From contig NBOG01000008.1 of the NCBI GenBank assembly GCA_002104535.1, positions 1 through 64,000 of the forward strand: a stretch of 64,000 nucleotides of DNA, read 5' to 3'. Positions 1-64,000 of the stretch are shown one piece after another (the stretch's first letter is position 1; the number at the start of each line of letters is the position of its first letter). The stretch comes from Cognaticolwellia sediminilitoris (lineage in GTDB: Bacteria > Pseudomonadota > Gammaproteobacteria > Enterobacterales > Alteromonadaceae). Both the position numbers and the translations under genes were made by a program. The notes beneath the pieces were generated by a model that had not been told where the DNA came from, did no database searches, and was given only the letters and a program-made list of their open reading frames with translations.

Positions 1-88
1 ATAAGAGAAGTGAATACAAAGGATTCTTAAATTAATGAATAAGGATCAGTGTATTTAACTTGACGTGGGGAGTCATACCAACGCCCTG

Positions 89-160
89 TTAATGGGCAAA
101 ATATAGTTGGCTAGAATAAGCGACGCAGGAGCAAAAGCCAACTGTATTTTGTCCTTGTTA
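89..160 (+). ncRNA. Candidate bridge-RNA stem-loop upstream of IS110 transposase
   Basis: Positions 94-112 pair with 136-154 over 19 base pairs, including two G-U wobbles and no true mismatch, around a 23-nt loop (113-135). The pairing resumes after a 2-nt bulge (TTAA at 89-92 with TTAA at about 157-160). A long stem with a large internal loop ahead of the transposase matches the layout of IS110 bridge RNAs, whose loops base-pair with target and donor DNA. Transcription and guide function are inferred. Confidence 0.45.
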
Positions 161-180
161 AACAGCTTGATACTAATTGA

Positions 181-221
181 GCCTTCTCCCCGAAGTCTAG
201 CACTGAGCTAAACTTCAAGGC
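181..221 (+). ncRNA. Second hairpin in the 5' region of the IS110 element
   Basis: The arm at 192-201 pairs with 207-216 (10 bp, one mismatch) around a 5-nt loop, and GCCTT (181-185) pairs with AAGGC (217-221) across a 6-nt C-rich bulge. It ends about 25 nt before the transposase ATG, just before the ribosome-binding site (AAAGGAG at 233-239). It could be part of a bridge RNA or a structure limiting transposase translation. Confidence 0.4.
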
Positions 222-246
222 GACCAAACCAAAAGGAGAAAGCTCA

Positions 247-1290
247 ATGAAATTCTATACTACTTTACATAAATATTATTGCGGAATCGATCTACATGCA
301 CGACTTTTATATGTTTGCATACTTGATGAACATGGTAATAAAGTCGTTCATCAGAAAATAAAAGCCGATCCTCATCAGTTACACAAGCTACTCAAACCCT
401 ATATTGGACAGTTGGTGGTTGGGGTTGAGTGCATGCATTGCTGGTATTGGGTCAGTGACTTTTGTCGTGAGATAAATGTTGAGTTTATTTTAGGCCATGC
501 GCTTTATATGAAAGCTATTCATGGCGGAAAAGCTAAAAACGATAAGATAGACTCCTATAAAATTGCTAGCCTAATGCGCGGAGGGAATTTCCCACTTGCC
601 TACAATTACCCAACAGAAATACGCGCAACCAGAGATTTACTCAGAAGACGCACCTACGTTATGCGACATGGAAGTGAGTTAAAAGCCCACGTCGTTAACA
701 CCGACAGCCAATATAACTTACCCGCTCAATCACTTAATTTAAAAAATGTCAGTGCCCGTGACGGACTGCGAGATTATTATGATGATCCTGTTGTACAACG
801 GATGATAGCACTCGACATGAACATCCTAGATTGCTACATCCGAGAGCTAAAGCATGTTGAGTCATTTATCGAAGGAAAAGCCAAAGAACATTATGGTGCA
901 CTACTCAATATCGTTCGAACATTCCCGGGTATTGGTCAAATTCTAGCATTAACCATTATATATGAAATTGGCGACATCAACCGTTTTCCCAGCGTTCAAC
1001 AGTTTGCCTCTTATTCACGATTAGTGAAATGCAAAGCAGAGTCTGCAGGGAAAACCTATGGTACTAGCAGTAATAAAATCGGTAATGGTTATCTGAAATG
1101 GGCTTTTAGTGAAGCCGCGGTGCTTTATCTTCGCGGTAATGACAACGCTAAACGCTATTTAGCTAAATTACAAAAACGCATGAGTAAAGGTAAAGCGTTA
1201 TCAGCACTAGCACATAAAATTGGTCGCTGTGTTTACTTCATGCTTCGAGATAGACAGGTGTTTGATGAAAATAAATTTTTAAAAGGTTAA
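247..1290 (+). CDS. IS110-family transposase (DEDD + serine type)
   Basis: The 347-residue length is normal for IS110 recombinases. The N-terminal RuvC-like DEDD domain shows GIDLH (D15), GVECMH (E61) and KNDKIDS (D99/D102). A helix-hairpin-helix-like FPGIGQILAL begins near residue 226, followed by the C-terminal Tnp_20-type domain with the expected serine in GTSSNKIGNGYLK (about S274/S275). All catalytic positions are present, so the enzyme may be active. The ATG is well placed behind an AAAGGAGAAAGC ribosome-binding site. IS110 recombinases use a structured guide RNA from their own non-coding end to choose donor and target sequences; candidate RNA structures flank this gene. Confidence 0.93.
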   Translation: MKFYTTLHKYYCGIDLHARLLYVCILDEHGNKVVHQKIKADPHQLHKLLKPYIGQLVVGVECMHCWYWVSDFCREINVEFILGHALYMKAIHGGKAKNDKIDSYKIASLMRGGNFPLAYNYPTEIRATRDLLRRRTYVMRHGSELKAHVVNTDSQYNLPAQSLNLKNVSARDGLRDYYDDPVVQRMIALDMNILDCYIRELKHVESFIEGKAKEHYGALLNIVRTFPGIGQILALTIIYEIGDINRFPSVQQFASYSRLVKCKAESAGKTYGTSSNKIGNGYLKWAFSEAAVLYLRGNDNAKRYLAKLQKRMSKGKALSALAHKIGRCVYFMLRDRQVFDENKFLKG

Positions 1291-1292
1291 GT

Positions 1293-1431
1293 CGCACAAT
1301 GGCGAGAGCTGAACACCTAACTGGATGAGTAAGAGCATCTGATTAATCATCGCGTCCGTTAACTGAAAGTTGATGATTATTATGCCGAGTAGTCCAAGCC
1401 ACTTCGCTTGATTAGACTCGCCATTGGTGCG
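1293..1431 (+). ncRNA. Candidate structured RNA downstream of IS110 transposase
   Basis: Immediately after the stop codon, 1293-1306 pairs with 1417-1431 (14 bp with one bulged base), closing a domain of about 110 nt. Inside are at least two hairpins: TAATCATC with GATGATTA around a 20-nt loop, and CAAGC with GCTTG around CACTT, the latter flanked by AGTC/GACT. A closed multi-branch domain in the 3' non-coding end is what IS1111-group elements carry as their guide RNA. Function is inferred. Confidence 0.45.
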
Positions 1432-1701
1432 CATTATTGCAATGAGCAAGCGCGTTTACACCTTAACTGAGTCTTAAACTAACTGAACTGTGCCCAAAGG
1501 CACTGAGTCATCATGCTTGAATAGTACCAGCGTAAGGTTAACCGATAAATGTCTAGTGCCCCTACTTAACATATGGATAGACAGAGTAGGCAGTGATGAG
1601 ATCACACTAAGAGAGCCTCTATATGTGTTTGCCGTAAACCGTTGTTTAATGGCTAATTGACATAGCGAAGTAGATGAACTTGTGAATTGAATGAACAATT
1701 A
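1432..1701. other. Non-coding stretch between IS110 region and cassette-like genes
   Basis: I see no convincing gene here. A 74-codon minus-strand frame exists but its residue composition does not look like a protein. A short hairpin (GTGCC/GGCAC, 1490-1503) is present. The stretch may be the distal IS end, a decayed cassette, or both. Confidence 0.4.
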
Positions 1702-1720
1702 GCTGCCTAACGGCAGCTAA
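1699..1720. repeat. Perfect 9-bp hairpin with TAAC loop
   Basis: TTAGCTGCC (1699-1707) and GGCAGCTAA (1712-1720) form a perfect 9-bp stem around TAAC. It contains GCCTAAC, which on the minus strand reads GTTAGGC and fits the integron R-box consensus GTTRRRY, so it overlaps one end of the attC-like site at 1702-1794. Confidence 0.6.
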
Positions 1721-1794
1721 ATAAAACCCTATTGCCTATTGACGGGAATAAGGCTCATATGTGACGGGAATAAGGCTCATATGTGTTAGGTTGC
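1702..1794 (-). other. attC-like recombination site 2 (after orphan gene 2)
   Basis: On the minus strand the site begins with GCAACCTAAC, overlapping the stop codon of the 158-residue gene, and ends with GTTAGGCAGC. ACCTAAC fits the RYYYAAC box and GTTAGGC fits the GTTRRRY box of integron attC sites. The 93-bp length is close to the 96 bp of the neighbouring site. The interior is less palindromic and carries a 22-bp tandem duplication, so this is weaker than site 1. Confidence 0.38.
1741..1784. repeat. 22-bp direct tandem repeat, two copies
   Basis: Two identical 22-bp units beginning GACGGGAATAAGG abut at 1741-1762 and 1763-1784, just before the GTTAGGTTGC box at the end of the 158-residue gene. 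The unit contains GAATAAGG, which also occurs at 37-44 near the left IS side. This is direct sequence identity; its origin is not known. Confidence 0.9.
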
Positions 1795-2262
1795 GATTGC
1801 ACCCCACCTTTCTTGAACCATAGAGCGCCATTCTGGATCTAGTATATCTGTTGCCATACACCCTAAAAAGAAATCGGCATCTTTATCCAATTGATCATAA
1901 GTAACATCAAGAATAGAAAGTAATGCTCTACCTAGATGTGAGTAAATAATACTAAAAGTACATTTCCCATTTTCAATAATTTGAAACTTGGACAAAAATG
2001 GAAATGGAGTTGAATGTTTAAACTCAATTCCTTGAGATCCCGTATCCCAGCTTCTGCTACCTGCGTGAAATATTATTTTTTCATTTTCTTTGTAAATTGC
2101 AAAGTTAATTTTAGAACCAAATACTTTCTTTTCGCTATGCGAAAAACCTAAACAGATTGTATCGGTATTCTTCGATTTTTTTAAAAGTATAGTTTTGGCT
2201 TTACCTGTAACAGGCTCGAAATCGATCTGTTTTAGTTGGTGAGTCCAATGATTTAGCAGCAT
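1786..2262 (-). CDS. Hypothetical cassette-like protein, 158 residues
   Basis: I do not recognise this protein. It is soluble, without signal peptide or membrane segment, and mixed in charge, with W/F-rich stretches such as SRSWDTGSQGIEF. I chose the ATG at 2262 because GAGGGAGT lies just upstream and because a longer in-frame reading would run back through the attC-like palindrome. The gene starts 9 bp after one attC-like site and its stop codon overlaps the next, the spacing of an integron gene cassette. No promoter is obvious. A transferred cassette gene is inferred; function is unknown. Confidence 0.6.
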   Translation of the reverse strand: MLLNHWTHQLKQIDFEPVTGKAKTILLKKSKNTDTICLGFSHSEKKVFGSKINFAIYKENEKIIFHAGSRSWDTGSQGIEFKHSTPFPFLSKFQIIENGKCTFSIIYSHLGRALLSILDVTYDQLDKDADFFLGCMATDILDPEWRSMVQERWGAIAT

Positions 2263-2270
2263 ACTCCCTC

Positions 2271-2366
2271 GCAACCTAACGCTTACAATAACGGGAAAAG
2301 CTAAGCGACAGCGAGGCTTTTTCCCAATGAGCAAAGCGAATGATGTTAATTGTTTTGTTATGTTGC
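2271..2366 (-). other. attC-like recombination site 1 (between the two orphan genes)
   Basis: This 96-bp imperfect palindrome has outer arms GCAACCTAAC (2271-2280) and GTTATGTTGC (2357-2366) that pair with one mismatch. GCTT/AAGC (2281-2284, 2334-2337) follow, then equal 8-nt unpaired spacers, then an inner stem (2293-2301 with 2316-2325) around a 14-nt loop. On the minus strand the site ends GTTAGGTTGC, where GTTAGGT fits the GTTRRRY core cut by integron integrases. Length, box sequence and unpaired central spacers all match attC architecture. No integrase gene lies in the window. Confidence 0.55.
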
Positions 2367-2369
2367 GTG

Positions 2370-2654
2370 CTAGAAAAGAGCATACCAAATAATGCCATAA
2401 AAAATGAGCACTCCTATCGTTTGTAAACGCTGAGCTGACGTTATTTTTTGTACAGTAACTGAAAGGTAACCAAGATGAATGAAAACCATAGCCATTAAAA
2501 GAGGCATGAGGTAAAAGACCATTTCAGGTTGGTAAATTTTAGGTGAAGGCGCACTAGCCTTAAAATAGATAGTAAGGATGTATGATATAAAAAACATCTG
2601 AATAGATAGATATTTAGGAAATGTACCAATAGCTGACTCTAGCTTATTTTTCAT
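2370..2654 (-). CDS. Small hypothetical membrane protein (cassette-like), 94 residues
   Basis: This unrecognised protein has three likely membrane segments: about residues 18-36, 45-65 and 76-93 (ending IFYGIIWYALF). GGAAAG lies 5 nt before the ATG and supports the start. The stop codon is 4 bp from the outer arm of attC-like site 1, and a GCAACATAAC box (2677-2686), like the attC outer arms, lies 23 bp upstream of the start. This layout fits a one-gene cassette followed by its attC. Function is unknown. Confidence 0.6.
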   Translation of the reverse strand: MKNKLESAIGTFPKYLSIQMFFISYILTIYFKASAPSPKIYQPEMVFYLMPLLMAMVFIHLGYLSVTVQKITSAQRLQTIGVLIFYGIIWYALF

Positions 2655-2931
2655 CGAGACTTTCCATATTCAAGAAGCAACATAACAATTTAGTATTTAT
2701 GCGACACGCTGTTTGTGTTGCATAATCGCGCATGTTCATAATTCAACTATTAATAACAAATTTAATAAATCTTTTCCAGCTAAAGCACTTATAAACAAAT
2801 TATTAAATTTGTTTGGTAGAAATATGCGCAAATCGTGCATATTCCTGAATATAGGGGAAATAATTTTTACCTGTGCATAAAAACAGCTCAACAGTTTAAT
2901 TATTTTTAGTCTAAATCCCGCTCTAACCCCC
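2655..2931. other. Non-coding spacer with R-box-like motif and inverted repeats
   Basis: There is no gene. The stretch holds GCAACATAAC (2677-2686), an 11-bp hairpin (2697-2707 with 2715-2725, one G-U pair), and a perfect 14-bp inverted repeat (2755-2768 with 2800-2813) whose right arm can instead fold locally (2793-2814). The first two could be remains of a further attC; the AT-rich repeat could end transcription or mark the border of the inserted block. Confidence 0.5.
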
Positions 2932-3618
2932 TTACTCTTCTAGCCACTTTTTCGTTAAACCAATAAACACCATGGTTTTTAACTTCAGCAATGCCAGCCA
3001 ATCACCGGATTCTGCTACTGACTCACCACAGCGAGGGTCTGAACGTTGTAATGCCCCTGTCATGGCATGATCAATCGGAATAGGTTCACAGCCATGATCT
3101 GATTCGCAAATAAAATCCCAAGGTTCACGAGCAGGCGCATGACAAGTAAAACAGTTACCGCCAAACCGATTGTTGACATCAACAAAGCCACGTTTAGCAA
3201 TAGTTGAGCCTTTTTCGTCGACTTGTAATTCAAAAAACTCCCAATCGCCTGTGGCTGGAAATGTACCGGCTTCACGTTTAACCATCACTTCAGTTGGCAC
3301 AAGCTGCACCACAGAGCCGACAGGATAAATCGCGCCTTCTGGGGCATTTGCTGCCGCTAAGGTGGCGTCAACATCGCCGAGTAAATTATCTACATAAAAG
3401 TGCCTTACTGGGGTCATATCTCGAATACAGCTAAAGCTGTCTTCAGTAATATTTACCGCTATTTGCGAGGCTTTGACGAGTGTTGACGCTATTACGTTGT
3501 CATTTTTGTGATCTGTTGTGTTATCTGTTTTGTTATCAGTCGTATTTGCCGATACCGTCATTGTTATCAGACAAGACACGAGTAGAGCTGCAAGCGGTTG
3601 TTTGAAGATATTAATCAT
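2932..3618 (-). CDS. Periplasmic c-type cytochrome, possibly P460-like
   Basis: The 228-residue protein begins with a signal peptide (hydrophobic core LAALLVSCLITMTV, likely cut after SAN), followed by a Thr/Asp/Asn-rich linker of repeated TTDN/TTDH units. A single haem-c motif CFTCH sits near residue 158 in the context RFGGNCFTCHAP; further cysteines occur at CESDHGC and RCGES. The single C-terminal CxxCH and secretion are reminiscent of cytochrome P460 or cytochrome c' beta proteins, but I cannot see the diagnostic cross-linking lysine with certainty. It is separated from the lipid operon by a terminator and is probably transcribed alone. The haem-binding call is firm; the family name is tentative. 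Confidence 0.7.
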   Translation of the reverse strand: MINIFKQPLAALLVSCLITMTVSANTTDNKTDNTTDHKNDNVIASTLVKASQIAVNITEDSFSCIRDMTPVRHFYVDNLLGDVDATLAAANAPEGAIYPVGSVVQLVPTEVMVKREAGTFPATGDWEFFELQVDEKGSTIAKRGFVDVNNRFGGNCFTCHAPAREPWDFICESDHGCEPIPIDHAMTGALQRSDPRCGESVAESGDWLALLKLKTMVFIGLTKKWLEE

Positions 3619-3676
3619 AGTTGTGACCCTTTAGTTCGGCTTACTTGGGCGTACTTGTTTATTATAGTTAGTTAAA

Positions 3677-3721
3677 AATAACGCACTAATTCAGCAACAT
3701 TGCTGTTTCAAGTGCGTTATT
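3677..3721 (-). terminator. Terminator of the lipid-catabolism operon
   Basis: AATAACGCACT (3677-3687) pairs with AGTGCGTTATT (3711-3721), and AGCAA/TTGCT stacks inside. On the minus strand the stem is followed by TATTTTTAAC. It lies 28 bp beyond the stop codon of the enone reductase gene, the last gene of the leftward operon. Confidence 0.75.
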
Positions 3722-3749
3722 AAACAATTAGATAAAAAAAGCAGTTACG

Positions 3750-4748
3750 CTACAGCTTGACGATTAACTTACCTTTATTTTGTCCTGTGAAAAACAAGTT
3801 TAACCCTGTCATGGCAGATTCAAGGCCATGCAAAACATGAGCGCGATGTTTAATTTGTCCTTTCATCACATAAGGGGTGAGTTTGGCGAGTAACGTTGGC
3901 ACTTCGCCAAAATGATCGGGCATAGTGAAGCCTTTTATCGTTAAACGCTTTTTAATAATTGGGATCCAATTAGGTGCTAAGTCAGGCTCAGCTTTAGGAT
4001 AATCGGCAATTAAACCACATACTGCAATGCGGCCATGAGCATTCATACGCGCAAAAACATGATGTTGAATTGGCCCACCAGTATTTTCAAAATATACGTC
4101 AATGCCGTTTGGTGTTAACTCGGCCAATTTTTCTGCTAAGTTATCTGTTTTATAGTTAATTGCGCCGTCAAAGCCGAGTTCATTTACGATCCAGTCTGCT
4201 TTTTCATCACTACCAACGACGCCAATAACGGTTAAACCATCAGCCTTGGCTAGTTGCCCGACAATTGAACCCACTGAGCCTGCTGCGCCAGAAACTACAA
4301 TGGTTTCGCCCTTTTGCGGTTTGCCAATACTGTAAAGCCCTTGCGTGGCCGTTAAGCCCGGCAGCGCGAAAATAGAGAGAATGGCTTCGTCTGGCAATGG
4401 CGCGGTTACTTTATTCAACCCAGCACCGTTACTTAAAAAATATTCTTGCCAGCCCATCATGCCCATAACGCGATCACCAACTTGAAAATCAGGATGATTA
4501 CTTTCAACAATTTCGCCGACACCCGAGCTGCGCATAACATCGCCTAGCGCAACAGGTGGAATGTAACTGTCGGTATCTGGGCTCATCCAGCCAAACATTG
4601 CCGGGTCAAGTGACATATGACTTTGTTTAACTAAAAACTCACCTTCGGCTACTTTAGGTATGTCTTTAGTTACAACTTCAAATAAATCGGGGCCAACAGG
4701 GCCGCCAGCTGGACGAGCGATTAAGTTTATTGCGGTAAATGTGCTCAT
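3750..4748 (-). CDS. Zinc-free NADP-dependent enone/2-alkenal reductase (MDR family, CurA/PTGR-like)
   Basis: This 332-residue medium-chain dehydrogenase/reductase has no zinc ligands. The N-terminal GroES-like fold includes SLDPAMFGWM (about 46-55), typical of the leukotriene B4 dehydrogenase/curcumin reductase group, and the Rossmann segment VVSGAAGSVG (about 150-159) binds NADP(H). VYFENTGG near 220 is also characteristic. Such enzymes reduce C=C double bonds conjugated to a carbonyl, for example in 4-hydroxy-2-alkenals and keto-lipids. It is the last gene of the leftward operon, 82 bp after the lipase. In context it probably saturates or detoxifies enones derived from oxidised lipids. Family call firm, substrate inferred. 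Confidence 0.85.
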   Translation of the reverse strand: MSTFTAINLIARPAGGPVGPDLFEVVTKDIPKVAEGEFLVKQSHMSLDPAMFGWMSPDTDSYIPPVALGDVMRSSGVGEIVESNHPDFQVGDRVMGMMGWQEYFLSNGAGLNKVTAPLPDEAILSIFALPGLTATQGLYSIGKPQKGETIVVSGAAGSVGSIVGQLAKADGLTVIGVVGSDEKADWIVNELGFDGAINYKTDNLAEKLAELTPNGIDVYFENTGGPIQHHVFARMNAHGRIAVCGLIADYPKAEPDLAPNWIPIIKKRLTIKGFTMPDHFGEVPTLLAKLTPYVMKGQIKHRAHVLHGLESAMTGLNLFFTGQNKGKLIVKL

Positions 4749-4830
4749 ATAAGTTTCTCTTATTAGTTTCTGTGTAATTACTTAAAAATTAAGTTGGTTA
4801 ATCTATAACGTCATCAAATGCTGATGAAAA

Positions 4831-5883
4831 CTAAGCAACTAACTCGCTGATGTTTTTTATTTGGCTAATATTTTGCGTTTGATAGAAGGCTTTAAAGCTT
4901 GTAGTTAGCTGTTCACTTGCTAAAAATACTTGTTGCCAGTATTGCAATCGTTCTGCTGGTACAAGTTTGACAAAATCATTGCGGTCTGGAATTTTGCCAA
5001 AGGGTAATGAGTCAATAAATGCTTTTGACGGGCAAACGAGTACGGTTTTGTCGTAATGTGCTGCGCGTACTTTTCTTGAGAGGTTTTTATCAAACCAACC
5101 GGCTTTTAATGTCGAACTAAAATGGGGATACAGTGTTAGCCCTTCAAGCTGCAAATCAAAATGATAGTCGATAATACCGCCGTCTCGATACATGCCTGCA
5201 TCACAGTCGCTAATATCTTTTATCCCTTCCATCACCATTGGAATAGCGCCTGACGCTAATAGCGCATCTTTAATGTTATCGTCTGTAAAAGCTAGGCGCT
5301 TGGTACTAATATTATCAGGGTCGTGCAATGTTAATTGACTGGCTTGATGCTGAAAAATAATCCGTTGATACTGACTTTTAATTAACGATCGCTTAGCGCC
5401 ATTTCGCAGTAGGCTCATTAACAGGCCTAGTCCTAATAACAGTTTATTTTCTGAGGCTACCAATCCGTGACATTTAGCGACAATAAAGTGTGCTTTAAAG
5501 GTTTGGTTGTTCATTATTTCACTAGCGCCAGACTCACCAAACATAATATCGAGCAACTCGCGGGCTTTGCCGGTAATTTCTGCGGGCTTAGCATTATTGG
5601 AATAAACTGTTTCGCTATAATTTTTAGCTAAACGTTCAATAGCAGCAACAGGGTCTTGTTGAGCAAAACATGCCATTCTAAAAGCGCCTGCGCTTGAACC
5701 TACTAAATTTAACGGTTGTTGTCGGCCTTTAAAAAACTCACCAAAAAAGTATTTATCTAAACCAAATAAAACAAACCATTTTGGCCCTCCACTAGCACCG
5801 AGAAAGTTATTAAATAAATCAGCAGAGAAACCTTGTTCTTTAATTGTTTTTAACGCCGTGTCACCGGCATAAATATCTAACAT
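4831..5883 (-). CDS. Patatin-like phospholipase/lipase
   Basis: The 350-residue protein carries the patatin signature: an oxyanion-hole glycine stretch GASGGPKW (about 29-36), the nucleophile elbow GSSAG with S64, and the catalytic aspartate in RDGGIIDYHF (about 233). No signal peptide is visible, so it is expected to act in the cytoplasm or on the inner leaflet. It lies between the FadD-type ligase and the enone reductase, with gaps of 55 and 82 bp, so it probably releases fatty acids that the ligase then activates. The exact lipid substrate cannot be read from sequence. Confidence 0.85.
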   Translation of the reverse strand: MLDIYAGDTALKTIKEQGFSADLFNNFLGASGGPKWFVLFGLDKYFFGEFFKGRQQPLNLVGSSAGAFRMACFAQQDPVAAIERLAKNYSETVYSNNAKPAEITGKARELLDIMFGESGASEIMNNQTFKAHFIVAKCHGLVASENKLLLGLGLLMSLLRNGAKRSLIKSQYQRIIFQHQASQLTLHDPDNISTKRLAFTDDNIKDALLASGAIPMVMEGIKDISDCDAGMYRDGGIIDYHFDLQLEGLTLYPHFSSTLKAGWFDKNLSRKVRAAHYDKTVLVCPSKAFIDSLPFGKIPDRNDFVKLVPAERLQYWQQVFLASEQLTTSFKAFYQTQNISQIKNISELVA

Positions 5884-5938
5884 ATTTTATTTTAAGCTCA
5901 TAAAAGTTGAGTAAGTGGCGTCAGTAACACCTCTGTGA

Positions 5939-7594
5939 TTAACGCAGTGCTTTTCGCAGTACTTTACCGACATTGGTTTTTGGTAATTCATCTAAAAACA
6001 CCACCTCTTTCGGTCGTTTATAATTGGTCAATAATGTTGTGCAATGTTCGATAACCGCTTGCTCGGTTAAGTTAGGTTTTTTCCGCACAATAAATACTTT
6101 GACCTTTTCACCAGTGATCTCACAAGGTGCTGCCACGGCTGCTGCCTCTAAAATACCTTCATGGGCAACCAGTACTTCTTCAATTTCGTTAGGGAAAACA
6201 TTAAAACCGGAGACAATAATCATGTCTTTTTTACGATCAACAATGGTAAAGAAACCGTTTTCATCGACAGTGGCAATATCACCTGTGGCTAACCAACCAT
6301 CTTTTAACACCTCAGCGGTGGCTTCTGGACAATTATGATAGCCTTTCATCACTTGTGGACCTTTAACCCACATTTCTCCAGGCTCTGAAATAGCGGCGTC
6401 GTCGCCATTATCGTCAACCAATCGAATTTCAGTTGACGAAACAGGCAGGCCTATGGTGCCGTTATAACGTTCTTGATTGTATGGGCTCATGGTAACTAAC
6501 GGTGAACATTCCGTTAAGCCGTAGCCTTCTAGTAGACGCGTTTTGGTGACTTTCTCCCAAAGTTCGGCAACCGGACGCTGTACTGACATTCCGCCGCCAA
6601 AGCCCAATTTTAACGCGCTAAAGTCAAGTTTTTCAAAACCTGGTGTATGTAAAAGTGCATTAAATAAAGTATTTACGCCGGTGATAGCCGTGAAGCGATA
6701 TTTGGCTAATTCTTTGACAAAGCCTGCCATGTCTCTCGGGTTGGTGATCAGTAAATTAGTGCCGCCAAAAGGCATAAAACAAAGACAATTCGATGTTAGC
6801 GCGTAGACATGATAAAGCGGTAATGCCGTAACAATTAGCTCGTCACCTACACTAAAGACATTTTTTGTTACTGCGTTCGATTGTTCGATATTCGCAATCA
6901 AATTTCTGTGCGTTAACATCGCCCCTTTTGAAGGCCCTGTTGTGCCACCGGTATATTGTAAAAATGCGAGGTCTTCGCCTACTATATCTACAGGTGAAAG
7001 GCTGTGTTGACTCCCTAACGCCATCGCGTTATTAAATTTAATTGCCTGCGGAAAACTATAACTAGGTATTTGCTTCTTAACGTATTTCAATACTAGGTTA
7101 ATTAATGTGCCCTTAAGTGTTCCTAAGCGGTCGCCAACGCCGGTAGTAATGATATGTTCGATATCGGTATCATTCACAACTTTTTCAAGTACATGGGCAA
7201 AATTATCAAGTATAAGAATGCCTTTCGCACCTGAATCTTTTAGTTGATGTTGCAATTCACGAGGCGTGTACAGCGGGTTTACGTTTACCACGGTAAGTCC
7301 GGCGATTAAGGCGCCAAATAAAGCAATGGGATATTGCAATAAATTAGGGATCATAATGGCAAATTTGTCGCCTTTGACTAACCCTAAATCGTTTTGCAAG
7401 TAAGCAGCAAAATCGACAGCTTGCTGACTTAGTTCCCGATAACTAATGGCAACATCCATATTGATAAATGCGGTGTTATTTTCGTATAACTTAGTGTACT
7501 TAAAAAACAGCTCAGCTAATGAGTTATATTTATCCGGGTTAATTTCAAACTCAACGCCCGGTGGGTAACTTTTTTCTAGCCAAATTTTTTCCAC
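5939..7594 (-). CDS. Long-chain fatty acid-CoA ligase (FadD-like)
   Basis: This 551-residue adenylate-forming enzyme has the P-loop YTGGTTGPSKG (about 213-223), the A5 motif EGYGLTE, the A7 region WLATGDI, the hinge DRKKDMIIVSGFNVFPNE, and the C-terminal catalytic lysine in LPKTNVGKVLRK. Length and order match long-chain acyl-CoA synthetases such as FadD. It makes acyl-CoA from free acid, ATP and CoA, and in this operon would activate the substrate for both dehydrogenases, the role LvaE plays in levulinate catabolism. It is probably peripheral to the inner membrane. Chain-length preference cannot be read. Confidence 0.9.
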   Translation of the reverse strand: MEKIWLEKSYPPGVEFEINPDKYNSLAELFFKYTKLYENNTAFINMDVAISYRELSQQAVDFAAYLQNDLGLVKGDKFAIMIPNLLQYPIALFGALIAGLTVVNVNPLYTPRELQHQLKDSGAKGILILDNFAHVLEKVVNDTDIEHIITTGVGDRLGTLKGTLINLVLKYVKKQIPSYSFPQAIKFNNAMALGSQHSLSPVDIVGEDLAFLQYTGGTTGPSKGAMLTHRNLIANIEQSNAVTKNVFSVGDELIVTALPLYHVYALTSNCLCFMPFGGTNLLITNPRDMAGFVKELAKYRFTAITGVNTLFNALLHTPGFEKLDFSALKLGFGGGMSVQRPVAELWEKVTKTRLLEGYGLTECSPLVTMSPYNQERYNGTIGLPVSSTEIRLVDDNGDDAAISEPGEMWVKGPQVMKGYHNCPEATAEVLKDGWLATGDIATVDENGFFTIVDRKKDMIIVSGFNVFPNEIEEVLVAHEGILEAAAVAAPCEITGEKVKVFIVRKKPNLTEQAVIEHCTTLLTNYKRPKEVVFLDELPKTNVGKVLRKALR

Positions 7595-7693
7595 AATATA
7601 CGCTCCTTAATCATTATTCTTATTGTTAGTTTAGTGCGCCAAATCGATCTTGCTTTAAAATATTTCAAATAATCACACCATTAACCAAGTGAG

Positions 7694-9499
7694 TTAAAAC
7701 CACAGTGTTTTCATGTCAAAACTAGTACTGTCGTTACTCTTAAGTGTATTTTCCCAAAGCGATATTTTCGGTAACTCGCTGCGATAGAAATACTGACAGG
7801 CTTGTAGTTTTCCTTGATAGAAAGCTTCATCGTCTTGATGAGGTTGTCCCGCTAAGGCATTGCTTGCCACAACCGCTTGCTTGAGCCATAGCCAAGCGAT
7901 AACAACGTGACCAAACATCGATAAATAACTGACGGAATTTGCCAAAGCAAGGTCAATGCTTTTAGTCGACATACTGGTTAATACCGTTTGTGTTGTAGTT
8001 TGTAGTGCTTTTACAGCATCGGCTAATTGCTCAGAGAAATCGGTTAAGCCCTGAAGATTTTTCGCTATTGCGATGGTGCTATTAATTTCATTTATTGTCG
8101 CTAAAAAACCTTTCATGTTATTCATCGGCACTTTACGAGTGAGTAAATCCAAGGATTGAATGCCTGTGGTACCTTCATGAATAGCATTGAGTCGATTATC
8201 GCGATAAAACATTTCCACTGGATGTTCATTAATATAACCATGGCCGCCAAGTACTTGAATAGCGTATGAATTAGCTTTGGGGCCATATTCTGCAGGCCAG
8301 CTTTTAATAATTGGCGTTAAAAAGTCTAATAACGTATGCGCATTCTCACGCGCTTCTGGCGTGGTAGCGGTTTTTTCATCATCACTCAGTTGAGTACCGT
8401 AAAGCACCAAAGCCATCGCCCCTTCTGCATAAGCTTTTTGTGCCAGTAACATGCGTCGAACATCTGCATGTTCAATAATATTAACCATAGGCGAAAGTGG
8501 GTCTTTACATGACGGTAGACGACCTTGCGGGCGATTTTTTGCGTAATCGAGCGAATATTGAAAGCCTGCTGTAGCTAGCACAGCGCCACTGGTACCCACT
8601 AAAATTCGCGCTTCATTCATCATATGAAACATGTATTTAAGGCCTTGGTTTTCTTCCCCAACCAAATACCCGATAGCACCATTTTTTTCGCCAAAACTTA
8701 GCGCTGTAGATGAATGAGCTCGACCGCCCATTTTGTGAAATAAGCCTGCCAATGCCACTTCATTTTCAGCGCCAACTGAGCCATCGTCATTTAACAGGTA
8801 TTTCGGTACGACAAATAGTGAAATGCCTTTAACCCCTTTCGGTGCGCCTTGAACTCTCGCCAGTACTAAGTGAACAATATTTTCACTTAAATCATGATCG
8901 CCACCAGATATAAAAATTTTACTGCCACTAATGCGATACGTGCCATCACTGCCTTTAACGGCCTTGGTGGTTAAGTCACCTAGCCCGGACCCACAACCTG
9001 GCTCGGTCATCGCCATTGTGCCCATAAAGCGCCCAGCTAACATTGGCTTTACCCAAGTCTCGATAACCTCTTTACTGGCATGCGCTAGTAGCAAGTTAGC
9101 ATTTGCGGTGGTGAGCATGTTGTAGCCCATAGCGACACCACCAGCAATGGTAAGATAAGTGCTCGCTGCACTGGCAATAATTGGCGGTAGTTGCATGCCG
9201 CCTAACTCATAGTCTGCCATTGCTGCGCTAATGCCCGAAGCGTTAACTGCGGCTATCGCTGACTTAAGCTCTGGTAATGTATGTACTTTTTTACCGTCGA
9301 AGCTAGGTTGCTGAGTATCAAGCTTTTGACGAATAGGCAGAAAATGTTTCTCGGCTATCGCTTTAGCGGTATTAATAACTTCATTAAATGTTTGTCGGTC
9401 ATGGTCTTGATAACGCGATCTACTAAGTAATTTTTCACTATCAAATAACTCATAAAGCATAAACTCCAAGTCACGTTCGTTGATCATTTTTACCGTCAT
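7694..9499 (-). CDS. Acyl-CoA dehydrogenase, large (about 600 residues) DmdC/FadE-like type with C-terminal extension
   Basis: The 601-residue flavoprotein has the FAD/substrate motif MTEPGCGSG, the second FAD motif SGSKIFISGG, and GGHGYINEHPVEMFYRDNRLNAIHEGTTGIQ with the catalytic glutamate in HEGT. A C-terminal extension of about 130 residues fits the Acyl-CoA_dh_C subfamily that includes DmdC. I chose ATG 9499, behind AAAGAGAA; a further in-frame start at 9544 would add 15 unlikely residues. It forms 2-enoyl-CoA for beta-oxidation. Unlike the other dehydrogenase in this operon, its active-site glutamate is the usual one. Confidence 0.88.
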   Translation of the reverse strand: MTVKMINERDLEFMLYELFDSEKLLSRSRYQDHDRQTFNEVINTAKAIAEKHFLPIRQKLDTQQPSFDGKKVHTLPELKSAIAAVNASGISAAMADYELGGMQLPPIIASAASTYLTIAGGVAMGYNMLTTANANLLLAHASKEVIETWVKPMLAGRFMGTMAMTEPGCGSGLGDLTTKAVKGSDGTYRISGSKIFISGGDHDLSENIVHLVLARVQGAPKGVKGISLFVVPKYLLNDDGSVGAENEVALAGLFHKMGGRAHSSTALSFGEKNGAIGYLVGEENQGLKYMFHMMNEARILVGTSGAVLATAGFQYSLDYAKNRPQGRLPSCKDPLSPMVNIIEHADVRRMLLAQKAYAEGAMALVLYGTQLSDDEKTATTPEARENAHTLLDFLTPIIKSWPAEYGPKANSYAIQVLGGHGYINEHPVEMFYRDNRLNAIHEGTTGIQSLDLLTRKVPMNNMKGFLATINEINSTIAIAKNLQGLTDFSEQLADAVKALQTTTQTVLTSMSTKSIDLALANSVSYLSMFGHVVIAWLWLKQAVVASNALAGQPHQDDEAFYQGKLQACQYFYRSELPKISLWENTLKSNDSTSFDMKTLWF

Positions 9500-9584
9500 A
9501 CCATTCTCTTTGTTTTTTAAAGTTATTAGCTTACTTACGAACACATCAGTTTTGTTGGGTAATACTAAACACTAATTTAGCCAA

Positions 9585-10346
9585 TTATGTTGCTGATACA
9601 CCGCCATCAACAGCAATACATTGACCTGTCATATATGTGTTTGCAGGCGATAGCATCATTAGCATGGTCGCTACCACTTCTTTTGGCTCGCCAAGGCGGT
9701 TCATTGGCGCGATTTTGCCAATTTTTTTCTGTTTCTCTTCATCAGCAAAGTTTGTCACCATCGGCGTTAAGGTAAAAAATGGGCAAATTGCATTAATACG
9801 AATATTGGCGCGTCCGTATTCAACGGCGCCAGTTTTAGTTAATCCGATCACTGCATGTTTAGCCATTGCATAAGCGCTGCCTAATGGCGAGCCACATAAG
9901 CCTGCCATGGAACTGACATTTAAAATGCAGCCTTGACCTTGTTTGAGCATTTGCTGAATTTGATAGCGCATGCCAAATTGCACGCCTTTAACATTGATGG
10001 CAAATTGGCTGTCCATGATTGACTCGTCAATATCATGTAATGGCATAAACTCATGGGCAATGCCGGCATTGTTGACCGCAATATCAACACCGCCAAAGGC
10101 TTTAATCGCTGAATCTACTACTGCTTTACATTGCTCACTACTGGCAACATCACATCGCATTGCAATAACTTTTGCCCCTGAAGCAGCAATGCTCTTTGCA
10201 ACCTGTTTAACACCTGTTTCATTGATGTCACATAGCACTAATTTAGCGCCACGCTTTGCTAACTCTTGTGCCAAAAGTTGCCCTAGTCCTTGAGCTGCAC
10301 CGGTGATTACAGCAACTTTACCGGTAAAATCTAACAATGGATCCAT
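9585..10346 (-). CDS. Short-chain dehydrogenase/reductase (SDR)
   Basis: The 253-residue classical SDR shows the cofactor motif TGAAQGLG (about 16-23), NNAG near 91, and the active-site set N-S-Y-K with YAMAK near 158. D41 at the end of beta-2 (LCDIN) favours NAD(H). It lies between the kinase and the large acyl-CoA dehydrogenase. In a 4-hydroxyacyl-CoA pathway it could interconvert keto- and hydroxyacyl-CoA (the LvaD role) or oxidise the 3-hydroxyacyl-CoA; sequence alone does not decide. Confidence 0.85.
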   Translation of the reverse strand: MDPLLDFTGKVAVITGAAQGLGQLLAQELAKRGAKLVLCDINETGVKQVAKSIAASGAKVIAMRCDVASSEQCKAVVDSAIKAFGGVDIAVNNAGIAHEFMPLHDIDESIMDSQFAINVKGVQFGMRYQIQQMLKQGQGCILNVSSMAGLCGSPLGSAYAMAKHAVIGLTKTGAVEYGRANIRINAICPFFTLTPMVTNFADEEKQKKIGKIAPMNRLGEPKEVVATMLMMLSPANTYMTGQCIAVDGGVSAT

Positions 10347-10448
10347 GTTACTTCCCTCTTAAAATAAGAATAATACGTTGTGCGTGATATTTGCTTAGCT
10401 GAGTTTGCTTGCTTTGTTCGCTATGCTTAATTTGCCTACTTTACTCGC

Positions 10449-11489
10449 TTAAGCATTGTGCTCTTTATCAATTATCTCAAGTGCCATCAAAGCTAAAGGC
10501 TCGACAAAACCGCCAATTTGTTTAGCATTGGCATTTGATGCATTGCCTTGTGACGCCCTTTTAGCCACACCTTGGACAATCGCGGCTAAACGGAAAAAAC
10601 TAAAGGTTAGATAAAACGTCCAGTGCTCAATTCTATCGATATTCATGCGTTGACAATATTTTTCGACATATTCTGCTTCAGTCGGAATACCTAAGCTTTC
10701 GCGATCAACGCCGCGTAAACCATCAATACTACCTAAACCTTGCGGCATACGAAGTCCCATGCATTGATAAGCTAAATCAGCAAAAGGATGCCCTAAGGTT
10801 GAAAGCTCCCAATCTAAAATGGCGATGATTTCAGGCGTATCTTTAGCAAATACGATGTTATCAAGTCGGTAATCACCATGAACTAAAGTTAAACGTCCGT
10901 CATCTGCTGGCAGGTTAGCCTCTAACCACTGCCCTAGCGTATCCATGGCAGGAATAACTTGTAACTCTGAAGCTTTATACTGGCCTAACCAACGCTCAAG
11001 TTGGCGGGAAAAATAATTACCTTTTTTACCAAAATCACTTAAACCTACTGCATCAATATCAACACTATGTAAAGCCACTAGCGCTTTATTCATGGCATCG
11101 TACATCGCCGTTCTTTGTTGATTATTATCAATTTCGTTAAGTGATGCATGCCAATAAATGCTGCCGTCGCAATACTCCATTAAATAGAACATTGAACCAA
11201 TAATGCTGGGGTCTTCACATAAATGATAAACTTGAGCAACTGGAACGTCGCTATCTTTAAGTGCATCTAAAACACGATATTCACGGTCAACTGCATGAGC
11301 CGATTTTAATAGCTTGCCCCCTGGTTGTTTACGTAATACATAAGTACCGGACCATGCTGTTAATTTAAAGGTTGGATTTGATTGTCCGCCAGAGAATTTT
11401 TCTAGGCTGATTGGCCCTTTAAAACCAGCAAAGTGTTGTTCGAGATAAACTGTTAGTGCTTCAATATCAATCGCTAAAGAATTCGACAT
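10449..11489 (-). CDS. APH-fold small-molecule kinase associated with acyl-CoA dehydrogenase (LvaA/ACAD11 kinase-domain-like)
   Basis: The 346-residue protein has the phosphotransferase (APH) fold: ATP-site lysine in YVLRKQPGG (about 51-59), an EYCDG hinge, the catalytic loop LVHGDYRLDN (about 203-212) and the metal-binding DWE in AILDWELSTLGHP. The phrase LGHPFADLAYQC is typical of the branch that pairs with acyl-CoA dehydrogenases. In levulinate catabolism LvaA phosphorylates 4-hydroxyvaleryl-CoA, and in ACAD10/ACAD11 a related domain is fused to the dehydrogenase. Here the kinase follows the ACAD11-like gene with a 77-bp gap. Kinase of a hydroxyacyl-CoA is a strong inference; aminoglycoside resistance is unlikely. 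Confidence 0.87.
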   Translation of the reverse strand: MSNSLAIDIEALTVYLEQHFAGFKGPISLEKFSGGQSNPTFKLTAWSGTYVLRKQPGGKLLKSAHAVDREYRVLDALKDSDVPVAQVYHLCEDPSIIGSMFYLMEYCDGSIYWHASLNEIDNNQQRTAMYDAMNKALVALHSVDIDAVGLSDFGKKGNYFSRQLERWLGQYKASELQVIPAMDTLGQWLEANLPADDGRLTLVHGDYRLDNIVFAKDTPEIIAILDWELSTLGHPFADLAYQCMGLRMPQGLGSIDGLRGVDRESLGIPTEAEYVEKYCQRMNIDRIEHWTFYLTFSFFRLAAIVQGVAKRASQGNASNANAKQIGGFVEPLALMALEIIDKEHNA

Positions 11490-11566
11490 ATTTCACTTCT
11501 TTTAAATATCAATAAAATCAGCGACAACGTTAGAGCAGGTGTCGCGCGTTATAACTCGCCTAGTAA

Positions 11567-12781
11567 CTAATCTTGTGTTTTTTGTTTTACTAAATCACGA
11601 CCTAATTGCATCATGTGAACTTGATCTGGACCATCAGCTAATCGCAACACCCTTTGCCCTGCAAATGCGTGCGCTAAAAAGGTGTCTTGGCTAACACCAA
11701 CAGCGCCATGGCACTGAATTGCACGGTCTAAAACATCAAGTGCCATATTCGGGGCAACAATTTTTATCATGGCAATTAAGTCCTTCGCTGCTTTATTGCC
11801 ATCGGTATCCATTTTTTGTGCTGCTTTTAAGGTCATCAATCGTGCTTGTTCAATTTGACAGGCTGATATGGCTATATCTTCACGAATCGATTGCTGTTTG
11901 ATCATCGGGCGGCCAAAGACGATGCGCTCATTAACCCGTTTGCACATTAAATCGAGTGCTCGCTGCGCCACACCAATTGAGCGCATGCAATGATGAATGC
12001 GACCCGGTCCTAATCTGCCTTGTGCTATTTCAAAACCTTTACCTTCGCCAACAATGATATTTTCAACGGGTACCCTCACATTCTCAAAGGTAATTTCAGC
12101 ATGACCTTCAGGCGCATCAACATAACCAAACACCTGCATTGGCCTTACTATAGTTACCCCTGGCGTGTTCATCGGTACTAAAACTTGCGACTGCTGAATA
12201 TAGCGATTACTGTTTTCTGGATCAGTTTTACCCATAACGATCATCACTTCACATTGTTTACGACACGCGCCACTGATATAGAATTTTCGGCCATTAATGA
12301 CATATTCATCACCGTCGCGTTCAATACGAAGTTCAATATTAGTGGCATCACTTGAGGCAACTTCTGGCTCGGTCATAGCGAAAGCTGAGCGGATTTTTCC
12401 TGCTAATAATGGCTCTAACCACTTTTTCTTTTGTGCGTCACTGCCATATTTCGCCAGTACTTCCATATTGCCGGTATCCGGCGCTGAGCAGTTAAATACT
12501 TCTGGTCCCCACATCACCTGCCCCATAATTTCAGCGAGCGGCGCATATTCTAAATTGGTCAGGCCTGGGCTGTATTTACCGTATGCGACTGGCAGGAATA
12601 AATTCCATAAACCCGCTGCTTTTGCTTTCGCTTTTAATTCTTCCATTAATGGCGGTGTTGACCATGGGTCTTTGGCAACAAGATCATGCATTTGTTGTTC
12701 AACCGGAAAAACATGGTCCTCCATGAATTCAGATACTTGCTTAATAAGCTTTTGAACTTTTTCGCTATAGTCAAAATTCAT
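11567..12781 (-). CDS. ACAD11/LvaC-like acyl-CoA dehydrogenase
   Basis: The 404-residue acyl-CoA dehydrogenase contains [15 protein letters not shown] (about 134-148), [13 protein letters not shown] (about 255-267) and [11 protein letters not shown] (about 360), wording characteristic of the ACAD10/ACAD11 branch. The usual catalytic glutamate of the YEGT motif is replaced: the matching segment is LADGPDQVH, with aspartate and proline. In this branch the enzyme converts a 4-phosphoacyl-CoA, made by the partner kinase, to an enoyl-CoA. It lies 26 bp after the flavin oxidoreductase gene and just before the kinase. Family firm; substrate inferred. Confidence 0.9.
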
Positions 12782-12807
12782 CAGATTTTCCTTTTTGAAC
12801 GGGTTAA

Positions 12808-13920
12808 TTAACTTAACGACATTAATGATTTTTTGCTAAACGGTTTAATTTCATCGATAGCATTAACCGCAATTTTATTAACCCAATCAGGGTCAACCAA
12901 TAACGCTCGGCCAACAGCGACTAAGTCAAACTCGTTGTTATTTAAACGGGTAAGCAATTCATCAATACCGGTAGGATTTGACGTACCCGATAAATCTTTG
13001 TTGCCTTCGCCGATAAAGTCACTGTCTAAGCCAACATTACCAACGGTAATAACAGGTTTACCCGATAACTTTTTAGTCCAACCCGCTAATGTTAGATCAG
13101 AGCCTTCAAACTCGCTAACCCAAAAGCGACGAGTACTGGCATGAAACACATCGACGCCGGCAGCCGTGAGTAAACTTAAAAATGTTGCTAACTCTTCTGG
13201 TGTTTGACAAAGTTTGGCGCTGTAATCTTGTTGTTTCCACTGAGAAAACCTGAAAATAATAGTGAAGTCTTCACCAACCGCTGCGCGGATTGCTTTTACT
13301 ATTTCAACGCCAAAACGGGTTCTGTTTTCTAATGAGCCACCGTATTCGTCGGTGCGCTGATTAGTGCCTTCCCAGAAAAACTGGTCAACTAAATAACCAT
13401 GGGCACCATGTACTTCTATGGCATCAAAACCGACATTTTTAGCATCGAGTGCTGCTTGGGCAAACGAGGCTATAACTTCATCAATATCGGCTTTTGACAT
13501 CGCTACACCGTTTTCAGCGCCGGGTTTATATAATCCCGATGGACTGTAAGCGGGGACGTCTTTATCTGGGCCTGTGCCTAATTTTCTTACCGAGCCAACG
13601 TGCCACAATTGTGGCGCAATTTTTCCACCCGCAGCATGTACTTCATCGACAACATGTTTCCAACCTGCCAGCGCTTCTTCTCCATGAATAGCCGGCACAT
13701 TTTCATAACCATTGGCGCCTTTGTGAGAAATAAAGGTCCCTTCAGTGATAATAAGGCCAACATTGCCTTCTGCACGTCGACGATAATAAGCAGCAACGTC
13801 TTTTGTCGGAATATTATTAGGTGAAAAAGCCCGGGTCATCGGTGCCATTACTGTTTTATTTTTTAAGTCCAATGACTTAACTGAAAACGGTTGAAATAAG
13901 GCGGTGGTGTTACTGCTCAT
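12808..13920 (-). CDS. NADH:flavin oxidoreductase, Old Yellow Enzyme family
   Basis: The 370-residue FMN enzyme has the TIM-barrel signatures of the family: MAPMTRAFS (about 25-33), the substrate-binding pair in EVHGAHGYL (about 168-176), [18 protein letters not shown] and an FMN-phosphate loop near [11 protein letters not shown] (about 338-348). Old Yellow Enzymes reduce alpha,beta-unsaturated carbonyls, including oxylipins. It sits between the DHRS4-like reductase and the ACAD11-like dehydrogenase. It may reduce enones or act as a dienoyl-CoA reductase-like auxiliary, but it lacks the extra C-terminal domains of FadH. Family firm. Confidence 0.88.
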
Positions 13921-13983
13921 AGTACTTTTCTCGATATCTTGTTTGATTAAATTAATTAACGGTTTTTAAACGAAAATAAGGGT

Positions 13984-14754
13984 TTAGCCAATCAGGTAGC
14001 CACCATCAACATTAATGGCAGTGCCTGTTGTATAACTTGATGCGTCAGAGGCTAAATACAAAACTGTGCCCGCCATTTCATCTGGCTGAGCTACTCGTTT
14101 CATCGGCACGTGAGCCATCGCTTGCGCTAAAATTTTCGGGTTATTCACTAGCGTTGAGGCAAATTTAGTATCTGTGGCACCGGGTAATAATGCGTTAACA
14201 CGAATATTAAACGCGGCACACTCTTTCGCGAATGCTTTGGTCATGGAAATAACCGCGGCTTTAGTTATTGAATATATGCCTTGAAAATCGCCCGGAATAA
14301 CACCGTTAACAGAAGCAACATTAACAATGGCGCCGCCGCCGTTTTCTTTCATTAACTTAGCGCCATAGGTTGACATAAAAAAGTAGCCACGGATGTTCAC
14401 GTCAACGGTCTTTTCAAAGGCGCTTAAATCAGTATCTAAAATATGACCAAAGTACGGGTTAGCTGCAGCATTATTAACTAAAATATCTAGTTTACCGTGT
14501 TGCTCACCAATGGCTGAAAAAGTCGCTTCAATTTGCGCCATATCACCAATATGACAAGCGATGGCTTGTGCACTGCCTCCGGCATTAACGATGTCATCAA
14601 CAACCGCTTGGCAACCTTCAATTTTTCGGCTTGAAACAATAACGTGTGCGCCATGTTGAGCCAGTAGTTTAGCTATTGACTCACCAATACCGCGACTAGC
14701 GCCAGTCACTAATGCGACTTTGCCTGACAAATCAAATAAGTTGTGATTATTCAT
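13984..14754 (-). CDS. SDR carbonyl reductase, DHRS4-like
   Basis: The 256-residue SDR has TGASRGIG (about 17-24), a basic SSRK after beta-2 that favours NADPH, NNAAANPYFG (about 92-101) and the YSITK active site (about 160). The NNAAANPYFG segment resembles the DHRS4 carbonyl reductase group, which reduces ketones and lipid carbonyls. It is the second gene of the operon, 88 bp after the phosphatase-like gene. It could make the hydroxyacyl-CoA that the kinase acts on. Family firm, role inferred. Confidence 0.87.
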   Translation of the reverse strand: MNNHNLFDLSGKVALVTGASRGIGESIAKLLAQHGAHVIVSSRKIEGCQAVVDDIVNAGGSAQAIACHIGDMAQIEATFSAIGEQHGKLDILVNNAAANPYFGHILDTDLSAFEKTVDVNIRGYFFMSTYGAKLMKENGGGAIVNVASVNGVIPGDFQGIYSITKAAVISMTKAFAKECAAFNIRVNALLPGATDTKFASTLVNNPKILAQAMAHVPMKRVAQPDEMAGTVLYLASDASSYTTGTAINVDGGYLIG

Positions 14755-14842
14755 TTTATTTCCTATATAGCTTTTGTATAGCCGTTGGTTAAGTGTTAAC
14801 TAGGCGTTCGGTTAATTACTAACTCACTTAACTTAATATGAG

Positions 14843-15577
14843 TTACCTAAACGTTACCCAGTTATCACCTGCTTTTTCCAAATGACTGTAATTATTTAAG
14901 TAATCAACGCTTAACTTTTCTTCTGAAAATAACAGTTTAGTGACACTGGTATTTCTGATCTGTTGATTAACCGCTAATGTTTGCTGATCGCTAAGTTTTA
15001 ATATGTGCTGAACGATCACTGAAATTGTACCGGCGGAGGTAAAAATCAAAATATCATTCGATTTTCCCTGTTCATTGGCAGTGTTATTAGCCGTTTGCCT
15101 ACTGTGTAATTCTTGCGTGATAACATCTTGCAAAGCGCGGATACAACGCGCTTTAAATGTTGGCCAGCTTTCTTGATAGTCTTCATTTTTATTGCCAAAT
15201 ACCCAACGGCTCAACGCTTGAGAAAATTCCATTTGGAAACTTTTACTCACCGTACTTTGCTGGTTTATTTCGTGACTCAACTTGGCAAAGTCTTGCCATT
15301 TTTCGTGATAGTTATTCAAGATATCAATGTGATCAAATTCGTTAAAACCCGAGTGACTAATAACCGGCATTGCGACAGCGTTTAAGCCTTGAATAAACCC
15401 AGCGTGGGTTTGGTTATGTCGTAATAAATCACCACAATAAAACTTTCCGGGCGAACGTCTAAAACGCCAATATTTTCCTAGCATTAAGGCTTGTTGATGG
15501 CCTTTATCGGATAATTTGTCGTAATCAGCACTACCAAATGATGCTTGGCCATGACGAATTAAATAGATTGCTGCCAT
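14843..15577 (-). CDS. Histidine phosphatase-family protein with altered active site
   Basis: The 244-residue protein starts IYLIRHGQASFG, so the phospho-acceptor RHG motif is present (H9). The later SHG motif that normally supplies the second catalytic histidine reads FTSAGTISVI (about residue 188-197), so that histidine is absent. Related phosphatase-like proteins found beside acyl-CoA dehydrogenase/kinase genes also seem to carry a non-histidine at this point. It is the first gene of the leftward operon. It may remove phosphate from an intermediate, or act as a binding or regulatory protein. Family call firm, activity uncertain. Confidence 0.82.
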   Translation of the reverse strand: MAAIYLIRHGQASFGSADYDKLSDKGHQQALMLGKYWRFRRSPGKFYCGDLLRHNQTHAGFIQGLNAVAMPVISHSGFNEFDHIDILNNYHEKWQDFAKLSHEINQQSTVSKSFQMEFSQALSRWVFGNKNEDYQESWPTFKARCIRALQDVITQELHSRQTANNTANEQGKSNDILIFTSAGTISVIVQHILKLSDQQTLAVNQQIRNTSVTKLLFSEEKLSVDYLNNYSHLEKAGDNWVTFR

Positions 15578-15962
15578 TTAATTCGCATCCCTAAGGTAAT
15601 ACTTATGGCTTGAAGTAACGACAAATAGCCTCGAATACGCTGTCAAAGCGCTAGAGTTAAAAACATCAGATTTTCGATTAAAGCTATTTGTATTCATAAA
15701 GTTAAGCCTGCCACATTAACTAAAAAATCATGCCCAAAAGTCATACGATAAAGTAATAGTATTGATAATAAATCTATACGATATCAAATGTACTTGACTA
15801 TCCTATGCCCAACTTTTAAATTAAACAAATGAATAGTTCTTATAACCTACTATTCTTAATTTGAATAGAGCAAGGTAGTTTAAATCGTGATATTCAATGT
15901 GCTTTCTTCGCTAAGGTTATCAGTCGTCGCTAAGGCAGTAATTAGTTACTGAGGCCGCAATT
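15578..15962. promoter_or_regulatory. Divergent control region between lipid operon and lysR
   Basis: This 385-bp gap separates the leftward operon from the rightward LysR gene, the classical arrangement for LysR-type control of a divergent operon. It contains an inverted-repeat array at 15831-15868. A sigma70-like pair facing lysR is possible: TTGACT (15794-15799) and TAAATT (15817-15822) with 17-bp spacing. Confidence 0.55.
15831..15868. promoter_or_regulatory. Operator-like array of three GAATAG half-sites
   Basis: GAATAGT (15831-15837) faces ACTATTC (15849-15855) with an 11-bp spacer, and the second arm also faces GAATAG (15863-15868) across 7 bp. The 7-11-7 dyad fits the T-N11-A pattern bound by LysR-type regulators, and a partly overlapping second dyad is the usual activation-site layout. 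Binding by the adjacent LysR is inferred. Confidence 0.5.
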
Positions 15963-16874
15963 ATGAAAGTAGATTTAAATTTATTTGTGGTCTTTGATGC
16001 CATTTACCGTGAAAGTAATATTACCAAAGCAGCGTCAGTATTAAATTTATCGCAACCAGCGGTGAGCCACTCATTGGGGAAATTACGAAAGTATTTCGAT
16101 GATGCTTTGTTTATTAGGCAAGGCAATGAAATGAGGCCTACGCCAGTGGCTAAAAATGTTATCGAGGATGTTCGTGAAGCACTCCATCAGTTACAGGTTT
16201 GCCTTGTACAATCTCGACAATTTCAGCCTTTAACCTCACGTAAAAATTTCTCACTATCGTTACACGGCTCCTTAGAGCCATATTATTTACCGATTTTACA
16301 AGAAAGTTTGTCTGTGGAATCACCAGCGGTGAGTCTGCGCAGTAATACCAGGGTTAGACGCAGTGAGTTAGAAAGCAAATTAGCCAGTGGCGATGTTGAT
16401 TTAGCCATTGATGCACTGATCCCTGTCAGTAATAATATTTTGCATACACAATTAGAGCTTGATCAACTCGTTGTGGTTGCTAGAAAAAATCACCCAGCTA
16501 TTACCGGTAAATTGGATTTGGATACCTACCTTCGCCTTGAGCATGTTTTAGTTTCGTCACGTTCAACGGGGCCGGGGTTAGAAGACTTTGAGCTTTCTCG
16601 GATTGGCTTACATCGTAATATTAAAGTGCGCTGCCAACATGCAATTTCAGCCTGCCGAATTATTATCAGTAACGACATGTTGCTTACTTTGCCAAAAACT
16701 GCGGCGAAGATGTACAGCGACATGCTCGATATTGTGATATACCCGATGCCTGTTGAACTACCAAGCCTTGACGTACATTTATATTGGCACGTAAATGTAG
16801 ATAAAGAGCCGGCAAATAAATGGCTGAGAAACAAGATGATCATGGCGGCATCAAATACAAAGTTGATGCCGTAA
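15963..16874 (+). CDS. LysR-family transcriptional regulator
   Basis: The 303-residue protein has an N-terminal winged helix-turn-helix (about residues 4-63) with NITKAASVLNLSQPAVSHSL as recognition region, then a periplasmic-binding-protein-like effector domain (about 90-300). It diverges from the acyl-CoA catabolic operon, and an operator-like repeat array lies in the shared gap. It most likely controls that operon and itself in response to an acyl-CoA or fatty acid derivative. Family firm; target inferred from position. Confidence 0.9.
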   Translation: MKVDLNLFVVFDAIYRESNITKAASVLNLSQPAVSHSLGKLRKYFDDALFIRQGNEMRPTPVAKNVIEDVREALHQLQVCLVQSRQFQPLTSRKNFSLSLHGSLEPYYLPILQESLSVESPAVSLRSNTRVRRSELESKLASGDVDLAIDALIPVSNNILHTQLELDQLVVVARKNHPAITGKLDLDTYLRLEHVLVSSRSTGPGLEDFELSRIGLHRNIKVRCQHAISACRIIISNDMLLTLPKTAAKMYSDMLDIVIYPMPVELPSLDVHLYWHVNVDKEPANKWLRNKMIMAASNTKLMP

Positions 16875-16975
16875 AGTGATAAATTTATACCGTGTTAATA
16901 GCTATAATTGATTCTGACTTTGGCTATATAAACATACGAACTTACAAGCCTAGAAATTTACAAACCTATAAATAT

Positions 16976-17926
16976 TTAATTTAAGGCTTTTAAGCTTTCA
17001 ACCAGTGCCGGTTTTAATTGCTTAAGTTGTTCGTTGTTACTATCAGCAATAATAACAAAAAGCGCCGATAAAAAAGCACTGGCATTATGTCGTTTAGCTA
17101 ACCCTACTTGGCTGATATAAGTATTTTGCCAATCGTTAATAGGCTTAGGTGTGATGTATGATTGTAGCCAGTTCTGCCAGTTCTGCGTGTTATGCTCTTG
17201 TTGTAAAAGAATATAAAGTAATGCTGTCGCAAGTCGCTTAGGCTCACCATACCTATAAAAATGTTCATCAGGTAAAACTTGTTGTCCAATTGCGTCTAGC
17301 ATGGCAGTTAACTGCTCTGTTGTTATTTCAGGGTTAAGGGCTAATTGTAAAAATATATCAGCAGTATGAGCAACATTATGACGCCAACCAACGGTGTCAT
17401 CAAAACCACGATAGTCGTTAATATTAACCATATAATCAGTACTTTTAGCGACTAACAAAGCCCGCTGTTGAGGTGCTAGATAAGGCTGTTTACGATCTAC
17501 TCTGGCGAGTTCAGAAAGTAGCAAAGCAACAAATGGCTGATATACGGCAGCATTATCAACAGTTTTAGCGCCAAAGTTTTCAAGCAAGGTAATAAACATT
17601 TCTTGGTGTAAATCACGGGTTAACTTATCGTTGCGCAGCCAACTAGAAAGACCGGTAAAAGCGACACCATCGCGAATATCTGCCTTAGGGTTTGCTAAAC
17701 AATTAAGTAGCTGCAGCGCTAAGCCATGCCTTTCACCATCATTGTCAATTTCAAACTCTTGTTTAGCTAAATCAAGTAATGCTTTTTCAGGCCATTTAGC
17801 GGTGTAACATTGTTGCGCAATAGTGTTGGCATTCACTGTCTTATCAACGCCAATAGCTTCATAAGCAAAAACCTTTTGTGTGAGTAATCCCCAAATAATT
17901 ACCATTACAATTGCTTGATTCAACAT
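16976..17926 (-). CDS. DUF2785 family protein, secreted
   Basis: The 316-residue protein has a signal peptide (AIVMVIIWGLLTQKVFA) and a helical body. The segment DDTVGWRHNVAHTADIFLQLAL (starting about residue 181) is the hallmark of DUF2785. The family has no assigned function; helical repeats suggest a binding role. It runs towards the end of the lysR gene, and is 28 bp downstream of the SRAP gene on the same strand, so the two may be cotranscribed. Confidence 0.75.
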   Translation of the reverse strand: MLNQAIVMVIIWGLLTQKVFAYEAIGVDKTVNANTIAQQCYTAKWPEKALLDLAKQEFEIDNDGERHGLALQLLNCLANPKADIRDGVAFTGLSSWLRNDKLTRDLHQEMFITLLENFGAKTVDNAAVYQPFVALLLSELARVDRKQPYLAPQQRALLVAKSTDYMVNINDYRGFDDTVGWRHNVAHTADIFLQLALNPEITTEQLTAMLDAIGQQVLPDEHFYRYGEPKRLATALLYILLQQEHNTQNWQNWLQSYITPKPINDWQNTYISQVGLAKRHNASAFLSALFVIIADSNNEQLKQLKPALVESLKALN

Positions 17927-17954
17927 CCATTATCCTTTTATTAAAGTACGTTAA

Positions 17955-18647
17955 TTAGTCGTGACATATAACCTGTAAATCCGACACAGGTTGGTGGCTC
18001 ATCGGCTTGTCAATTTCTTGTGCTACAATATTTTCTGGTATATGCGGCTGCAATAATGAGTCAAACTGAGCGGTTTCAGTAAACAGTGGATCCAACCATT
18101 TGTCTACTAATGATGACGATTGAGGTAATATAAGTGGCATTGCCTTGGAGTGAATATGTTTAAGCTTTTCATGAGGAGGTAAGGTGATAACCGAGCAACT
18201 AAGTTTCATTTCGCCAGTCGTTTTGTGTTGCCATTGTCGGTATAATCCGCCGAGCAGTAACCCTCCAGTTTCGGCAATCATGTCATAATAGTGCACAGGT
18301 TTTTTATTAAAAAATTCTGTTTCACCAAAGCCTTTAACAGCAATAACACAACGAGAGCTTCGATAAGCTTGGAAACCAGCACTTCTTGGCACATTGAGTT
18401 TATCGAATCTAGTATTAAAGGAAGTGTATTTAGAGGGTTTAAAGCCCTTATCTGTTTCATCTAGTAACAACCACCAAGTCGCATTTTCAACTCGACGTTG
18501 ACTGCCGACATTTCTGATGATAGAAACGGTATCAGCAGCTTTTACAAATCGGCTATCACTTGGTTTATCGATAACTTTATTGATTTTTAAGCTGGTATAA
18601 AGTTTTTTAACACCACTATCAAACGTGGTGTTGAGCCTGCCGCACAT
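17955..18647 (-). CDS. SRAP/YedK-HMCES family abasic-site protein
   Basis: The 230-residue protein begins MCGRL, exposing Cys2 after methionine removal, as needed to form a thiazolidine link to abasic sites in single-stranded DNA. The other active-site positions align: N78 in SFNTR, E109 in KGFGET (the usual motif is GWFEW or GFYEW) and H166 in KHIHSKAMPLIL. It protects abasic sites in ssDNA during replication. An upstream CTGT-rich stretch near 18690 is not a complete LexA box. Family firm; the GFGE variant marks a divergent branch. Confidence 0.87.
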   Translation of the reverse strand: MCGRLNTTFDSGVKKLYTSLKINKVIDKPSDSRFVKAADTVSIIRNVGSQRRVENATWWLLLDETDKGFKPSKYTSFNTRFDKLNVPRSAGFQAYRSSRCVIAVKGFGETEFFNKKPVHYYDMIAETGGLLLGGLYRQWQHKTTGEMKLSCSVITLPPHEKLKHIHSKAMPLILPQSSSLVDKWLDPLFTETAQFDSLLQPHIPENIVAQEIDKPMSHQPVSDLQVICHD

Positions 18648-18938
18648 AAATATTTACCTCATAATCTTTGCAACGTTTTTTTTAGCTACTGTATAGCTTT
18701 TATATAGCTTAACAATGAACTTAAAAGATGTCTTACATGTTTGGTGCTAACTACTTACATGCATCTTTTGATAGGTTAACTCTTGCTTTTTAATACTGAT
18801 ATTATTTGCTCTTTAGTTTAGATAAAATATCCATTTCAATTGCTCAATAGGGAAAATGTTCCTGCCTTTTCACTATGGTGATTGAATTCAGTGTTAATCT
18901 CCCCCATTAAAGACAAACATTCATTAAATAGTTCAACT

Positions 18939-19454
18939 ATGCGTTTATTAAAATCAACCAAAGTACCAGACCTTAATCAAGATAGTGACCGCTATTTTAC
19001 CCGCAATGCAACCCGAGCAATTGTATTGAATGGCGATAACATCCTTTTACTATATACCGAGCGTTATCATGACTACAGTTTACCCGGCGGTGGTATTGAT
19101 GAAGGTGAAAGCAAAGTAAATGGTTTAATCCGGGAATTACGCGAAGAAACTGGCGCGCAAAATGTCACCAATGTGCAAGAGTTTGGTTACTATGAGGAAT
19201 ATCGCAATTGGTATAAAAGCGACTTTGATGTTGTTCATATGCTGTCCTATTGTTATATCTGCGAAATAGATCAAGAATTGTTGGCGCCAGAATTTGAAGC
19301 TCATGAATTGCGAAATGGTATGCAACCACTTTGGATGAATATACATGAAGCTATCAACCACAATGAACAGGTAATTCAAAACAGTGATAAAAAAGGCTTA
19401 TCTATTGAACGAGAAACTTATTTACTCAAACGCATTGTCTCTGAGTTACTTTAA
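18939..19454 (+). CDS. Nudix hydrolase
   Basis: A complete Nudix box GX5EX7REUXEEXGU is visible as GGIDEGESKVNGLIREL followed by REETGA, preceded by LPGGG. Nudix enzymes hydrolyse nucleoside diphosphates linked to another group and need Mg2+. I chose ATG 18939 (171 residues) because related proteins begin with a similar short leader before the first strand; a TTG at 18882 would give 190 residues and has a weak GGTG motif before it. No ribosome-binding site is strong for either. Substrate unknown. Confidence 0.8.
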   Translation: MRLLKSTKVPDLNQDSDRYFTRNATRAIVLNGDNILLLYTERYHDYSLPGGGIDEGESKVNGLIRELREETGAQNVTNVQEFGYYEEYRNWYKSDFDVVHMLSYCYICEIDQELLAPEFEAHELRNGMQPLWMNIHEAINHNEQVIQNSDKKGLSIERETYLLKRIVSELL

Positions 19455-19601
19455 TCGACTGAATGAACTTAACTGGTCCATACTAGATAAAATTCAAGTT
19501 GTATCAATATCTGCCGACGTGGCTTGATTACAATTTAGTAACGGAAATTTATTCCTGAACAAGATAGCCTACTGATAACTTAAAATTTAGTTGTATTTAA
19601 A

Positions 19602-21269
19602 ATGATAAAAAAATTCCTTTTAAGCTTTGTTTTACTCGCTTATACGTTAACTTCAACAGCATCAAATTTAAACAATGAACAACAAGCCGCTGTTGCAATG
19701 CCGGATAGTTATAGTGCTGATGTTTCAGCAAAAATTTTAGCACAAGGCGGCAATGCAATAGACGCCGCAATAGCTGCACAGTTTGTTTTAGCCGTAACCT
19801 TACCAGAAGCAGGTAATGTTGGTGGCGGCGGCTTTATGGTGATTTATAAAGACAATAAAGCTGATTTTCTAGATTATCGAGAGGTAGCACCTTTAAAAGC
19901 CCATCGAGATATGTATTTAGATAAAAATGGTGACGTTATACCTAACCTGTCTTTATACGGAGCACTATCTGCCGGTGTACCGGGTACAGTCGATGGCATG
20001 TGGCAAGCGCATCAAAAATATGGCTCGTTACCCTGGAAGTCATTAGTTACGCCAGCCATTGAGATAGCTAAAAACGGTTTTATTGTTCATAAAAATCTTG
20101 AAGAAAATATCACAAGGCGCATCAATAGTTTTGAAAAAGAAGGCATTAAAGTCAATTTTGCCAAACACTTTGCTAGTGCAACTGAAGGAACTAATTTTAA
20201 ACAAGCTAATTTAGCTAACACGTTGCAACGCATCGCTGACCATGGCAGGGCAGGTTTTTACCGAGGTGAAACAGCAAAAATCTTTACCGACTTTATGGCA
20301 AAGCATGGCGGTATTATTGGTTATGATGATTTAAATAATTATCGTGCGACATGGCGCAAACCACTTGAGAACACTTGGCGAGGCTATAGAGTGCTAACTG
20401 CCCCACCGCCGAGCTCTGGCGGAATTGCTATTTTACAATGGCTCAAAATGTATGACTTACTCAGCAATAACAAACCTGCTTTAGCACATAACTCAGCAAC
20501 TTATATACATAGATTATCTGAAATAGGTAAGCGTGTTTTTGCTGATAGAGCGGAATATTTAGGTGACCCTGATTTTTTTGATGTACCAGTTAAACAGTTA
20601 TTGGAAAACAGTTACTTAAAAGAACGTGTGGCTGATATTTCTGACGATAGCATTTCAAATACTGGCGCTATTAAACCGGGCCTAAAAGAAAGTCCTGACA
20701 CCACTCACTTTTCAATTATAGATAAATGGGGTAATGCTGTGTCAAATACCACCACCATTAATTATACCTTTGGTAGTGGTGTTATCGTTGAAGGGGCTGG
20801 CTTCATTTTAAATGATGAAATGGATGACTTTAGTGTCAAAGCCGGTGTGGCCAACGTTTACGGCGCAGTGGGTGGCGACGCGAATGCGATTCAGGCGAAT
20901 AAACGTATGTTGTCATCTATGTCGCCAACGATACTGTTAAAAGATGATAAAGTTAAATTAGTCACTGGTTCACCTGGCGGCACAACCATTATTAGCTCAG
21001 TCTACCAATCTATTTTGAATGTTATCGAATTTGACATGAGTGCTGAGCAAGCGGTTAATGCGCCACGGTTCCATCATCAATTACTGCCTAAAGATGCGAT
21101 CGAGCACTATCCTGGTATTACCAAAGCCAACATCGCAGCGTTGAAGAAATTAGGTTATACATTAAGCCGAAGAAAATTTGGCTCAGTACAACTGATTATT
21201 GTAGATGGTGATAATTTGGATGCCGCGGCAGAGTCTGACCGAAGAGGTAAATCGATTGTGCTTAAATAA
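19602..21269 (+). CDS. ggt: Gamma-glutamyltransferase
   Basis: The 555-residue precursor has a signal peptide (KFLLSFVLLAYTLTSTAS) and the whole GGT fold. GGNAIDAAIA and GNVGGGGFMVIY lie in the large subunit, the autoprocessing nucleophile is T367 in SPDTTHFSIIDKWGNAVS, and GFILNDEMDDF and GSPGGTTIISSV lie in the small subunit. It cleaves extracellular glutathione and transfers gamma-glutamyl groups in the periplasm. A terminator follows at 21365-21396. The segment order and length are standard. Confidence 0.95.
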   Translation: MIKKFLLSFVLLAYTLTSTASNLNNEQQAAVAMPDSYSADVSAKILAQGGNAIDAAIAAQFVLAVTLPEAGNVGGGGFMVIYKDNKADFLDYREVAPLKAHRDMYLDKNGDVIPNLSLYGALSAGVPGTVDGMWQAHQKYGSLPWKSLVTPAIEIAKNGFIVHKNLEENITRRINSFEKEGIKVNFAKHFASATEGTNFKQANLANTLQRIADHGRAGFYRGETAKIFTDFMAKHGGIIGYDDLNNYRATWRKPLENTWRGYRVLTAPPPSSGGIAILQWLKMYDLLSNNKPALAHNSATYIHRLSEIGKRVFADRAEYLGDPDFFDVPVKQLLENSYLKERVADISDDSISNTGAIKPGLKESPDTTHFSIIDKWGNAVSNTTTINYTFGSGVIVEGAGFILNDEMDDFSVKAGVANVYGAVGGDANAIQANKRMLSSMSPTILLKDDKVKLVTGSPGGTTIISSVYQSILNVIEFDMSAEQAVNAPRFHHQLLPKDAIEHYPGITKANIAALKKLGYTLSRRKFGSVQLIIVDGDNLDAAAESDRRGKSIVLK

Positions 21270-21364
21270 ACGGGGCTACAAGAAATAAACTCTTATTTCC
21301 TAGTACCTAATCATAAACGATAATTATGTATCCAAAGTATCGTTTTTAACAAGAAAAAAACAAT

Positions 21365-21396
21365 AAAAAACCAGTTAACTCGTAACTGGTTTTTTT
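21365..21396. terminator. Bidirectional terminator between ggt and efpL
   Basis: A-tract plus CCAGTTA (21371-21377) pairs with TAACTGG (21383-21389) around ACTCG, followed by seven T residues. The A/T tracts on both sides let it serve both convergent genes. Confidence 0.88.
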
Positions 21397-21455
21397 GTTT
21401 AATACCGGATAACTGATGGCCTTGATGTTAAGGATTCAGTTTCAAGATAGGCTAA

Positions 21456-22028
21456 TTACTTATCAGCACGCCCCATAAATTTGCGTTCTTCGGTATTAAC
21501 TTTGATTTTATCGCCCGTTGAAATGTGCTCTGGCACTTGTACTGTTAAGCCAGTAGATAATATCGCGGGTTTAGTACGTGCAGTAGCAGAGCCACCTTTA
21601 ATTGAAGGGTCTGTTTCTGTGATCACTAATTCAACACTTGACGGTAAATCGATTGCAACAGGCACGCCATCAACGATGATAACCTGAATACCTTGAGTAT
21701 CTTCGTTAATAAATAGCACTTCTTCAGCAATTGACGTTTGGTTTAAGTTATATGGCGTATAGTCTTCATTATCCATAAACACATACTCTTCGCCATCAAT
21801 ATACGAAAACATAGCAGGACGGCGAGTTAGGTCAGCAAAGTTAAGCATGTCTTCTGCTTTAAATGTTTCGTCTACTTTACCACCCGTTACCACATCGTAC
21901 ATACGCATTCTGTACAAGCTACCGCCAGCACGGCCTTGCGGCACTGAACGTTCAATGTCTCTAACAATCATTACTTTACCGTTGTATTCTATCGCGGCAT
22001 TCTTTTTAATATCACTCGCTTTTGGCAT
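21456..22028 (-). CDS. yeiP: Elongation factor P-like protein EfpL (YeiP)
   Basis: The 190-residue three-domain EF-P paralogue has the loop [19 protein letters not shown] with arginine where canonical EF-P has its modified lysine, the mark of the YeiP/EfpL branch. The C-terminal OB region includes [14 protein letters not shown]. It binds ribosomes stalled at polyproline and related motifs and helps peptide bond formation. The start ATG has the typical [10 protein letters not shown]-terminus. It converges on ggt across the terminator. Confidence 0.92.
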
Positions 22029-22076
22029 GAAAAACCATCCTAATTTGTTTAATGCAAGAAAAATAACATGTATGAC

Positions 22077-23000
22077 TTAATATGCAAGGAAATAATCTAA
22101 GGCGCCGGTAATAACAGCAACCTGAGCAACAATGCAATTTTCATCATCTACGCGAGGGCTGTCAGGATAAACTTCTGTGGTCGTCACATAAGGCGCATCT
22201 GTTAATCCCATACATAAGCCTAATTCACGACCAGGGTAATTAATTACCCCTAACTGTGCTATTGGCTCACCGATTAACCGATTATTTTCATCTGCTGGGG
22301 CAATATGTGTAACCCTAGAAACTGACTCAATAATGGCTTTTTGAAATTGATCTTGGGGTTTACTACTTTCGCCAACGAGATAAAATCCATCAGGTATATT
22401 CCAAACTTTTTGTTCTATAGCGTCACGTGCAGCGAGTGCTGGCCTAAACTCGCTGTTATCACTATCGGTAGTTTCATGTAAATCAATGTGAGCTAAAAAA
22501 TCAACACCGAGCGATTTAATGTAAAGCATGACTGCTGATGACTCTTGCGCCGGGCTATTATCATAAAATGAACGATTAGGGTCGAGTGTGAGCGGATTCC
22601 AGCGATTGATGGTTTCATAACCCCATGGGCTAATACAAGGGAGAACAACAAAATTAAAATCATCTTGGTATTTTATTGCCTCAGTTTTAAGAAAGCTAAT
22701 GGCACCTTGAACGCCGCTAGTTTCATAACCATGCACACCACCAGTAATTAAAACTGCCGGTTTATCGGTTAGCCAGTTGAGCGACTTGAGAGCAAATAAG
22801 GGGTAATTGTCAGCGTCATAGAGTAAGTTGCCGTATTGCTCGATTATAAAGTTTTCACTTAAATCATCTAATTTAGCAACGACTTCATCAAAATAACTGC
22901 GCTTTTTTTGCTGTTGTTGAAACCATATTTCTTTGTCGCCATCAGTCCACTTTTTACCTAGCGTGCCAATGCCATATTCTGTTTCTGCTTCTGTGTTCAT
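22077..23000 (-). CDS. M14/AstE-ASPA-like zinc metallohydrolase
   Basis: The 307-residue protein has the zinc ligands of the M14/succinylglutamate desuccinylase fold: H and E in GGVHGYETSG (about 83-92) and a distal histidine in HIDLHETTD (about 172-180), with NRWNPLTLDPNR carrying substrate-binding N/R residues. No signal peptide is present. Such proteins remove an amino acid or acyl group from an amide; the particular substrate is unknown. It lies 48 bp upstream of efpL on the same strand, so cotranscription is possible. Confidence 0.78.
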   Translation of the reverse strand: MNTEAETEYGIGTLGKKWTDGDKEIWFQQQQKKRSYFDEVVAKLDDLSENFIIEQYGNLLYDADNYPLFALKSLNWLTDKPAVLITGGVHGYETSGVQGAISFLKTEAIKYQDDFNFVVLPCISPWGYETINRWNPLTLDPNRSFYDNSPAQESSAVMLYIKSLGVDFLAHIDLHETTDSDNSEFRPALAARDAIEQKVWNIPDGFYLVGESSKPQDQFQKAIIESVSRVTHIAPADENNRLIGEPIAQLGVINYPGRELGLCMGLTDAPYVTTTEVYPDSPRVDDENCIVAQVAVITGALDYFLAY

Positions 23001-23163
23001 AAAATTACCTGATAATTACTACGCAGTTATAATTGTGCTGCTTAACTTTTATTATTTGCATTATACCTTGCAATAACAACAATCGAATATAAAAGTGGCA
23101 ATATAAATCCAGAAAACTTAGTGCTACAATCGATTTAATTGCCGCAAATCAATACCAACATAA

Positions 23164-23922
23164 ATGAAAGCTTTATTAACGTTCCTTTTTTTATTTTTTT
23201 GTAACCCGCTTTATGCCAAAAACATCACCATAGCATCAGATAATTGGTGTCCATATATCTGTAATAACCAGGAAAACCCCGGCTATATTGTAGAAATGAT
23301 TAACGATATCTTACAAAATGCCAATTTTAACGTTAAAAACGAAACCATGCCATTGGCCAGAGCACTAAAATATTTGCAAAATGCAGAAGTTGATTTAGTA
23401 CTTGGGGTTACAAAACAACATATTGATCATTATCTTTTAACGGCAAATCATGTGGCAATTGGTAGTTTCGCTAACGACTTTTTCGTACAAAACAATAATC
23501 CATGGCGATTCACATCTATAAATAATTTAGCAAAACAATTACTCGAAGGAAGAAAAGTAGGAATAATAAAAGGTTACTTTTATGGACATGAAATAAAAGC
23601 ACTTATTGACAAGTATCCTGATTCATTCATATATGCGCATGGCGACTACCCTTTGCAACAACTTATCGAGCGATTAAAATCTGGTCGAATTGATATATTA
23701 CTCGATAGTAAAAATACGGTTTTTAATCTAACGAAGCAAGCAAATATTTCGGAGCTCGACTATGCCGGTAGCCAAGGTAAGGAGACCAAGTTATACGTTG
23801 GGCTTTCAAAACCTAGGGAAGAACAACTTTTATCAATAATAGATAAAGGGATTGTTAATTATCGCCAAACGGGGAAGCTTGAACAGCTGTTGCTCAAATA
23901 TGGCATCAACGACTGGCATTAA
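23164..23922 (+). CDS. Periplasmic substrate-binding protein (family 3-like)
   Basis: The 252-residue protein has a signal peptide (LLTFLFLFFCNPLYA) and a two-lobed SBP_bac_3-like fold, with DNWCPYIC and GYIVEMINDIL near the N-terminus and ARALKYLQNAEVDLVLG in the first lobe. No transporter permease or ATPase is adjacent, so it may be an orphan binding or sensing protein, as is common in Alteromonadales. A similar orphan protein is encoded at 29414-30163. Ligand unknown, amino acid-like by family. Confidence 0.75.
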   Translation: MKALLTFLFLFFCNPLYAKNITIASDNWCPYICNNQENPGYIVEMINDILQNANFNVKNETMPLARALKYLQNAEVDLVLGVTKQHIDHYLLTANHVAIGSFANDFFVQNNNPWRFTSINNLAKQLLEGRKVGIIKGYFYGHEIKALIDKYPDSFIYAHGDYPLQQLIERLKSGRIDILLDSKNTVFNLTKQANISELDYAGSQGKETKLYVGLSKPREEQLLSIIDKGIVNYRQTGKLEQLLLKYGINDWH

Positions 23923-24071
23923 TCATTTTATGCTTTTTTATACAACTTAAACTGCAAATATTACACAGTTTATTGGCTTGATATAAATTTCTGCTGTTTT
24001 TTTCACCAATATACCTTAAAATAGTTTAACTACCCTCTTATCTAATGTACTTATTTCAAAAGGAATTTATT

Positions 24072-25157
24072 GTGAGCCAATTAAGAAAATCAATATTATT
24101 AGCTTCAAGTGTCATCTGCGCATTTACTGTTAGCGCACAAGAACAACCTAAAGCTGAAGATCTTGTCGGTAAAACCTACATCGGCATTCACGGAACAAAA
24201 ATCAACACTGATGATGATAGACTGACTGATAACGGCATGGACTTTATCAAGCATGCTAAAGGTTTTGGTGCTGAAGTTGGCCACCGTTTCACTGAATCAG
24301 CAGAGTTAAGACTTTCATATACAGATCTAAATTTAGACAGTTCAGGGGCTTTGGGCAACAACCCTTCTGGTGCAAATATTGCCTTAAATTACCTTTACTT
24401 CCCAACTCAAGAAAATTTTTATTTTATGGCTGGCGCTAGCGCATTAGATGTTATTGAATCAAAAATGTCGGTGAATTTAGGTGCCGGTTATCGCCATTAT
24501 ATAACTGAGCGAAGTGCAATTTACTTTGAAGGTAATGGTCATTATCAATTAGACAATACTTATACTGACCTTAGTGCTCAAATTGGCCTTATATACTTTT
24601 TTGGCGATACTCCAAAGAAAGTTGTTCGTACTCAACCTACTGCTGTAGCACCAGCAAAAGCTGTAGCGCCAATGGCTGCCAAACCTATCGATACTGACGG
24701 CGATGGTGTTATTGATAGTAAAGATCAATGTAAAGCAACACCTGCAGATAATAAAGTCGATAGTCAAGGTTGTACTATTTTTAACGAAGAAAATGACGAA
24801 TTGAATTTACATGTTAAATTCGATAACTCAAAAGCTATCGTAAAAGCAGAGTACCTTGCAAACATTAAAGCTGCTGCTGAGTTTTTGAAAAAATACCCAC
24901 ATACAAGCTTAGCAATAATTGGTCATACATCTAGCCAAGGTTCTGCAGCATTTAATAAAAAGCTTTCACATCAACGAGCTGAGGCTATTGTTGATGTACT
25001 GGTAAATAAATTTGGTATTGATGCTTCACGTTTAACAGCGAAAGGGATGGGCGAAGAAGCATTACTTAACACGGCTAATAATGCTACAGCACATGCTGAA
25101 AACAGACGTATCGAAGCTAAAGTTTCGGTTAAAAATAAAGTAGCAGTAAAACGTTAA
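24072..25157 (+). CDS. OmpA-family outer-membrane protein with TSP3 calcium-binding linker
   Basis: I chose GTG 24072, behind AAAAGGAAT, giving 361 residues with a proper signal peptide ending VSAQ; an in-frame ATG 27 bp upstream lacks a binding site. An eight-stranded beta-barrel-like N-terminal half is followed by an Ala/Pro/Val linker, a thrombospondin type 3-like DTDGDGVIDSKDQC motif, and a C-terminal OmpA peptidoglycan-binding domain with IIGHTSSQGS and NRRIEAKV. It anchors the outer membrane to peptidoglycan. A terminator follows. A paralogue lies at 50054-51109. Confidence 0.88.
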   Translation: MSQLRKSILLASSVICAFTVSAQEQPKAEDLVGKTYIGIHGTKINTDDDRLTDNGMDFIKHAKGFGAEVGHRFTESAELRLSYTDLNLDSSGALGNNPSGANIALNYLYFPTQENFYFMAGASALDVIESKMSVNLGAGYRHYITERSAIYFEGNGHYQLDNTYTDLSAQIGLIYFFGDTPKKVVRTQPTAVAPAKAVAPMAAKPIDTDGDGVIDSKDQCKATPADNKVDSQGCTIFNEENDELNLHVKFDNSKAIVKAEYLANIKAAAEFLKKYPHTSLAIIGHTSSQGSAAFNKKLSHQRAEAIVDVLVNKFGIDASRLTAKGMGEEALLNTANNATAHAENRRIEAKVSVKNKVAVKR

Positions 25158-25190
25158 TAATATAATTACTTAAACTTTATAAAAACGCTG

Positions 25191-25217
25191 TTATCTTTGA
25201 TTGATATCAGCGTTTTT
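25191..25217 (+). terminator. Terminator after ompA-like gene
   Basis: AAAAACGCTG pairs with CAGCG plus a T-run, with TATC/GATA stacked inside. It lies 34 bp after the stop codon. Confidence 0.75.
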
Positions 25218-25414
25218 TCATTTTCACAATCTAACTAGTAATTATTACTTAAATAGAACTGCCCACTTTATAGTAATACACAATGCGATTTCCTTTAATC
25301 CTACCGTGACTAGAATAAAGAAATTCCGTTTAAATTTAATTGATAAATTAATAATAACAATAAGAAATATATGCTAATTTATAATAATGCGGATGAAAAA
25401 AGCTGAGGACGGCA

Positions 25415-26611
25415 TTGTTAATGCCAAATAAATTGCAAAATAACGAATGCTCCCTTGATGAGGTTGAATGCTACGAATGTACTTTAGCGGTTAAATTACC
25501 TCAATTACAAGAAAATCAAAAAGCACAATGCCCTCGTTGTGGTTATACCTTCAGCACAATCCATCGTAATGCAAATGAAAGAATAATCGCTTTCGCCATT
25601 ACCGGTTTAATATTCTTAATGGCCTCATTACCATTTAAATTCTTATCATTTAGCAGTAATGGGCTTGAAAATAATTTTGACGCCATCACCAGCATTCTAA
25701 TTTTAATCAATAATAATTACTTAGTTTTAGCGCTGATAGAATTGCTGACAATATTTGTCATTCCGAGTGTGGTATTGATATCCGTTATCTATCTCTTAAT
25801 TCCAATGAATAGAGGCCAATACCCCAAATATGGCCGAAACATATTAAATTTAGTGTTTAAATTATTACCTTGGAGTATGGTAGAAATATTCTTAATTGGC
25901 GCTTTAGTAAGCTTAATCAAAATTATTTCAATGGCTGAAATCGAGCTTGGTATCTCATTTTTCGCATTTATTTTATTTGCCCTTTCAATGACACTCGTTG
26001 TTTTACATATTGATAAACGACACCTCTATCAGCGATTAGGTGAGCTTGAAAAGAAACATCAAATACAAGTACAACAGCCCTCTACTGCAACATCTCAAAA
26101 TCAGTCAATTTCACACGACGTCAGTATTCAAAAAACTTGGGCATTACTCCTTACTGCAATTGTCTTGTACGTACCAGCAAACGTATTTCCCATTATGACA
26201 ACTCATTTTTTAGGTCAAGACGAGCCCAGCACAATTATTGGTGGGGTTATTTTACTCTGGCAACTAGGCTCCTACCCTGTCGCTGCTATTGTTTTTATTG
26301 CGAGTGTGATTATCCCTATTGCTAAAATATTAATATTAGCTTGGTTAAATTATAGTGTTCAAAAACAAAGTGATAGATTAAGCTTAGAAAGAGTAAAATG
26401 GTATCGTTTGGCCGAATTCGTCGGACGATGGTCAATGATAGATGTTTTTGTTGTTATTATTTTGGCTAGTTTGATCCAGCTTGGGCCGACGATGAGCATT
26501 ACTCCAGGGGTTGCGACAGTGGCATTTTCCGCCCTTGTCATTGTAACTATGCTTGCGGCGATGAGTTTTGAACCTCGATTGATTTGGAAAGAGACACATA
26601 ATGATAAATGA
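25415..26611 (+). CDS. pqiA: Intermembrane transport protein PqiA
   Basis: The 398-residue protein carries two PqiA-type membrane domains. The first is preceded by a zinc-ribbon-like pair of CxxC motifs (CYECTLAV and QCPRCGYTF) and has segments at about 55-75 and 100-130; the second begins with WALLLTAIVLYVPANVFPIM. PqiA is the inner-membrane part of PqiABC, which moves lipids between membranes. A TTG start 7 nt after GAGG is preferred; ATG two codons later is possible. It overlaps pqiB by 11 bp. Confidence 0.92.
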   Translation: MLMPNKLQNNECSLDEVECYECTLAVKLPQLQENQKAQCPRCGYTFSTIHRNANERIIAFAITGLIFLMASLPFKFLSFSSNGLENNFDAITSILILINNNYLVLALIELLTIFVIPSVVLISVIYLLIPMNRGQYPKYGRNILNLVFKLLPWSMVEIFLIGALVSLIKIISMAEIELGISFFAFILFALSMTLVVLHIDKRHLYQRLGELEKKHQIQVQQPSTATSQNQSISHDVSIQKTWALLLTAIVLYVPANVFPIMTTHFLGQDEPSTIIGGVILLWQLGSYPVAAIVFIASVIIPIAKILILAWLNYSVQKQSDRLSLERVKWYRLAEFVGRWSMIDVFVVIILASLIQLGPTMSITPGVATVAFSALVIVTMLAAMSFEPRLIWKETHNDK

Positions 26612-28253
26612 GACACCCGAAGCGAAAATAAAGCCAGTAAGAACCGTATCAACAATATGGGTTATTCCTGCCATTGCACTTTTTATTGGCTGCTGGATGA
26701 TTTTTTATCAATGGAGCAATCAGGGGTCAACCATTACGATCCATTTTCCAACCGCTGAAGGCATGGAAGCAGGAAAAACTAAAATAAAATCTAGAAATGT
26801 CGATATTGGTGAAGTAAGTAAAATTGAGCTGAACCAGAATGGCAATGGTGTTGTTGTTTCGGCAAAGATTAAAAAAACAGCTGAGCACTTTTTGGTGTCT
26901 GATAGTACATTCTGGGTGGTTTCTCCACAAATTTCTCATACTGGTGTATCTGGACTTAGTACGCTTATATCTGGTGTTTATATCGAAATATCGCCCGGTA
27001 AAAGCGAAATTGAACGCTACTTATTCGACGCGTTAAATTCTCCACCTGTAACTCCTGCTGGCACACCTGGGTTGCACATCACCTTAAATAGTAACGACCA
27101 ATTCGCCTATTCCAAAGGTGACCCCATTATTTATAAAGGCCTGACAGTTGGCCAATTTGAAGATATTTATTTTAACTTTGACGAACGTATTGTTTATTAC
27201 AATGCCTTTATTAAAGCGCCTTATCATCAACTTATTACCAGTAATACCAAGTTTTGGGATGTTAGTGGTTTAAAGCTTGATTTAAACTCTGATGGCATCT
27301 CAGTAAAAACAGGTAACTTTGAAACCATGCTAACTAATGGTGTTACTTTTGGTGTACCTAAAGGCATGGAAATTGGAGAAAAAATAGGTGAACGTTCTTA
27401 TTTTGATATTTATACCAGTTATAAAGCCGCCGAAGATGATCGCTACCGTCGTTCTATCGAATTTGTTGTGCTGGTAAGCGACTCTATTAGAGGACTTTCC
27501 GTTGGTGCCCCCGTTGAGTATCGAGGCATACAAATTGGTAAAGTTTTATCGGAAAACTTAGCCTTAAAACGCAATGAGATCAATTTAACTCAAGAAGACT
27601 TTAAAATCCCCGTACTTATTAGCCTACAACCCGGTCGTCTTGGTCTACCTGATAATGATGAAGGTAAGATGATGATGGAAAAACAAAATATTTACTGGAT
27701 AGAGCGTGGTTTAAAAGCGGTATTAAGGACAGGTAATTTACTAACAGGCAGCTTGTACATCGACTTACAGCACAATAAAGATCAACCGATCAGTGAAATA
27801 AAAAAATATGGTGATTATCACATCATACCGACCAGTAGCGGTGACTTAGCTCAAATAGCGGCTAAAGCTGAACAGTTTATGGATAATTTAAATAATATCC
27901 CACTCGATAATTTAAGTACTAGCGCCAACGACTTGATGCTTGAAGTAACAAAAACTGCGCAAGAGTTACAACAAGTTAGTCAGAGCCTAAACACGCTATT
28001 GAGCCAAGTAGAGCAGGAAAAAATCAGCAGTGAGCTAAGCCAAACACTGCAAGGTATTAATGCTTTAACAAAAGATTTATCTTCCGGGTCAAAGGGGTAT
28101 GAAGAAATTCGCACTACTTTACGGACTTTAACAGCAACCATGAATGAACTTAAGCCATTACTTAATCAACTTAAACATAAGCCTAACAGCTTAATTTTTA
28201 ATGACGGTGATAAAGAAGAGCCAACGCCAACAAAAATTAATGGAGCACAATAA
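26601..28253 (+). CDS. pqiB: Intermembrane transport protein PqiB (MCE protein)
   Basis: The 550-residue protein has one N-terminal membrane segment (about 16-36) and three MCE domains, seen at STITIHFPTAEGMEAGKTKI, LHITLNSNDQFAYSKGDPI and IEFVVLVSDSIRGLSVGAPV, then a long alpha-helical C-terminal region (about 430-520). In E. coli, PqiB hexamers form a channel across the periplasm. Length matches E. coli PqiB. Its start overlaps pqiA and its stop overlaps the pqiC start (TAATG), indicating translational coupling. Confidence 0.95.
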   Translation: MINETPEAKIKPVRTVSTIWVIPAIALFIGCWMIFYQWSNQGSTITIHFPTAEGMEAGKTKIKSRNVDIGEVSKIELNQNGNGVVVSAKIKKTAEHFLVSDSTFWVVSPQISHTGVSGLSTLISGVYIEISPGKSEIERYLFDALNSPPVTPAGTPGLHITLNSNDQFAYSKGDPIIYKGLTVGQFEDIYFNFDERIVYYNAFIKAPYHQLITSNTKFWDVSGLKLDLNSDGISVKTGNFETMLTNGVTFGVPKGMEIGEKIGERSYFDIYTSYKAAEDDRYRRSIEFVVLVSDSIRGLSVGAPVEYRGIQIGKVLSENLALKRNEINLTQEDFKIPVLISLQPGRLGLPDNDEGKMMMEKQNIYWIERGLKAVLRTGNLLTGSLYIDLQHNKDQPISEIKKYGDYHIIPTSSGDLAQIAAKAEQFMDNLNNIPLDNLSTSANDLMLEVTKTAQELQQVSQSLNTLLSQVEQEKISSELSQTLQGINALTKDLSSGSKGYEEIRTTLRTLTATMNELKPLLNQLKHKPNSLIFNDGDKEEPTPTKINGAQ

Positions 28254-28837
28254 TGAAACACGCGTTAACGATAGCAATTCTATCAATGGTTTTATTTGCT
28301 GCATGTAGCTCGAATGAAACACCGAAAACACAATATTATTTACTGAGTAACCCGATAGTTAATACCACAGTTAAAGCTAAAAGCGAACAAAAACCGCGAG
28401 TAGCTATTACCTTATTAGAGTTACCTGATTACTTAAAGCAACCTAGTTTGGTGTTACAACTATCGGACCATCAATTACATTACTCAAACTTTCATATGTG
28501 GGCTGAGCCATTACAAACAAGCTTTACTCAAGCGTTAATACAAGATACCAATAACATAGATGAACGGTTTGAATATTTTGCCAACGACACAGCAAAGCAA
28601 GCATCTACAGATTTAGCACTTTTTGTGAATATCACCGCATTTCATCCCACCCATCAATCTCAAGCTATTCTCGTTGGTAATTACTGGCTCGAAGATAAAC
28701 AACTGAATAAGCTCATAAAAGCTGAAAACTTCACTTTCACTTTAGCATTAAACAAAAATGGTTATGGTCACGCTGTGACACAAATGCGTAATGTAATTAC
28801 AAAATTAGCTAAGCAGATAGCAAATCATGAAGGTTAA
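28253..28837 (+). CDS. pqiC: Outer-membrane lipoprotein PqiC
   Basis: The 194-residue lipoprotein has a lipobox LFAAC (about 15-19) followed by SSN, which suggests outer-membrane sorting, and the ABC-type transport auxiliary fold with YYLLSNPIV and RVAITLLELPDYLKQPSLV. PqiC receives the PqiB needle at the outer membrane. The ATG overlaps the pqiB stop by one base. The segment HMWAEPLQTSFTQAL is typical of the family. Confidence 0.9.
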   Translation: MKHALTIAILSMVLFAACSSNETPKTQYYLLSNPIVNTTVKAKSEQKPRVAITLLELPDYLKQPSLVLQLSDHQLHYSNFHMWAEPLQTSFTQALIQDTNNIDERFEYFANDTAKQASTDLALFVNITAFHPTHQSQAILVGNYWLEDKQLNKLIKAENFTFTLALNKNGYGHAVTQMRNVITKLAKQIANHEG

Positions 28838-28904
28838 TTAATATGACGAGTGACAATTGTTTATGAAGAGATTAAGGTCCTTAGTGATAATTTAAAGGCA
28901 GAAT

Positions 28905-29375
28905 ATGACTCCAGCAGTAAAGCAACTTAAAAAATCACAAATTCCATATAAATTACACCAATATCAACACGACGCTAGTGCTAAGTCTTACGGACTCGAA
29001 GCAGTCGAAAAACTTCAAGTGAGTGCAGAAACTGTTTTTAAGACTCTCGTTGTTGATGTTGATAACAATTATTTAGCCGTTGCTATTATCCCCGTACTAA
29101 GTCAACTCAGTTTAAAAAAGTTAGCTAAAGTACTCAACGCTAAAAAGATAAAAATGGCAGAGCCTAATAAAGTACAGAGTTCGAGCGGTTATGTACTGGG
29201 CGGTGTAAGTCCGTTAGGTCAAAAAAAGTCGCTAATCACGGTAGTCAACGACACAGCTGAAGCATTAAACAGTTTATATGTTAGTGGCGGAAAGCGGGGG
29301 TTAGAAATTGAATTATCGCCAAAAGACCTTATACTAACTTTACAAGCTAGCTACGAAGATATTGTCAGTGCATAA
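28905..29375 (+). CDS. ybaK: Cys-tRNA(Pro)/Cys-tRNA(Cys) deacylase YbaK
   Basis: The 156-residue protein has the YbaK/ProX editing fold, with VFKTLVV carrying the key lysine (about residue 46) and GGVSPLGQKK plus VSGGKRGLEIELSPKDL near the C-terminus. It hydrolyses Cys-tRNA(Pro) misacylated by ProRS. It starts 67 bp after pqiC with AAAGGCAG before the ATG. Family and function are well established. Confidence 0.93.
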   Translation: MTPAVKQLKKSQIPYKLHQYQHDASAKSYGLEAVEKLQVSAETVFKTLVVDVDNNYLAVAIIPVLSQLSLKKLAKVLNAKKIKMAEPNKVQSSSGYVLGGVSPLGQKKSLITVVNDTAEALNSLYVSGGKRGLEIELSPKDLILTLQASYEDIVSA

Positions 29376-29413
29376 ATGCATTATTGTTAATCATCTTAAA
29401 TTAAAGAGCATAT

Positions 29414-30163
29414 ATGCTTAAAAGAGTTGTCTTATTTATCTTGATTGGTCTGTTTTCTATAAACAGTATTGCACAAGAGTCATTTAAAGTCGTCGTTGGC
29501 TTATCAAAACCGCCTTATGTCATTGAAGAGCATAGTTCTGGGTTTGAGATTGAATTAATCAAAAACTTATTAACTCAAATAGGTAAAAAGCCTGAATTTA
29601 CCTTCATTCCGTTTGGCCGATCAGAAAAAATGCTGGCACAACCTGACATTCATGCTGTCATGACGGCAAATAAAAACATCTTTCCAAATTTAGATTCTTT
29701 AAGTGATAGCTATATATCTTATCAAAATGTCGCTATTTCATTAAAGTCATCTGCGGTGTCAGTAGAAAAAATTGCAGATATAGCCAACTACTCAGTAGCG
29801 TCCTTTCAAAAAGCCGATACCATACTCGGTGATGAGTTCGGTTTAGCCGTAAGCCAAAGTCCGATATTTATACAAGTAGCAAACCAAGAAAGACAAGTTG
29901 AGTTGTTGATCCAAGAACGAGTTACTATTGTTGTTATGGATATTAGAATATTCCTTCATTACCTTACTCAACTTGGTTTAAGTAATAAAAAAAATCTTAT
30001 CAAATTCCATCACATTTTTCCAAAAACACCTTATAGCATGGCATTTAAAAGCAAGTCTGATGTCGAAGCGTTCAATCAAGCTCTCATTGAATATCAGTCT
30101 TCAGAGCAATATCAAAATCTACTTGAAAAATATGACTTTGAGTTTGATATTAAAACAAAATAG
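29414..30163 (+). CDS. Periplasmic substrate-binding protein (family 3-like), second copy
   Basis: The 249-residue protein has a signal peptide (LFILIGLFSINSIAQ) and SBP_bac_3 features: VVGLSKPPYVIEEHSSGFEIELIKNLL, PFGRSEKMLAQPDIHAVM and a C-terminal YQNLLEKYDFE. No transporter genes are adjacent. It is similar in type to the protein encoded at 23164-23922 but distinct in sequence. It lies 38 bp after ybaK. Ligand unknown. Confidence 0.75.
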   Translation: MLKRVVLFILIGLFSINSIAQESFKVVVGLSKPPYVIEEHSSGFEIELIKNLLTQIGKKPEFTFIPFGRSEKMLAQPDIHAVMTANKNIFPNLDSLSDSYISYQNVAISLKSSAVSVEKIADIANYSVASFQKADTILGDEFGLAVSQSPIFIQVANQERQVELLIQERVTIVVMDIRIFLHYLTQLGLSNKKNLIKFHHIFPKTPYSMAFKSKSDVEAFNQALIEYQSSEQYQNLLEKYDFEFDIKTK

Positions 30164-30351
30164 TTAAGTGCTTTTAATGCATTATATTTACTCATTATCC
30201 TCTGAGATAAATTGCATAAAAGTCTAAAAAAATATGCTAATAGTTTGATAATCTGTAGTAATTCGCCTACTTTTATAAGAGGCATTTAGATAAATATGAT
30301 TTTTAACTCTGTGGAAAATCATTTTAATTATAGTAAGGAGCTGTTTAGTTT

Positions 30352-30759
30352 ATGTTACTGACAACAAGCTTTGGTCAAATAGAGTTTATCTCCGAAAATA
30401 TCATCGAAATAATTATTAAGCAAAATATCGAAATCACCTTAGAGTCTATGGACGAGTATGAAAATTTAATGTCTAAATATGTTAGTGGTAATTACGCAGT
30501 TTTAGTAAATAGGATTAATCGATACAGTTTTACTTTTGAAGCTACGTTATGTGTCGGCTCTGCCGAAAACTTAAAAGCAGCCGCCATTATTTCATACGAT
30601 AATAACAATGAGCCCCACACTGAAAATTTAAAATCAATCCGACATATGGACAACCTAAATATTAAAGAGTTTTCTGGTTTGGAGCTTGGCCGCGAAAAAG
30701 CTATAAAGTGGCTAGAAGACCAATTAGTCACTATTAATAAAAATCAAAAAGCACAATAA
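30352..30759 (+). CDS. Hypothetical STAS/SpoIIAA-like small protein
   Basis: The 135-residue cytosolic protein alternates strands and helices (GQIEFISENIIEIII, YAVLVNRINRYSFTFEA, FSGLELGREKAIKWLEDQL) in the pattern of a STAS/SpoIIAA-like fold. AAGGAG lies 12 nt before the ATG. It is a single gene with its own 188-bp upstream gap. STAS-like proteins often act in signalling or lipid binding; the assignment is by fold appearance only. Confidence 0.55.
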   Translation: MLLTTSFGQIEFISENIIEIIIKQNIEITLESMDEYENLMSKYVSGNYAVLVNRINRYSFTFEATLCVGSAENLKAAAIISYDNNNEPHTENLKSIRHMDNLNIKEFSGLELGREKAIKWLEDQLVTINKNQKAQ

Positions 30760-30865
30760 ATACAAGTAAATATTTATTGCACTAATAGCTGGTAATGTGG
30801 GTACGATGTTTTTAACTAAAGCGATTTCTTTAGCTAAAAGAAAAGACTTAACGAGGACTCATTCT

Positions 30866-31774
30866 TTAAGTTAACGGTACAAGTCTCCAGTCGCCGTGGT
30901 ATAAATTAAACCCTGTTTTCTTAGTAAACCCTATCAAGGTTAAATCAAAGCGTTTAGCCGCTGAAATAGCTAACTCAGACGGCGCCCCGACAGCAATTAA
31001 CACCGCAACTCCTGCCATTACCGTTTTTTGTACAATCTCAAAACTAATGCGGCCGCTAACTAACACGCTAACTTTTGTACCTGAAATATCCCTTAAGGCT
31101 AAACTAGCTCCTAATAATTTATCTAAAGCATTATGTCGGCCAATATCTTCTTTTATATCAATCAATCTACCTTGTTGATCAAATAAAGCTGCTGCATGTG
31201 AACCACCGGTTTGAACAAACTGAGTCTGTGTTTCTCTCATTAAACTAGGCATTGAGCAAATAGCATCAAATGACAACCAATGCTTAGATTGATTTAAGCG
31301 CGGCGGATTTTTCAATTCTAAAGACTTTAAAGAAGTGGTGCCGCATAACCCGCAACTGCTATAAGTTACTTGAAAACGTTCGAGCGACTTAATATCAGGT
31401 ACTACACCGCTGTTAAGTTTTACTTCCCATTGGTTTTGATCAGCTACACGATTTGAGTGCTTACTCTCCTGCTCATCAAGCTCAGGCAATATACTTTCTA
31501 GTTGTTGATAATGTTCAATTATGCCTTCTGATTGCATTAAACCAGTGATTAAAGCTCTATCATCTCCAGGGGTACGCATTGTAATTGAAAAAATTTGGCT
31601 GTGGGTTATCTCGCTATTTTCCACTTGCCATAACAAGCGTATTTGCAGCGGTTGCTCAATCAGCACCTGATCATGCTCTAACGTCCTGTCATTAGCGTAA
31701 TAGCGAAACTTTTTCACCTCAGTAGTCGAAGGGGTCTTTATCGGTTTGGTATTTAAAAGTGGTTTAATGCTCAT
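30866..31774 (-). CDS. fdhD: Formate dehydrogenase accessory sulfurtransferase FdhD
   Basis: The roughly 302-residue protein has the conserved cysteine motif SSCGLCG (about residue 148-154), which carries sulfur from IscS to the molybdenum cofactor, then DIGRHNALDKLLG and VSGRISFEIVQKTVMAGV, both strongly conserved. It sulfurates Mo-bisMGD so that formate dehydrogenase is active. I chose ATG 31774; an upstream TTG (31783) with an AAGG site is possible. No formate dehydrogenase gene is in the window. Confidence 0.92.
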   Translation of the reverse strand: MSIKPLLNTKPIKTPSTTEVKKFRYYANDRTLEHDQVLIEQPLQIRLLWQVENSEITHSQIFSITMRTPGDDRALITGLMQSEGIIEHYQQLESILPELDEQESKHSNRVADQNQWEVKLNSGVVPDIKSLERFQVTYSSCGLCGTTSLKSLELKNPPRLNQSKHWLSFDAICSMPSLMRETQTQFVQTGGSHAAALFDQQGRLIDIKEDIGRHNALDKLLGASLALRDISGTKVSVLVSGRISFEIVQKTVMAGVAVLIAVGAPSELAISAAKRFDLTLIGFTKKTGFNLYHGDWRLVPLT

Positions 31775-31831
31775 AGTTTTCAATAAATAAACCTTGATTG
31801 ATCCTATAGATGAAATAGCGTTTTTGTAGAC

Positions 31832-32455
31832 TTAACTAACTTTAGCCGCGTAATTTGTCAGTAACTTGTTAACTTGTGCTTTCGGCGTTCTAGCAAGTTT
31901 TTTAACTAAGCTGAAAGGAATATGCTCTATGCCATAGCGCTCACAGAGATCATTTAACATAATTAACCATAATTCAGCGGTCATTTCTGCATCAAATAAT
32001 GCCCGATGGAAATTCCCTTCGCTGGGAATATTTTTATAATCAATTAACGTCCCAAGTTTATGATTTGGTGCATCTTGATATATACGGCGTGCGAGTAATA
32101 ATGAACATGCAAACTCACCTTGTACTAGCTGGCCTAAGCGTGAGAATTCTGCAGCAAGAAAACGAGAATCAAAAGCAGCGTTATGGGCTAATAAATTACT
32201 ACTGCCAATAAAGTTAGAAAAATCAGTCATGACTTTCGCACAAGTTGGAGCAACCGCTAACATGCGATTATTGATACCAGTATAGTGCTCAATAAAGCTG
32301 CTGATTCGTCGTCCGGGATTCATCAGTGCTTGAAATCGATCGGTAATAACACCTTTATCAAGCTTAACAGCACCAATTTCAATGGCGCGATCACCTTGGT
32401 CTGGCGACAAACCTGTTGTTTCAAAATCAAGAACGACTATCGAATTAGCTAACAC
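31832..32455 (-). CDS. DnaQ-like 3'-5' exonuclease (DEDDh)
   Basis: The 207-residue protein has ExoI DFETTG (about 10-15), ExoII around NLLAHNAAFDSRF, and ExoIII HRALFDAEMT, so the DEDDh catalytic set is complete. It degrades single-stranded DNA or RNA 3'-5' and may support DNA repair or proofreading. The start is GTG with AAAGGG 6 nt upstream. It is 48 bp upstream of fdhD on the same strand; the functional link is unclear. Confidence 0.87.
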   Translation of the reverse strand: MLANSIVVLDFETTGLSPDQGDRAIEIGAVKLDKGVITDRFQALMNPGRRISSFIEHYTGINNRMLAVAPTCAKVMTDFSNFIGSSNLLAHNAAFDSRFLAAEFSRLGQLVQGEFACSLLLARRIYQDAPNHKLGTLIDYKNIPSEGNFHRALFDAEMTAELWLIMLNDLCERYGIEHIPFSLVKKLARTPKAQVNKLLTNYAAKVS

Positions 32456-32589
32456 CTAATACCCTTTACTACGATTACAATTTAATAATTTGAAATTATG
32501 TCATAAATTTTCAAGGTGAACATTAATAACACGGCCTAAAGTGACTTAACGAAAAAGCAATTTTAACGTAGGTAAATTAGACTGAAAGA

Positions 32590-32778
32590 CTATTTCACAG
32601 AAGGCTTTTTCGCACTCTCTAACACTCGGATTTGACCGGCTATTTCCTCTGCTTCAGCAGTTATCATGGCATAACCTTTAATGTCACCATTTCTCTGTGC
32701 GTGCATGGCTTGCTCTAATTTAGCTTCATAGCGTTGATTTAACTTTTTAATTGGATCTTTTTTAAAGATTGAAAACAT
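32590..32778 (-). CDS. DUF6435/Lacal_2735-like small protein
   Basis: The 62-residue protein begins MFSIFKKDP and continues as a charged helical hairpin (LNQRYEAKLEQAMHAQRNGD, then ITAEAEEIAGQIRVLE), the shape of DUF6435/Lacal_2735-type proteins. Function is unknown. It has its own promoter region of about 200 bp upstream, and a short cccca/tgggg hairpin (32813-32826) lies there. Confidence 0.65.
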   Translation of the reverse strand: MFSIFKKDPIKKLNQRYEAKLEQAMHAQRNGDIKGYAMITAEAEEIAGQIRVLESAKKPSVK

Positions 32779-32982
32779 TGATAATTCTCATTAATTGACG
32801 AGTAAAAGTTATCCCCAGCAATGGGGTGTTAAGTTTTATTACCGACTGCTTTGTGTCAATACAACGGATCTAATCATAAACATGCTATGAATGATGAGTA
32901 AATATTAGCTTTAGAATATCATTAAATAGTTTACTATAAACTTAATTATATATGCTGACCGTAAATAAAAGCTATCCAACCT

Positions 32983-34101
32983 ATGTTCTTAACTCTTACC
33001 TTCTGCACAGTTTTTTTAATAATAGTTACTCTGCTGCCCATGCTTCGACATCCACATTGGTTTATTAGAGGTATGGACTTCCCACGGTTACAATTTATGA
33101 TATTTGCTACCGTATTATTAATTGCCCAATTGCTGTTATTAAACATTGAGCTGATCGGGGTTCACGTATTAATTTTTGCCACATCTTTTTGTCTTGTCTG
33201 GCAATTATGCTGGATTTTACCCTTTACTTTTATATGGCCAAAAGAAGTTAAAACGTCGAAAGATATTGATGTAAATAGGAGAATTAGCATTCTTACATCT
33301 AACGTTTTGACACCTAACCGTAATGCGGATGCACTGATTAACTTAATAAAGCAGCATCAACCTGATGTGCTAGTAACACTCGAATCAGACCAATGGTGGC
33401 AGGACAAGTTAACCGTTATAGAGTCTGAAATGCCTTACAGTGTAAAATGTCCACTCGATAATCTTTACGGTATGCATGTATATTCTAGACTGCCCATCAG
33501 TGAGCAAGAGATAAAATATTTAGTTGAGAAAGACGTACCTTCTATACATCTTGCAGTTACATTAAGATCAGGTGATAAAGTACGAGTCCATTTTCTGCAC
33601 CCGGCTCCACCAAGTCCAACAGAAAATACTGAATCAACAGAGCGAGATGCTGAACTTATCATCGTTGCTCGCAGTGTCGCACAAACGGATCAACCCGTGA
33701 TTGTAACTGGTGATCTTAATGATGTTGCTTGGTCTGCTACTACCCGACTATTTCGTAAAATAAGTGGTTTGTTAGATCCTAGAGTCGGCCGTGGCGCGTT
33801 GAATACTTTTCATGTAGATTACCCTTTTGCACGTTGGCCATTAGATCATTTATTCCATAGTCATCACTTTACACTACAAGATATTCAGCGCTTGCCTTCA
33901 ATTAGCTCTGATCACTTTCCATTACTAACACGATTATCATTTACGCCTATACACGGACATAACCAACAAGGTATACAAGCCGAGTCAACAGAGCATCAAT
34001 GGTCTGAGGAAATAGTTAAAGCTAATAACGTCACTGTAGTTGATGTTCCAACGCCAGATGCCGACAATAAAAAAAGGCTTAGCATGTCTGCTAAACCTTA
34101 A
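32983..34101 (+). CDS. Membrane-anchored endonuclease/exonuclease/phosphatase-family protein
   Basis: The 372-residue protein has three N-terminal membrane segments (about 1-20, 33-55, 60-85) followed by an EEP catalytic domain. Metal-binding and catalytic features are VTLESDQWW (E), VTGDLND, PLDHLFHS and the final SDHFPLL. The domain faces the periplasm or cytoplasm depending on topology, which I cannot settle. EEP enzymes cleave phosphodiesters in nucleic acids or lipids. The last codons overlap the terminator of the convergent glycine-zipper gene. Confidence 0.83.
   Translation: MFLTLTFCTVFLIIVTLLPMLRHPHWFIRGMDFPRLQFMIFATVLLIAQLLLLNIELIGVHVLIFATSFCLVWQLCWILPFTFIWPKEVKTSKDIDVNRRISILTSNVLTPNRNADALINLIKQHQPDVLVTLESDQWWQDKLTVIESEMPYSVKCPLDNLYGMHVYSRLPISEQEIKYLVEKDVPSIHLAVTLRSGDKVRVHFLHPAPPSPTENTESTERDAELIIVARSVAQTDQPVIVTGDLNDVAWSATTRLFRKISGLLDPRVGRGALNTFHVDYPFARWPLDHLFHSHHFTLQDIQRLPSISSDHFPLLTRLSFTPIHGHNQQGIQAESTEHQWSEEIVKANNVTVVDVPTPDADNKKRLSMSAKP
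34069..34099 (-). terminator. Terminator of glycine-zipper gene, inside the EEP coding sequence
   Basis: On the minus strand AAGGTTTAGCA pairs with TGCTAAGCC (34089-34099 with 34074-34084, one mismatch), followed by seven T residues. The hairpin lies within the last codons of the convergent EEP gene, about 28 bp beyond the glycine-zipper stop codon. Confidence 0.75.
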
Positions 34102-34126
34102 TTGAAATTGGTGAGCTTTTGGTTAA

Positions 34127-34594
34127 CTACATTTGTTTATCAATACGTACAGAGCCATTAGCGAGATAAACCATACGGATCTCATCCTTGGCTTGAAATA
34201 TCATCCTACGGTCTAAATCTTGTACCACCATATATTCATCGCCATTATTAACTTTAATCATTAACTCGACTAAATAGAGGGTTCGTTGCTGATATTTTGG
34301 GCTGTTTTCACGCGCTATTGAGCCACCGATGACCGCGCCTAATATGGTTGCAACATCACGTCCACTGCCACTGCCAAATTGATTACCAATTGCTCCACCT
34401 ATTAAAGCGCCACCAAAGGTTTTCCAACCTTGGTTTTTATCTTGAATCAATTCTTGTTCGGTAATATTACGCACTGAGGTTACATGCCCGAATAATACTT
34501 TTTCAACTGGCACTGCTTTATTACGCTCATATTGAGCTTGAACGTTAGGTATTAACAATAACCAGGAAAATAAAATTAAGTATCTGTACTTCAT
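34127..34594 (-). CDS. Glycine-zipper 2TM-domain outer-membrane protein
   Basis: The 155-residue protein has a signal peptide (LILFSWLLLIPNVQA) and a glycine-zipper segment GGALIGGAIGNQFGSGSGRD followed by LGAVIGGSIA, as in SlyB/Rcp-type proteins. No lipobox cysteine is present. I chose ATG 34594 because GGAGG lies 5 nt before it. It follows the LpoB-like gene by 79 bp, with a 9-bp hairpin (34607-34632) just upstream of the binding site. Probably linked to outer-membrane integrity. Confidence 0.82.
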   Translation of the reverse strand: MKYRYLILFSWLLLIPNVQAQYERNKAVPVEKVLFGHVTSVRNITEQELIQDKNQGWKTFGGALIGGAIGNQFGSGSGRDVATILGAVIGGSIARENSPKYQQRTLYLVELMIKVNNGDEYMVVQDLDRRMIFQAKDEIRMVYLANGSVRIDKQM

Positions 34595-34673
34595 ATTAAC
34601 CTCCAAGCTATTAAATGATATTTTTTAATAGCTTCATATTCACTAACAACCTTGTATAAAAGTTTTAAACTAT

Positions 34674-35276
34674 TTACCAGCCAACAAGTTCTTTGGTTTT
34701 AGTTTTACGAATTTCAGTTTCATCAGCCCATTCAACTAAGCCGCTTTCAAGATCCATCAAACGTAATGTAAATTTATAATAAACATCAGACTTATCTTGA
34801 TTGCTTTTCACAATGCTCGATAAGTTGCCATACAGCATATATTGCGCGCCAATTTGACGGCCAAACTGTAAAGCTTTACTTGGATCAACCATACCGCCAT
34901 CGTGTTGAAATTTAAGTTGCTCTCGTGCGGCTTCTACTCGTCCCATATCAACAAAACGGAATTTGCCGGAGCGTAATAATTTAGTCGAAATAGAATCGGT
35001 AATTGACTCTGTATCAATATGTTCACTGGTTTTATTTTTCAGACGTTCTACAAACATTACTGGTCTAGAATTTTGCGTTAATGTGCCAACAACAGGCGAC
35101 AGTAATAATGAGTCAGTCATTTGGGCTGCTACTTTTTGCAAATCGGTTGAACCAAAATTAATATCAGTGGTTTCAACTGCTTTAGCATCGCCATATCGAA
35201 CTACTGATTTATTAGCACAACCCGCCGAAATTATAAGGGTTAGGCCAAGAGTTGTTACAAGTGCTAATTTATTCAT
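34674..35276 (-). CDS. lpoB: Penicillin-binding-protein activator LpoB-like lipoprotein
   Basis: The 200-residue lipoprotein has a lipobox ISAGC (about 15-19) and the LpoB-type domain, with VMFVERLKNKTSEHIDT, TKLLRSGKFRFVDMGR and a mid-region GAQYMLYGNLSS. In E. coli LpoB reaches from the outer membrane to stimulate PBP1b. AAGGAACAG precedes the ATG. It is preceded by the COG3014-type lipoprotein gene and followed by the glycine-zipper gene on the same strand, so the three form a likely envelope module. Confidence 0.87.
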   Translation of the reverse strand: MNKLALVTTLGLTLIISAGCANKSVVRYGDAKAVETTDINFGSTDLQKVAAQMTDSLLLSPVVGTLTQNSRPVMFVERLKNKTSEHIDTESITDSISTKLLRSGKFRFVDMGRVEAAREQLKFQHDGGMVDPSKALQFGRQIGAQYMLYGNLSSIVKSNQDKSDVYYKFTLRLMDLESGLVEWADETEIRKTKTKELVGW

Positions 35277-35444
35277 AATGCTGTTCCTTAACTATTTGTG
35301 ATAGAGCTGCCAATGTGTGACAGGTATTTTACTGTTTATACTTCTTTTTTATTCTTTAACTTTTACTTAATTATTTACTTACTTCATTCATCATAACTTT
35401 TAGCGATTTCAGTACTAAAAACTAATTATTTATAAATTACCTAT

Positions 35445-36866
35445 CTATAAATTAACAATTTGATAACCAGTATAGTTACCGATCGCAGAAAAATTAATTA
35501 AAGTGATCCTATTCTCTTTGACCTCAACCTCGATATTTTGTCGCTGGCCATTTAATTGTAATTGTAAGGTTTGTTTTCCTGCAGGTGTCGACATTCGAAT
35601 AATATCAATCTCATCAGGTAGGGTTGACCAACTTCTCGTGTCGGCCTGCTCTGATGTTATATTATAAATACTGGCCAATATATTACCTACGTCTCCAGCT
35701 TCTCGACTCAATTTTTGCCTTACCTGCTCTTTTGCTACTACCCTAACAACTTGTCTTGTTAATAATGAAGGCAATTGATCTTTAAGATCTTTAGCCGCTA
35801 AAGATTGAATACGAACGATTTCATTCGCCTGATAACTTTGTCCTTCATTACTTACACTTAACTTACTTCTTAGCGGCAAAGCCTCGTTATAAACAGGTAA
35901 TGAAAAACTGAAAAATTTTAAACCACTGTTACTGCGGCCCACGGGTAAATGTAGAGTAGTGTCTTGCTTGCTGTTAACAATATCTTGCTCAACAATTAGC
36001 ACGATTTGCCCGTGAGGATTGCCTTTTCTAGCTTGATATTTGCCAAAACGTTGCTGAAACTTTGTTAAATCATCCGACATATCGAGTTGAGTGGCTAAAC
36101 GTAGTAGATCCTGTTGTAAGTAAGTATTTTCAGGGTATATTTCAACTGCGCGTTTATAGTCTATATAAGCGTCATTTAACTCACCGCTGGCTTCATACAA
36201 GATGCCTGAAAGATAAAAGGTAAATGCATTTTGAAAGCCATTTTTCACTTTGCCAATCACGCTTGTCATACTTGGGTAAGCATTATTTACGCTATCGCTA
36301 CTCATACCATTATTAGCAAGCTCACTTTGTGCTTGGTAAACTTCATCTTTATAGGCTTTAAGGGCATTTTCTTGCACTAAATTGGCCCGTCTTACTTCAA
36401 CTAATGCTCCAGATAAATCCTGTTGAAATAAGTAGTTAAGTGCTTGGTAACTATGCAACATACTTTGTTCATAGTAAGGTACTTGATAAGAAGTTGCACT
36501 GTCATTACTGACCACAGCACCAAGCTTTTCGATTCCTTTACTTAATTGAATTTTTGCTTTGTTACGCTGCTCTTCAACCAACTGATTAGCTTCTGCAAAG
36601 GTTTTTTGGCTTGCAGGCCAGTTTTTAGCTAAATACTGTAACCGTCCTCTTTCGAGTAAACTTAAAACATAGCTATTATTGCTTGCTGATCGCTCTGCAA
36701 GTAAGTTCTGTGCCTTAACAAAATCACCTTGGCGCTGCGCTAATTTCACCGGTTTCATTTGACTGTGATAGCTTTGAAAAAGATCGGTCAACTGTAGCGT
36801 TGCGCAGCCAGATAAAATCATGATGAGTGATGTGACGATAAGAAGCTTAGAAAAGTGTATTCTCAT
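35445..36866 (-). CDS. COG3014-type lipoprotein with TPR-like repeats
   Basis: The 473-residue protein has a lipobox ILSGC (about 17-21) and helical repeats in the first half (LLAERSASNN, NWPASQKTFAEANQL, GELNDAYIDYKRAVEIYPEN). A beta-rich C-terminal half with SLPVYNEALPLRSKLSV follows. This matches the COG3014 lipoproteins often found with LpoB-like genes in Vibrio and Shewanella. A role in activating or positioning peptidoglycan synthases is inferred from context. Confidence 0.78.
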   Translation of the reverse strand: MRIHFSKLLIVTSLIMILSGCATLQLTDLFQSYHSQMKPVKLAQRQGDFVKAQNLLAERSASNNSYVLSLLERGRLQYLAKNWPASQKTFAEANQLVEEQRNKAKIQLSKGIEKLGAVVSNDSATSYQVPYYEQSMLHSYQALNYLFQQDLSGALVEVRRANLVQENALKAYKDEVYQAQSELANNGMSSDSVNNAYPSMTSVIGKVKNGFQNAFTFYLSGILYEASGELNDAYIDYKRAVEIYPENTYLQQDLLRLATQLDMSDDLTKFQQRFGKYQARKGNPHGQIVLIVEQDIVNSKQDTTLHLPVGRSNSGLKFFSFSLPVYNEALPLRSKLSVSNEGQSYQANEIVRIQSLAAKDLKDQLPSLLTRQVVRVVAKEQVRQKLSREAGDVGNILASIYNITSEQADTRSWSTLPDEIDIIRMSTPAGKQTLQLQLNGQRQNIEVEVKENRITLINFSAIGNYTGYQIVNL

Positions 36867-37139
36867 AAGAATATGTTTATTTCCTTTGCAGACTTTTCAA
36901 AAGTTTACCTCAAGGTACTTTCAACTCATATTACCCGAGAATATTAGGAGGTTTAATAGTCATAAAAGTAATCTTATTTTTTGTCTGTAGCAATAAGTAT
37001 TTAATTAAAAATGATTAGTTTCCTTACGGCTATATAATATTAAACAGTGTAATAGTTTGAAATTAACCTAAGTGATGCCTAATGTATAACCATAAATTGA
37101 CTTTTTATTGCACTAAACTTACTACTACAGGTAGTCCAA

Positions 37140-38354
37140 ATGAACCTTTTATTCAAAAAAATATTGTATGCTGGCGTTAAAGCCAATGATCCTAAGCATA
37201 TAATTATTTCGATAGCCACAACTAATGGTAGTTTGCTATTCGTTTTCGTACAGGCTGTTGCTTGGGCCATAATTTCAAAAACGATATTGAATTTAGATAG
37301 TACTTTTCTGATCAATACAGTCGGAGCGCTGGTAACGTTATTTGTTTATTTAGGTATGCACATTTCTGCCCCTGAAAAAATAAGGCCTATTGCCATATTG
37401 TTGTTATTATTTTATTTTTCCTTTATCAATCTCAATTTAGGTTTTGGCTCTGGCGTCGAATTTTATACTGGTCCCCTCATTTTTTTTATCTTTGTCATCG
37501 CGCCAGAGATCAATGACTTTAAGAACGTCGCAATAAAAGTTCTAACAATTACAGTGATCATATCTACATTTGTGGCTATGACTTACATACCACCTTTTCT
37601 AAATTTACCTCCAGAAATTCACTTTACAGGTTATAGACTAACTATTTTTTGGGTAACTATTCTGTCAGTTGTATTATTAATGATTTATGGCAGCCAATCT
37701 GTTTATCAACTGCAAGAACTCGAGCTAGAAAAGGCTAAAACAAGTGCAATTTTATCCGATGTTTTACCTGATATTATTGCTAAAAGGTTAGAAACTGAAA
37801 CGGGGATGATTGCGGATAGTCACGGAGGTGCAGGAGTACTCTTTGCAGATTTAGAGGGCTTTACTGTACTAAGTAGAACTATGGCACCTTCACAATTGAT
37901 AGAAATATTAAATGATCTTTATTCTCGTATAGATGATTGCGCACTAAAAAATAAAATTGAAAAAATTAAAACGATTGGTGACTCATACATGGCTGCTTGC
38001 GGGATACTTGATGATAATAATGATCCTGATAATTTGATAAAATTTGCTATTGAATTAAGGGATATCGTCCGTTGTTACTCTAAAGAGATTGGTTACCCAT
38101 TAGATGCGAGAATAGGAATTGGATACGGACAAGTAATCAGCGGAATCATCGGTAAATCAAAGAAGTCTTTCGACTTATGGGGTGAAACGGTAAATCTTGC
38201 CAGCAGAATGGAATCTACTGGCGAATTAGGGCGTATTCAAGTCACTGAAACATTATTTTGGCGCTTAAGGAACAAGTACAAATTTGAGAAAAGAAGTGGA
38301 GTAGATGTAAAAGGATATGGCATGATCGATACTTATTATTTAGTTGAATCTTAA
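37140..38354 (+). CDS. Membrane-bound class III adenylate/guanylate cyclase
   Basis: The 404-residue protein has about six membrane segments (residues 20-195), a short coiled-coil linker (LELEKAKTSAILSDVL), then a class III cyclase domain. Metal aspartates lie in FADLEGF and TIGDSYM, the base-specifying lysine in EKIKTIGD and aspartate in SFDLWGETVN, and transition-state N/R in NLASRMES. The Lys/Asp pair predicts ATP, so cAMP is the likely product. Sensor input would come from the membrane part; its ligand is unknown. No partner is evident. Confidence 0.87.
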   Translation: MNLLFKKILYAGVKANDPKHIIISIATTNGSLLFVFVQAVAWAIISKTILNLDSTFLINTVGALVTLFVYLGMHISAPEKIRPIAILLLLFYFSFINLNLGFGSGVEFYTGPLIFFIFVIAPEINDFKNVAIKVLTITVIISTFVAMTYIPPFLNLPPEIHFTGYRLTIFWVTILSVVLLMIYGSQSVYQLQELELEKAKTSAILSDVLPDIIAKRLETETGMIADSHGGAGVLFADLEGFTVLSRTMAPSQLIEILNDLYSRIDDCALKNKIEKIKTIGDSYMAACGILDDNNDPDNLIKFAIELRDIVRCYSKEIGYPLDARIGIGYGQVISGIIGKSKKSFDLWGETVNLASRMESTGELGRIQVTETLFWRLRNKYKFEKRSGVDVKGYGMIDTYYLVES

Positions 38355-38434
38355 TCCAAGATAAAGATTCAACCTTTATTTAGCATATTACAATGTTTAA
38401 ATTTCAGGTGATTTTTAATGATAAAACCGACACT

Positions 38435-39043
38435 TTATCTATTTTCCGATGCCAATACTTTACGCTTAAACCAATAATCCAAACTAACATAGCGGCCACC
38501 GCCGATAAAAAACAACACTAACAGCATGATAAAATATGTCGCGGTAAATTCAATACCATTATTTAAAATAGTGATGCTACCGCTACTGGTCAGCCATTCG
38601 TAATTACCATGTTCTTGTAATATAGAAATGATCATCTCTTTTTTCTCAACTGAAGCTGTTACTCGCTCATTGGCAAACGGCGCACTGGCATCTGCTATGG
38701 CTTGCCAGCCATATTGACCATGCACTGATGTCATCGCGATTACCATAGTAAACATCATTGGCACAGCCATGACTCTCACACCTAGTCCAAGCAATAACGC
38801 AATAGCACCGACAATTTCAGCGCCTATCGCTAATATCGCCATCAAGAATGGAAAAGGTAAGCCTAATCCCCAATCGTCATTACCAAACCATTGAACAATA
38901 TTATCAAATCCGTCAATTTTAGTGGTACCGGCCATCCAAAATATAGGGACTAAATAAAGGCGCAGTAATAGAGGAGCAAAAAAATCCAATTTTTTAGTTG
39001 AGTTTAATAGAGAGTACGCTTTTGCAAGTAAGGCTTTAAACAT
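38435..39043 (-). CDS. DoxX-family membrane protein
   Basis: The 202-residue protein has four membrane segments and the DoxX signatures LLLRLYLVPIFWMAGTTKI and AEIVGAIALLLGLGVRVMAVP. I chose ATG 39043 because AGGAA lies 5 nt before it; an upstream in-frame codon would add 12 residues without such a site. The upstream gap contains an inverted repeat and a Fur-box-like sequence. DoxX proteins are linked to redox homeostasis; the role here is unknown. Confidence 0.82.
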   Translation of the reverse strand: MFKALLAKAYSLLNSTKKLDFFAPLLLRLYLVPIFWMAGTTKIDGFDNIVQWFGNDDWGLGLPFPFLMAILAIGAEIVGAIALLLGLGVRVMAVPMMFTMVIAMTSVHGQYGWQAIADASAPFANERVTASVEKKEMIISILQEHGNYEWLTSSGSITILNNGIEFTATYFIMLLVLFFIGGGRYVSLDYWFKRKVLASENR

Positions 39044-39153
39044 GTTTATTCCTGATTGATAGAGGGATTCTTGGAACACTGTTTAACTTGACCTGATATA
39101 TGACTAAATGATTTCGTCTACTGAAGTAAAGTGACGAATATGACCCTATCATG

Positions 39154-39221
39154 ATAAAAAGTATGAATAACGATTATTAATTTAATCAGGTAAAACATAC
39201 TTTTTATGATAATGATTATAA
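39154..39221 (-). promoter_or_regulatory. Inverted repeat and Fur-box-like site upstream of doxX-like gene
   Basis: A perfect 12-bp inverted repeat pairs 39154-39165 with 39196-39207. Next to it TGATAATGATTATAA (39207-39221) matches the Fur 7-1-7 consensus (TGATAATNATTATCA) at 14 of 15 positions. It lies about 165 bp upstream of the doxX-like ATG and just after the diguanylate cyclase gene. Iron control is inferred. Confidence 0.4.
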
Positions 39222-39234
39222 GGAATTTATCCTG

Positions 39235-40551
39235 TTATGGCATTGTGCTAACTTTAGCCTCAACAATTTCTTGTGGGAGCTCATCGTCAACCACCACACA
39301 ATTTCGTCCCATTAGTTTGCCCTTATACAAACGCTTATCTGCATAACTTAAAGCATCTTCCATATTTTTTGCTTCATCAGGGACAATACAAGCCCCAATG
39401 GTTAAAGTAACTTCACAAGCTAATTCATCAGAAAACTCTGGAAACAGCGTAATTAAAGCAGATTGTAAGCGCTCTCCAAAAGCAAAAGCTTGTTGTTTGT
39501 TGGTTTCAGGTAAAATTATAGTAAATTCTTCACCACCATAACGACAAACAACGTCCATTCCCCTAGCTGTTCTCGTCATAGCAAGAGCAACAAACTCTAA
39601 AATTTTATCCCCCGCTTGATGGCCATAGGTATCATTCACCGCTTTAAAGTGATCAATATCAATCATCAATACCGCAATAGAGCGTTTTGTTCTAAGCGAT
39701 GTAGCGACTTCATGTGGTAAATACTCATTTAAATATCCCCTGTTGTACAAACCAGTTAAGGGATCTTTAAGTGCATTTTCACGCAGTTTTTCATACTTTT
39801 GTCGGTAAGTTAAAAAAGTAAACATATCTTTAAAGCCATGCTCAGACGAGGTTTTAAGTAACGTTCTTTTTTCCTCGTAAATCAAATATCCGTAAAGCAT
39901 TAGGGAGTAAAGCGCCGATACCAATAACTTTCCTATTAATGATGCTTTTAGTATTACAAGAACTTCCGGATTATCATAGAAGGCAAGCCCAACAAATAAA
40001 ACACTATCAATTACTAAAACAACCGCCATAGACATATAAATACGGAGTAATAAATTTTGTATATGACGACCTAAGTATTCATAGCTAAATATGATCATAA
40101 AGACATCAACCACTAGCACTAAGGTACCGAGTAGAAGAACACTTGGCTTAAGGATAAATAGATCTAGAGGTGCATTGGCCAAATCTTCAGCTTTTAAACC
40201 AGAAGCATGTGCACTAATCAACAGAGTGAAAATAATTAAGATAACATTGGCGAAAATTATGCCATAAACTAAATTTCTAGACTCTTCAGCGTCTTCCTTA
40301 ATGTAAACTAATAAAATCGCAAAAAGCCCAGCAGTGAAGAGTACTGCAGAGCCTGGGCTGACAAAAATCCCCGGTAGTAACTCAAAATATAAAAATGAAG
40401 CCAAATTGGCCTGCATATTTTGAAATACACCTAAGGTGATATAAAGCGTCGCAATACCAAATTTATTCCTTAATTGAAATAAAACCAGAATAAAGAGGCC
40501 AACAACTAGTGCTTCAGCCGTGAATAGTAATAATTGATGTAAATATTGCAT
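39235..40551 (-). CDS. Membrane diguanylate cyclase (GGDEF, VUPS-type sensor)
   Basis: The 438-residue protein has about seven membrane segments (residues 5-230) resembling the VUPS-type membrane sensor, then a GGDEF domain with an active-site GGEEF in CRYGGEEFTII and a preceding RGMD that fits the RxxD product-inhibition I-site five residues upstream. LTGLYNRGYLNEYL and DIDHFKAVNDTYGHQAGD complete the fold. It makes cyclic-di-GMP from two GTP. The sensed signal is unknown. Confidence 0.9.
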   Translation of the reverse strand: MQYLHQLLLFTAEALVVGLFILVLFQLRNKFGIATLYITLGVFQNMQANLASFLYFELLPGIFVSPGSAVLFTAGLFAILLVYIKEDAEESRNLVYGIIFANVILIIFTLLISAHASGLKAEDLANAPLDLFILKPSVLLLGTLVLVVDVFMIIFSYEYLGRHIQNLLLRIYMSMAVVLVIDSVLFVGLAFYDNPEVLVILKASLIGKLLVSALYSLMLYGYLIYEEKRTLLKTSSEHGFKDMFTFLTYRQKYEKLRENALKDPLTGLYNRGYLNEYLPHEVATSLRTKRSIAVLMIDIDHFKAVNDTYGHQAGDKILEFVALAMTRTARGMDVVCRYGGEEFTIILPETNKQQAFAFGERLQSALITLFPEFSDELACEVTLTIGACIVPDEAKNMEDALSYADKRLYKGKLMGRNCVVVDDELPQEIVEAKVSTMP

Positions 40552-40621
40552 AAAGTTAGCTTAGCCGAAACTCCCCATTGGTGTTTTAAATTTTTATAAA
40601 TCTATATTAGTTTCGCATAGT

Positions 40622-40978
40622 TTATAGCTTTTCTACAGCTGCTAATGCTTGCGTAAACTCAGGTAATTCTATTTCGAAGCATTGACCTTCTTCTTGCCAA
40701 TTAATACCTATTACCACAGCATCGGCTAATAACTCTTCAACCCAGTATTCCATCCATTCAGCAACGGTTATTTCTGCAGGAACATATTCAGCCCATTCTT
40801 CAACACAATGACTTTTAGCCTGCGCTTGAGTTGACCAAAGCGGCATAACTTCTGTGTTTTCAAAGTTGATAGAGTCAAGTACAACCCAATCTTCGCTACT
40901 TTTATCTTGCAATGCCCACATGGTTTGCGTGTCTTTAACTTCTGCTATAAATGCTGTCAGTATTTTTTCATTACTCAT
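40622..40978 (-). CDS. DUF2750 family protein
   Basis: The 118-residue acidic protein contains MWALQDKSSEDWVVLDS, PLWSTQAQAKSHCVEEW and GINWQEEGQ, features of DUF2750 proteins. No known function. It is transcribed alone, 70 bp upstream of the diguanylate cyclase start on the same strand. Cytosolic. Confidence 0.75.
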   Translation of the reverse strand: MSNEKILTAFIAEVKDTQTMWALQDKSSEDWVVLDSINFENTEVMPLWSTQAQAKSHCVEEWAEYVPAEITVAEWMEYWVEELLADAVVIGINWQEEGQCFEIELPEFTQALAAVEKL

Positions 40979-41214
40979 TTTTATTACCCTAAATATATAT
41001 TCGTCATAATATAACCATTATACCGATTCTATTTAACCTAATGATAATTAATTTAATGTTACTGATGATTACCTGTCCATTATTATCACTATAGATAAAT
41101 TTTGCTAAAAAGTGAGGAGCTAAACAGACGCTAAAATAAATAAAAGCTTTATACCTATTAAATTAACCTTCTGATAAGCTGCAATTATTATCAATATAAG
41201 TAACTGCATTTTCT

Positions 41215-42354
41215 TTGAAAATTGAAATACTAAATAATATTTCAGCCCTGTCTGAGCACGATTGGCAACGATTAGATCGCCAGAAGTCGGTATTTTCAAA
41301 TTATCGATTTTTTCAGTGTTTAGAAACAAGTTGCTCAGTTACTAGCGATAAAGGCTGGCAACCTCATCATTTACAACTACGTGATCAACAAAGCCAAGTT
41401 AAGGCGATTTTACCCATGTATGTTAAATCTCATTCTTGGGGTGAATATGTTTTCGATTGGGCGTGGGCTGATGCATATCAGCACAATAACCTGCCCTATT
41501 ATCCCAAGCTTGTCGCAACCACACCATTTACACCGGTAACGGGTGATAAACTGTTATCTAAAGATGTTGGGCTAAGTGAAATATTCGAACTATTAAGTCA
41601 GCATTGCCAACAACAGCAATTACACAGCTGGCATTTATTATATTGTCAAAACTCAGCACACGTTTCTCAACATCAAGCTGATGATGTTTATCAACGGAAT
41701 ACCGTGCAATTTCATTGGTTAAATAACAACTATGGCGATTTTGATGACTTTTTATCAAATTTTACGGCCAGAAAACGCAAAAACACTCGCAAAGAGCGAC
41801 AATCAATCATTCAACAAAATATCAGTGTTAGACGTATTACGGGGCAAGATATTAACGAAAAAGAGTTAGCGTTTTTTTATTTAACCTATCAGCTAACGTA
41901 TTTAAAGCGTGGCCATACTCCACATTTAAGTTTTGAATTTTTTCAATCAATATTAAAGCAGTTACCTGAGCATGTTTTATTAATAATCGCCACATGTAAT
42001 GGTGAAGACATTGCTTGTGCTTGGTTCTTTTATGATGATAAACAATTGTACGGTCGTTATTGGGGTTGCACAAAATCGTATAATAATTTGCACTTTGAAT
42101 TATGCTATTACCAAGGCATAGAATTTTGCATTGAACGTAAATTAAGTTTGTTTCATCCGGGGACACAAGGCGAGCATAAAATTGCACGCGGCTTTGAGCC
42201 TAAACTGACAACGTCATATCACTGGATTAAACATACGGGCTTTAAACCTGCTATTAAAGCCTTTTGCATAGAAGAGCAGCAGCAAATGTTAAACTATCAA
42301 GCACACTGTCAGCAATTGCTGCCATTTAAATCGACAGTAGAAAATAGTCAATAG
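41215..42354 (+). CDS. GNAT-like N-acyltransferase, COG3146 (peptidogalycan biosynthesis type)
   Basis: The 379-residue protein shows the COG3146 pattern: NYRFFQCLETSCSV near the start, WGEYVFDWAWADAYQ (about 81-95), FTARKRKNTRKERQ (about 183-196), LYGRYWGC and a terminal GLxxFHPGTQGEHKIARGF-type region (LFHPGTQGEHKIARG). It is related to FemAB/GNAT acyltransferases of cell-wall or capsule metabolism. The start is TTG with no strong binding site; no ATG is nearby. The next gene is 33 bp away. Substrate unknown. Confidence 0.8.
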   Translation: MKIEILNNISALSEHDWQRLDRQKSVFSNYRFFQCLETSCSVTSDKGWQPHHLQLRDQQSQVKAILPMYVKSHSWGEYVFDWAWADAYQHNNLPYYPKLVATTPFTPVTGDKLLSKDVGLSEIFELLSQHCQQQQLHSWHLLYCQNSAHVSQHQADDVYQRNTVQFHWLNNNYGDFDDFLSNFTARKRKNTRKERQSIIQQNISVRRITGQDINEKELAFFYLTYQLTYLKRGHTPHLSFEFFQSILKQLPEHVLLIIATCNGEDIACAWFFYDDKQLYGRYWGCTKSYNNLHFELCYYQGIEFCIERKLSLFHPGTQGEHKIARGFEPKLTTSYHWIKHTGFKPAIKAFCIEEQQQMLNYQAHCQQLLPFKSTVENSQ

Positions 42355-42387
42355 ACCAGATAACTTTTAAGAGAACCGAGTTCAACC

Positions 42388-42981
42388 ATGAATAAACCAT
42401 ATTCTCAAGCTTGTGAAAATAATAAAATCCATATTTTACCTTTATTGATAACCGCCTTTGAAGATTGTAAAAGCGTGTTAGAAATAGGCTCTGGTTCGGG
42501 CCAGCATTCGGTATATTTTGCCCCTGCGCTACCTTGGTTAACCTGGCAAACAAGTGATGTTCTTGATAACCATTATGGTATTAACCAGTGGCTAAAAGAG
42601 TTCCCCGCAGGTAATTTACAGCCGCCAATTGAGCTTGATCTGAACAAGTCTTGGCCGGTAACAAAAGTAGACGCTATTTATAGTGCCAATACACTGCATA
42701 TAGTCAGTTGGCCGTTAGTAGAAGCTTTTTTTTCTGGTATCGAAAAACACTTGAATATTAATGGCACTTGTTGCATTTATGGGCCATTTAATTATCAGGG
42801 CAAATACACCAGCGAAAGTAATGCTAACTTTGATCTCTGGCTAAAAGAGCGTGATAACGAAAGTGCGATTCGCGATTTTGAGGCTATTGTTGAATTGGCT
42901 AAAACTGCAGGTTTATCATTAAACAGCGACATTGAGATGCCAGCAAATAATCGTTTATTGATTTTTAAAAAGCTCAGTTAA
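42388..42981 (+). CDS. DUF938 SAM-dependent methyltransferase-like protein
   Basis: The 197-residue protein has the Rossmann motif I VLEIGSGSGQHSVYFA, typical of DUF938, and IYSANTLHIVSW, GPFNYQGKYTSESN and FDLWLKERD. It is probably an S-adenosylmethionine methyltransferase; the substrate is unknown. It starts 33 bp after the COG3146 gene. A strong hairpin at 43028-43077 ends the unit. Confidence 0.8.
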   Translation: MNKPYSQACENNKIHILPLLITAFEDCKSVLEIGSGSGQHSVYFAPALPWLTWQTSDVLDNHYGINQWLKEFPAGNLQPPIELDLNKSWPVTKVDAIYSANTLHIVSWPLVEAFFSGIEKHLNINGTCCIYGPFNYQGKYTSESNANFDLWLKERDNESAIRDFEAIVELAKTAGLSLNSDIEMPANNRLLIFKKLS

Positions 42982-43027
42982 GTTCAGCTAATTAACTTCC
43001 GTTAATTGAATATTTCTGCAATTAATA

Positions 43028-43077
43028 AAACGCTAAATTGTTATCGAATAACTCTTATCAGAAACAATTTAGCGTTT
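43028..43077. terminator. Long hairpin terminator between convergent genes
   Basis: A perfect 15-bp stem pairs 43028-43042 with 43063-43077 around a 20-nt loop. A- and T-rich edges on both sides suit termination of both the DUF938 gene and the minus-strand 56-residue gene. Confidence 0.7.
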
Positions 43078-43099
43078 ATCACTATTTACCTTATTGGCA

Positions 43100-43270
43100 T
43101 TAGTCAGGTACTTTTACTGAAACTTCAATTGATTTCGCATCGCCAGCTAACCACTTTTGTAAATAAATACTCCCCATTACCTCGGCTTTTCCTGGCTCTG
43201 GTACTTCTTTAAAGCGAATGCTATTTTTATTCTCTTTCTCAAAAACAAGTTTAACGTTAACTTCTGGCAT
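43100..43270 (-). CDS. Small conserved-looking hypothetical protein, 56 residues
   Basis: The ATG at 43270 has AAGGAA 5 nt upstream, so the protein is MPEVNVKLVFEKE and onward; a longer in-frame reading lacks a binding site. It is a charged beta-rich protein (KLVFEKENKNSIRFKEV, IYLQKWLAG, IEVSVKVPD) with no membrane segment. I recognise similar short proteins in varied bacteria but know no function. It follows the carboxylesterase gene with a 39-bp gap and is probably cotranscribed. Confidence 0.72.
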   Translation of the reverse strand: MPEVNVKLVFEKENKNSIRFKEVPEPGKAEVMGSIYLQKWLAGDAKSIEVSVKVPD

Positions 43271-43309
43271 TTTTATTCCTTCAATCTTAAAGCTCAACAA
43301 ATTAAAAAT

Positions 43310-43987
43310 TTAATTTAAGTTTAAACGCTCACTCAACCAAGTGGCGATATCTCTAATTTGTGTTGGGTGAACACTATGCGCCATTGGATAAGTTTGCCAT
43401 TTTACTGGGTAATTACTGGCTTTTAAGAGTTTATTCGCCATTTTACCAGCACTAAGCGGCACCACATCATCGTTATCACCATGTTGTTGTAAAATTTCTG
43501 TGGTGCTATTTGCTGCGCTTAACTGCTCAGGTAAACCTTCAGCATTGGGTAAGTAGCATGACAACGCCATAATACCGCCGAGCTTTTCAGGATAACGTAA
43601 GCCGGTAAATAAACTCATTACTCCGCCTTGGCTAAAGCCAGCTAAAATAATATTACTAGCCGCAATACCACTATCAATTTGCTCTTTTATTAAAGCCTTA
43701 ACTTTTACTTCTGATTCAAGTACCCCAGCCATGTCTGCACGGTTATGTAAATCCATGCTTTTTATGTCGTACCATGAACGCATTACATAGCCTTGATTGA
43801 TAGTTACAGGCTGCTCAGGTGCATGTGGAAAAATAAAGCGTACCGTATGATTTTGCGGTAAACGTAACTCTGGAACTATAGGTGCAAAACCAGCACCAGA
43901 GTCGCCCAAACCGTGTAACCATATAACGCAGGCTTTGGCAGGTAAAGTAGGCTCAACGGTAATTCGTTCTAACGGAACAGTAGACAT
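43310..43987 (-). CDS. Carboxylesterase/phospholipase-type alpha/beta hydrolase
   Basis: The 225-residue protein has the abhydrolase_2 (YpfH/carboxylesterase II) pattern: VIWLHGLGDSGAGF, nucleophile elbow LAGFSQGGVMS, aspartate in GDNDDVVPL and histidine in MAHSVHP. I chose ATG 43987 preceded by GAGAAG; a further upstream in-frame start is weaker. It hydrolyses short acyl esters or lysophospholipids and has no signal peptide. Substrate unknown. Confidence 0.87.
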   Translation of the reverse strand: MSTVPLERITVEPTLPAKACVIWLHGLGDSGAGFAPIVPELRLPQNHTVRFIFPHAPEQPVTINQGYVMRSWYDIKSMDLHNRADMAGVLESEVKVKALIKEQIDSGIAASNIILAGFSQGGVMSLFTGLRYPEKLGGIMALSCYLPNAEGLPEQLSAANSTTEILQQHGDNDDVVPLSAGKMANKLLKASNYPVKWQTYPMAHSVHPTQIRDIATWLSERLNLN

Positions 43988-44196
43988 GCTTCTCACTTTA
44001 TAAACGTTGCTAAAAATTGCCGATATCATAACGGTTATGTGTGTTAATTAAAATATATCGATGTCAGACAAATTAATATTTTTCACAGCTTTATGTAATC
44101 AAACATTAGTGCTAACAGATTAACGACAAAGCATTATTTTGATTGATCCCAGTCTCTAACAACAATACAGTAGGCGACAGTTATGAAAGCACATGG

Positions 44197-46902
44197 ATGA
44201 AGGAACAAAAAACACTTATGACATTCCCGAAAAAAACCATAACAGCTGTTGTTATCAGCTTAGTTATTCTCTTTGTAATTTATAACGCCCGTGTTGCGAT
44301 TATAAATAATGTTATCAAAAAAGAATTAGCGCCATTTCAATCATCAATTACCTGTGCAAATTTTCGCTTAACAACCAGCTTACAATTAAAAATTAGTCAT
44401 TTATGCCTGCAAACACCAAAAGCTGAGATTACAATTAACGATATGACCCTAACTTTCGATTTGGCGTCATCACAAAAAATCAAACGAATTAACATCGCCA
44501 ATTTATCTATTAAAGGCACGAATGAACTTTTTGAGCTACCGGAACAGCAAGAGAATACACCAACTCTCACTAAAGCAAAGTTACAAAGTCAATTACAACA
44601 GCTAGCGATAATTAACGCTCCTTTCGACTTAATGGTTTCATCGCTTAGCTACCTACCCTATTTTGATAAAATAACTCATGAAAATATTGAAAAACAGCCA
44701 TATACCGGCAGTTTATCTTTAGTAAGTAACACCTTAACTTTGACCTTAAAGGATGCTCAAGAAAATGTTTTTATCAATATTAATATTTCGACAAAAAATA
44801 GAACCAACCAGGTTACGGCTAAATTAAGCAGTAATATTAAGCCCCTTATTGATTTTGCATTAAAACATAAACTACCAATTTCACCGCGAGCTTTAGCGCA
44901 TTTACATGCTATCACCGCTACTGGTTTGTTCAATACCGAAGTAAATTATCAAAAAGATCTGCTGAGCCTCAACGGCCAACTCAAAAACCTCAAATTAATG
45001 AGCGCTGATAATATTGCAGCAATAATGCCCATAGCAATTTCAGGCGAACTTGATATTAATAGCGAGATAAACTTAGCTCATAATACTGAAATAAATGCAG
45101 ATAATACAGAGCTTGAGTTAGTCTTGAATTTTGCGCCCAAAAGCAAAATAATGGCCAATTTTAACCAACAAAGTTTACTCGACTACGTAAATCAAAACTC
45201 ATTCGATGCTGAGTTAAAAACCTTAATAGTAGACAACCCGATCACACAACTCAGTGTGCAACCCAAAGGCGAGTTAAGACTAAGTCCTAATCAGCAAGTA
45301 TTAACGCTTTCAAGCATAAATATCGAAGCCAGCAACAACCTTGCAATTCACCATATCGAGTTAAGTAATGACACTAATGAATCAGCACCAAGCAAGAAAT
45401 CGACTATTCACAGCCTTAACATAGAAGACATTGAGCTGAACTTTAAAACTTATATTGAAAATAGTTCGAATAAAAACCAAACAACCAATATGTCTAGTTA
45501 TGCTAAGGCAGACTTCGTCTTTAAAAGCCCTTTACTGATTTCATCTCTTAACAGTCTTACCCAAGCACCGGTTGAATTTAATTTACACGGCCGCGTTGAG
45601 CAGAGTCACCAGCAAACATCGATAGCGTTTATTGAAAATTCAACAATAACAAGTAATAACATTACTATCGCAGGCAAATCAAAAGCTGATAAATCAAAGT
45701 CTACTCAATCACAAATAAAGATTAAAAAAATTGAGAATAAACTACTAGGTGAAATTCACATTCAAGACAGCCAAAATATTCGCTTTAATGTCAGCATCAA
45801 ATCACAAGCAGATAATTTACGCGCGGCTAACATTATCGACATTAATAACTTAACGATAAATAGTGGTATAACGGGTGAATTAAGCGATATTAAAATAAGT
45901 ACCAATGCAACTGCTGACAATGTGCTGTTGGCTAATATGGCTGTTTCTGGCTCTGTAGATAAACCAACTATTACGATAACCGCAAACCAGTTGCCCTTAA
46001 CCGATTTATTAGCCCTTAAAATAAAATTACCGGCTAAAATTGCTCTTGTCGAAGGCGCATTGAGCTATAGCATAAAAGGACAAATCACTGATTTTAATAA
46101 TATACAAAACACGCCTTTAGCCATCGCAGTCGCAGTAACTTCACTGAGTGGTGAAATTGAAGGTATTTGGGTTCAAGAGCTTTATTGGCAGCAAAACTTC
46201 AACTACTTAGCGAGTAAATTAACTACTGTTGTTAGTCCTGAAAATGACAGTAAAGACTCAAAAGCCGATAATCTAACCGTGGCATTAATTGAAACAGCGA
46301 CACCCATTGCTAAATTATCATTTAACACTCATATCAGTTATGAAGAAAGTTTTAACTTTTCAGCCTCAAAGCTTAAGGGAGATATATTAGGCGGCAGTTT
46401 TTCAATTCCAACAGCACAATGGCCAATCAAGCACGGTCATTCAGTTGACGTTCAGCTTTCTAGTATAGACTTAGAACAAGTGTTAGCCTTAGACAAAAAA
46501 CAAGGCGTAGTAGTTACGGGGGAAATTTCAGGCCAATTACCAATTAAGTTTAACGGTGAAAAATTCACTATGGAACAAGGTGAATTGCACAATGTTAGTA
46601 ATGGTCTGATCCAAGTAATTAATAACCCAGCGGTTGAAAGCCTAAAAACTAGCAACACGCAATTAAAGTTAGCGTTTGATGCCCTACAGAACTTACACTA
46701 TCATCAACTGTCTTCTGATGTGTCAATGGCAGATGATGGCTACATGTTATTGAAAACTGTGATTAAAGGGCGTAATCCAGACATAGACAATGACGTTAAC
46801 CTAAATTTAAACTTAAGTTACGATTTACAAGGCTTACTTGAATCAATGTCAATTACCGATAAATTCGAAGAGCGCATTATTAAAGGTTTACAAAAAAATT
46901 AA
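44197..46902 (+). CDS. ydbH: YdbH-family intermembrane phospholipid transport protein
   Basis: The roughly 901-residue protein has one N-terminal membrane segment (TAVVISLVILFVIY) and a very long beta-rich periplasmic region, the form of AsmA-like bridge proteins. A dicarboxylate-like C-terminus contains LEQVLALDKKQGVVVTGEISG, QGELHNVSNGLIQV and NLNLSYDLQGLLESM, typical of YdbH. The operon continues with ynbE and ydbL, confirming identity. YdbH bridges the periplasm to move phospholipids to the outer membrane. ATG 44197 is chosen; ATG 44218 and TTG 44143 are alternatives. Confidence 0.9.
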   Translation: MKEQKTLMTFPKKTITAVVISLVILFVIYNARVAIINNVIKKELAPFQSSITCANFRLTTSLQLKISHLCLQTPKAEITINDMTLTFDLASSQKIKRINIANLSIKGTNELFELPEQQENTPTLTKAKLQSQLQQLAIINAPFDLMVSSLSYLPYFDKITHENIEKQPYTGSLSLVSNTLTLTLKDAQENVFININISTKNRTNQVTAKLSSNIKPLIDFALKHKLPISPRALAHLHAITATGLFNTEVNYQKDLLSLNGQLKNLKLMSADNIAAIMPIAISGELDINSEINLAHNTEINADNTELELVLNFAPKSKIMANFNQQSLLDYVNQNSFDAELKTLIVDNPITQLSVQPKGELRLSPNQQVLTLSSINIEASNNLAIHHIELSNDTNESAPSKKSTIHSLNIEDIELNFKTYIENSSNKNQTTNMSSYAKADFVFKSPLLISSLNSLTQAPVEFNLHGRVEQSHQQTSIAFIENSTITSNNITIAGKSKADKSKSTQSQIKIKKIENKLLGEIHIQDSQNIRFNVSIKSQADNLRAANIIDINNLTINSGITGELSDIKISTNATADNVLLANMAVSGSVDKPTITITANQLPLTDLLALKIKLPAKIALVEGALSYSIKGQITDFNNIQNTPLAIAVAVTSLSGEIEGIWVQELYWQQNFNYLASKLTTVVSPENDSKDSKADNLTVALIETATPIAKLSFNTHISYEESFNFSASKLKGDILGGSFSIPTAQWPIKHGHSVDVQLSSIDLEQVLALDKKQGVVVTGEISGQLPIKFNGEKFTMEQGELHNVSNGLIQVINNPAVESLKTSNTQLKLAFDALQNLHYHQLSSDVSMADDGYMLLKTVIKGRNPDIDNDVNLNLNLSYDLQGLLESMSITDKFEERIIKGLQKN

Positions 46903-46911
46903 GGAGTAAGC

Positions 46912-47094
46912 ATGAAGAAAATACTCACCGCAGTGTGCGCTATTTTTATAATAAGTGGCTGTACACATAGGGTAGAAGTTAGCGCCAAAGAACCGATTAC
47001 GATTAATTTAAACTTAAAGATTGATCATGAAATTAAAGTAAAAGTTGATAAGCAACTTGATGATATCTTTAGTGACGACAGCGACATTTTTTAG
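46912..47094 (+). CDS. ynbE: YnbE-family outer-membrane lipoprotein
   Basis: The 60-residue lipoprotein has a lipobox IISGC (about 13-17) then a short acidic mature part with INLNLKIDHEIKVKVDKQLDDIF. It matches YnbE in size, motif and position, 10 bp after ydbH. YnbE binds the C-terminus of YdbH by strand addition at the outer membrane to complete the transport bridge. The AAGGAGTAAGC site precedes its ATG. Confidence 0.92.
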   Translation: MKKILTAVCAIFIISGCTHRVEVSAKEPITINLNLKIDHEIKVKVDKQLDDIFSDDSDIF

Positions 47095-47103
47095 GAAGCA
47101 ACT

Positions 47104-47460
47104 ATGAATAAACTAACAAACAGCATCATCAAAAACGTGGTTAAAAAGTTAACTTATGCGGTATTACTTGCCTCAATGGCATTTTCAGCTTGGGCTACTT
47201 CTCTTGACGATGCCAAGCAGCAAGGTTTAGTCGGTGAAATGCCAAACGGTTATTTAGGCGTTGTGGTAGAAAGCCCTGAGGTCAATGAGTTGGTCAGCAG
47301 CGTTAATGAAAAACGTAAAAGTATTTACCTAAACTTAGCGCGAAAAAACAACATCACCATGGAGCAAATTACTGCTTTGGCGGGTGAAAAAGCGATAAAT
47401 AAAACTCAATCAGGGCATTTAATTAAAACTCCTGAAGGAAAATGGGTAGCTAAAAAGTAA
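47104..47460 (+). CDS. ydbL: YdbL-family periplasmic protein (DUF1318)
   Basis: The 118-residue protein has a signal peptide (AVLLASMAFSAWA) and the DUF1318 domain: SLDDAKQQGLVGEMPNGYLG, ARKNNITMEQITALAG and TPEGKWV. In E. coli, YdbL helps regulate the YdbH-YnbE bridge. It is 10 bp after ynbE and is followed by a strong terminator. Confidence 0.92.
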   Translation: MNKLTNSIIKNVVKKLTYAVLLASMAFSAWATSLDDAKQQGLVGEMPNGYLGVVVESPEVNELVSSVNEKRKSIYLNLARKNNITMEQITALAGEKAINKTQSGHLIKTPEGKWVAKK

Positions 47461-47516
47461 ACCCAGTTACGATAGACTATATAGATTAGCTACTATTTAT
47501 AAGTTAATTAGTGATC

Positions 47517-47545
47517 AAGGACCTGCTTTAAAACAGGTCCTTTTA
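47517..47545 (+). terminator. Terminator of ydbH-ynbE-ydbL operon
   Basis: AAGGACCTG (47517-47525) pairs with CAGGTCCTT (47534-47542) around CTTTAAAA, followed by TTAT. It lies 57 bp after the ydbL stop. Confidence 0.85.
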
Positions 47546-47614
47546 TCAATGTATAAAACATGAATAAATAACGCTTACTTGAGCAAACTACTTCACATAA
47601 AAATGGAGCTCTAA

Positions 47615-48022
47615 ATGAGATTGCATGGAACATCAAAAACTAAAGAGTCTAAATACAACGCTACGGTAGGCCTTTTCATTAGTATTGGAATGTTATTAGT
47701 TGCCTTAATGGCTTTTGATCTTTCTGAAATGCCTACTTTCGGCAAATTATTTATGATCTTTTGGATTGGTGCTGTTTGTGCTCAAATTTATCAATCTTAT
47801 AGAAACTCTGTTTTCTCAAACAAAAGTTTACATCAGGAAGTTACAGATCACGCATTCAAGATTGATGGTTACAAAGCCAATAAGCATCATAATACTAAAC
47901 CTGAAAAGGATTATGCTTTACGGTTAAGGAAATTAGAAAACTTATACAAAGATGGTTTCCTCACGACTGAAGAATATGAAGCCAAAAGGCAAGATATACT
48001 GGATGAAGACTGGGGAAGCTGA
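47615..48022 (+). CDS. SHOCT-domain small membrane protein
   Basis: The 135-residue protein has two membrane segments (about 22-41 and 47-65) and a C-terminal SHOCT motif, LENLYKDGFLTTEEYEAKRQDIL. SHOCT domains are short helical oligomerisation elements in membrane-linked proteins. GGAGCTCTAA precedes its ATG. Function unknown. It ends converging on the sigma-factor gene. Confidence 0.78.
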   Translation: MRLHGTSKTKESKYNATVGLFISIGMLLVALMAFDLSEMPTFGKLFMIFWIGAVCAQIYQSYRNSVFSNKSLHQEVTDHAFKIDGYKANKHHNTKPEKDYALRLRKLENLYKDGFLTTEEYEAKRQDILDEDWGS

Positions 48023-48073
48023 GGTATACTTGACTGGCATGCCATTGAACATGTTTCACTTTATTTTGTAAAA

Positions 48074-48607
48074 TTAACTTTCTACCTGATTAGACAAATA
48101 TTCAAGCACCCTTTTATGACGCATTTTTACTGCTGAAAGCTTCATATCAGCAATATCAGCAATTTCCTGAAAGTCTAATCCAGTTCGATAACGTAACAAC
48201 ATAATGTTACGGTCAACAAATGATAAACTTTCAAGCATGGTAGTCATTAAAGCAGCTAAATCATGTTCTTGTGGCATGTCTGCTTCAAGACTATCTAAGT
48301 AATCGTCATCGTATTGAAATAAATCCCAACGCCGCTCTCTTATTTTATTTATACATTCATGATGGGCGATTTTGAACAACCAAACTTTAAAAGAGACTAT
48401 CCATTTGAAACCTTTTAAATTTTTTAGCACTTTTATAATCGTTTCTTGCACTACATCTTCAGCGTCAGACTGGTTATTAAGCACTTTGGTACAATAGCCC
48501 TTTAATTTAGGCAAATAAGGGCTGATCAGCTGCTCAAAAAAGCGCGTGTCGTAAGGTAAGCCCTCTTGCACTAATGCAACAAGCTGACGTTCGTTAAACG
48601 AATTCAA
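48074..48607 (-). CDS. ECF-like RNA polymerase sigma factor
   Basis: The 177-residue protein has sigma70 region 2 (DAEDVVQETIIKVLKNLKGF, then FKVWLFKIAHHECINKIRER) and region 4 (LSFVDRNIMLLRYRTGLDFQEIADI, helix-turn-helix MKLSAVKMRHKRVLEYL). Regions 1 and 3 are missing, as in ECF sigmas. The only plausible start is TTG, with no visible Shine-Dalgarno, suggesting low expression or coupling. It lies 50 bp after the channel gene. No anti-sigma with a zinc or transmembrane signature is adjacent. Confidence 0.85.
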   Translation of the reverse strand: MNSFNERQLVALVQEGLPYDTRFFEQLISPYLPKLKGYCTKVLNNQSDAEDVVQETIIKVLKNLKGFKWIVSFKVWLFKIAHHECINKIRERRWDLFQYDDDYLDSLEADMPQEHDLAALMTTMLESLSFVDRNIMLLRYRTGLDFQEIADIADMKLSAVKMRHKRVLEYLSNQVES

Positions 48608-48657
48608 ATGAATGTTAACTAATGCTGTTTTTCATTGCTTTTAAATTCTGCCCATTA

Positions 48658-49482
48658 CTATTGTTTAATGACTTTATTAGTCAATAAAAAAGTATTAGGT
48701 ACAGTAACTACCTTCTCTTCTTCAACAATAACTTTACTGGCAACACTACCAATTGAAACAAGTGCACCTTTAACTTCGTTTACTTCAATATTGTCACCAA
48801 CTTGATACATCTCTCTAAGATAAACACCTGCGACAATTTCTTGTGCCATAGATTTAGTACCAATGCCCAGTGAGATTGCAGCCGCGAGGCCAATACTGGC
48901 AATAACCACCGAAATAATGCTATTTAAAAGCCAAACGTCTATATCGAGTTGTGTAATAGAAAGTGAAACTGTAATGACTATAATGATTCCGCGGCAAACT
49001 TCAGCAACAGAGTTGCCGTAATCAACTCCGGTATTTTTAGCCGCAATTTTAACGCCGTTATAAACAATTTGTGCGACAAAGAAACCACATAACATTACCG
49101 CTAACGCTGCAAGCAACTTAGGTAAAAAGAGTGCGAGTGTATCGATTAATCCAGACAACATACTAAGACCAACAATATCTAATGCCGCCAATAAAAATAT
49201 CAATAAAATAAATATAGAAATAATACTAGCGACGACTTGGCTACCTTGAACTTTTATTTCCATTTTAGTTAATAAAGTCGCTAATCCGAGTTTGTCTAAG
49301 AAGGTATTAAAACCAACTTTTATTAATGATTTATTTATAATACGTTTAACAACATTGGCAATAACCCAACCAACCAATAAAAACAATAATGCAACGATTA
49401 AATCAGGCATAAAAGTTACAACTTTATGCCAAATGCTCATTAGGCCGTTATATGTTTTCTCGGTGACATTTTCACTATTCAT
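48658..49482 (-). CDS. MscS-family mechanosensitive ion channel
   Basis: The 274-residue protein has four to five membrane segments (from PDLIVALLFLLVGWVIANVV) with the pore-like region ISVVIASIGLAAAISLGIG followed by AQEIVAGVYLREMYQVGDNI and a beta domain ending VTVPNTFLL. This is the compact MscS-type architecture. Its ATG overlaps the stop codon of the preceding small gene by one base (TAATG). It opens under membrane tension. Confidence 0.88.
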   Translation of the reverse strand: MNSENVTEKTYNGLMSIWHKVVTFMPDLIVALLFLLVGWVIANVVKRIINKSLIKVGFNTFLDKLGLATLLTKMEIKVQGSQVVASIISIFILLIFLLAALDIVGLSMLSGLIDTLALFLPKLLAALAVMLCGFFVAQIVYNGVKIAAKNTGVDYGNSVAEVCRGIIIVITVSLSITQLDIDVWLLNSIISVVIASIGLAAAISLGIGTKSMAQEIVAGVYLREMYQVGDNIEVNEVKGALVSIGSVASKVIVEEEKVVTVPNTFLLTNKVIKQ

Positions 49483-49718
49483 TATTTTCTCTCGCTATTT
49501 TTTGCCATGTTTTTAAAAACTGGCTGTAATATTTTCATAAAAATGCTAGCAAAAACCACCCAAATAGAGGCCATGCCTAACATGATTAAATCTTTGCTGC
49601 CTTGATTTACGTTGGCACTAGTTACTGCTCGCTTTACTAAATCTTCATCAGACGCCTTAAACGCAATATCATCTTCTCGTTTTAGCTCGTCAATTAAGCT
49701 TTGCTCTAAGTTGCTCAT
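49482..49718 (-). CDS. Small membrane protein before mscS-like channel
   Basis: The 78-residue protein has a charged N-terminal part (LEQSLIDELKREDDIAFKASDEDLVKRAV) and one strong membrane segment (LIMLGMASIWVVFASIFMKIL), then a basic tail. AGGGG lies 5 nt before the ATG. It is translationally coupled to the channel gene and shares a transcription unit with the sigma factor. Its topology (soluble N-terminus, single segment) would fit a small regulator of either neighbour, but no family is recognised. Confidence 0.72.
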   Translation of the reverse strand: MSNLEQSLIDELKREDDIAFKASDEDLVKRAVTSANVNQGSKDLIMLGMASIWVVFASIFMKILQPVFKNMAKNSERK

Positions 49719-50053
49719 ACTATCCCCTAGCAAAATAAGTCTGCTGCTTTAATTAATAACGTACATTTACGCAAAAAAGTCACAATATTTATTTTTATAA
49801 TAGTGATTATTCATTACTTTTGTATTTGTTGGCGCATTCTACCCTAGTTTTTACATTATTCGTCCCAACATATGGCGGTATAGCGTTATTTATCACCTGT
49901 TAGTATCAGTTGTAACGCTATATTGAATAGTCTTTAGTTAATAATGTATTAAAAAGTCTATTTAAAAATTTAATTTGTGACTTTTTCCAAATCCTTTCGT
50001 TATAGAAAGTAGAAATTAACAAAAGTTATTTAGACTTAAACAAGGAATTACCA
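49719..50053. promoter_or_regulatory. Divergent gap between the channel unit and the second ompA-like gene
   Basis: The 335-bp gap has no gene. It contains a perfect 10-bp inverted repeat (TATAGCGTTA 49879-49888, TAACGCTATA 49913-49922) around a 24-nt loop, with no T-tract beside it. It may be an operator for one of the divergent units, which include the sigma factor. Confidence 0.5.
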
Positions 50054-51109
50054 ATGAAAGCATTTAAAATCTCTCTACTCGCAGCACTTATCAGTTCACC
50101 ACTAGCTGCAGAAAATATTGATAAAACATGGGAATTAGGCGTGTTTGGCGACTATATAAAGTCGAGCACTAACAAAGAAGCTAAACTTGACTGGGATCAA
50201 ATGGAAGCAGGTAAATCAATTGGTATCGATTTACAAAAAGTGATTAACGACTACTGGGATATTCGTATTGAACTTGCCAAAACTCGCTATGACGTTAAAA
50301 ATGGCGGCGACAAAGATTACGGTACACGTGCTGGTATAGACGCTATTTATAAATTAGACGACAGTAACTTATATTTGTTTGCTGGTGTTAAACGCTTCAA
50401 CAACGTAAAGAGCTACAACGCGGTTAATGTTGGTGCTGGTTACAATATAGAAATGAGCGAACGTTTATCTTTATATACCGAAGCCGCTGTTTATAAAGAT
50501 CTTGATTACGGTTACACCGATCAAGGCATTAAGCTAGGTTTTAAATATGCCTTTGGCGATGTAAAGCAAGCTGCTGTGATCAGCAAACCAAAACCAGTAG
50601 TTAAGCCTGTTGTTGAAAAAGCGGTTTCTAAAGTTTTAGACAGTGACAATGATGGTGTTAGTGATGACAAAGACCGTTGTGCGAATACACCTGCGACTGT
50701 TAAAGTAGACTCTTTGGGTTGTACGTTATATTCAGAGCATGCAGCAGAAATTAAGCTTAATGTTAACTTTGCTAATAACAGCTCGATTGTTCAGCCAGCA
50801 TTAGTAAGTGATATTCAACGTTTAGCTGATTTCATGAAAGAGTACACTAACACGACTGTAGAAATTGAAGGTCATAGTTCTGCTGTAGGTAACGCTGACT
50901 ATAACTTAATGTTATCGCAAAAACGTGCAGACTCAGTTAAAAGCATTCTTGTTAATAAATTTAACATTGATAGCAGCCGTTTAACCACTAAAGGCTACGG
51001 TCAATCACAGTTATTATCAGAAGAAAATACAATTGCGGCGCACAAAATGAACCGTCGTGTTGTTGCTAAAATTTCTACTACAACTAAAAAAGTGGTAAAT
51101 AAAGGTTAA
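50054..51109 (+). CDS. OmpA-family outer-membrane protein with TSP3-like linker, second copy
   Basis: The 351-residue protein has a short signal peptide (LLAALISSPLAA), a beta-barrel-like half, a Pro/Val/Lys linker, a calcium-type repeat DSDNDGVSDDKDRC, and an OmpA C-terminal domain with IEGHSSAVGNADYNL and NRRVVAKI. ACAAGGAAT precedes the ATG. It is organised like the protein encoded at 24072-25157 but clearly diverged. Two hairpins follow at 51126-51213. Confidence 0.88.
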   Translation: MKAFKISLLAALISSPLAAENIDKTWELGVFGDYIKSSTNKEAKLDWDQMEAGKSIGIDLQKVINDYWDIRIELAKTRYDVKNGGDKDYGTRAGIDAIYKLDDSNLYLFAGVKRFNNVKSYNAVNVGAGYNIEMSERLSLYTEAAVYKDLDYGYTDQGIKLGFKYAFGDVKQAAVISKPKPVVKPVVEKAVSKVLDSDNDGVSDDKDRCANTPATVKVDSLGCTLYSEHAAEIKLNVNFANNSSIVQPALVSDIQRLADFMKEYTNTTVEIEGHSSAVGNADYNLMLSQKRADSVKSILVNKFNIDSSRLTTKGYGQSQLLSEENTIAAHKMNRRVVAKISTTTKKVVNKG

Positions 51110-51164
51110 GTAAAAACTAACTTTTGATAACAAAGCTAATGCAAGCGTTGTTATCCTTATAATC

Positions 51165-51212
51165 ATGACATTACCGGCGAGATATTTGCGTTTCGGTAAT
51201 GTCATTTTTTTT
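51165..51212 (+). terminator. Terminator of the second ompA-like gene
   Basis: ATGACATTACCG (51165-51176) pairs with CGGTAATGTCAT (51194-51205), followed by eight T. A weaker hairpin (GATAACAA 51126-51133, TTGTTATC 51148-51155) precedes it. Confidence 0.87.
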
Positions 51213-51227
51213 GCCTATTAACTTTAA

Positions 51228-51932
51228 CTATTTAATCAAAGAGAACTGTTTACTCGCGGTATATGTTTGCAGACCAAAATGACCTAATGCATATGAGTAT
51301 GTCGCATTTTCATTAGCGATTTGACTAGAATGAATACCACCTACTCGACACGTACCACTGCCACAAACAATCTGATCACTCCAACTTTTTATCGAATAAA
51401 CTCTATCAGCAATATTTTTACCATATAGCCAGTCTAAAAATGGACTAGATACAGACAAACCATTAACACCACAAGTTGGCGTCCAAACATTCCAAGGATA
51501 CGCTCCACAGGTCCATAAACCACGATAAGCGCCTGCGATCCCTACAAAGGCATCTACCTTGTTGCTTTTACCAAGTTTGATGACTTGCTGGGCCGCTAAC
51601 GTCACCCCCATTGAATGACCAATAATATCTATCTTGCCAGTACACGAACTTGCAATGGCACTATTGATAGCATTTTTTACGGGTGTTTCTTCTGAACCGC
51701 TATGGTTATTAGAGCTCGCTGAAGAGCCTCCCCATGAAGGGCGAAAAATTTCACTGTCTTTATAGTTTTTTGCTTTTAGTAAGTCATACGTATTATCCCA
51801 ATCAGACGGCGTCCCGGTATTACCATGAACTAACACCACGCTATCTACACATGCTGCATAAACACTTTGGCTTGCAAAAATCAACATAAATGACAGAAGT
51901 GCTTTTTTTAATGTTGTTGTTGTATTTATCAT
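51228..51932 (-). CDS. Secreted class 2-like triacylglycerol lipase
   Basis: The 234-residue protein has a signal peptide (ALLSFMLIFASQSVYA) and a lipase fold with oxyanion segment VVLVHGNTGTPSDW, nucleophile elbow IIGHSMGVTL, aspartate in KSWSDQIV and histidine in GHFGLQ. Several cysteines suggest disulfides. It is the only lipase in the window with clear secretion. The 376-bp upstream gap holds no gene. Confidence 0.82.
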   Translation of the reverse strand: MINTTTTLKKALLSFMLIFASQSVYAACVDSVVLVHGNTGTPSDWDNTYDLLKAKNYKDSEIFRPSWGGSSASSNNHSGSEETPVKNAINSAIASSCTGKIDIIGHSMGVTLAAQQVIKLGKSNKVDAFVGIAGAYRGLWTCGAYPWNVWTPTCGVNGLSVSSPFLDWLYGKNIADRVYSIKSWSDQIVCGSGTCRVGGIHSSQIANENATYSYALGHFGLQTYTASKQFSLIK

Positions 51933-52241
51933 ATTTAGCCTACTTAGTTGTTTTATAATTATAGTTATTTACATGCTCAAATTATGAACAACCTTCACTT
52001 TAATAAACAAATGGCTAAAAAGAAGTGCTACCTTAGTGCTACTACCCTATGAAAACACATATATTCAAACATTATTAAGTCACGATATTAATAATAACTT
52101 GAGTAAAGTACAAAAAATCACGTCATTGCAAACTCGTGCTAAAAGATGACTTTCACGCACTTTAGACTTACTTTAAGTGTTACTAAAGTTAAATATCAAA
52201 AACCTAGCAAGTATGTTATAGAGGATAAAACAGTAGACATA
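51933..52241. other. Non-coding spacer upstream of lipase
   Basis: There is no gene. A 7-bp inverted repeat (ACTTTAG 52159-52165, CTAAAGT 52183-52189) is present. The rest is AT-rich and unremarkable; it presumably includes the lipase promoter. Confidence 0.6.
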
Positions 52242-52285
52242 AAAAAACCGGAACACCTTGTTTATAAAGGTTATTCCGGTTTTTA
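52242..52285 (-). terminator. Terminator of tpiA-secG-tRNA-Leu unit
   Basis: On the minus strand AAAAACCGGAA pairs with TTCCGGTTTTTTT, with ACCTT/AAGGT stacked inside, and seven T follow. It lies 24 bp beyond the tRNA 3' end. Confidence 0.9.
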
Positions 52286-52308
52286 TTGGTTCTTATAGAA
52301 CCAGTATT

Positions 52309-52393
52309 TGGTGCAGATAGAGAGACTCGAACTCTCACGCCCTAAGGCACCACCCCCTCAAGGTGGCGCGTCTACCAATTCCGCCATATCTGC
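52309..52393 (-). tRNA. tRNA-Leu (anticodon GAG)
   Basis: The minus strand reads GCAGATATGGCGGAATTGG at the 5' end with an 85-nt cloverleaf. The anticodon loop is TTGAGGG, so the anticodon is GAG; a long variable arm, TTCGAGTC T-arm and encoded CCA are visible. It reads CUC/CUU leucine codons. It lies 13 bp after secG, as in many gammaproteobacteria. Confidence 0.97.
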
Positions 52394-52406
52394 AAATATT
52401 TTAAAA

Positions 52407-52802
52407 CTAGTTCGGTACGTCGCTTTCTTTAGCTACTGGTGCATCGCTTACAGGTACATCAGTGTTTTCAACTTTAGGCTCAAGGCTGTCAGTTGGAATA
52501 GCATCAGTTGCTGGTGCAACTTGGCCTGCAGGAACGTCAATATTATTCCATTCATCTGTCGCTTTAACGCGATTGGCCGTTAAGTTACCTAATATTAAGC
52601 TGATAGCAAAAAAGGCAATCGCTAAATAAGTAGTCGACTTAGTTAAGAAGTTACCAGAACCGCTTGAACCAAAAATAGTCGCTGATGAACCAGCACCGAA
52701 TGATGCGCCCATATCAGCACCTTTACCTTGTTGAATTAGTACTAAACCAATTAAACATAAAGCAACGATCAAATACACTACAATTAACACTTGATACAAC
52801 AT
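52407..52802 (-). CDS. secG: Preprotein translocase subunit SecG
   Basis: The 131-residue protein has two membrane segments (YQVLIVVYLIVALCLIGLVLI and YLAIAFFAISLILGNL) with the conserved cytosolic link QQGKGADMGASFGAGSS and FLTKST. A polar Pro/Asp-rich C-tail is longer than in E. coli (110 residues). SecG aids SecYEG translocation. It sits 4 bp after tpiA and is cotranscribed with tRNA-Leu. Confidence 0.95.
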   Translation of the reverse strand: MLYQVLIVVYLIVALCLIGLVLIQQGKGADMGASFGAGSSATIFGSSGSGNFLTKSTTYLAIAFFAISLILGNLTANRVKATDEWNNIDVPAGQVAPATDAIPTDSLEPKVENTDVPVSDAPVAKESDVPN

Positions 52803-52806
52803 TTTT

Positions 52807-53574
52807 TTATCCCTTTGCTGCCGAACAAATTATTTTAAATTCTTCGGCTTTTAAACTAGCACCGCCGATTAATCCACCATCGATATCAGCTTGTGCAAAT
52901 AATTCTTCACAGTTTGTCGCATTGACACTGCCACCATACAACAATGGCACTTTAACTGCGACGCTTTCATCAATTTTTGCGATAAATTCACGAATAAATT
53001 GATGGGTTGTTTGCGCCATTTCTGGCGATGCTGTTTTCCCAGTACCTATTGCCCAAACAGGCTCGTACGCGACAACAACATCTGCAAATTTTTCAATACC
53101 TATTTCGTCTATAACGGGCTGTAATTGCGCCGCTAAAACAACGTTGGTTTGCTCTGCTACACGTTCGTCTTCACTTTCACCTATACATAAAATAGGTTGA
53201 AGGCCAGCAGCTAAAGCCGCTTTAATTTTTTGTGCAACTAAGGTGCTTGTCTCTTTATAAATACTGCGGCGTTCAGAATGCCCTACAATAACGTAGTTAA
53301 CACCAAACTCTTGTAGCATTGATGTCGATACTTCACCTGTAAACGCACCTTTTGCATGTTCGCTTAAGTTTTGAGCACCTAAACTAAATGCTGTTGGTAA
53401 GTTAACATTCGAGCTAGCTATACTAAATGCCGCTAAGTAAGGAAAGCTAGGACAAACAACGACTTCAACATTTTCATTTAACGTTACGTTATTTAACTCT
53501 GAAACCATTGAGTTGACTAAAGCTAAACTGCCGTTCATTTTCCAGTTTGCTGCAACTATTGCGCGTCTATTCAT
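52807..53574 (-). CDS. tpiA: Triosephosphate isomerase
   Basis: The 255-residue TIM-barrel enzyme has AANWKMNGS (catalytic lysine), IVGHSERR (histidine), VAYEPVWAIGTGK (glutamate) and the phosphate loop LYGGSVNA. It interconverts dihydroxyacetone phosphate and glyceraldehyde 3-phosphate. It lies between glmM and secG; a 126-bp gap separates it from glmM. Confidence 0.97.
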   Translation of the reverse strand: MNRRAIVAANWKMNGSLALVNSMVSELNNVTLNENVEVVVCPSFPYLAAFSIASSNVNLPTAFSLGAQNLSEHAKGAFTGEVSTSMLQEFGVNYVIVGHSERRSIYKETSTLVAQKIKAALAAGLQPILCIGESEDERVAEQTNVVLAAQLQPVIDEIGIEKFADVVVAYEPVWAIGTGKTASPEMAQTTHQFIREFIAKIDESVAVKVPLLYGGSVNATNCEELFAQADIDGGLIGGASLKAEEFKIICSAAKG

Positions 53575-53700
53575 TTTTCATTCCTAAATCAAAGCGGCGA
53601 GATATTAACTAACCTGTCGACAAGATACAAGTTTTTCAGACAATATCCTGTTCAATTGCTCAATATTCATTCGACTTTAAAATCTATTGAGCATTCTTAC

Positions 53701-55038
53701 TTAGCAAGCGAGCTTAACCGCGTCAGCAATCTCGTGTGCTAAGGCTGTAACTTCCTCATATTCAGGGCCTTCTACCATGACTCGGATTAAAGGCTCTGTA
53801 CCTGATTTTCTTAATAAAACACGACCGCGCCCAGTTAATTTTTCATTAACACTGCCTACAGCACTGTTCACATTATCATTAGTTAGTGGATCACTGTCAC
53901 CCGAGAACCTAACGTTTACTAATACTTGAGGTAATTTTGTCATACCTTGTCGTAACTCAAATAAGGTTTTACCGGTATTACAAACTGCAGTTAAAACGTT
54001 TAACGCAGCGATAATGCCGTCACCAGTTGAGGTATGATTTAAATTAATAACATGGCCTGAGTTTTCTGCGCCTAATTTCCAGCCTTTTTGCTTCAGCATT
54101 TCCATGACATAACGGTCACCCACTTTACTGCGGGCAAAAGGTACGTTCAAATCAGCAAGCGCAAGTTCTAAGCCCATATTACTCATTAATGTACCAACAA
54201 CACCACCGTCAATAGTGCCGTTTTGTAAGTCGTTTCGTGCAATAACATAAATTGATTCGTCACCGTCAATAACATATCCGGTGTGATCAACCATCATTAA
54301 ACGGTCACCATCTCCATCTAATGCAATACCTAGATCGGCCTGATGTTCAACTACTGCAGCACTAATGGCTGCCATCGATGTTGCACCACATTCATGGTTA
54401 ATGTTAGTGCCATTTGGTGAAGTGCCAATTTCAATAACTTCTGCACCTAACTCTCTAAAAACTTTAGGGGCTATGTGATAAGTGGCACCATGAGCACAAT
54501 CAACAACGATTTTCATGTTTTTCAATGAAAACTGATTTGGAAAGTTACTTTTACAAAATTCAATATAACGTCCAGCAGCATCGTCAATGCGATTTGCCTT
54601 TCCAAGATGCGCTGATTCGACACAGCCCATTTCTTTGTCTAATTCAGCTTCTATCGCTAACTCAACATCATCAGGCAATTTTTGTCCGTCTTGTGAGAAA
54701 AACTTAATACCATTATCGTAAAATGGATTATGTGAAGCACTGATCACTATGCCAGCTTCTGCGCGAAAGGTTTTGGTTAGGTATGCAATACCCGGCGTTG
54801 GCATAGGTCCTAATAGCCCAATATCAATGCCTGCTGCTGAAAAACCAGCTTCTAAAGCTGATTCCAACATATAGCCAGAAATACGCGTATCTTTACCAAT
54901 TAATACTTTTTTAGTGCCTTGAGCAGCTAAAACACGTCCCGCCGCGTAACCCAATTTCATCACAAATTGTGGCGTAATTGGGTATTGGCCTACTAAGCCG
55001 CGAATTCCATCGGTACCGAAGTATCTTCTTTCTGTCAT
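53701..55038 (-). CDS. glmM: Phosphoglucosamine mutase
   Basis: The 445-residue enzyme has the phosphoserine loop [14 protein letters not shown], metal loop [13 protein letters not shown], sugar-binding GAENSGHV and phosphate-binding [14 protein letters not shown]. It converts glucosamine 6-phosphate to glucosamine 1-phosphate for cell-wall precursors. I chose the second of two adjacent ATGs (55038), 6 nt after AGGG, giving the usual 445 residues. Confidence 0.96.
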
Positions 55039-55101
55039 CATTTTCCCTTAGCTAATGACTTTAGCATTAGCTTTTAATACGAATACATTTTGCCCAACAA
55101 C

Positions 55102-55938
55102 TCATTGATTCGTTGTTGTAGCTTTTAAAACAGTGAGTGCGTCCACGGTTTCTTGTACATCGTGTACGCGAATAATATTTGCCCCTTGTTGAGCGGCAAT
55201 AATAGCAGCGCTAACGCTACCAGCTAGACGTTGCTTAACATCTCGATTTAATAAAGTACCGATCATCGATTTACGAGATAAGCCGGCCAAGATAGGTAAA
55301 CCTAATTTACCAAATTTTGACATATTTGCCAGTAAATGAAAGTTTTGCTCTAAGGTTTTACCAAAACCAAAACCAGGATCTAAGATAAGGCGTTCGCGGG
55401 CTATACCCGCGGCAACACAGGCGTTAATACGTTGCTGGAAAAACTGCATGATGTCGAAAATAACGTCATTGTAAACTGGATTATTTTGCATGCTACGAGG
55501 CAACCCTTGCATATGCATTAAACACACAGGAATATTGCTATTAGCAACTGCCGCTAAACAGCCGTCATTTTGCAGTGCACGTACGTCATTAATTACATCT
55601 GCACCAGCTTCAATTGCCGCCACCATTACAGCGGCTTTGCTAGTATCTACCGATACTAAAACATCAAAACGTTGTTTAATGGCTTTCAATATGGGAATAA
55701 CACGAGCGAGTTCATCTTGCTCGCTAACATCTATAGCGCCTGGTCTGGTCGACTCACCACCAATATCGATAATTGTTGCGCCATCATCAATCATCTTTTG
55801 CACTTGCTTAAGCGCATGACCAATTTCCGTAAATTTACCGCCATCTGAAAATGAGTCAGGGGTAATATTTAGAATCCCCATCACCTGAGGTGTTGATAAA
55901 TCTAAGGTAGAATTTGGGCATTTAAGTTTGTTTAGCAC
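55102..55938 (-). CDS. folP: Dihydropteroate synthase
   Basis: The 278-residue TIM-barrel enzyme has MGILNITPDSFSDGG, IDIGGESTRPGA, VSVDTSKA, RLILDPGFGFGKT and LAGLSRKSMIG. It joins p-aminobenzoate to the pterin in folate synthesis. The start is GTG behind AAGAGA. It is 63 bp upstream of glmM on the same strand, the usual operon. Confidence 0.96.
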   Translation of the reverse strand: MLNKLKCPNSTLDLSTPQVMGILNITPDSFSDGGKFTEIGHALKQVQKMIDDGATIIDIGGESTRPGAIDVSEQDELARVIPILKAIKQRFDVLVSVDTSKAAVMVAAIEAGADVINDVRALQNDGCLAAVANSNIPVCLMHMQGLPRSMQNNPVYNDVIFDIMQFFQQRINACVAAGIARERLILDPGFGFGKTLEQNFHLLANMSKFGKLGLPILAGLSRKSMIGTLLNRDVKQRLAGSVSAAIIAAQQGANIIRVHDVQETVDALTVLKATTTNQ

Positions 55939-56007
55939 GACATTCTCTTCAATAACTAATTCTTTATTATTTTAGTTTCTGACCATTTATCCAAAAACTA
56001 AAATAAT

Positions 56008-56055
56008 AAAGCCTCAATAAGTATTAAATCTAATGATTTAAACCTTTGAGGCTTT
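56008..56055 (-). terminator. Hairpin after ftsH
   Basis: AAAGCCTCAA (56008-56017) pairs with TTGAGGCTTT (56046-56055), with AAATC/GATTT stacked in the loop. On the minus strand it is followed by ATTATTTTAG. It separates ftsH from folP. Confidence 0.7.
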
Positions 56056-56074
56056 AAGTATTTTTATAACTTAA

Positions 56075-58036
56075 CTATTTAGCAGGTATATCTGAAGCAT
56101 CGCTTGAATTTTCAGAGTCAGCAGATGACTCTTTATCTTCATCTTTTTTAGCTGATGGCTTGCTCGAATCTGCGTTATTGTCTGATTTATCATCAGAGTC
56201 CCTAGCATCAAAATCAGCTGGTGGACGAACTTTAACGCGGTTCATCAGGTCATCAACTTGTAATGCGTCGATAGTTTCATATTCCATTAAAGCATCTTTC
56301 ATTGCATGCAAAATATCTTCATTTTCTTTTAAGATAGTTGCCGCTCTTTCGTAGTTACGATTTACAAAGTCTTTAATTTCTTCATCAATAGCACGTGCGG
56401 TTTCGTCAGACATATTCAACGACTTAGATGATGTTCTACCTAAGAATACTTCGCCTTCTTCTTCAGCAAACAACATAGGACCCATTTTTTGAGAGAAACC
56501 CCATTGTGTCACCATTTTACGTGCAAGTTGTGTAGCACGTTCAATATCGTTTGAAGCACCTGTAGATACTTTTTCAAAACCGTAAATCATTTCTTCAGCA
56601 ATACGTCCACCGTATAACGATGAAATGTTACTTTCTAGATGCTGTTTACTATGACTAAACCTGTCTTGCTCTGGTAAGTACATAGTCACACCTAAAGCAC
56701 GACCACGCGGCATAATACTAACTTTATACACTGGGTCATGATCTGGCACTAAACGACCAACAATGGCATGGCCAGCTTCATGATAAGCAGTCATTTCTTT
56801 TTCAGATTCTGTCATTACCATTGAACGACGCTCTGAACCCATCATGATTTTATCTTTAGCTTTTTCAAATTCAGCCATACCAACAACGCGGCGTGCTGAA
56901 CGGGCAGCAAATAGTGCAGCTTCGTTAACTAAGTTAGCTAAGTCAGCACCTGAAAAACCAGGAGTACCACGGGCAATAACTGATGCTTTAACATCATCAC
57001 CTAAAGGCACTTTACGCATATGTACTTTAAGAATTTGTTCACGACCACGAATATCAGGTAAACCAACAGTAACTTGACGGTCAAAACGGCCAGGACGAAG
57101 TAACGCAGGGTCTAAAACGTCAGGACGGTTAGTTGCTGCAATAACAATTACACCTTCATTACCTTCAAAACCATCCATTTCAACTAGCATTTGGTTAAGT
57201 GTTTGTTCACGTTCATCGTGACCACCACCCATGCCTGCACCACGTTGACGACCTACTGCATCAATTTCATCAATAAAGATGATACAAGGTGCTGCTTTTT
57301 TCGCTTGTTCGAACATGTCACGGACACGAGATGCACCAACACCAACAAACATTTCAACAAAATCTGAGCCGGAAATAGTAAAGAACGGTACTTTAGCTTC
57401 ACCAGCAATAGCTTTTGCTAATAAAGTTTTACCTGTACCCGGTTGACCAACCATCAATACACCTGATGGAATACGACCACCAAGTTTTTGAAATCGTGAT
57501 GGGTCTTTCAAGTAATCCACTAATTCAGACACTTCTTCTTTTGCTTCGTCACAACCTGCAACATCCGCAAAAGTAGTTTTAATTTGGTCTTCGCCTAATA
57601 AACGCGCTTTCGATTTACCGAAACTCATCGCGCCTTTACCGCCACCACCTTGCATTTGACGCATGAAGAATATCCATACACCAATCAACAAAATCATTGG
57701 GAACCAAGAAACAAAAATAGTCATTAAAAAGCTAGGTTCTTCAGGTAATTCACCCGAAGCATTAACACCTTGCTTAACAAGATCGTTGATTAAATCACGA
57801 TCATAACCACCAGGAATAACCGTAACGAAATTTTCACCGCTGCGTTTAAGACCATTAATAACGCCGTTTCTATCAACCGCGACTTCTCTAATTTGCCCTT
57901 GACGTACGTCTTGGACAAACTGTGTGTAATCTACTTGTTGCTCTTTGCCGCTTCCAGGAGTAAAACTTTGGAAAACAGACATTAAAACAACTGCAATAAC
58001 TAACCATAAAATAAGATTTTTTGCCATATCGCTCAA
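56075..58036 (-). CDS. ftsH: ATP-dependent zinc metalloprotease FtsH
   Basis: The 653-residue protein has two N-terminal membrane segments (about 8-24 and 104-123), an AAA domain with Walker A GQPGTGKT (commonly GPPGTGKT), Walker [32 protein letters not shown], and the zinc site YHEAGHAIV. The tail is Asp/Ser/Lys-rich. It degrades membrane and cytosolic proteins. The TTG start with GAGGT 8 nt upstream gives the familiar MSDMAKN N-terminus; ATG 58027 is an alternative. Confidence 0.96.
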
Positions 58037-58094
58037 CTTAATGACCTCTTGCTAATGTTCAAAATGGTGCGATGAAATAATTCCATCTAATTTA

Positions 58095-58724
58095 CTACAA
58101 TTTAAAGCCGGTAGCCACAAGATAAACTTCTCGTGAACGAGCACGTGATGATTCAGGCTTGCGGGTTTTTACGGTTTTAAATGCGGCTCGAGCGTCTTTG
58201 ATAAATTGTTCAAAGCCCTCTCCTTGGAACACTTTCACTACAAAAGCGCCATTTTTCTTTAAAACTTGATTGCACATATCTAGCGCTAACTCTACTAAAT
58301 ACATACTTCTCGCCGCGTCTGCGGCATCATTACCGGTAAAATTTGCTGCCATGTCAGACATAACAACATCAATGTTTTTACCATTAATACGGGTCAATAA
58401 AGCATCAAGAACTGATTCTTCGCGAAAATCTCCTTGCAGGAAATCAACACCTGCGATGGGGTCCATTGGTAAAATATCACAAGCAACAACTTGACCATTA
58501 GCACCAACCACTTTGGTTGCATACTCAGACCAACCACCAGGTGCGGCGCCTAAATCAACCACCTTCATACCAGGTTTGATCAATTTATCTTTATTGTTTA
58601 TCTCTTCAATTTTAAAAACAGCACGAGAGCGAAGCCCTAATCTTTGCGCTTTTTTAACATATTCATCATCAAAGTGCTCTTTTAACCACCGGGCACTACT
58701 GACACTGACTTTATTCTTACTCAT
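58095..58724 (-). CDS. rlmE: 23S rRNA 2'-O-ribose methyltransferase RlmE
   Basis: The 209-residue enzyme has [15 protein letters not shown] (SAM motif), [20 protein letters not shown] and the K-D-K-E catalytic set, with [15 protein letters not shown] near the N-terminus. It methylates U2552 of 23S rRNA. It is 58 bp upstream of ftsH and divergent from yhbY, as in E. coli. Confidence 0.96.
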
Positions 58725-58936
58725 TCAATCCACTTATATATTTATGCTATTAAAGCGCTTTACCTAAGGATATTTTGTAACTTCATTTACTGCTGAAATA
58801 AAGCTATGGCTATTTTAACCAAAATAAACAAGAAAAGTACGTTAAAAAGCTATCACTTTGTAAACAATATTAGTATTACAAACTAGATGGAGGTAAAATA
58901 GCTTTAATTCAAGCTAACTTGTAACGAAAATTGTTA

Positions 58937-59233
58937 ATGAACCTAAATAAAAAACAAATTCAGTATTTAAAAGGCCTAGCACATAGCCTTAAACCCGTTG
59001 TATTACTTGGTAATAACGGTCTTACAGAAGCGGTAGTTGCCGAAGTCGACTTCGCTTTAAATCACCATGAATTAATTAAGATTAAAATCCCTACGGATGA
59101 TCGTGAAACTAAAGCACTTATTGTTGAAGCTATTTGTCGTGAAACAAATTCAACTAAAGTGCAAGTTATCGGTAAAACCTTAGTTATCTTCCGTCAAAGT
59201 GAAGAAAAGAAAATTCGTGTACCTAAGATCTAA
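58937..59233 (+). CDS. yhbY: Ribosome assembly RNA-binding protein YhbY
   Basis: The 98-residue CRM-domain protein shows KPVVLLGNNGLTEAV, HHELIKIKI, DRETKALIVEAICRET and VIGKTLVIFR. The ATG at 58937 gives the standard length and N-terminus (MNLNKKQ); a TTG two codons upstream is less likely. It binds pre-50S particles. It diverges from rlmE. Confidence 0.95.
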   Translation: MNLNKKQIQYLKGLAHSLKPVVLLGNNGLTEAVVAEVDFALNHHELIKIKIPTDDRETKALIVEAICRETNSTKVQVIGKTLVIFRQSEEKKIRVPKI

Positions 59234-59257
59234 CAAGTACTCCGATTTAATAACATT

Positions 59258-59283
59258 AAAAAAGGGCTTCTGCCCTTTTTTTG
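59258..59283 (+). terminator. Terminator of yhbY
   Basis: AAAAGGGC pairs with GCCCTTTT around TTCT, with extra A and T tracts on each side. Confidence 0.92.
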
Positions 59284-59427
59284 TTAGTAAAATTCAGTAA
59301 ATTCTCACCTACCCAATACATTAGAAAAAACTAATATACAATGTAAAGTGTTTAGCTTAGAATAAAATCATTACTATATCCCCAGCTCGGGGTAATGAAT
59401 GCGTAAAAGTGCATAGAGGATTTTAAA

Positions 59428-59769
59428 ATGATTTTATCAGTACCAGAATTAGTCGCTCAGGCTAAACAGACAGTTGAATGTGTTACTGCAGTTCAAGCAT
59501 TCAGTCAAAATGACGCGCTATTTATTGATGTTAGAGAGCCAGCAGAATCAGCAAACTCTCCAATTAAAAATTCTATCAACATTCCACGCGGTGTATTAGA
59601 AATGAATATCGCTAGCCATTGCCCTGATGCTGAAAAGGCAATTTATTTACATTGCGCTTCTGGTGGTCGTGCTGCATTAGCGGCAGAGCAACTGCAACGT
59701 ATTGGCTATAAAAATGTTAAAGCGATCAGCTGTGGCCATCAGGAAATATGCAAGGTTCAAAACAGTTAA
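59428..59769 (+). CDS. Single-domain rhodanese-like protein
   Basis: The 113-residue protein has the rhodanese fold with FIDVREPAE and the active-site loop LHCASGGRAALAA (catalytic cysteine about residue 76). Such proteins carry sulfane sulfur, for example in thiosulfate or thiol metabolism. AGAGGA lies before the ATG. It lacks a signal peptide and is probably cytosolic. Substrate unknown. Confidence 0.87.
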   Translation: MILSVPELVAQAKQTVECVTAVQAFSQNDALFIDVREPAESANSPIKNSINIPRGVLEMNIASHCPDAEKAIYLHCASGGRAALAAEQLQRIGYKNVKAISCGHQEICKVQNS

Positions 59770-59815
59770 CATCCGGCTAATAATGTAACTGTATAAGTTT
59801 TATCTCGATAAAATT

Positions 59816-59848
59816 AAAAACGCGCTAACAAAAGTTAAGCGCGTTTTT
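59816..59848. terminator. Bidirectional terminator between rhodanese gene and greA
   Basis: AAAAACGCGC pairs with GCGCGTTTTT around TAACAAAAGTTA with a one-base bulge; A and T tracts flank it and the two genes converge. Confidence 0.9.
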
Positions 59849-59890
59849 ATTATCTTTACTGATAAATAAATCAGTAAATAGATCTCAATA

Positions 59891-60367
59891 CTAGATATGC
59901 TCAACAGCAATAATTTCATATTCAACCACACCGCCTGGTGTGGTGATTTCAATTTCACTATCAACTTCTTTACCAATTAAACCACGGGCAATTGGCGAGT
60001 TAAGTGATATACGACCGGTTTTAAAATCCGCTTCGTCGTCACCAACAATTTTATAAGTTACTTCAACTTCAGTATCAAGGTTAAGCAATGTAACGGTAGC
60101 GCCAAAAATAACTTTACCAGTGTTAGGTATTTTGGTCACGTCAATGACTTGAGCGTTACATAATCTGCCTTCAATATCTTGAATTCGACCTTCACAGAAG
60201 CCTTGCTCTTCTTTAGCAGCGTGATATTCGGCATTTTCTTTTAAGTCGCCATGTTCACGGGCATCAGCAATGTCTTTTACGATACGTGGACGCTTTTCAG
60301 TTTTTAAAATTCTTAACTCTTCTTTTAATTGCTCAGCGCCAAGCAATGTCATCGGATATTTTATCAT
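59891..60367 (-). CDS. greA: Transcription elongation factor GreA
   Basis: The 158-residue protein has the GreA N-terminal coiled coil ([25 protein letters not shown] and [15 protein letters not shown] with the tip acidic pair) and the C-terminal FKBP-like domain ending [18 protein letters not shown]. It binds RNA polymerase and stimulates cleavage of backtracked RNA. It follows carB with a 137-bp gap, as in related genomes. Confidence 0.97.
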
Positions 60368-60504
60368 TTTACTCTTCTTTAACTAACAACAAAGGCGGCA
60401 AACCCATGTTAGAAACTAGGTAGCCACCTTTAAAAAATAATTCGCTTAAATAAGGTTAACGGTAAACTTGTACTTTAAGATGACAAATTTACCGCTCAAA
60501 CCGA

Positions 60505-63500
60505 TTATTTACAACGTTTATGTAACTCTTGAATCGACGTTACGATATTTCGATCATCTGCGGCATGCGACTGACAAGCAGCAAATGCAGCATTCAATGT
60601 TGTAGTATATGCGACTTTGTAACGTAAAGCACCACCACGTAACACTTTAGAATCTTCAATCGCCTTACGGCCTTCTGTCGTGTTAATGATATAGGTATAT
60701 TCGCCGTTTTTAATTCTATCAAGAATATGTGGGCGCCCTTCGTGTACTTTATTTACCAAGCGACATGGAATTGCTGCTTCACCAAGGATGATAGCCGTAC
60801 CATGAGTCGCATCAATTTCATAACCTAATGCTACCATTTGCTTCGCTAGGTCAACAACACGGTCTTTATCGCTATTTCGTACTGAAATTAACGCGCGGCC
60901 ATCTTTAGGAACCGATACACCAGCACCTAAGTTCGCTTTAGCATAAGCTTCTTCAAAGGTATCGCCAACGCCCATTACTTCACCAGTTGAACGCATTTCA
61001 GGTCCAACTAACGGGTCACTACCGTGGAATTTGTTAAATGGAATTACCACTTCTTTCACTGAAAAGTACGGTGGAATAACTTCTTTGGTTATGCCTTGTT
61101 CTTTCAGTGATTTACCCGCCATTACACGTGCGCCTACTTTCGCTAAAGGAACCGCGGTTGCCTTTGAGACAAACGGTATAGTTCGCGCAGCACGTGGGTT
61201 AACTTCAATTAAGTAAACTAGGCCGTCTTTAACTGCCATTTGCGTATTCATTAAGCCAATAACGCCTAACTCAAAAGCTAAGTCTGTAACTTGCTTGCGC
61301 ATAACGTCTTGCACTTCTTGACTTAAGCTATAAGCAGGTAATGAACATGCGGAGTCACCTGAGTGAACACCGGCTTGTTCAATATGTTGCATAATGCCGC
61401 CAACAACAACATCCACACCATCACAAACCACATCAATATCAACTTCAATCGCGTCATCAAGGAAGTGATCTAGTAATACTGGAGAGTCATTTGAAACACT
61501 TACTGCTTCCGTCATGTAACGACGTAAGTCATCTAAGTCGTAAACAATTTCCATTGCACGGCCACCCAATACGTATGATGGGCGAACAACTAATGGGAAA
61601 CCAATGGCTTCAGCTTTTGCCATCGCTTCATCTAACGAAGTAACTGTCGCGTTTTCGGGTTGTAATAAACCTAAACGGTCAACTGCTTGTTGGAATCGCT
61701 CACGGTCTTCTGCGCGGTCAATTGCATCAGGTGAAGTACCAATAATTGGTACACCAGCCGCTTCTAAAGCACGCGCTAGTTTAAGTGGTGTTTGACCACC
61801 GTATTGCACGATTACGCCTTTTGGCTTTTCAATACGAACAATTTCAAGTACATCTTCAAAAGTAATTGACTCAAAATATAATCGGTCTGAGGTATCATAA
61901 TCTGTTGAAACCGTTTCAGGGTTACAGTTAACCATGATGGTTTCATAACCATCTTCGCGCAATGCTAATGCCGCATGTACACAACAGTAATCAAACTCAA
62001 TGCCTTGGCCTATACGGTTTGGACCGCCACCTAAGATCATGATTGATTCTTTGTCGGTTGGATTAGCTTCACATTCTTCATCGTAAGTTGAGTACATGTA
62101 AGCGGTATCTGAACTAAATTCTGCCGCACAGGTATCAACACGTTTGTAAACTGGGAAAATATCGGCTGCATGACGTTTTTTGCGAATTTCAGCTTCAGCA
62201 ACACCAATTAAATCGGCTAAACGCGAATCAGCAAAACCTTTACGCTTTAATTGACGCAAGTATTTCGGTGTTAATACTTTTAAACCGCCTTCAGCAACTT
62301 TCGCTTCTTCTAAAACAATATCTTCAATTTGAACTAAGAACCAACGGTCGATTTTGGTTAAGCGGAAAATATCGTCAACACTTAAGCCTAAACGGAATGC
62401 GTCAGCGATATACCAAATACGATCAGAGCCGGCTTCTTGCAACTCATGCATTATTTTGGTTTTAGCACCAGGCTGAGTCACATCAACCATAGGGTCGAAA
62501 CCATTAACGCCAACTTCTAAGCCGCGTAATGCTTTTTGTAGTGACTCTTGTTGGTTACGACCAATAGACATCACTTCACCCACTGATTTCATTTGCGTGG
62601 TTAGTCTATCTTCTGCGCCAGCAAATTTTTCAAAGTTAAAGCGAGGTATTTTAGTCACAACGTAGTCGATAGTCGGCTCGAATGACGCTGGTGTTGCGCC
62701 GCCGGTAATATCGTTAGTTAATTCATCAAGCGTATAACCTACCGCAAGTTTTGCCGCAATTTTAGCAATTGGGAAACCTGTTGCTTTTGAAGCAAGCGCT
62801 GAAGAACGAGATACACGTGGGTTCATCTCAATAATAACCATGCGGCCAGTATCAGGACAAATACCAAACTGTACGTTTGAACCACCAGTTTCTACACCAA
62901 TTTCACGTAATACCGCAATCGATGCGTTACGCATGATTTGGTATTCTTTATCAGTCAATGTTTGTGCCGGTGCTACGGTGATTGAATCACCCGTATGAAT
63001 ACCCATTGGGTCAAAGTTTTCAATCGAACAAATAATGATACAGTTATCATTTTTGTCGCGAACCACTTCCATTTCATACTCTTTCCAACCGATTAGTGAT
63101 TCATCGATTAGAAGTTCTGAGGTTGGTGAAAGGTCTAAACCACGAGTACAGATTTCAGTGAATTCTTCACGGTTATAAGCAATACCGCCGCCACTACCGC
63201 CCATAGTAAATGACGGACGAATAATACAAGGGAAACCTAAGTTTTTACTGGCAGCGTGTGCTTCTTCTAACGTATGTACAATTTCAGCACGTGGTGTTTC
63301 TAAACCAATCGCTTTCATCGCTTTATCGAAACGGCTACGGTCTTCAGCTTTATCAATCGCATCTGCTGTCGCGCCAATCATTTCGACATTAAATTCTTTT
63401 AATACGCCTTTTGCTTCAAGCTCTAGTGCACAGTTTAATGCAGTTTGACCACCCATCGTAGGTAGTACGGCACATGGACGTTCTTTCTCAATAATTTTAC

Positions 63501-63723
63501 GAACGACTTCCCAATGAATTGGCTCGATATAAGTAGCATCGGCCATTTCTGGATCTGTCATAATTGTTGCAGGGTTTGAGTTAACTAATACAACTCGGTA
63601 ACCTTCTTCACGCAGGGCTTTACATGCTTGTGCGCCAGAGTAATCAAACTCACAAGCTTGACCAATAACAATTGGACCAGCGCCTAAGATCAAGATAGTT
63701 TTTAAATCAGTACGTTTTGCCAT
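60505..63723 (-). CDS. carB: Carbamoyl-phosphate synthase large subunit
   Basis: The 1072-residue protein has duplicated ATP-grasp halves: [11 protein letters not shown] in the first and [11 protein letters not shown] in the second, an oligomerisation domain, and a C-terminal MGS-like allosteric domain (residues about 935-1072). It makes carbamoyl phosphate for pyrimidine and arginine synthesis with CarA. It lies 29 bp after carA. Confidence 0.98.
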
Positions 63724-63752
63724 TTTATAATCTCTCTTCTCTTGTCTAGGAA

Positions 63753-64000
63753 CTACGCTTTTTTAGCCGCTACGATTAAGTCGATAAAGTGGTCGAACAA
63801 TGGTGCAGCATCAGCTGGACCTGGGCTCGCTTCAGGGTGACCTTGAAAACTAAATGCCGGCTTATCGGTGCGATGAATGCCTTGAATTGAACCATCAAAT
63901 AATGATTTATGGGTCACTTTTAAGTTATCTGGTAAATTGTTTTCATCTACAGCAAAACCATGATTTTGAGCAGTGATCATGACAACATTGCGCTCAAAGT
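63753..64000 (-). CDS. carA: Carbamoyl-phosphate synthase small subunit, C-terminal part (cut by window edge)
   Basis: The visible 82 residues are the end of the glutamine amidotransferase domain: [40 protein letters not shown] and [13 protein letters not shown], where the histidine and glutamate of GHPEA belong to the catalytic triad. The gene continues beyond position 64000. CarA supplies ammonia to CarB. Confidence 0.97.

What the first reader, a model, noticed from the sequence alone, without database searches (positions are those of the whole stretch)
61..1431. IS110 element with strong RNA structures on both sides of the transposase
A 19-bp stem with a 23-nt loop and a second hairpin precede the gene, and a 14-bp closed multi-hairpin domain follows it. 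IS110-family recombinases use bridge RNAs to choose target and donor; an element with structure at both ends does not clearly fit the IS110 or IS1111 pattern.
Basis: partly seen in the sequence, partly recalled or inferred. Interest (0 to 1): 0.58.

Follow-up and report, generated by a model that had tools for sequence, protein, structure and literature searches.

The report
Mobile DNA parked in integron sites

Summary
The three structures are real, but they are three different things. (1) The 19-bp stem (94-154) lies outside the mobile unit. It is an integron attC site, found without the transposase in this genome and in many others, and it is the element's target. (2) The second hairpin (about 176-248) is inside the element. 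It pairs the left subterminal repeat with the transposase's ribosome-binding site (predicted in 47 of 48 relatives). (3) The 14-bp-closed domain (1291-1432) opens a non-coding region of about 490 nt that runs to the true right end at 1785. Its fold has 40 of 57 pairs with two-sided compensatory changes.

The element is 170-1785, inserted without target duplication between TTG and TTA of the attC R'' box, directly behind a cassette gene's stop codon. The 3' strand of the first RNA domain matches the left target at -6 to -4 across relatives (17 tree-independent pairs for, 1 against). This supports a bridge/seekRNA choosing attC.

Anatomy and attC targeting are IS1111-like. The transposase, however, falls outside the IS1111 clade, next to ISGsu4-type enzymes. 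So: not a new mechanism, but an attC-targeting IS110-family group apart from the IS1111-attC group. Donor recognition remains partly unassigned, and no RNA was observed.

The parts
80..169 (-). Most of an integron attC site (canonical orientation on - strand: R'' split by the IS, L'' CAAGGAC, 19-bp stem at 94-154, R' GGGCGTT); target of the element, outside the mobile unit
   Evidence: Same sequence without transposase in own genome and in many of 98 relatives, often in tandem on one strand; uninterrupted copies read ..CTTGTTA..; IntI-type integrase gene next to one copy
170..1785 (+). The mobile element, 1616 bp (63 loci with both ends: 1577-1666)
   Evidence: Ends from 74 left junctions and 63 loci with both ends
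178..192 (+). Left subterminal inverted repeat TGAGCCTTCTCCCCG
   Evidence: I8, I9
176..248 (+). Leader hairpin pairing the left repeat with the Shine-Dalgarno GGAG and start region of the transposase gene
   Evidence: predicted in 47 of 48 leaders
247..1290 (+). IS110-family DEDD transposase/recombinase, 347 aa, catalytic D, E, D, D and the C-terminal serine present
1291..1432 (+). RNA domain D1 (closing stem 1291-1306/1417-1432): proposed target-binding loop
   Evidence: helix 1: 11 of 15 pairs with two-sided changes, 98.2% of cells paired
1317..1321 (+). CTAAC, proposed guide to the right target half (complement of G|TTAG)
   Evidence: invariant in A1; no variation to test
1405..1410 (+). 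CGCTTG, proposed guide to the left target half (window target 164-169 AGCTTG)
1440..1689 (+). Second RNA module closed by long-range stem 1440-1457/1672-1689, holding loop D2 (1460-1538), a paralogue of D1 by motif
   Evidence: helices 2-9
1620..1627 (+). TATATGTG, candidate donor guide, like the right-end sequence CATATGTG
   Evidence: variable base agrees with the right end in 45 of 45; also changed together in L146
1765..1779 (+). Right subterminal inverted repeat CGGGAATAAGGCTCA (a second copy at 1743-1757)
1741..1784 (+). Tandem 22-bp duplication of the right terminus
   Evidence: D3; absent in the near-identical copies L122 and L123
1786..2388 (-). Cassette gene whose stop codon (TAA, 1786-1788 on - strand) abuts the element

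Best explanation
An IS110-family insertion sequence that targets integron attC sites. Shown by comparison: element ends, insertion without target duplication between TTG and TTA of the attC R'' box (the same strand position, G|TTRRRY, at which the partner box is cut by integron integrase; that comparison is from general knowledge), subterminal repeats, a conserved downstream RNA fold, and co-variation of one RNA strand with the left target half. Inferred: the downstream region is transcribed into a bridge/seekRNA. Loop D1 pairs its 3' strand with the bottom strand of the left target half (nnnTTG) and its 5' CTAAC with the top strand of the right half (GTTAG). Another segment (TATATGTG) helps read the element's own right end. 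The DEDD/serine recombinase then exchanges strands around a shared TG between a circular form and attC. Joining the ends would create a promoter (-35 TTGACn, 18 bp, -10 GATACT), and the leader hairpin would keep the transposase silent on read-through transcripts.
For: Family. Ends: 73 of 74 left junctions have TTG and 58 of 61 distinct right flanks begin TTA. Target: attC-like pattern at 57 of 74 left junctions against 11.9% of background TTGs (relaxed; strict 48 of 74 against 10.3%); empty attC sites. Stop-codon abutment: 23 of 59 right junctions end an open frame of 60 or more codons, against 4 of 118 in the other two frames and 2.6% of background. RNA fold: 94.6% of cells paired, shuffles 79.5 +/- 0.4, slid versions 30-44%. 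Left guide: -4, -5, -6 match in 55, 36, 36 of 66 against 36.4, 18.9, 24.9 expected; a collinear diagonal with the highest single value in an open scan; 17 to 1 in edge-disjoint tree pairs, p 7e-5. Junction promoter geometry: spacing 18 in 56 of 63 loci.
Against: No RNA, circle or transposition was observed. The right-half guide never varies and cannot be tested. Loop D2 also shows a weaker target signal (10 to 2), so which loop reads what is not settled. No convincing guide to the left end of the element was found. The donor-guide agreement rests on one variable base and few events. D1 control positions -7 to -11 also lean the same way (16 to 7). In this copy the right end is duplicated, which moves TTGACG away from the junction.
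Confidence: 0.82

Rival explanations
1. It is simply a member of the known IS1111-attC group, and the transposase tree misplaces a fast branch.
For: Same target kind, subterminal repeats and downstream non-coding region as described for IS1111 elements (PMC11187229, sections 6 and 9); the AU test does not reject holding IS1111 rows and this clade together (p 0.166).
Against: Named IS4321, IS5075 and IS5708 with five kin form a 100/100 clade without it; it joins ISGsu4-type rows at 100/99. Only 21-24% identity to the IS110-family transposases of enterobacterial plasmids. The IS1111 motif GL-P----S(T)G reads RLVKCKAESAG.
Confidence: 0.2
2. The downstream RNA fold serves something other than targeting (for instance messenger stability or protein binding), and attC choice is made by the protein or by the folded single-stranded attC.
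For: attC sites are hairpins (for this one); some invariant RNA motifs could bind protein.
Against: Base-by-base co-variation of D1 with the left target half, strongest at three positions, with tree control; published reprogramming in relatives (PMC11187229 sections and passages read; PMC11208160 passages read).
Confidence: 0.12
3. One reading: the upstream 19-bp stem is part of the element and of its bridge RNA.
For: It abuts the transposase leader.
Against: The 95-98% identical copies L122, L123, L124 and L042 have other left flanks, and the stem occurs alone elsewhere.
Confidence: 0.01

Closest known systems
IS1111-attC group (ISKpn4, ISPst6, ISPa21, ISPa25)
   Same: IS110 superfamily; inserts at one end of attC; subterminal repeats; long non-coding region downstream of the gene from which a seekRNA is made (PMC11187229; ISPa21 in PMC11616780)
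   Different: Transposase outside the IS1111 clade represented here by IS4321, IS5075, IS5708 and kin; non-coding region about 490 nt with two paralogous loops and a long-range stem (no known member of the group was aligned here)
IS621 / IS110 bridge-RNA elements
   Same: DEDD plus serine recombinase, proposed two-half target reading by an RNA loop, short shared core, no target duplication
   Different: In IS110-type elements the RNA lies upstream in the left end (PMC11208160 passages); here it is downstream, with 15-bp subterminal repeats
ISGsu4-type IS110 transposases
   Same: Nearest transposase neighbours outside the clade (100/99), about 32-33% identity
   Different: Their targets and RNAs were not studied here
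Group IIC introns that insert at attC
   Same: Use of attC as a landing site (mentioned in PMC9229058 passages)
   Different: Unrelated machinery; the element here is an IS110-family insertion sequence

Membership tests
IS110 superfamily (RNA-guided DEDD transposases) | N-terminal DEDD domain and C-terminal Transposase_20 domain with conserved serine | tested here: met
IS1111 family | Subterminal inverted repeats of sufficient length | tested here: met
   15 bp, 87% complementary, 178-192 with 1765-1779
IS1111 family | Longer non-coding region downstream of the gene | tested here: met
   77 nt before and 495 nt after the gene inside the element
IS1111 family | Transposase related along its length to IS1111 types | tested here: not met
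   Outside the 100/100 IS1111 clade; the AU test on joining both groups is inconclusive (p 0.166)
IS1111 family | GL-P----S(T)G motif | tested here: not met
   RLVKCKAESAG or near variants in the clade
[quoted passage not shown]
   CTAAC precedes nnnTTG in D1, but only the second strand is supported by co-variation
IS1111-attC group | Insertion at a fixed point in attC | tested here: met
IS1111-attC group | Transposase inside the group of ISKpn4/ISPst6/ISPa21 | not tested
   Those sequences were not obtained; Tetu and Holmes 2008 is not held
Bridge/seekRNA systems | Non-coding RNA made and bound by the transposase | not testable with these tools
   only fold and guide co-variation
Integron attC site (for window 80-169) | R'', L'', L', R' order, cassette context, integrase in genome | tested here: met
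   the integrase gene is split over two frames in this assembly

The most novel reading that the evidence does not exclude
A second, separately evolved clade of IS110-family elements took to integron attC sites, using a long three-module guide RNA in which the target-reading loop is duplicated (D1 and D2 both carry CTAACTGG-type and nnnTTGA motifs, and both track the target), with a separate segment for the donor end. That would be a bridge RNA of another plan than the two-loop RNA described for IS621.
Probability: 0.3. Interest if true: 0.6.

Novelty: new variant of a known kind. Interest (0 to 1): 0.42.

Why it matters
It turns a puzzling 'structure at both ends' into a readable case: a target hairpin, a leader hairpin and a guide RNA. 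It offers natural sequence evidence for which bases of a downstream guide RNA read the target (three variable positions that follow the target among relatives). It suggests that attC targeting arose in an IS110-family branch apart from IS1111, so integron cassettes in marine bacteria may be parked or locked by more than one RNA-guided lineage. If the duplicated-loop reading holds, the RNA plan differs from those described in the papers read.

Tried and rejected
Rfam on the whole window: only a tRNA at the gathering level. RNAalifold on the leader alignment failed (3 pairs), because MAFFT does not align the variable hairpin; replaced by single folds with mononucleotide shuffles. Right-target co-variation: none beyond invariant letters; in several rows the script's D2 motif was misplaced. 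GAAGTA (about 1667-1672) as guide to the left end: rejected by eye, since it does not follow the left-end variants. First tree held one wrong reading frame (L162_p); rebuilt. Viral contigs: no relative. Phages: only distant hits. Proteobacterial survey: 7 of 398 genomes matched at 1e-40, two of those only at about 32-33% identity. Mini-elements: six right-end remnants in the genome were looked at for a paired left end; none convincing was found in the stretches held.

Novelty searches in the held library. None of the listings, nor the passages read, describes an attC-targeting IS110-family group outside IS1111. ISfinder, Post and Hall 2009 and Tetu and Holmes 2008 could not be read. PMC11187229: sections 6, 9, 13, outline and passages read; PMC11208160, PMC9229058, PMC11616780, PMC11089894: passages only.

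Rows dropped: alignment A1 used 45 of 63 loci (near-duplicates and copies with inserts left out); A2 48 of 58 distinct leaders; the guide test 66 distinct of 68 usable of 74 loci (6 lacked a motif); 11 of 74 loci lacked a recognised right end.

Full report
Observation. The three structures exist. The 19-bp stem with 23-nt loop is at 94-112/136-154. Window 1-300 folds at -79.4 kcal/mol against -59.9 +/- 4.9 for shuffles. The second hairpin lies at about 176-248. The 14-bp-closed domain is 1291-1432; in a single-sequence test its region is not better than shuffles (z -0.52), so its reality rests on comparison, below. The gene is 247-1290, 347 aa, an IS110-family transposase with D, E, D, D and the C-terminal serine in place.

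The upstream stem is outside the element. Window 80-172 recurs without the transposase in this genome. In 98 relatives, 57 match some part of the query; many of the matches are this stretch alone, several times in tandem on one strand. Copies of the element 95-98% identical to this one (L122, L123, L124, L042) have different left flanks, identity stopping at the same point. The stretch has the order of an integron attC site on the - strand. One copy stands behind a cassette gene next to an integron-integrase gene in this genome (that gene is split over two frames in the assembly). So the most striking structure is the target.

Ends of the element. Uninterrupted attC sites mostly read ..CTTGTTA... 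Occupied sites read ..CTTG|ATACTAATTGAGCC ... CATATGTG|TTA... The element is therefore 170-1785, with no target duplication. Of 74 left junctions 73 have TTG; of 61 distinct right flanks 58 begin TTA. Element length is 1577-1666 bp in the 63 loci with both ends. The subterminal repeats are 178-192 and 1765-1779. The attC-like pattern is at 57 of 74 left junctions against 11.9% of background TTGs (a stricter form 48 of 74 against 10.3%); some of the misses look attC-like by eye and others (for example L123) do not. In 23 of 59 distinct right junctions the TTA is the stop codon of an open frame of 60 or more codons on the other strand, against 4 of 118 in the other frames and 2.6% of background. 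In the window the same holds for the gene ending at 1786. The element thus parks right behind cassette genes and parts them from most of their attC.

RNA downstream. The region from the stop codon to the right end is about 490 nt and conserved in 45 aligned relatives. Its consensus fold has 57 pairs, 40 with two-sided compensatory changes. Counted with controls, 94.6% of cells pair (shuffles 79.5 +/- 0.4; partners slid by 1-3 columns 30-44%), and the covariation score is 0.486 against 0.200. The fold is: domain D1; a long-range stem 1440-1457/1672-1689 that encloses loop D2 and smaller hairpins; and a last hairpin at 1699-1720.

Guide test. D1 and D2 share the motifs CTAACTG and TTGA. CTAAC is complementary to the right target half (GTTAG) and nnnTTG equals the left half. 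In 66 distinct loci the D1 triplet before TTG equals the target at -4, -5, -6 in 55, 36 and 36, against 36.4, 18.9 and 24.9 by shuffling, with no signal at -7 to -10 (-11 had p 0.02). Scanning every variable column of 45 loci against the left flank gives the same three positions as a collinear diagonal, containing the highest single value of that scan. With edge-disjoint pairs on a tree, the own target fits better in 17 and the swapped one in 1 (p 7e-5); control positions -7 to -11 gave 16 to 7, and D2 gave 10 to 2. Where D1 and D2 differ, the target follows D1 in 8, 13, 19 and D2 in 3, 3, 4. I take D1 as the target loop. The right half never varies and could not be tested.

Donor end. TATATGTG at 1620-1627 resembles the right end CATATGTG; the variable base agrees in 45 of 45. 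A Nitrospirota relative shows AATAAGTG inside and TATAAGTG at its end. Changes are few. No guide to the left end is assigned. Joining the ends gives TTGACn - 18 bp - GATACT in most loci: spacing 18 in 56 of 63, GATACT in 55. That circles form is inferred from the family.

Leader hairpin. In 47 of 48 leaders the GGAG before the start codon is predicted to pair with upstream sequence. In the folds printed, the partner is the stretch that includes the left repeat. The inner hairpin is well below mononucleotide shuffles (median z -4.5) although its sequence varies widely. A check on translation of read-through transcripts is the natural reading; it is inferred.

What it is. By anatomy and target it works like IS1111 elements that hit attC, for which a downstream non-coding region yields a target-choosing seekRNA (PMC11187229, sections 6 and 9). 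By transposase it is not in the IS1111 clade: IS4321, IS5075, IS5708 and five kin group at 100/100 without it, and it joins ISGsu4-type enzymes at 100/99. An AU test does not reject putting both groups together (p 0.166). The known attC-targeting IS1111 transposases themselves could not be obtained. I therefore file it as an attC-targeting IS110-family group with IS1111-like anatomy, not as an IS1111 member.

Spread. The 80 loci kept from public genomes are mostly marine or halophilic Gammaproteobacteria (Colwellia, Pseudoalteromonas, Shewanella, Alteromonas, Halomonas, Grimontia, Marinobacter and others); two Nitrospirota plasmid copies are 46-53% identical. Among 398 genomes of the phylum 7 matched at 1e-40, two of those only at about 32-33% identity.

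Noticed in passing
window 1741-1784; L093 right end: The right terminal 22 bp are duplicated in tandem in this copy; an Aliidiomarina copy shows the same kind of duplication. Perhaps a recombinase slip at a TG.
   Followed up: partly
own genome, loci L004-L009 (contigs C20, C3, C10, C29, C26): Six right-end remnants of this element stand without a transposase, five of them followed by TTA; two appear cut by another element sharing AGTTATTATGGGTG-like ends.
   Followed up: partly
own genome C6:82135-83083 (L142, L143): Integron integrase gene matched in two overlapping frames, so it looks frameshifted in this assembly.
   Followed up: partly
L155 (Vibrio campbellii plasmid), 68-1084 and 1501-2544: An IS1111-clade element and a member of this group seem to flank one attC-like site, one on each side.
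   Followed up: no
window 1-79: The stretch next to the attC also recurs behind attC sites in this genome (C5, C6) and in congeners; possibly a shared cassette or the far end of the array.
   Followed up: no
L151 (Raoultella plasmid): Two tandem copies of one IS1111-type element; some plasmids hold up to ten matches.
   Followed up: no
L123 (unnamed relative): A near-identical copy inserted at a site that does not look like attC but keeps CTTG|TTA: an off-target case.
   Followed up: no
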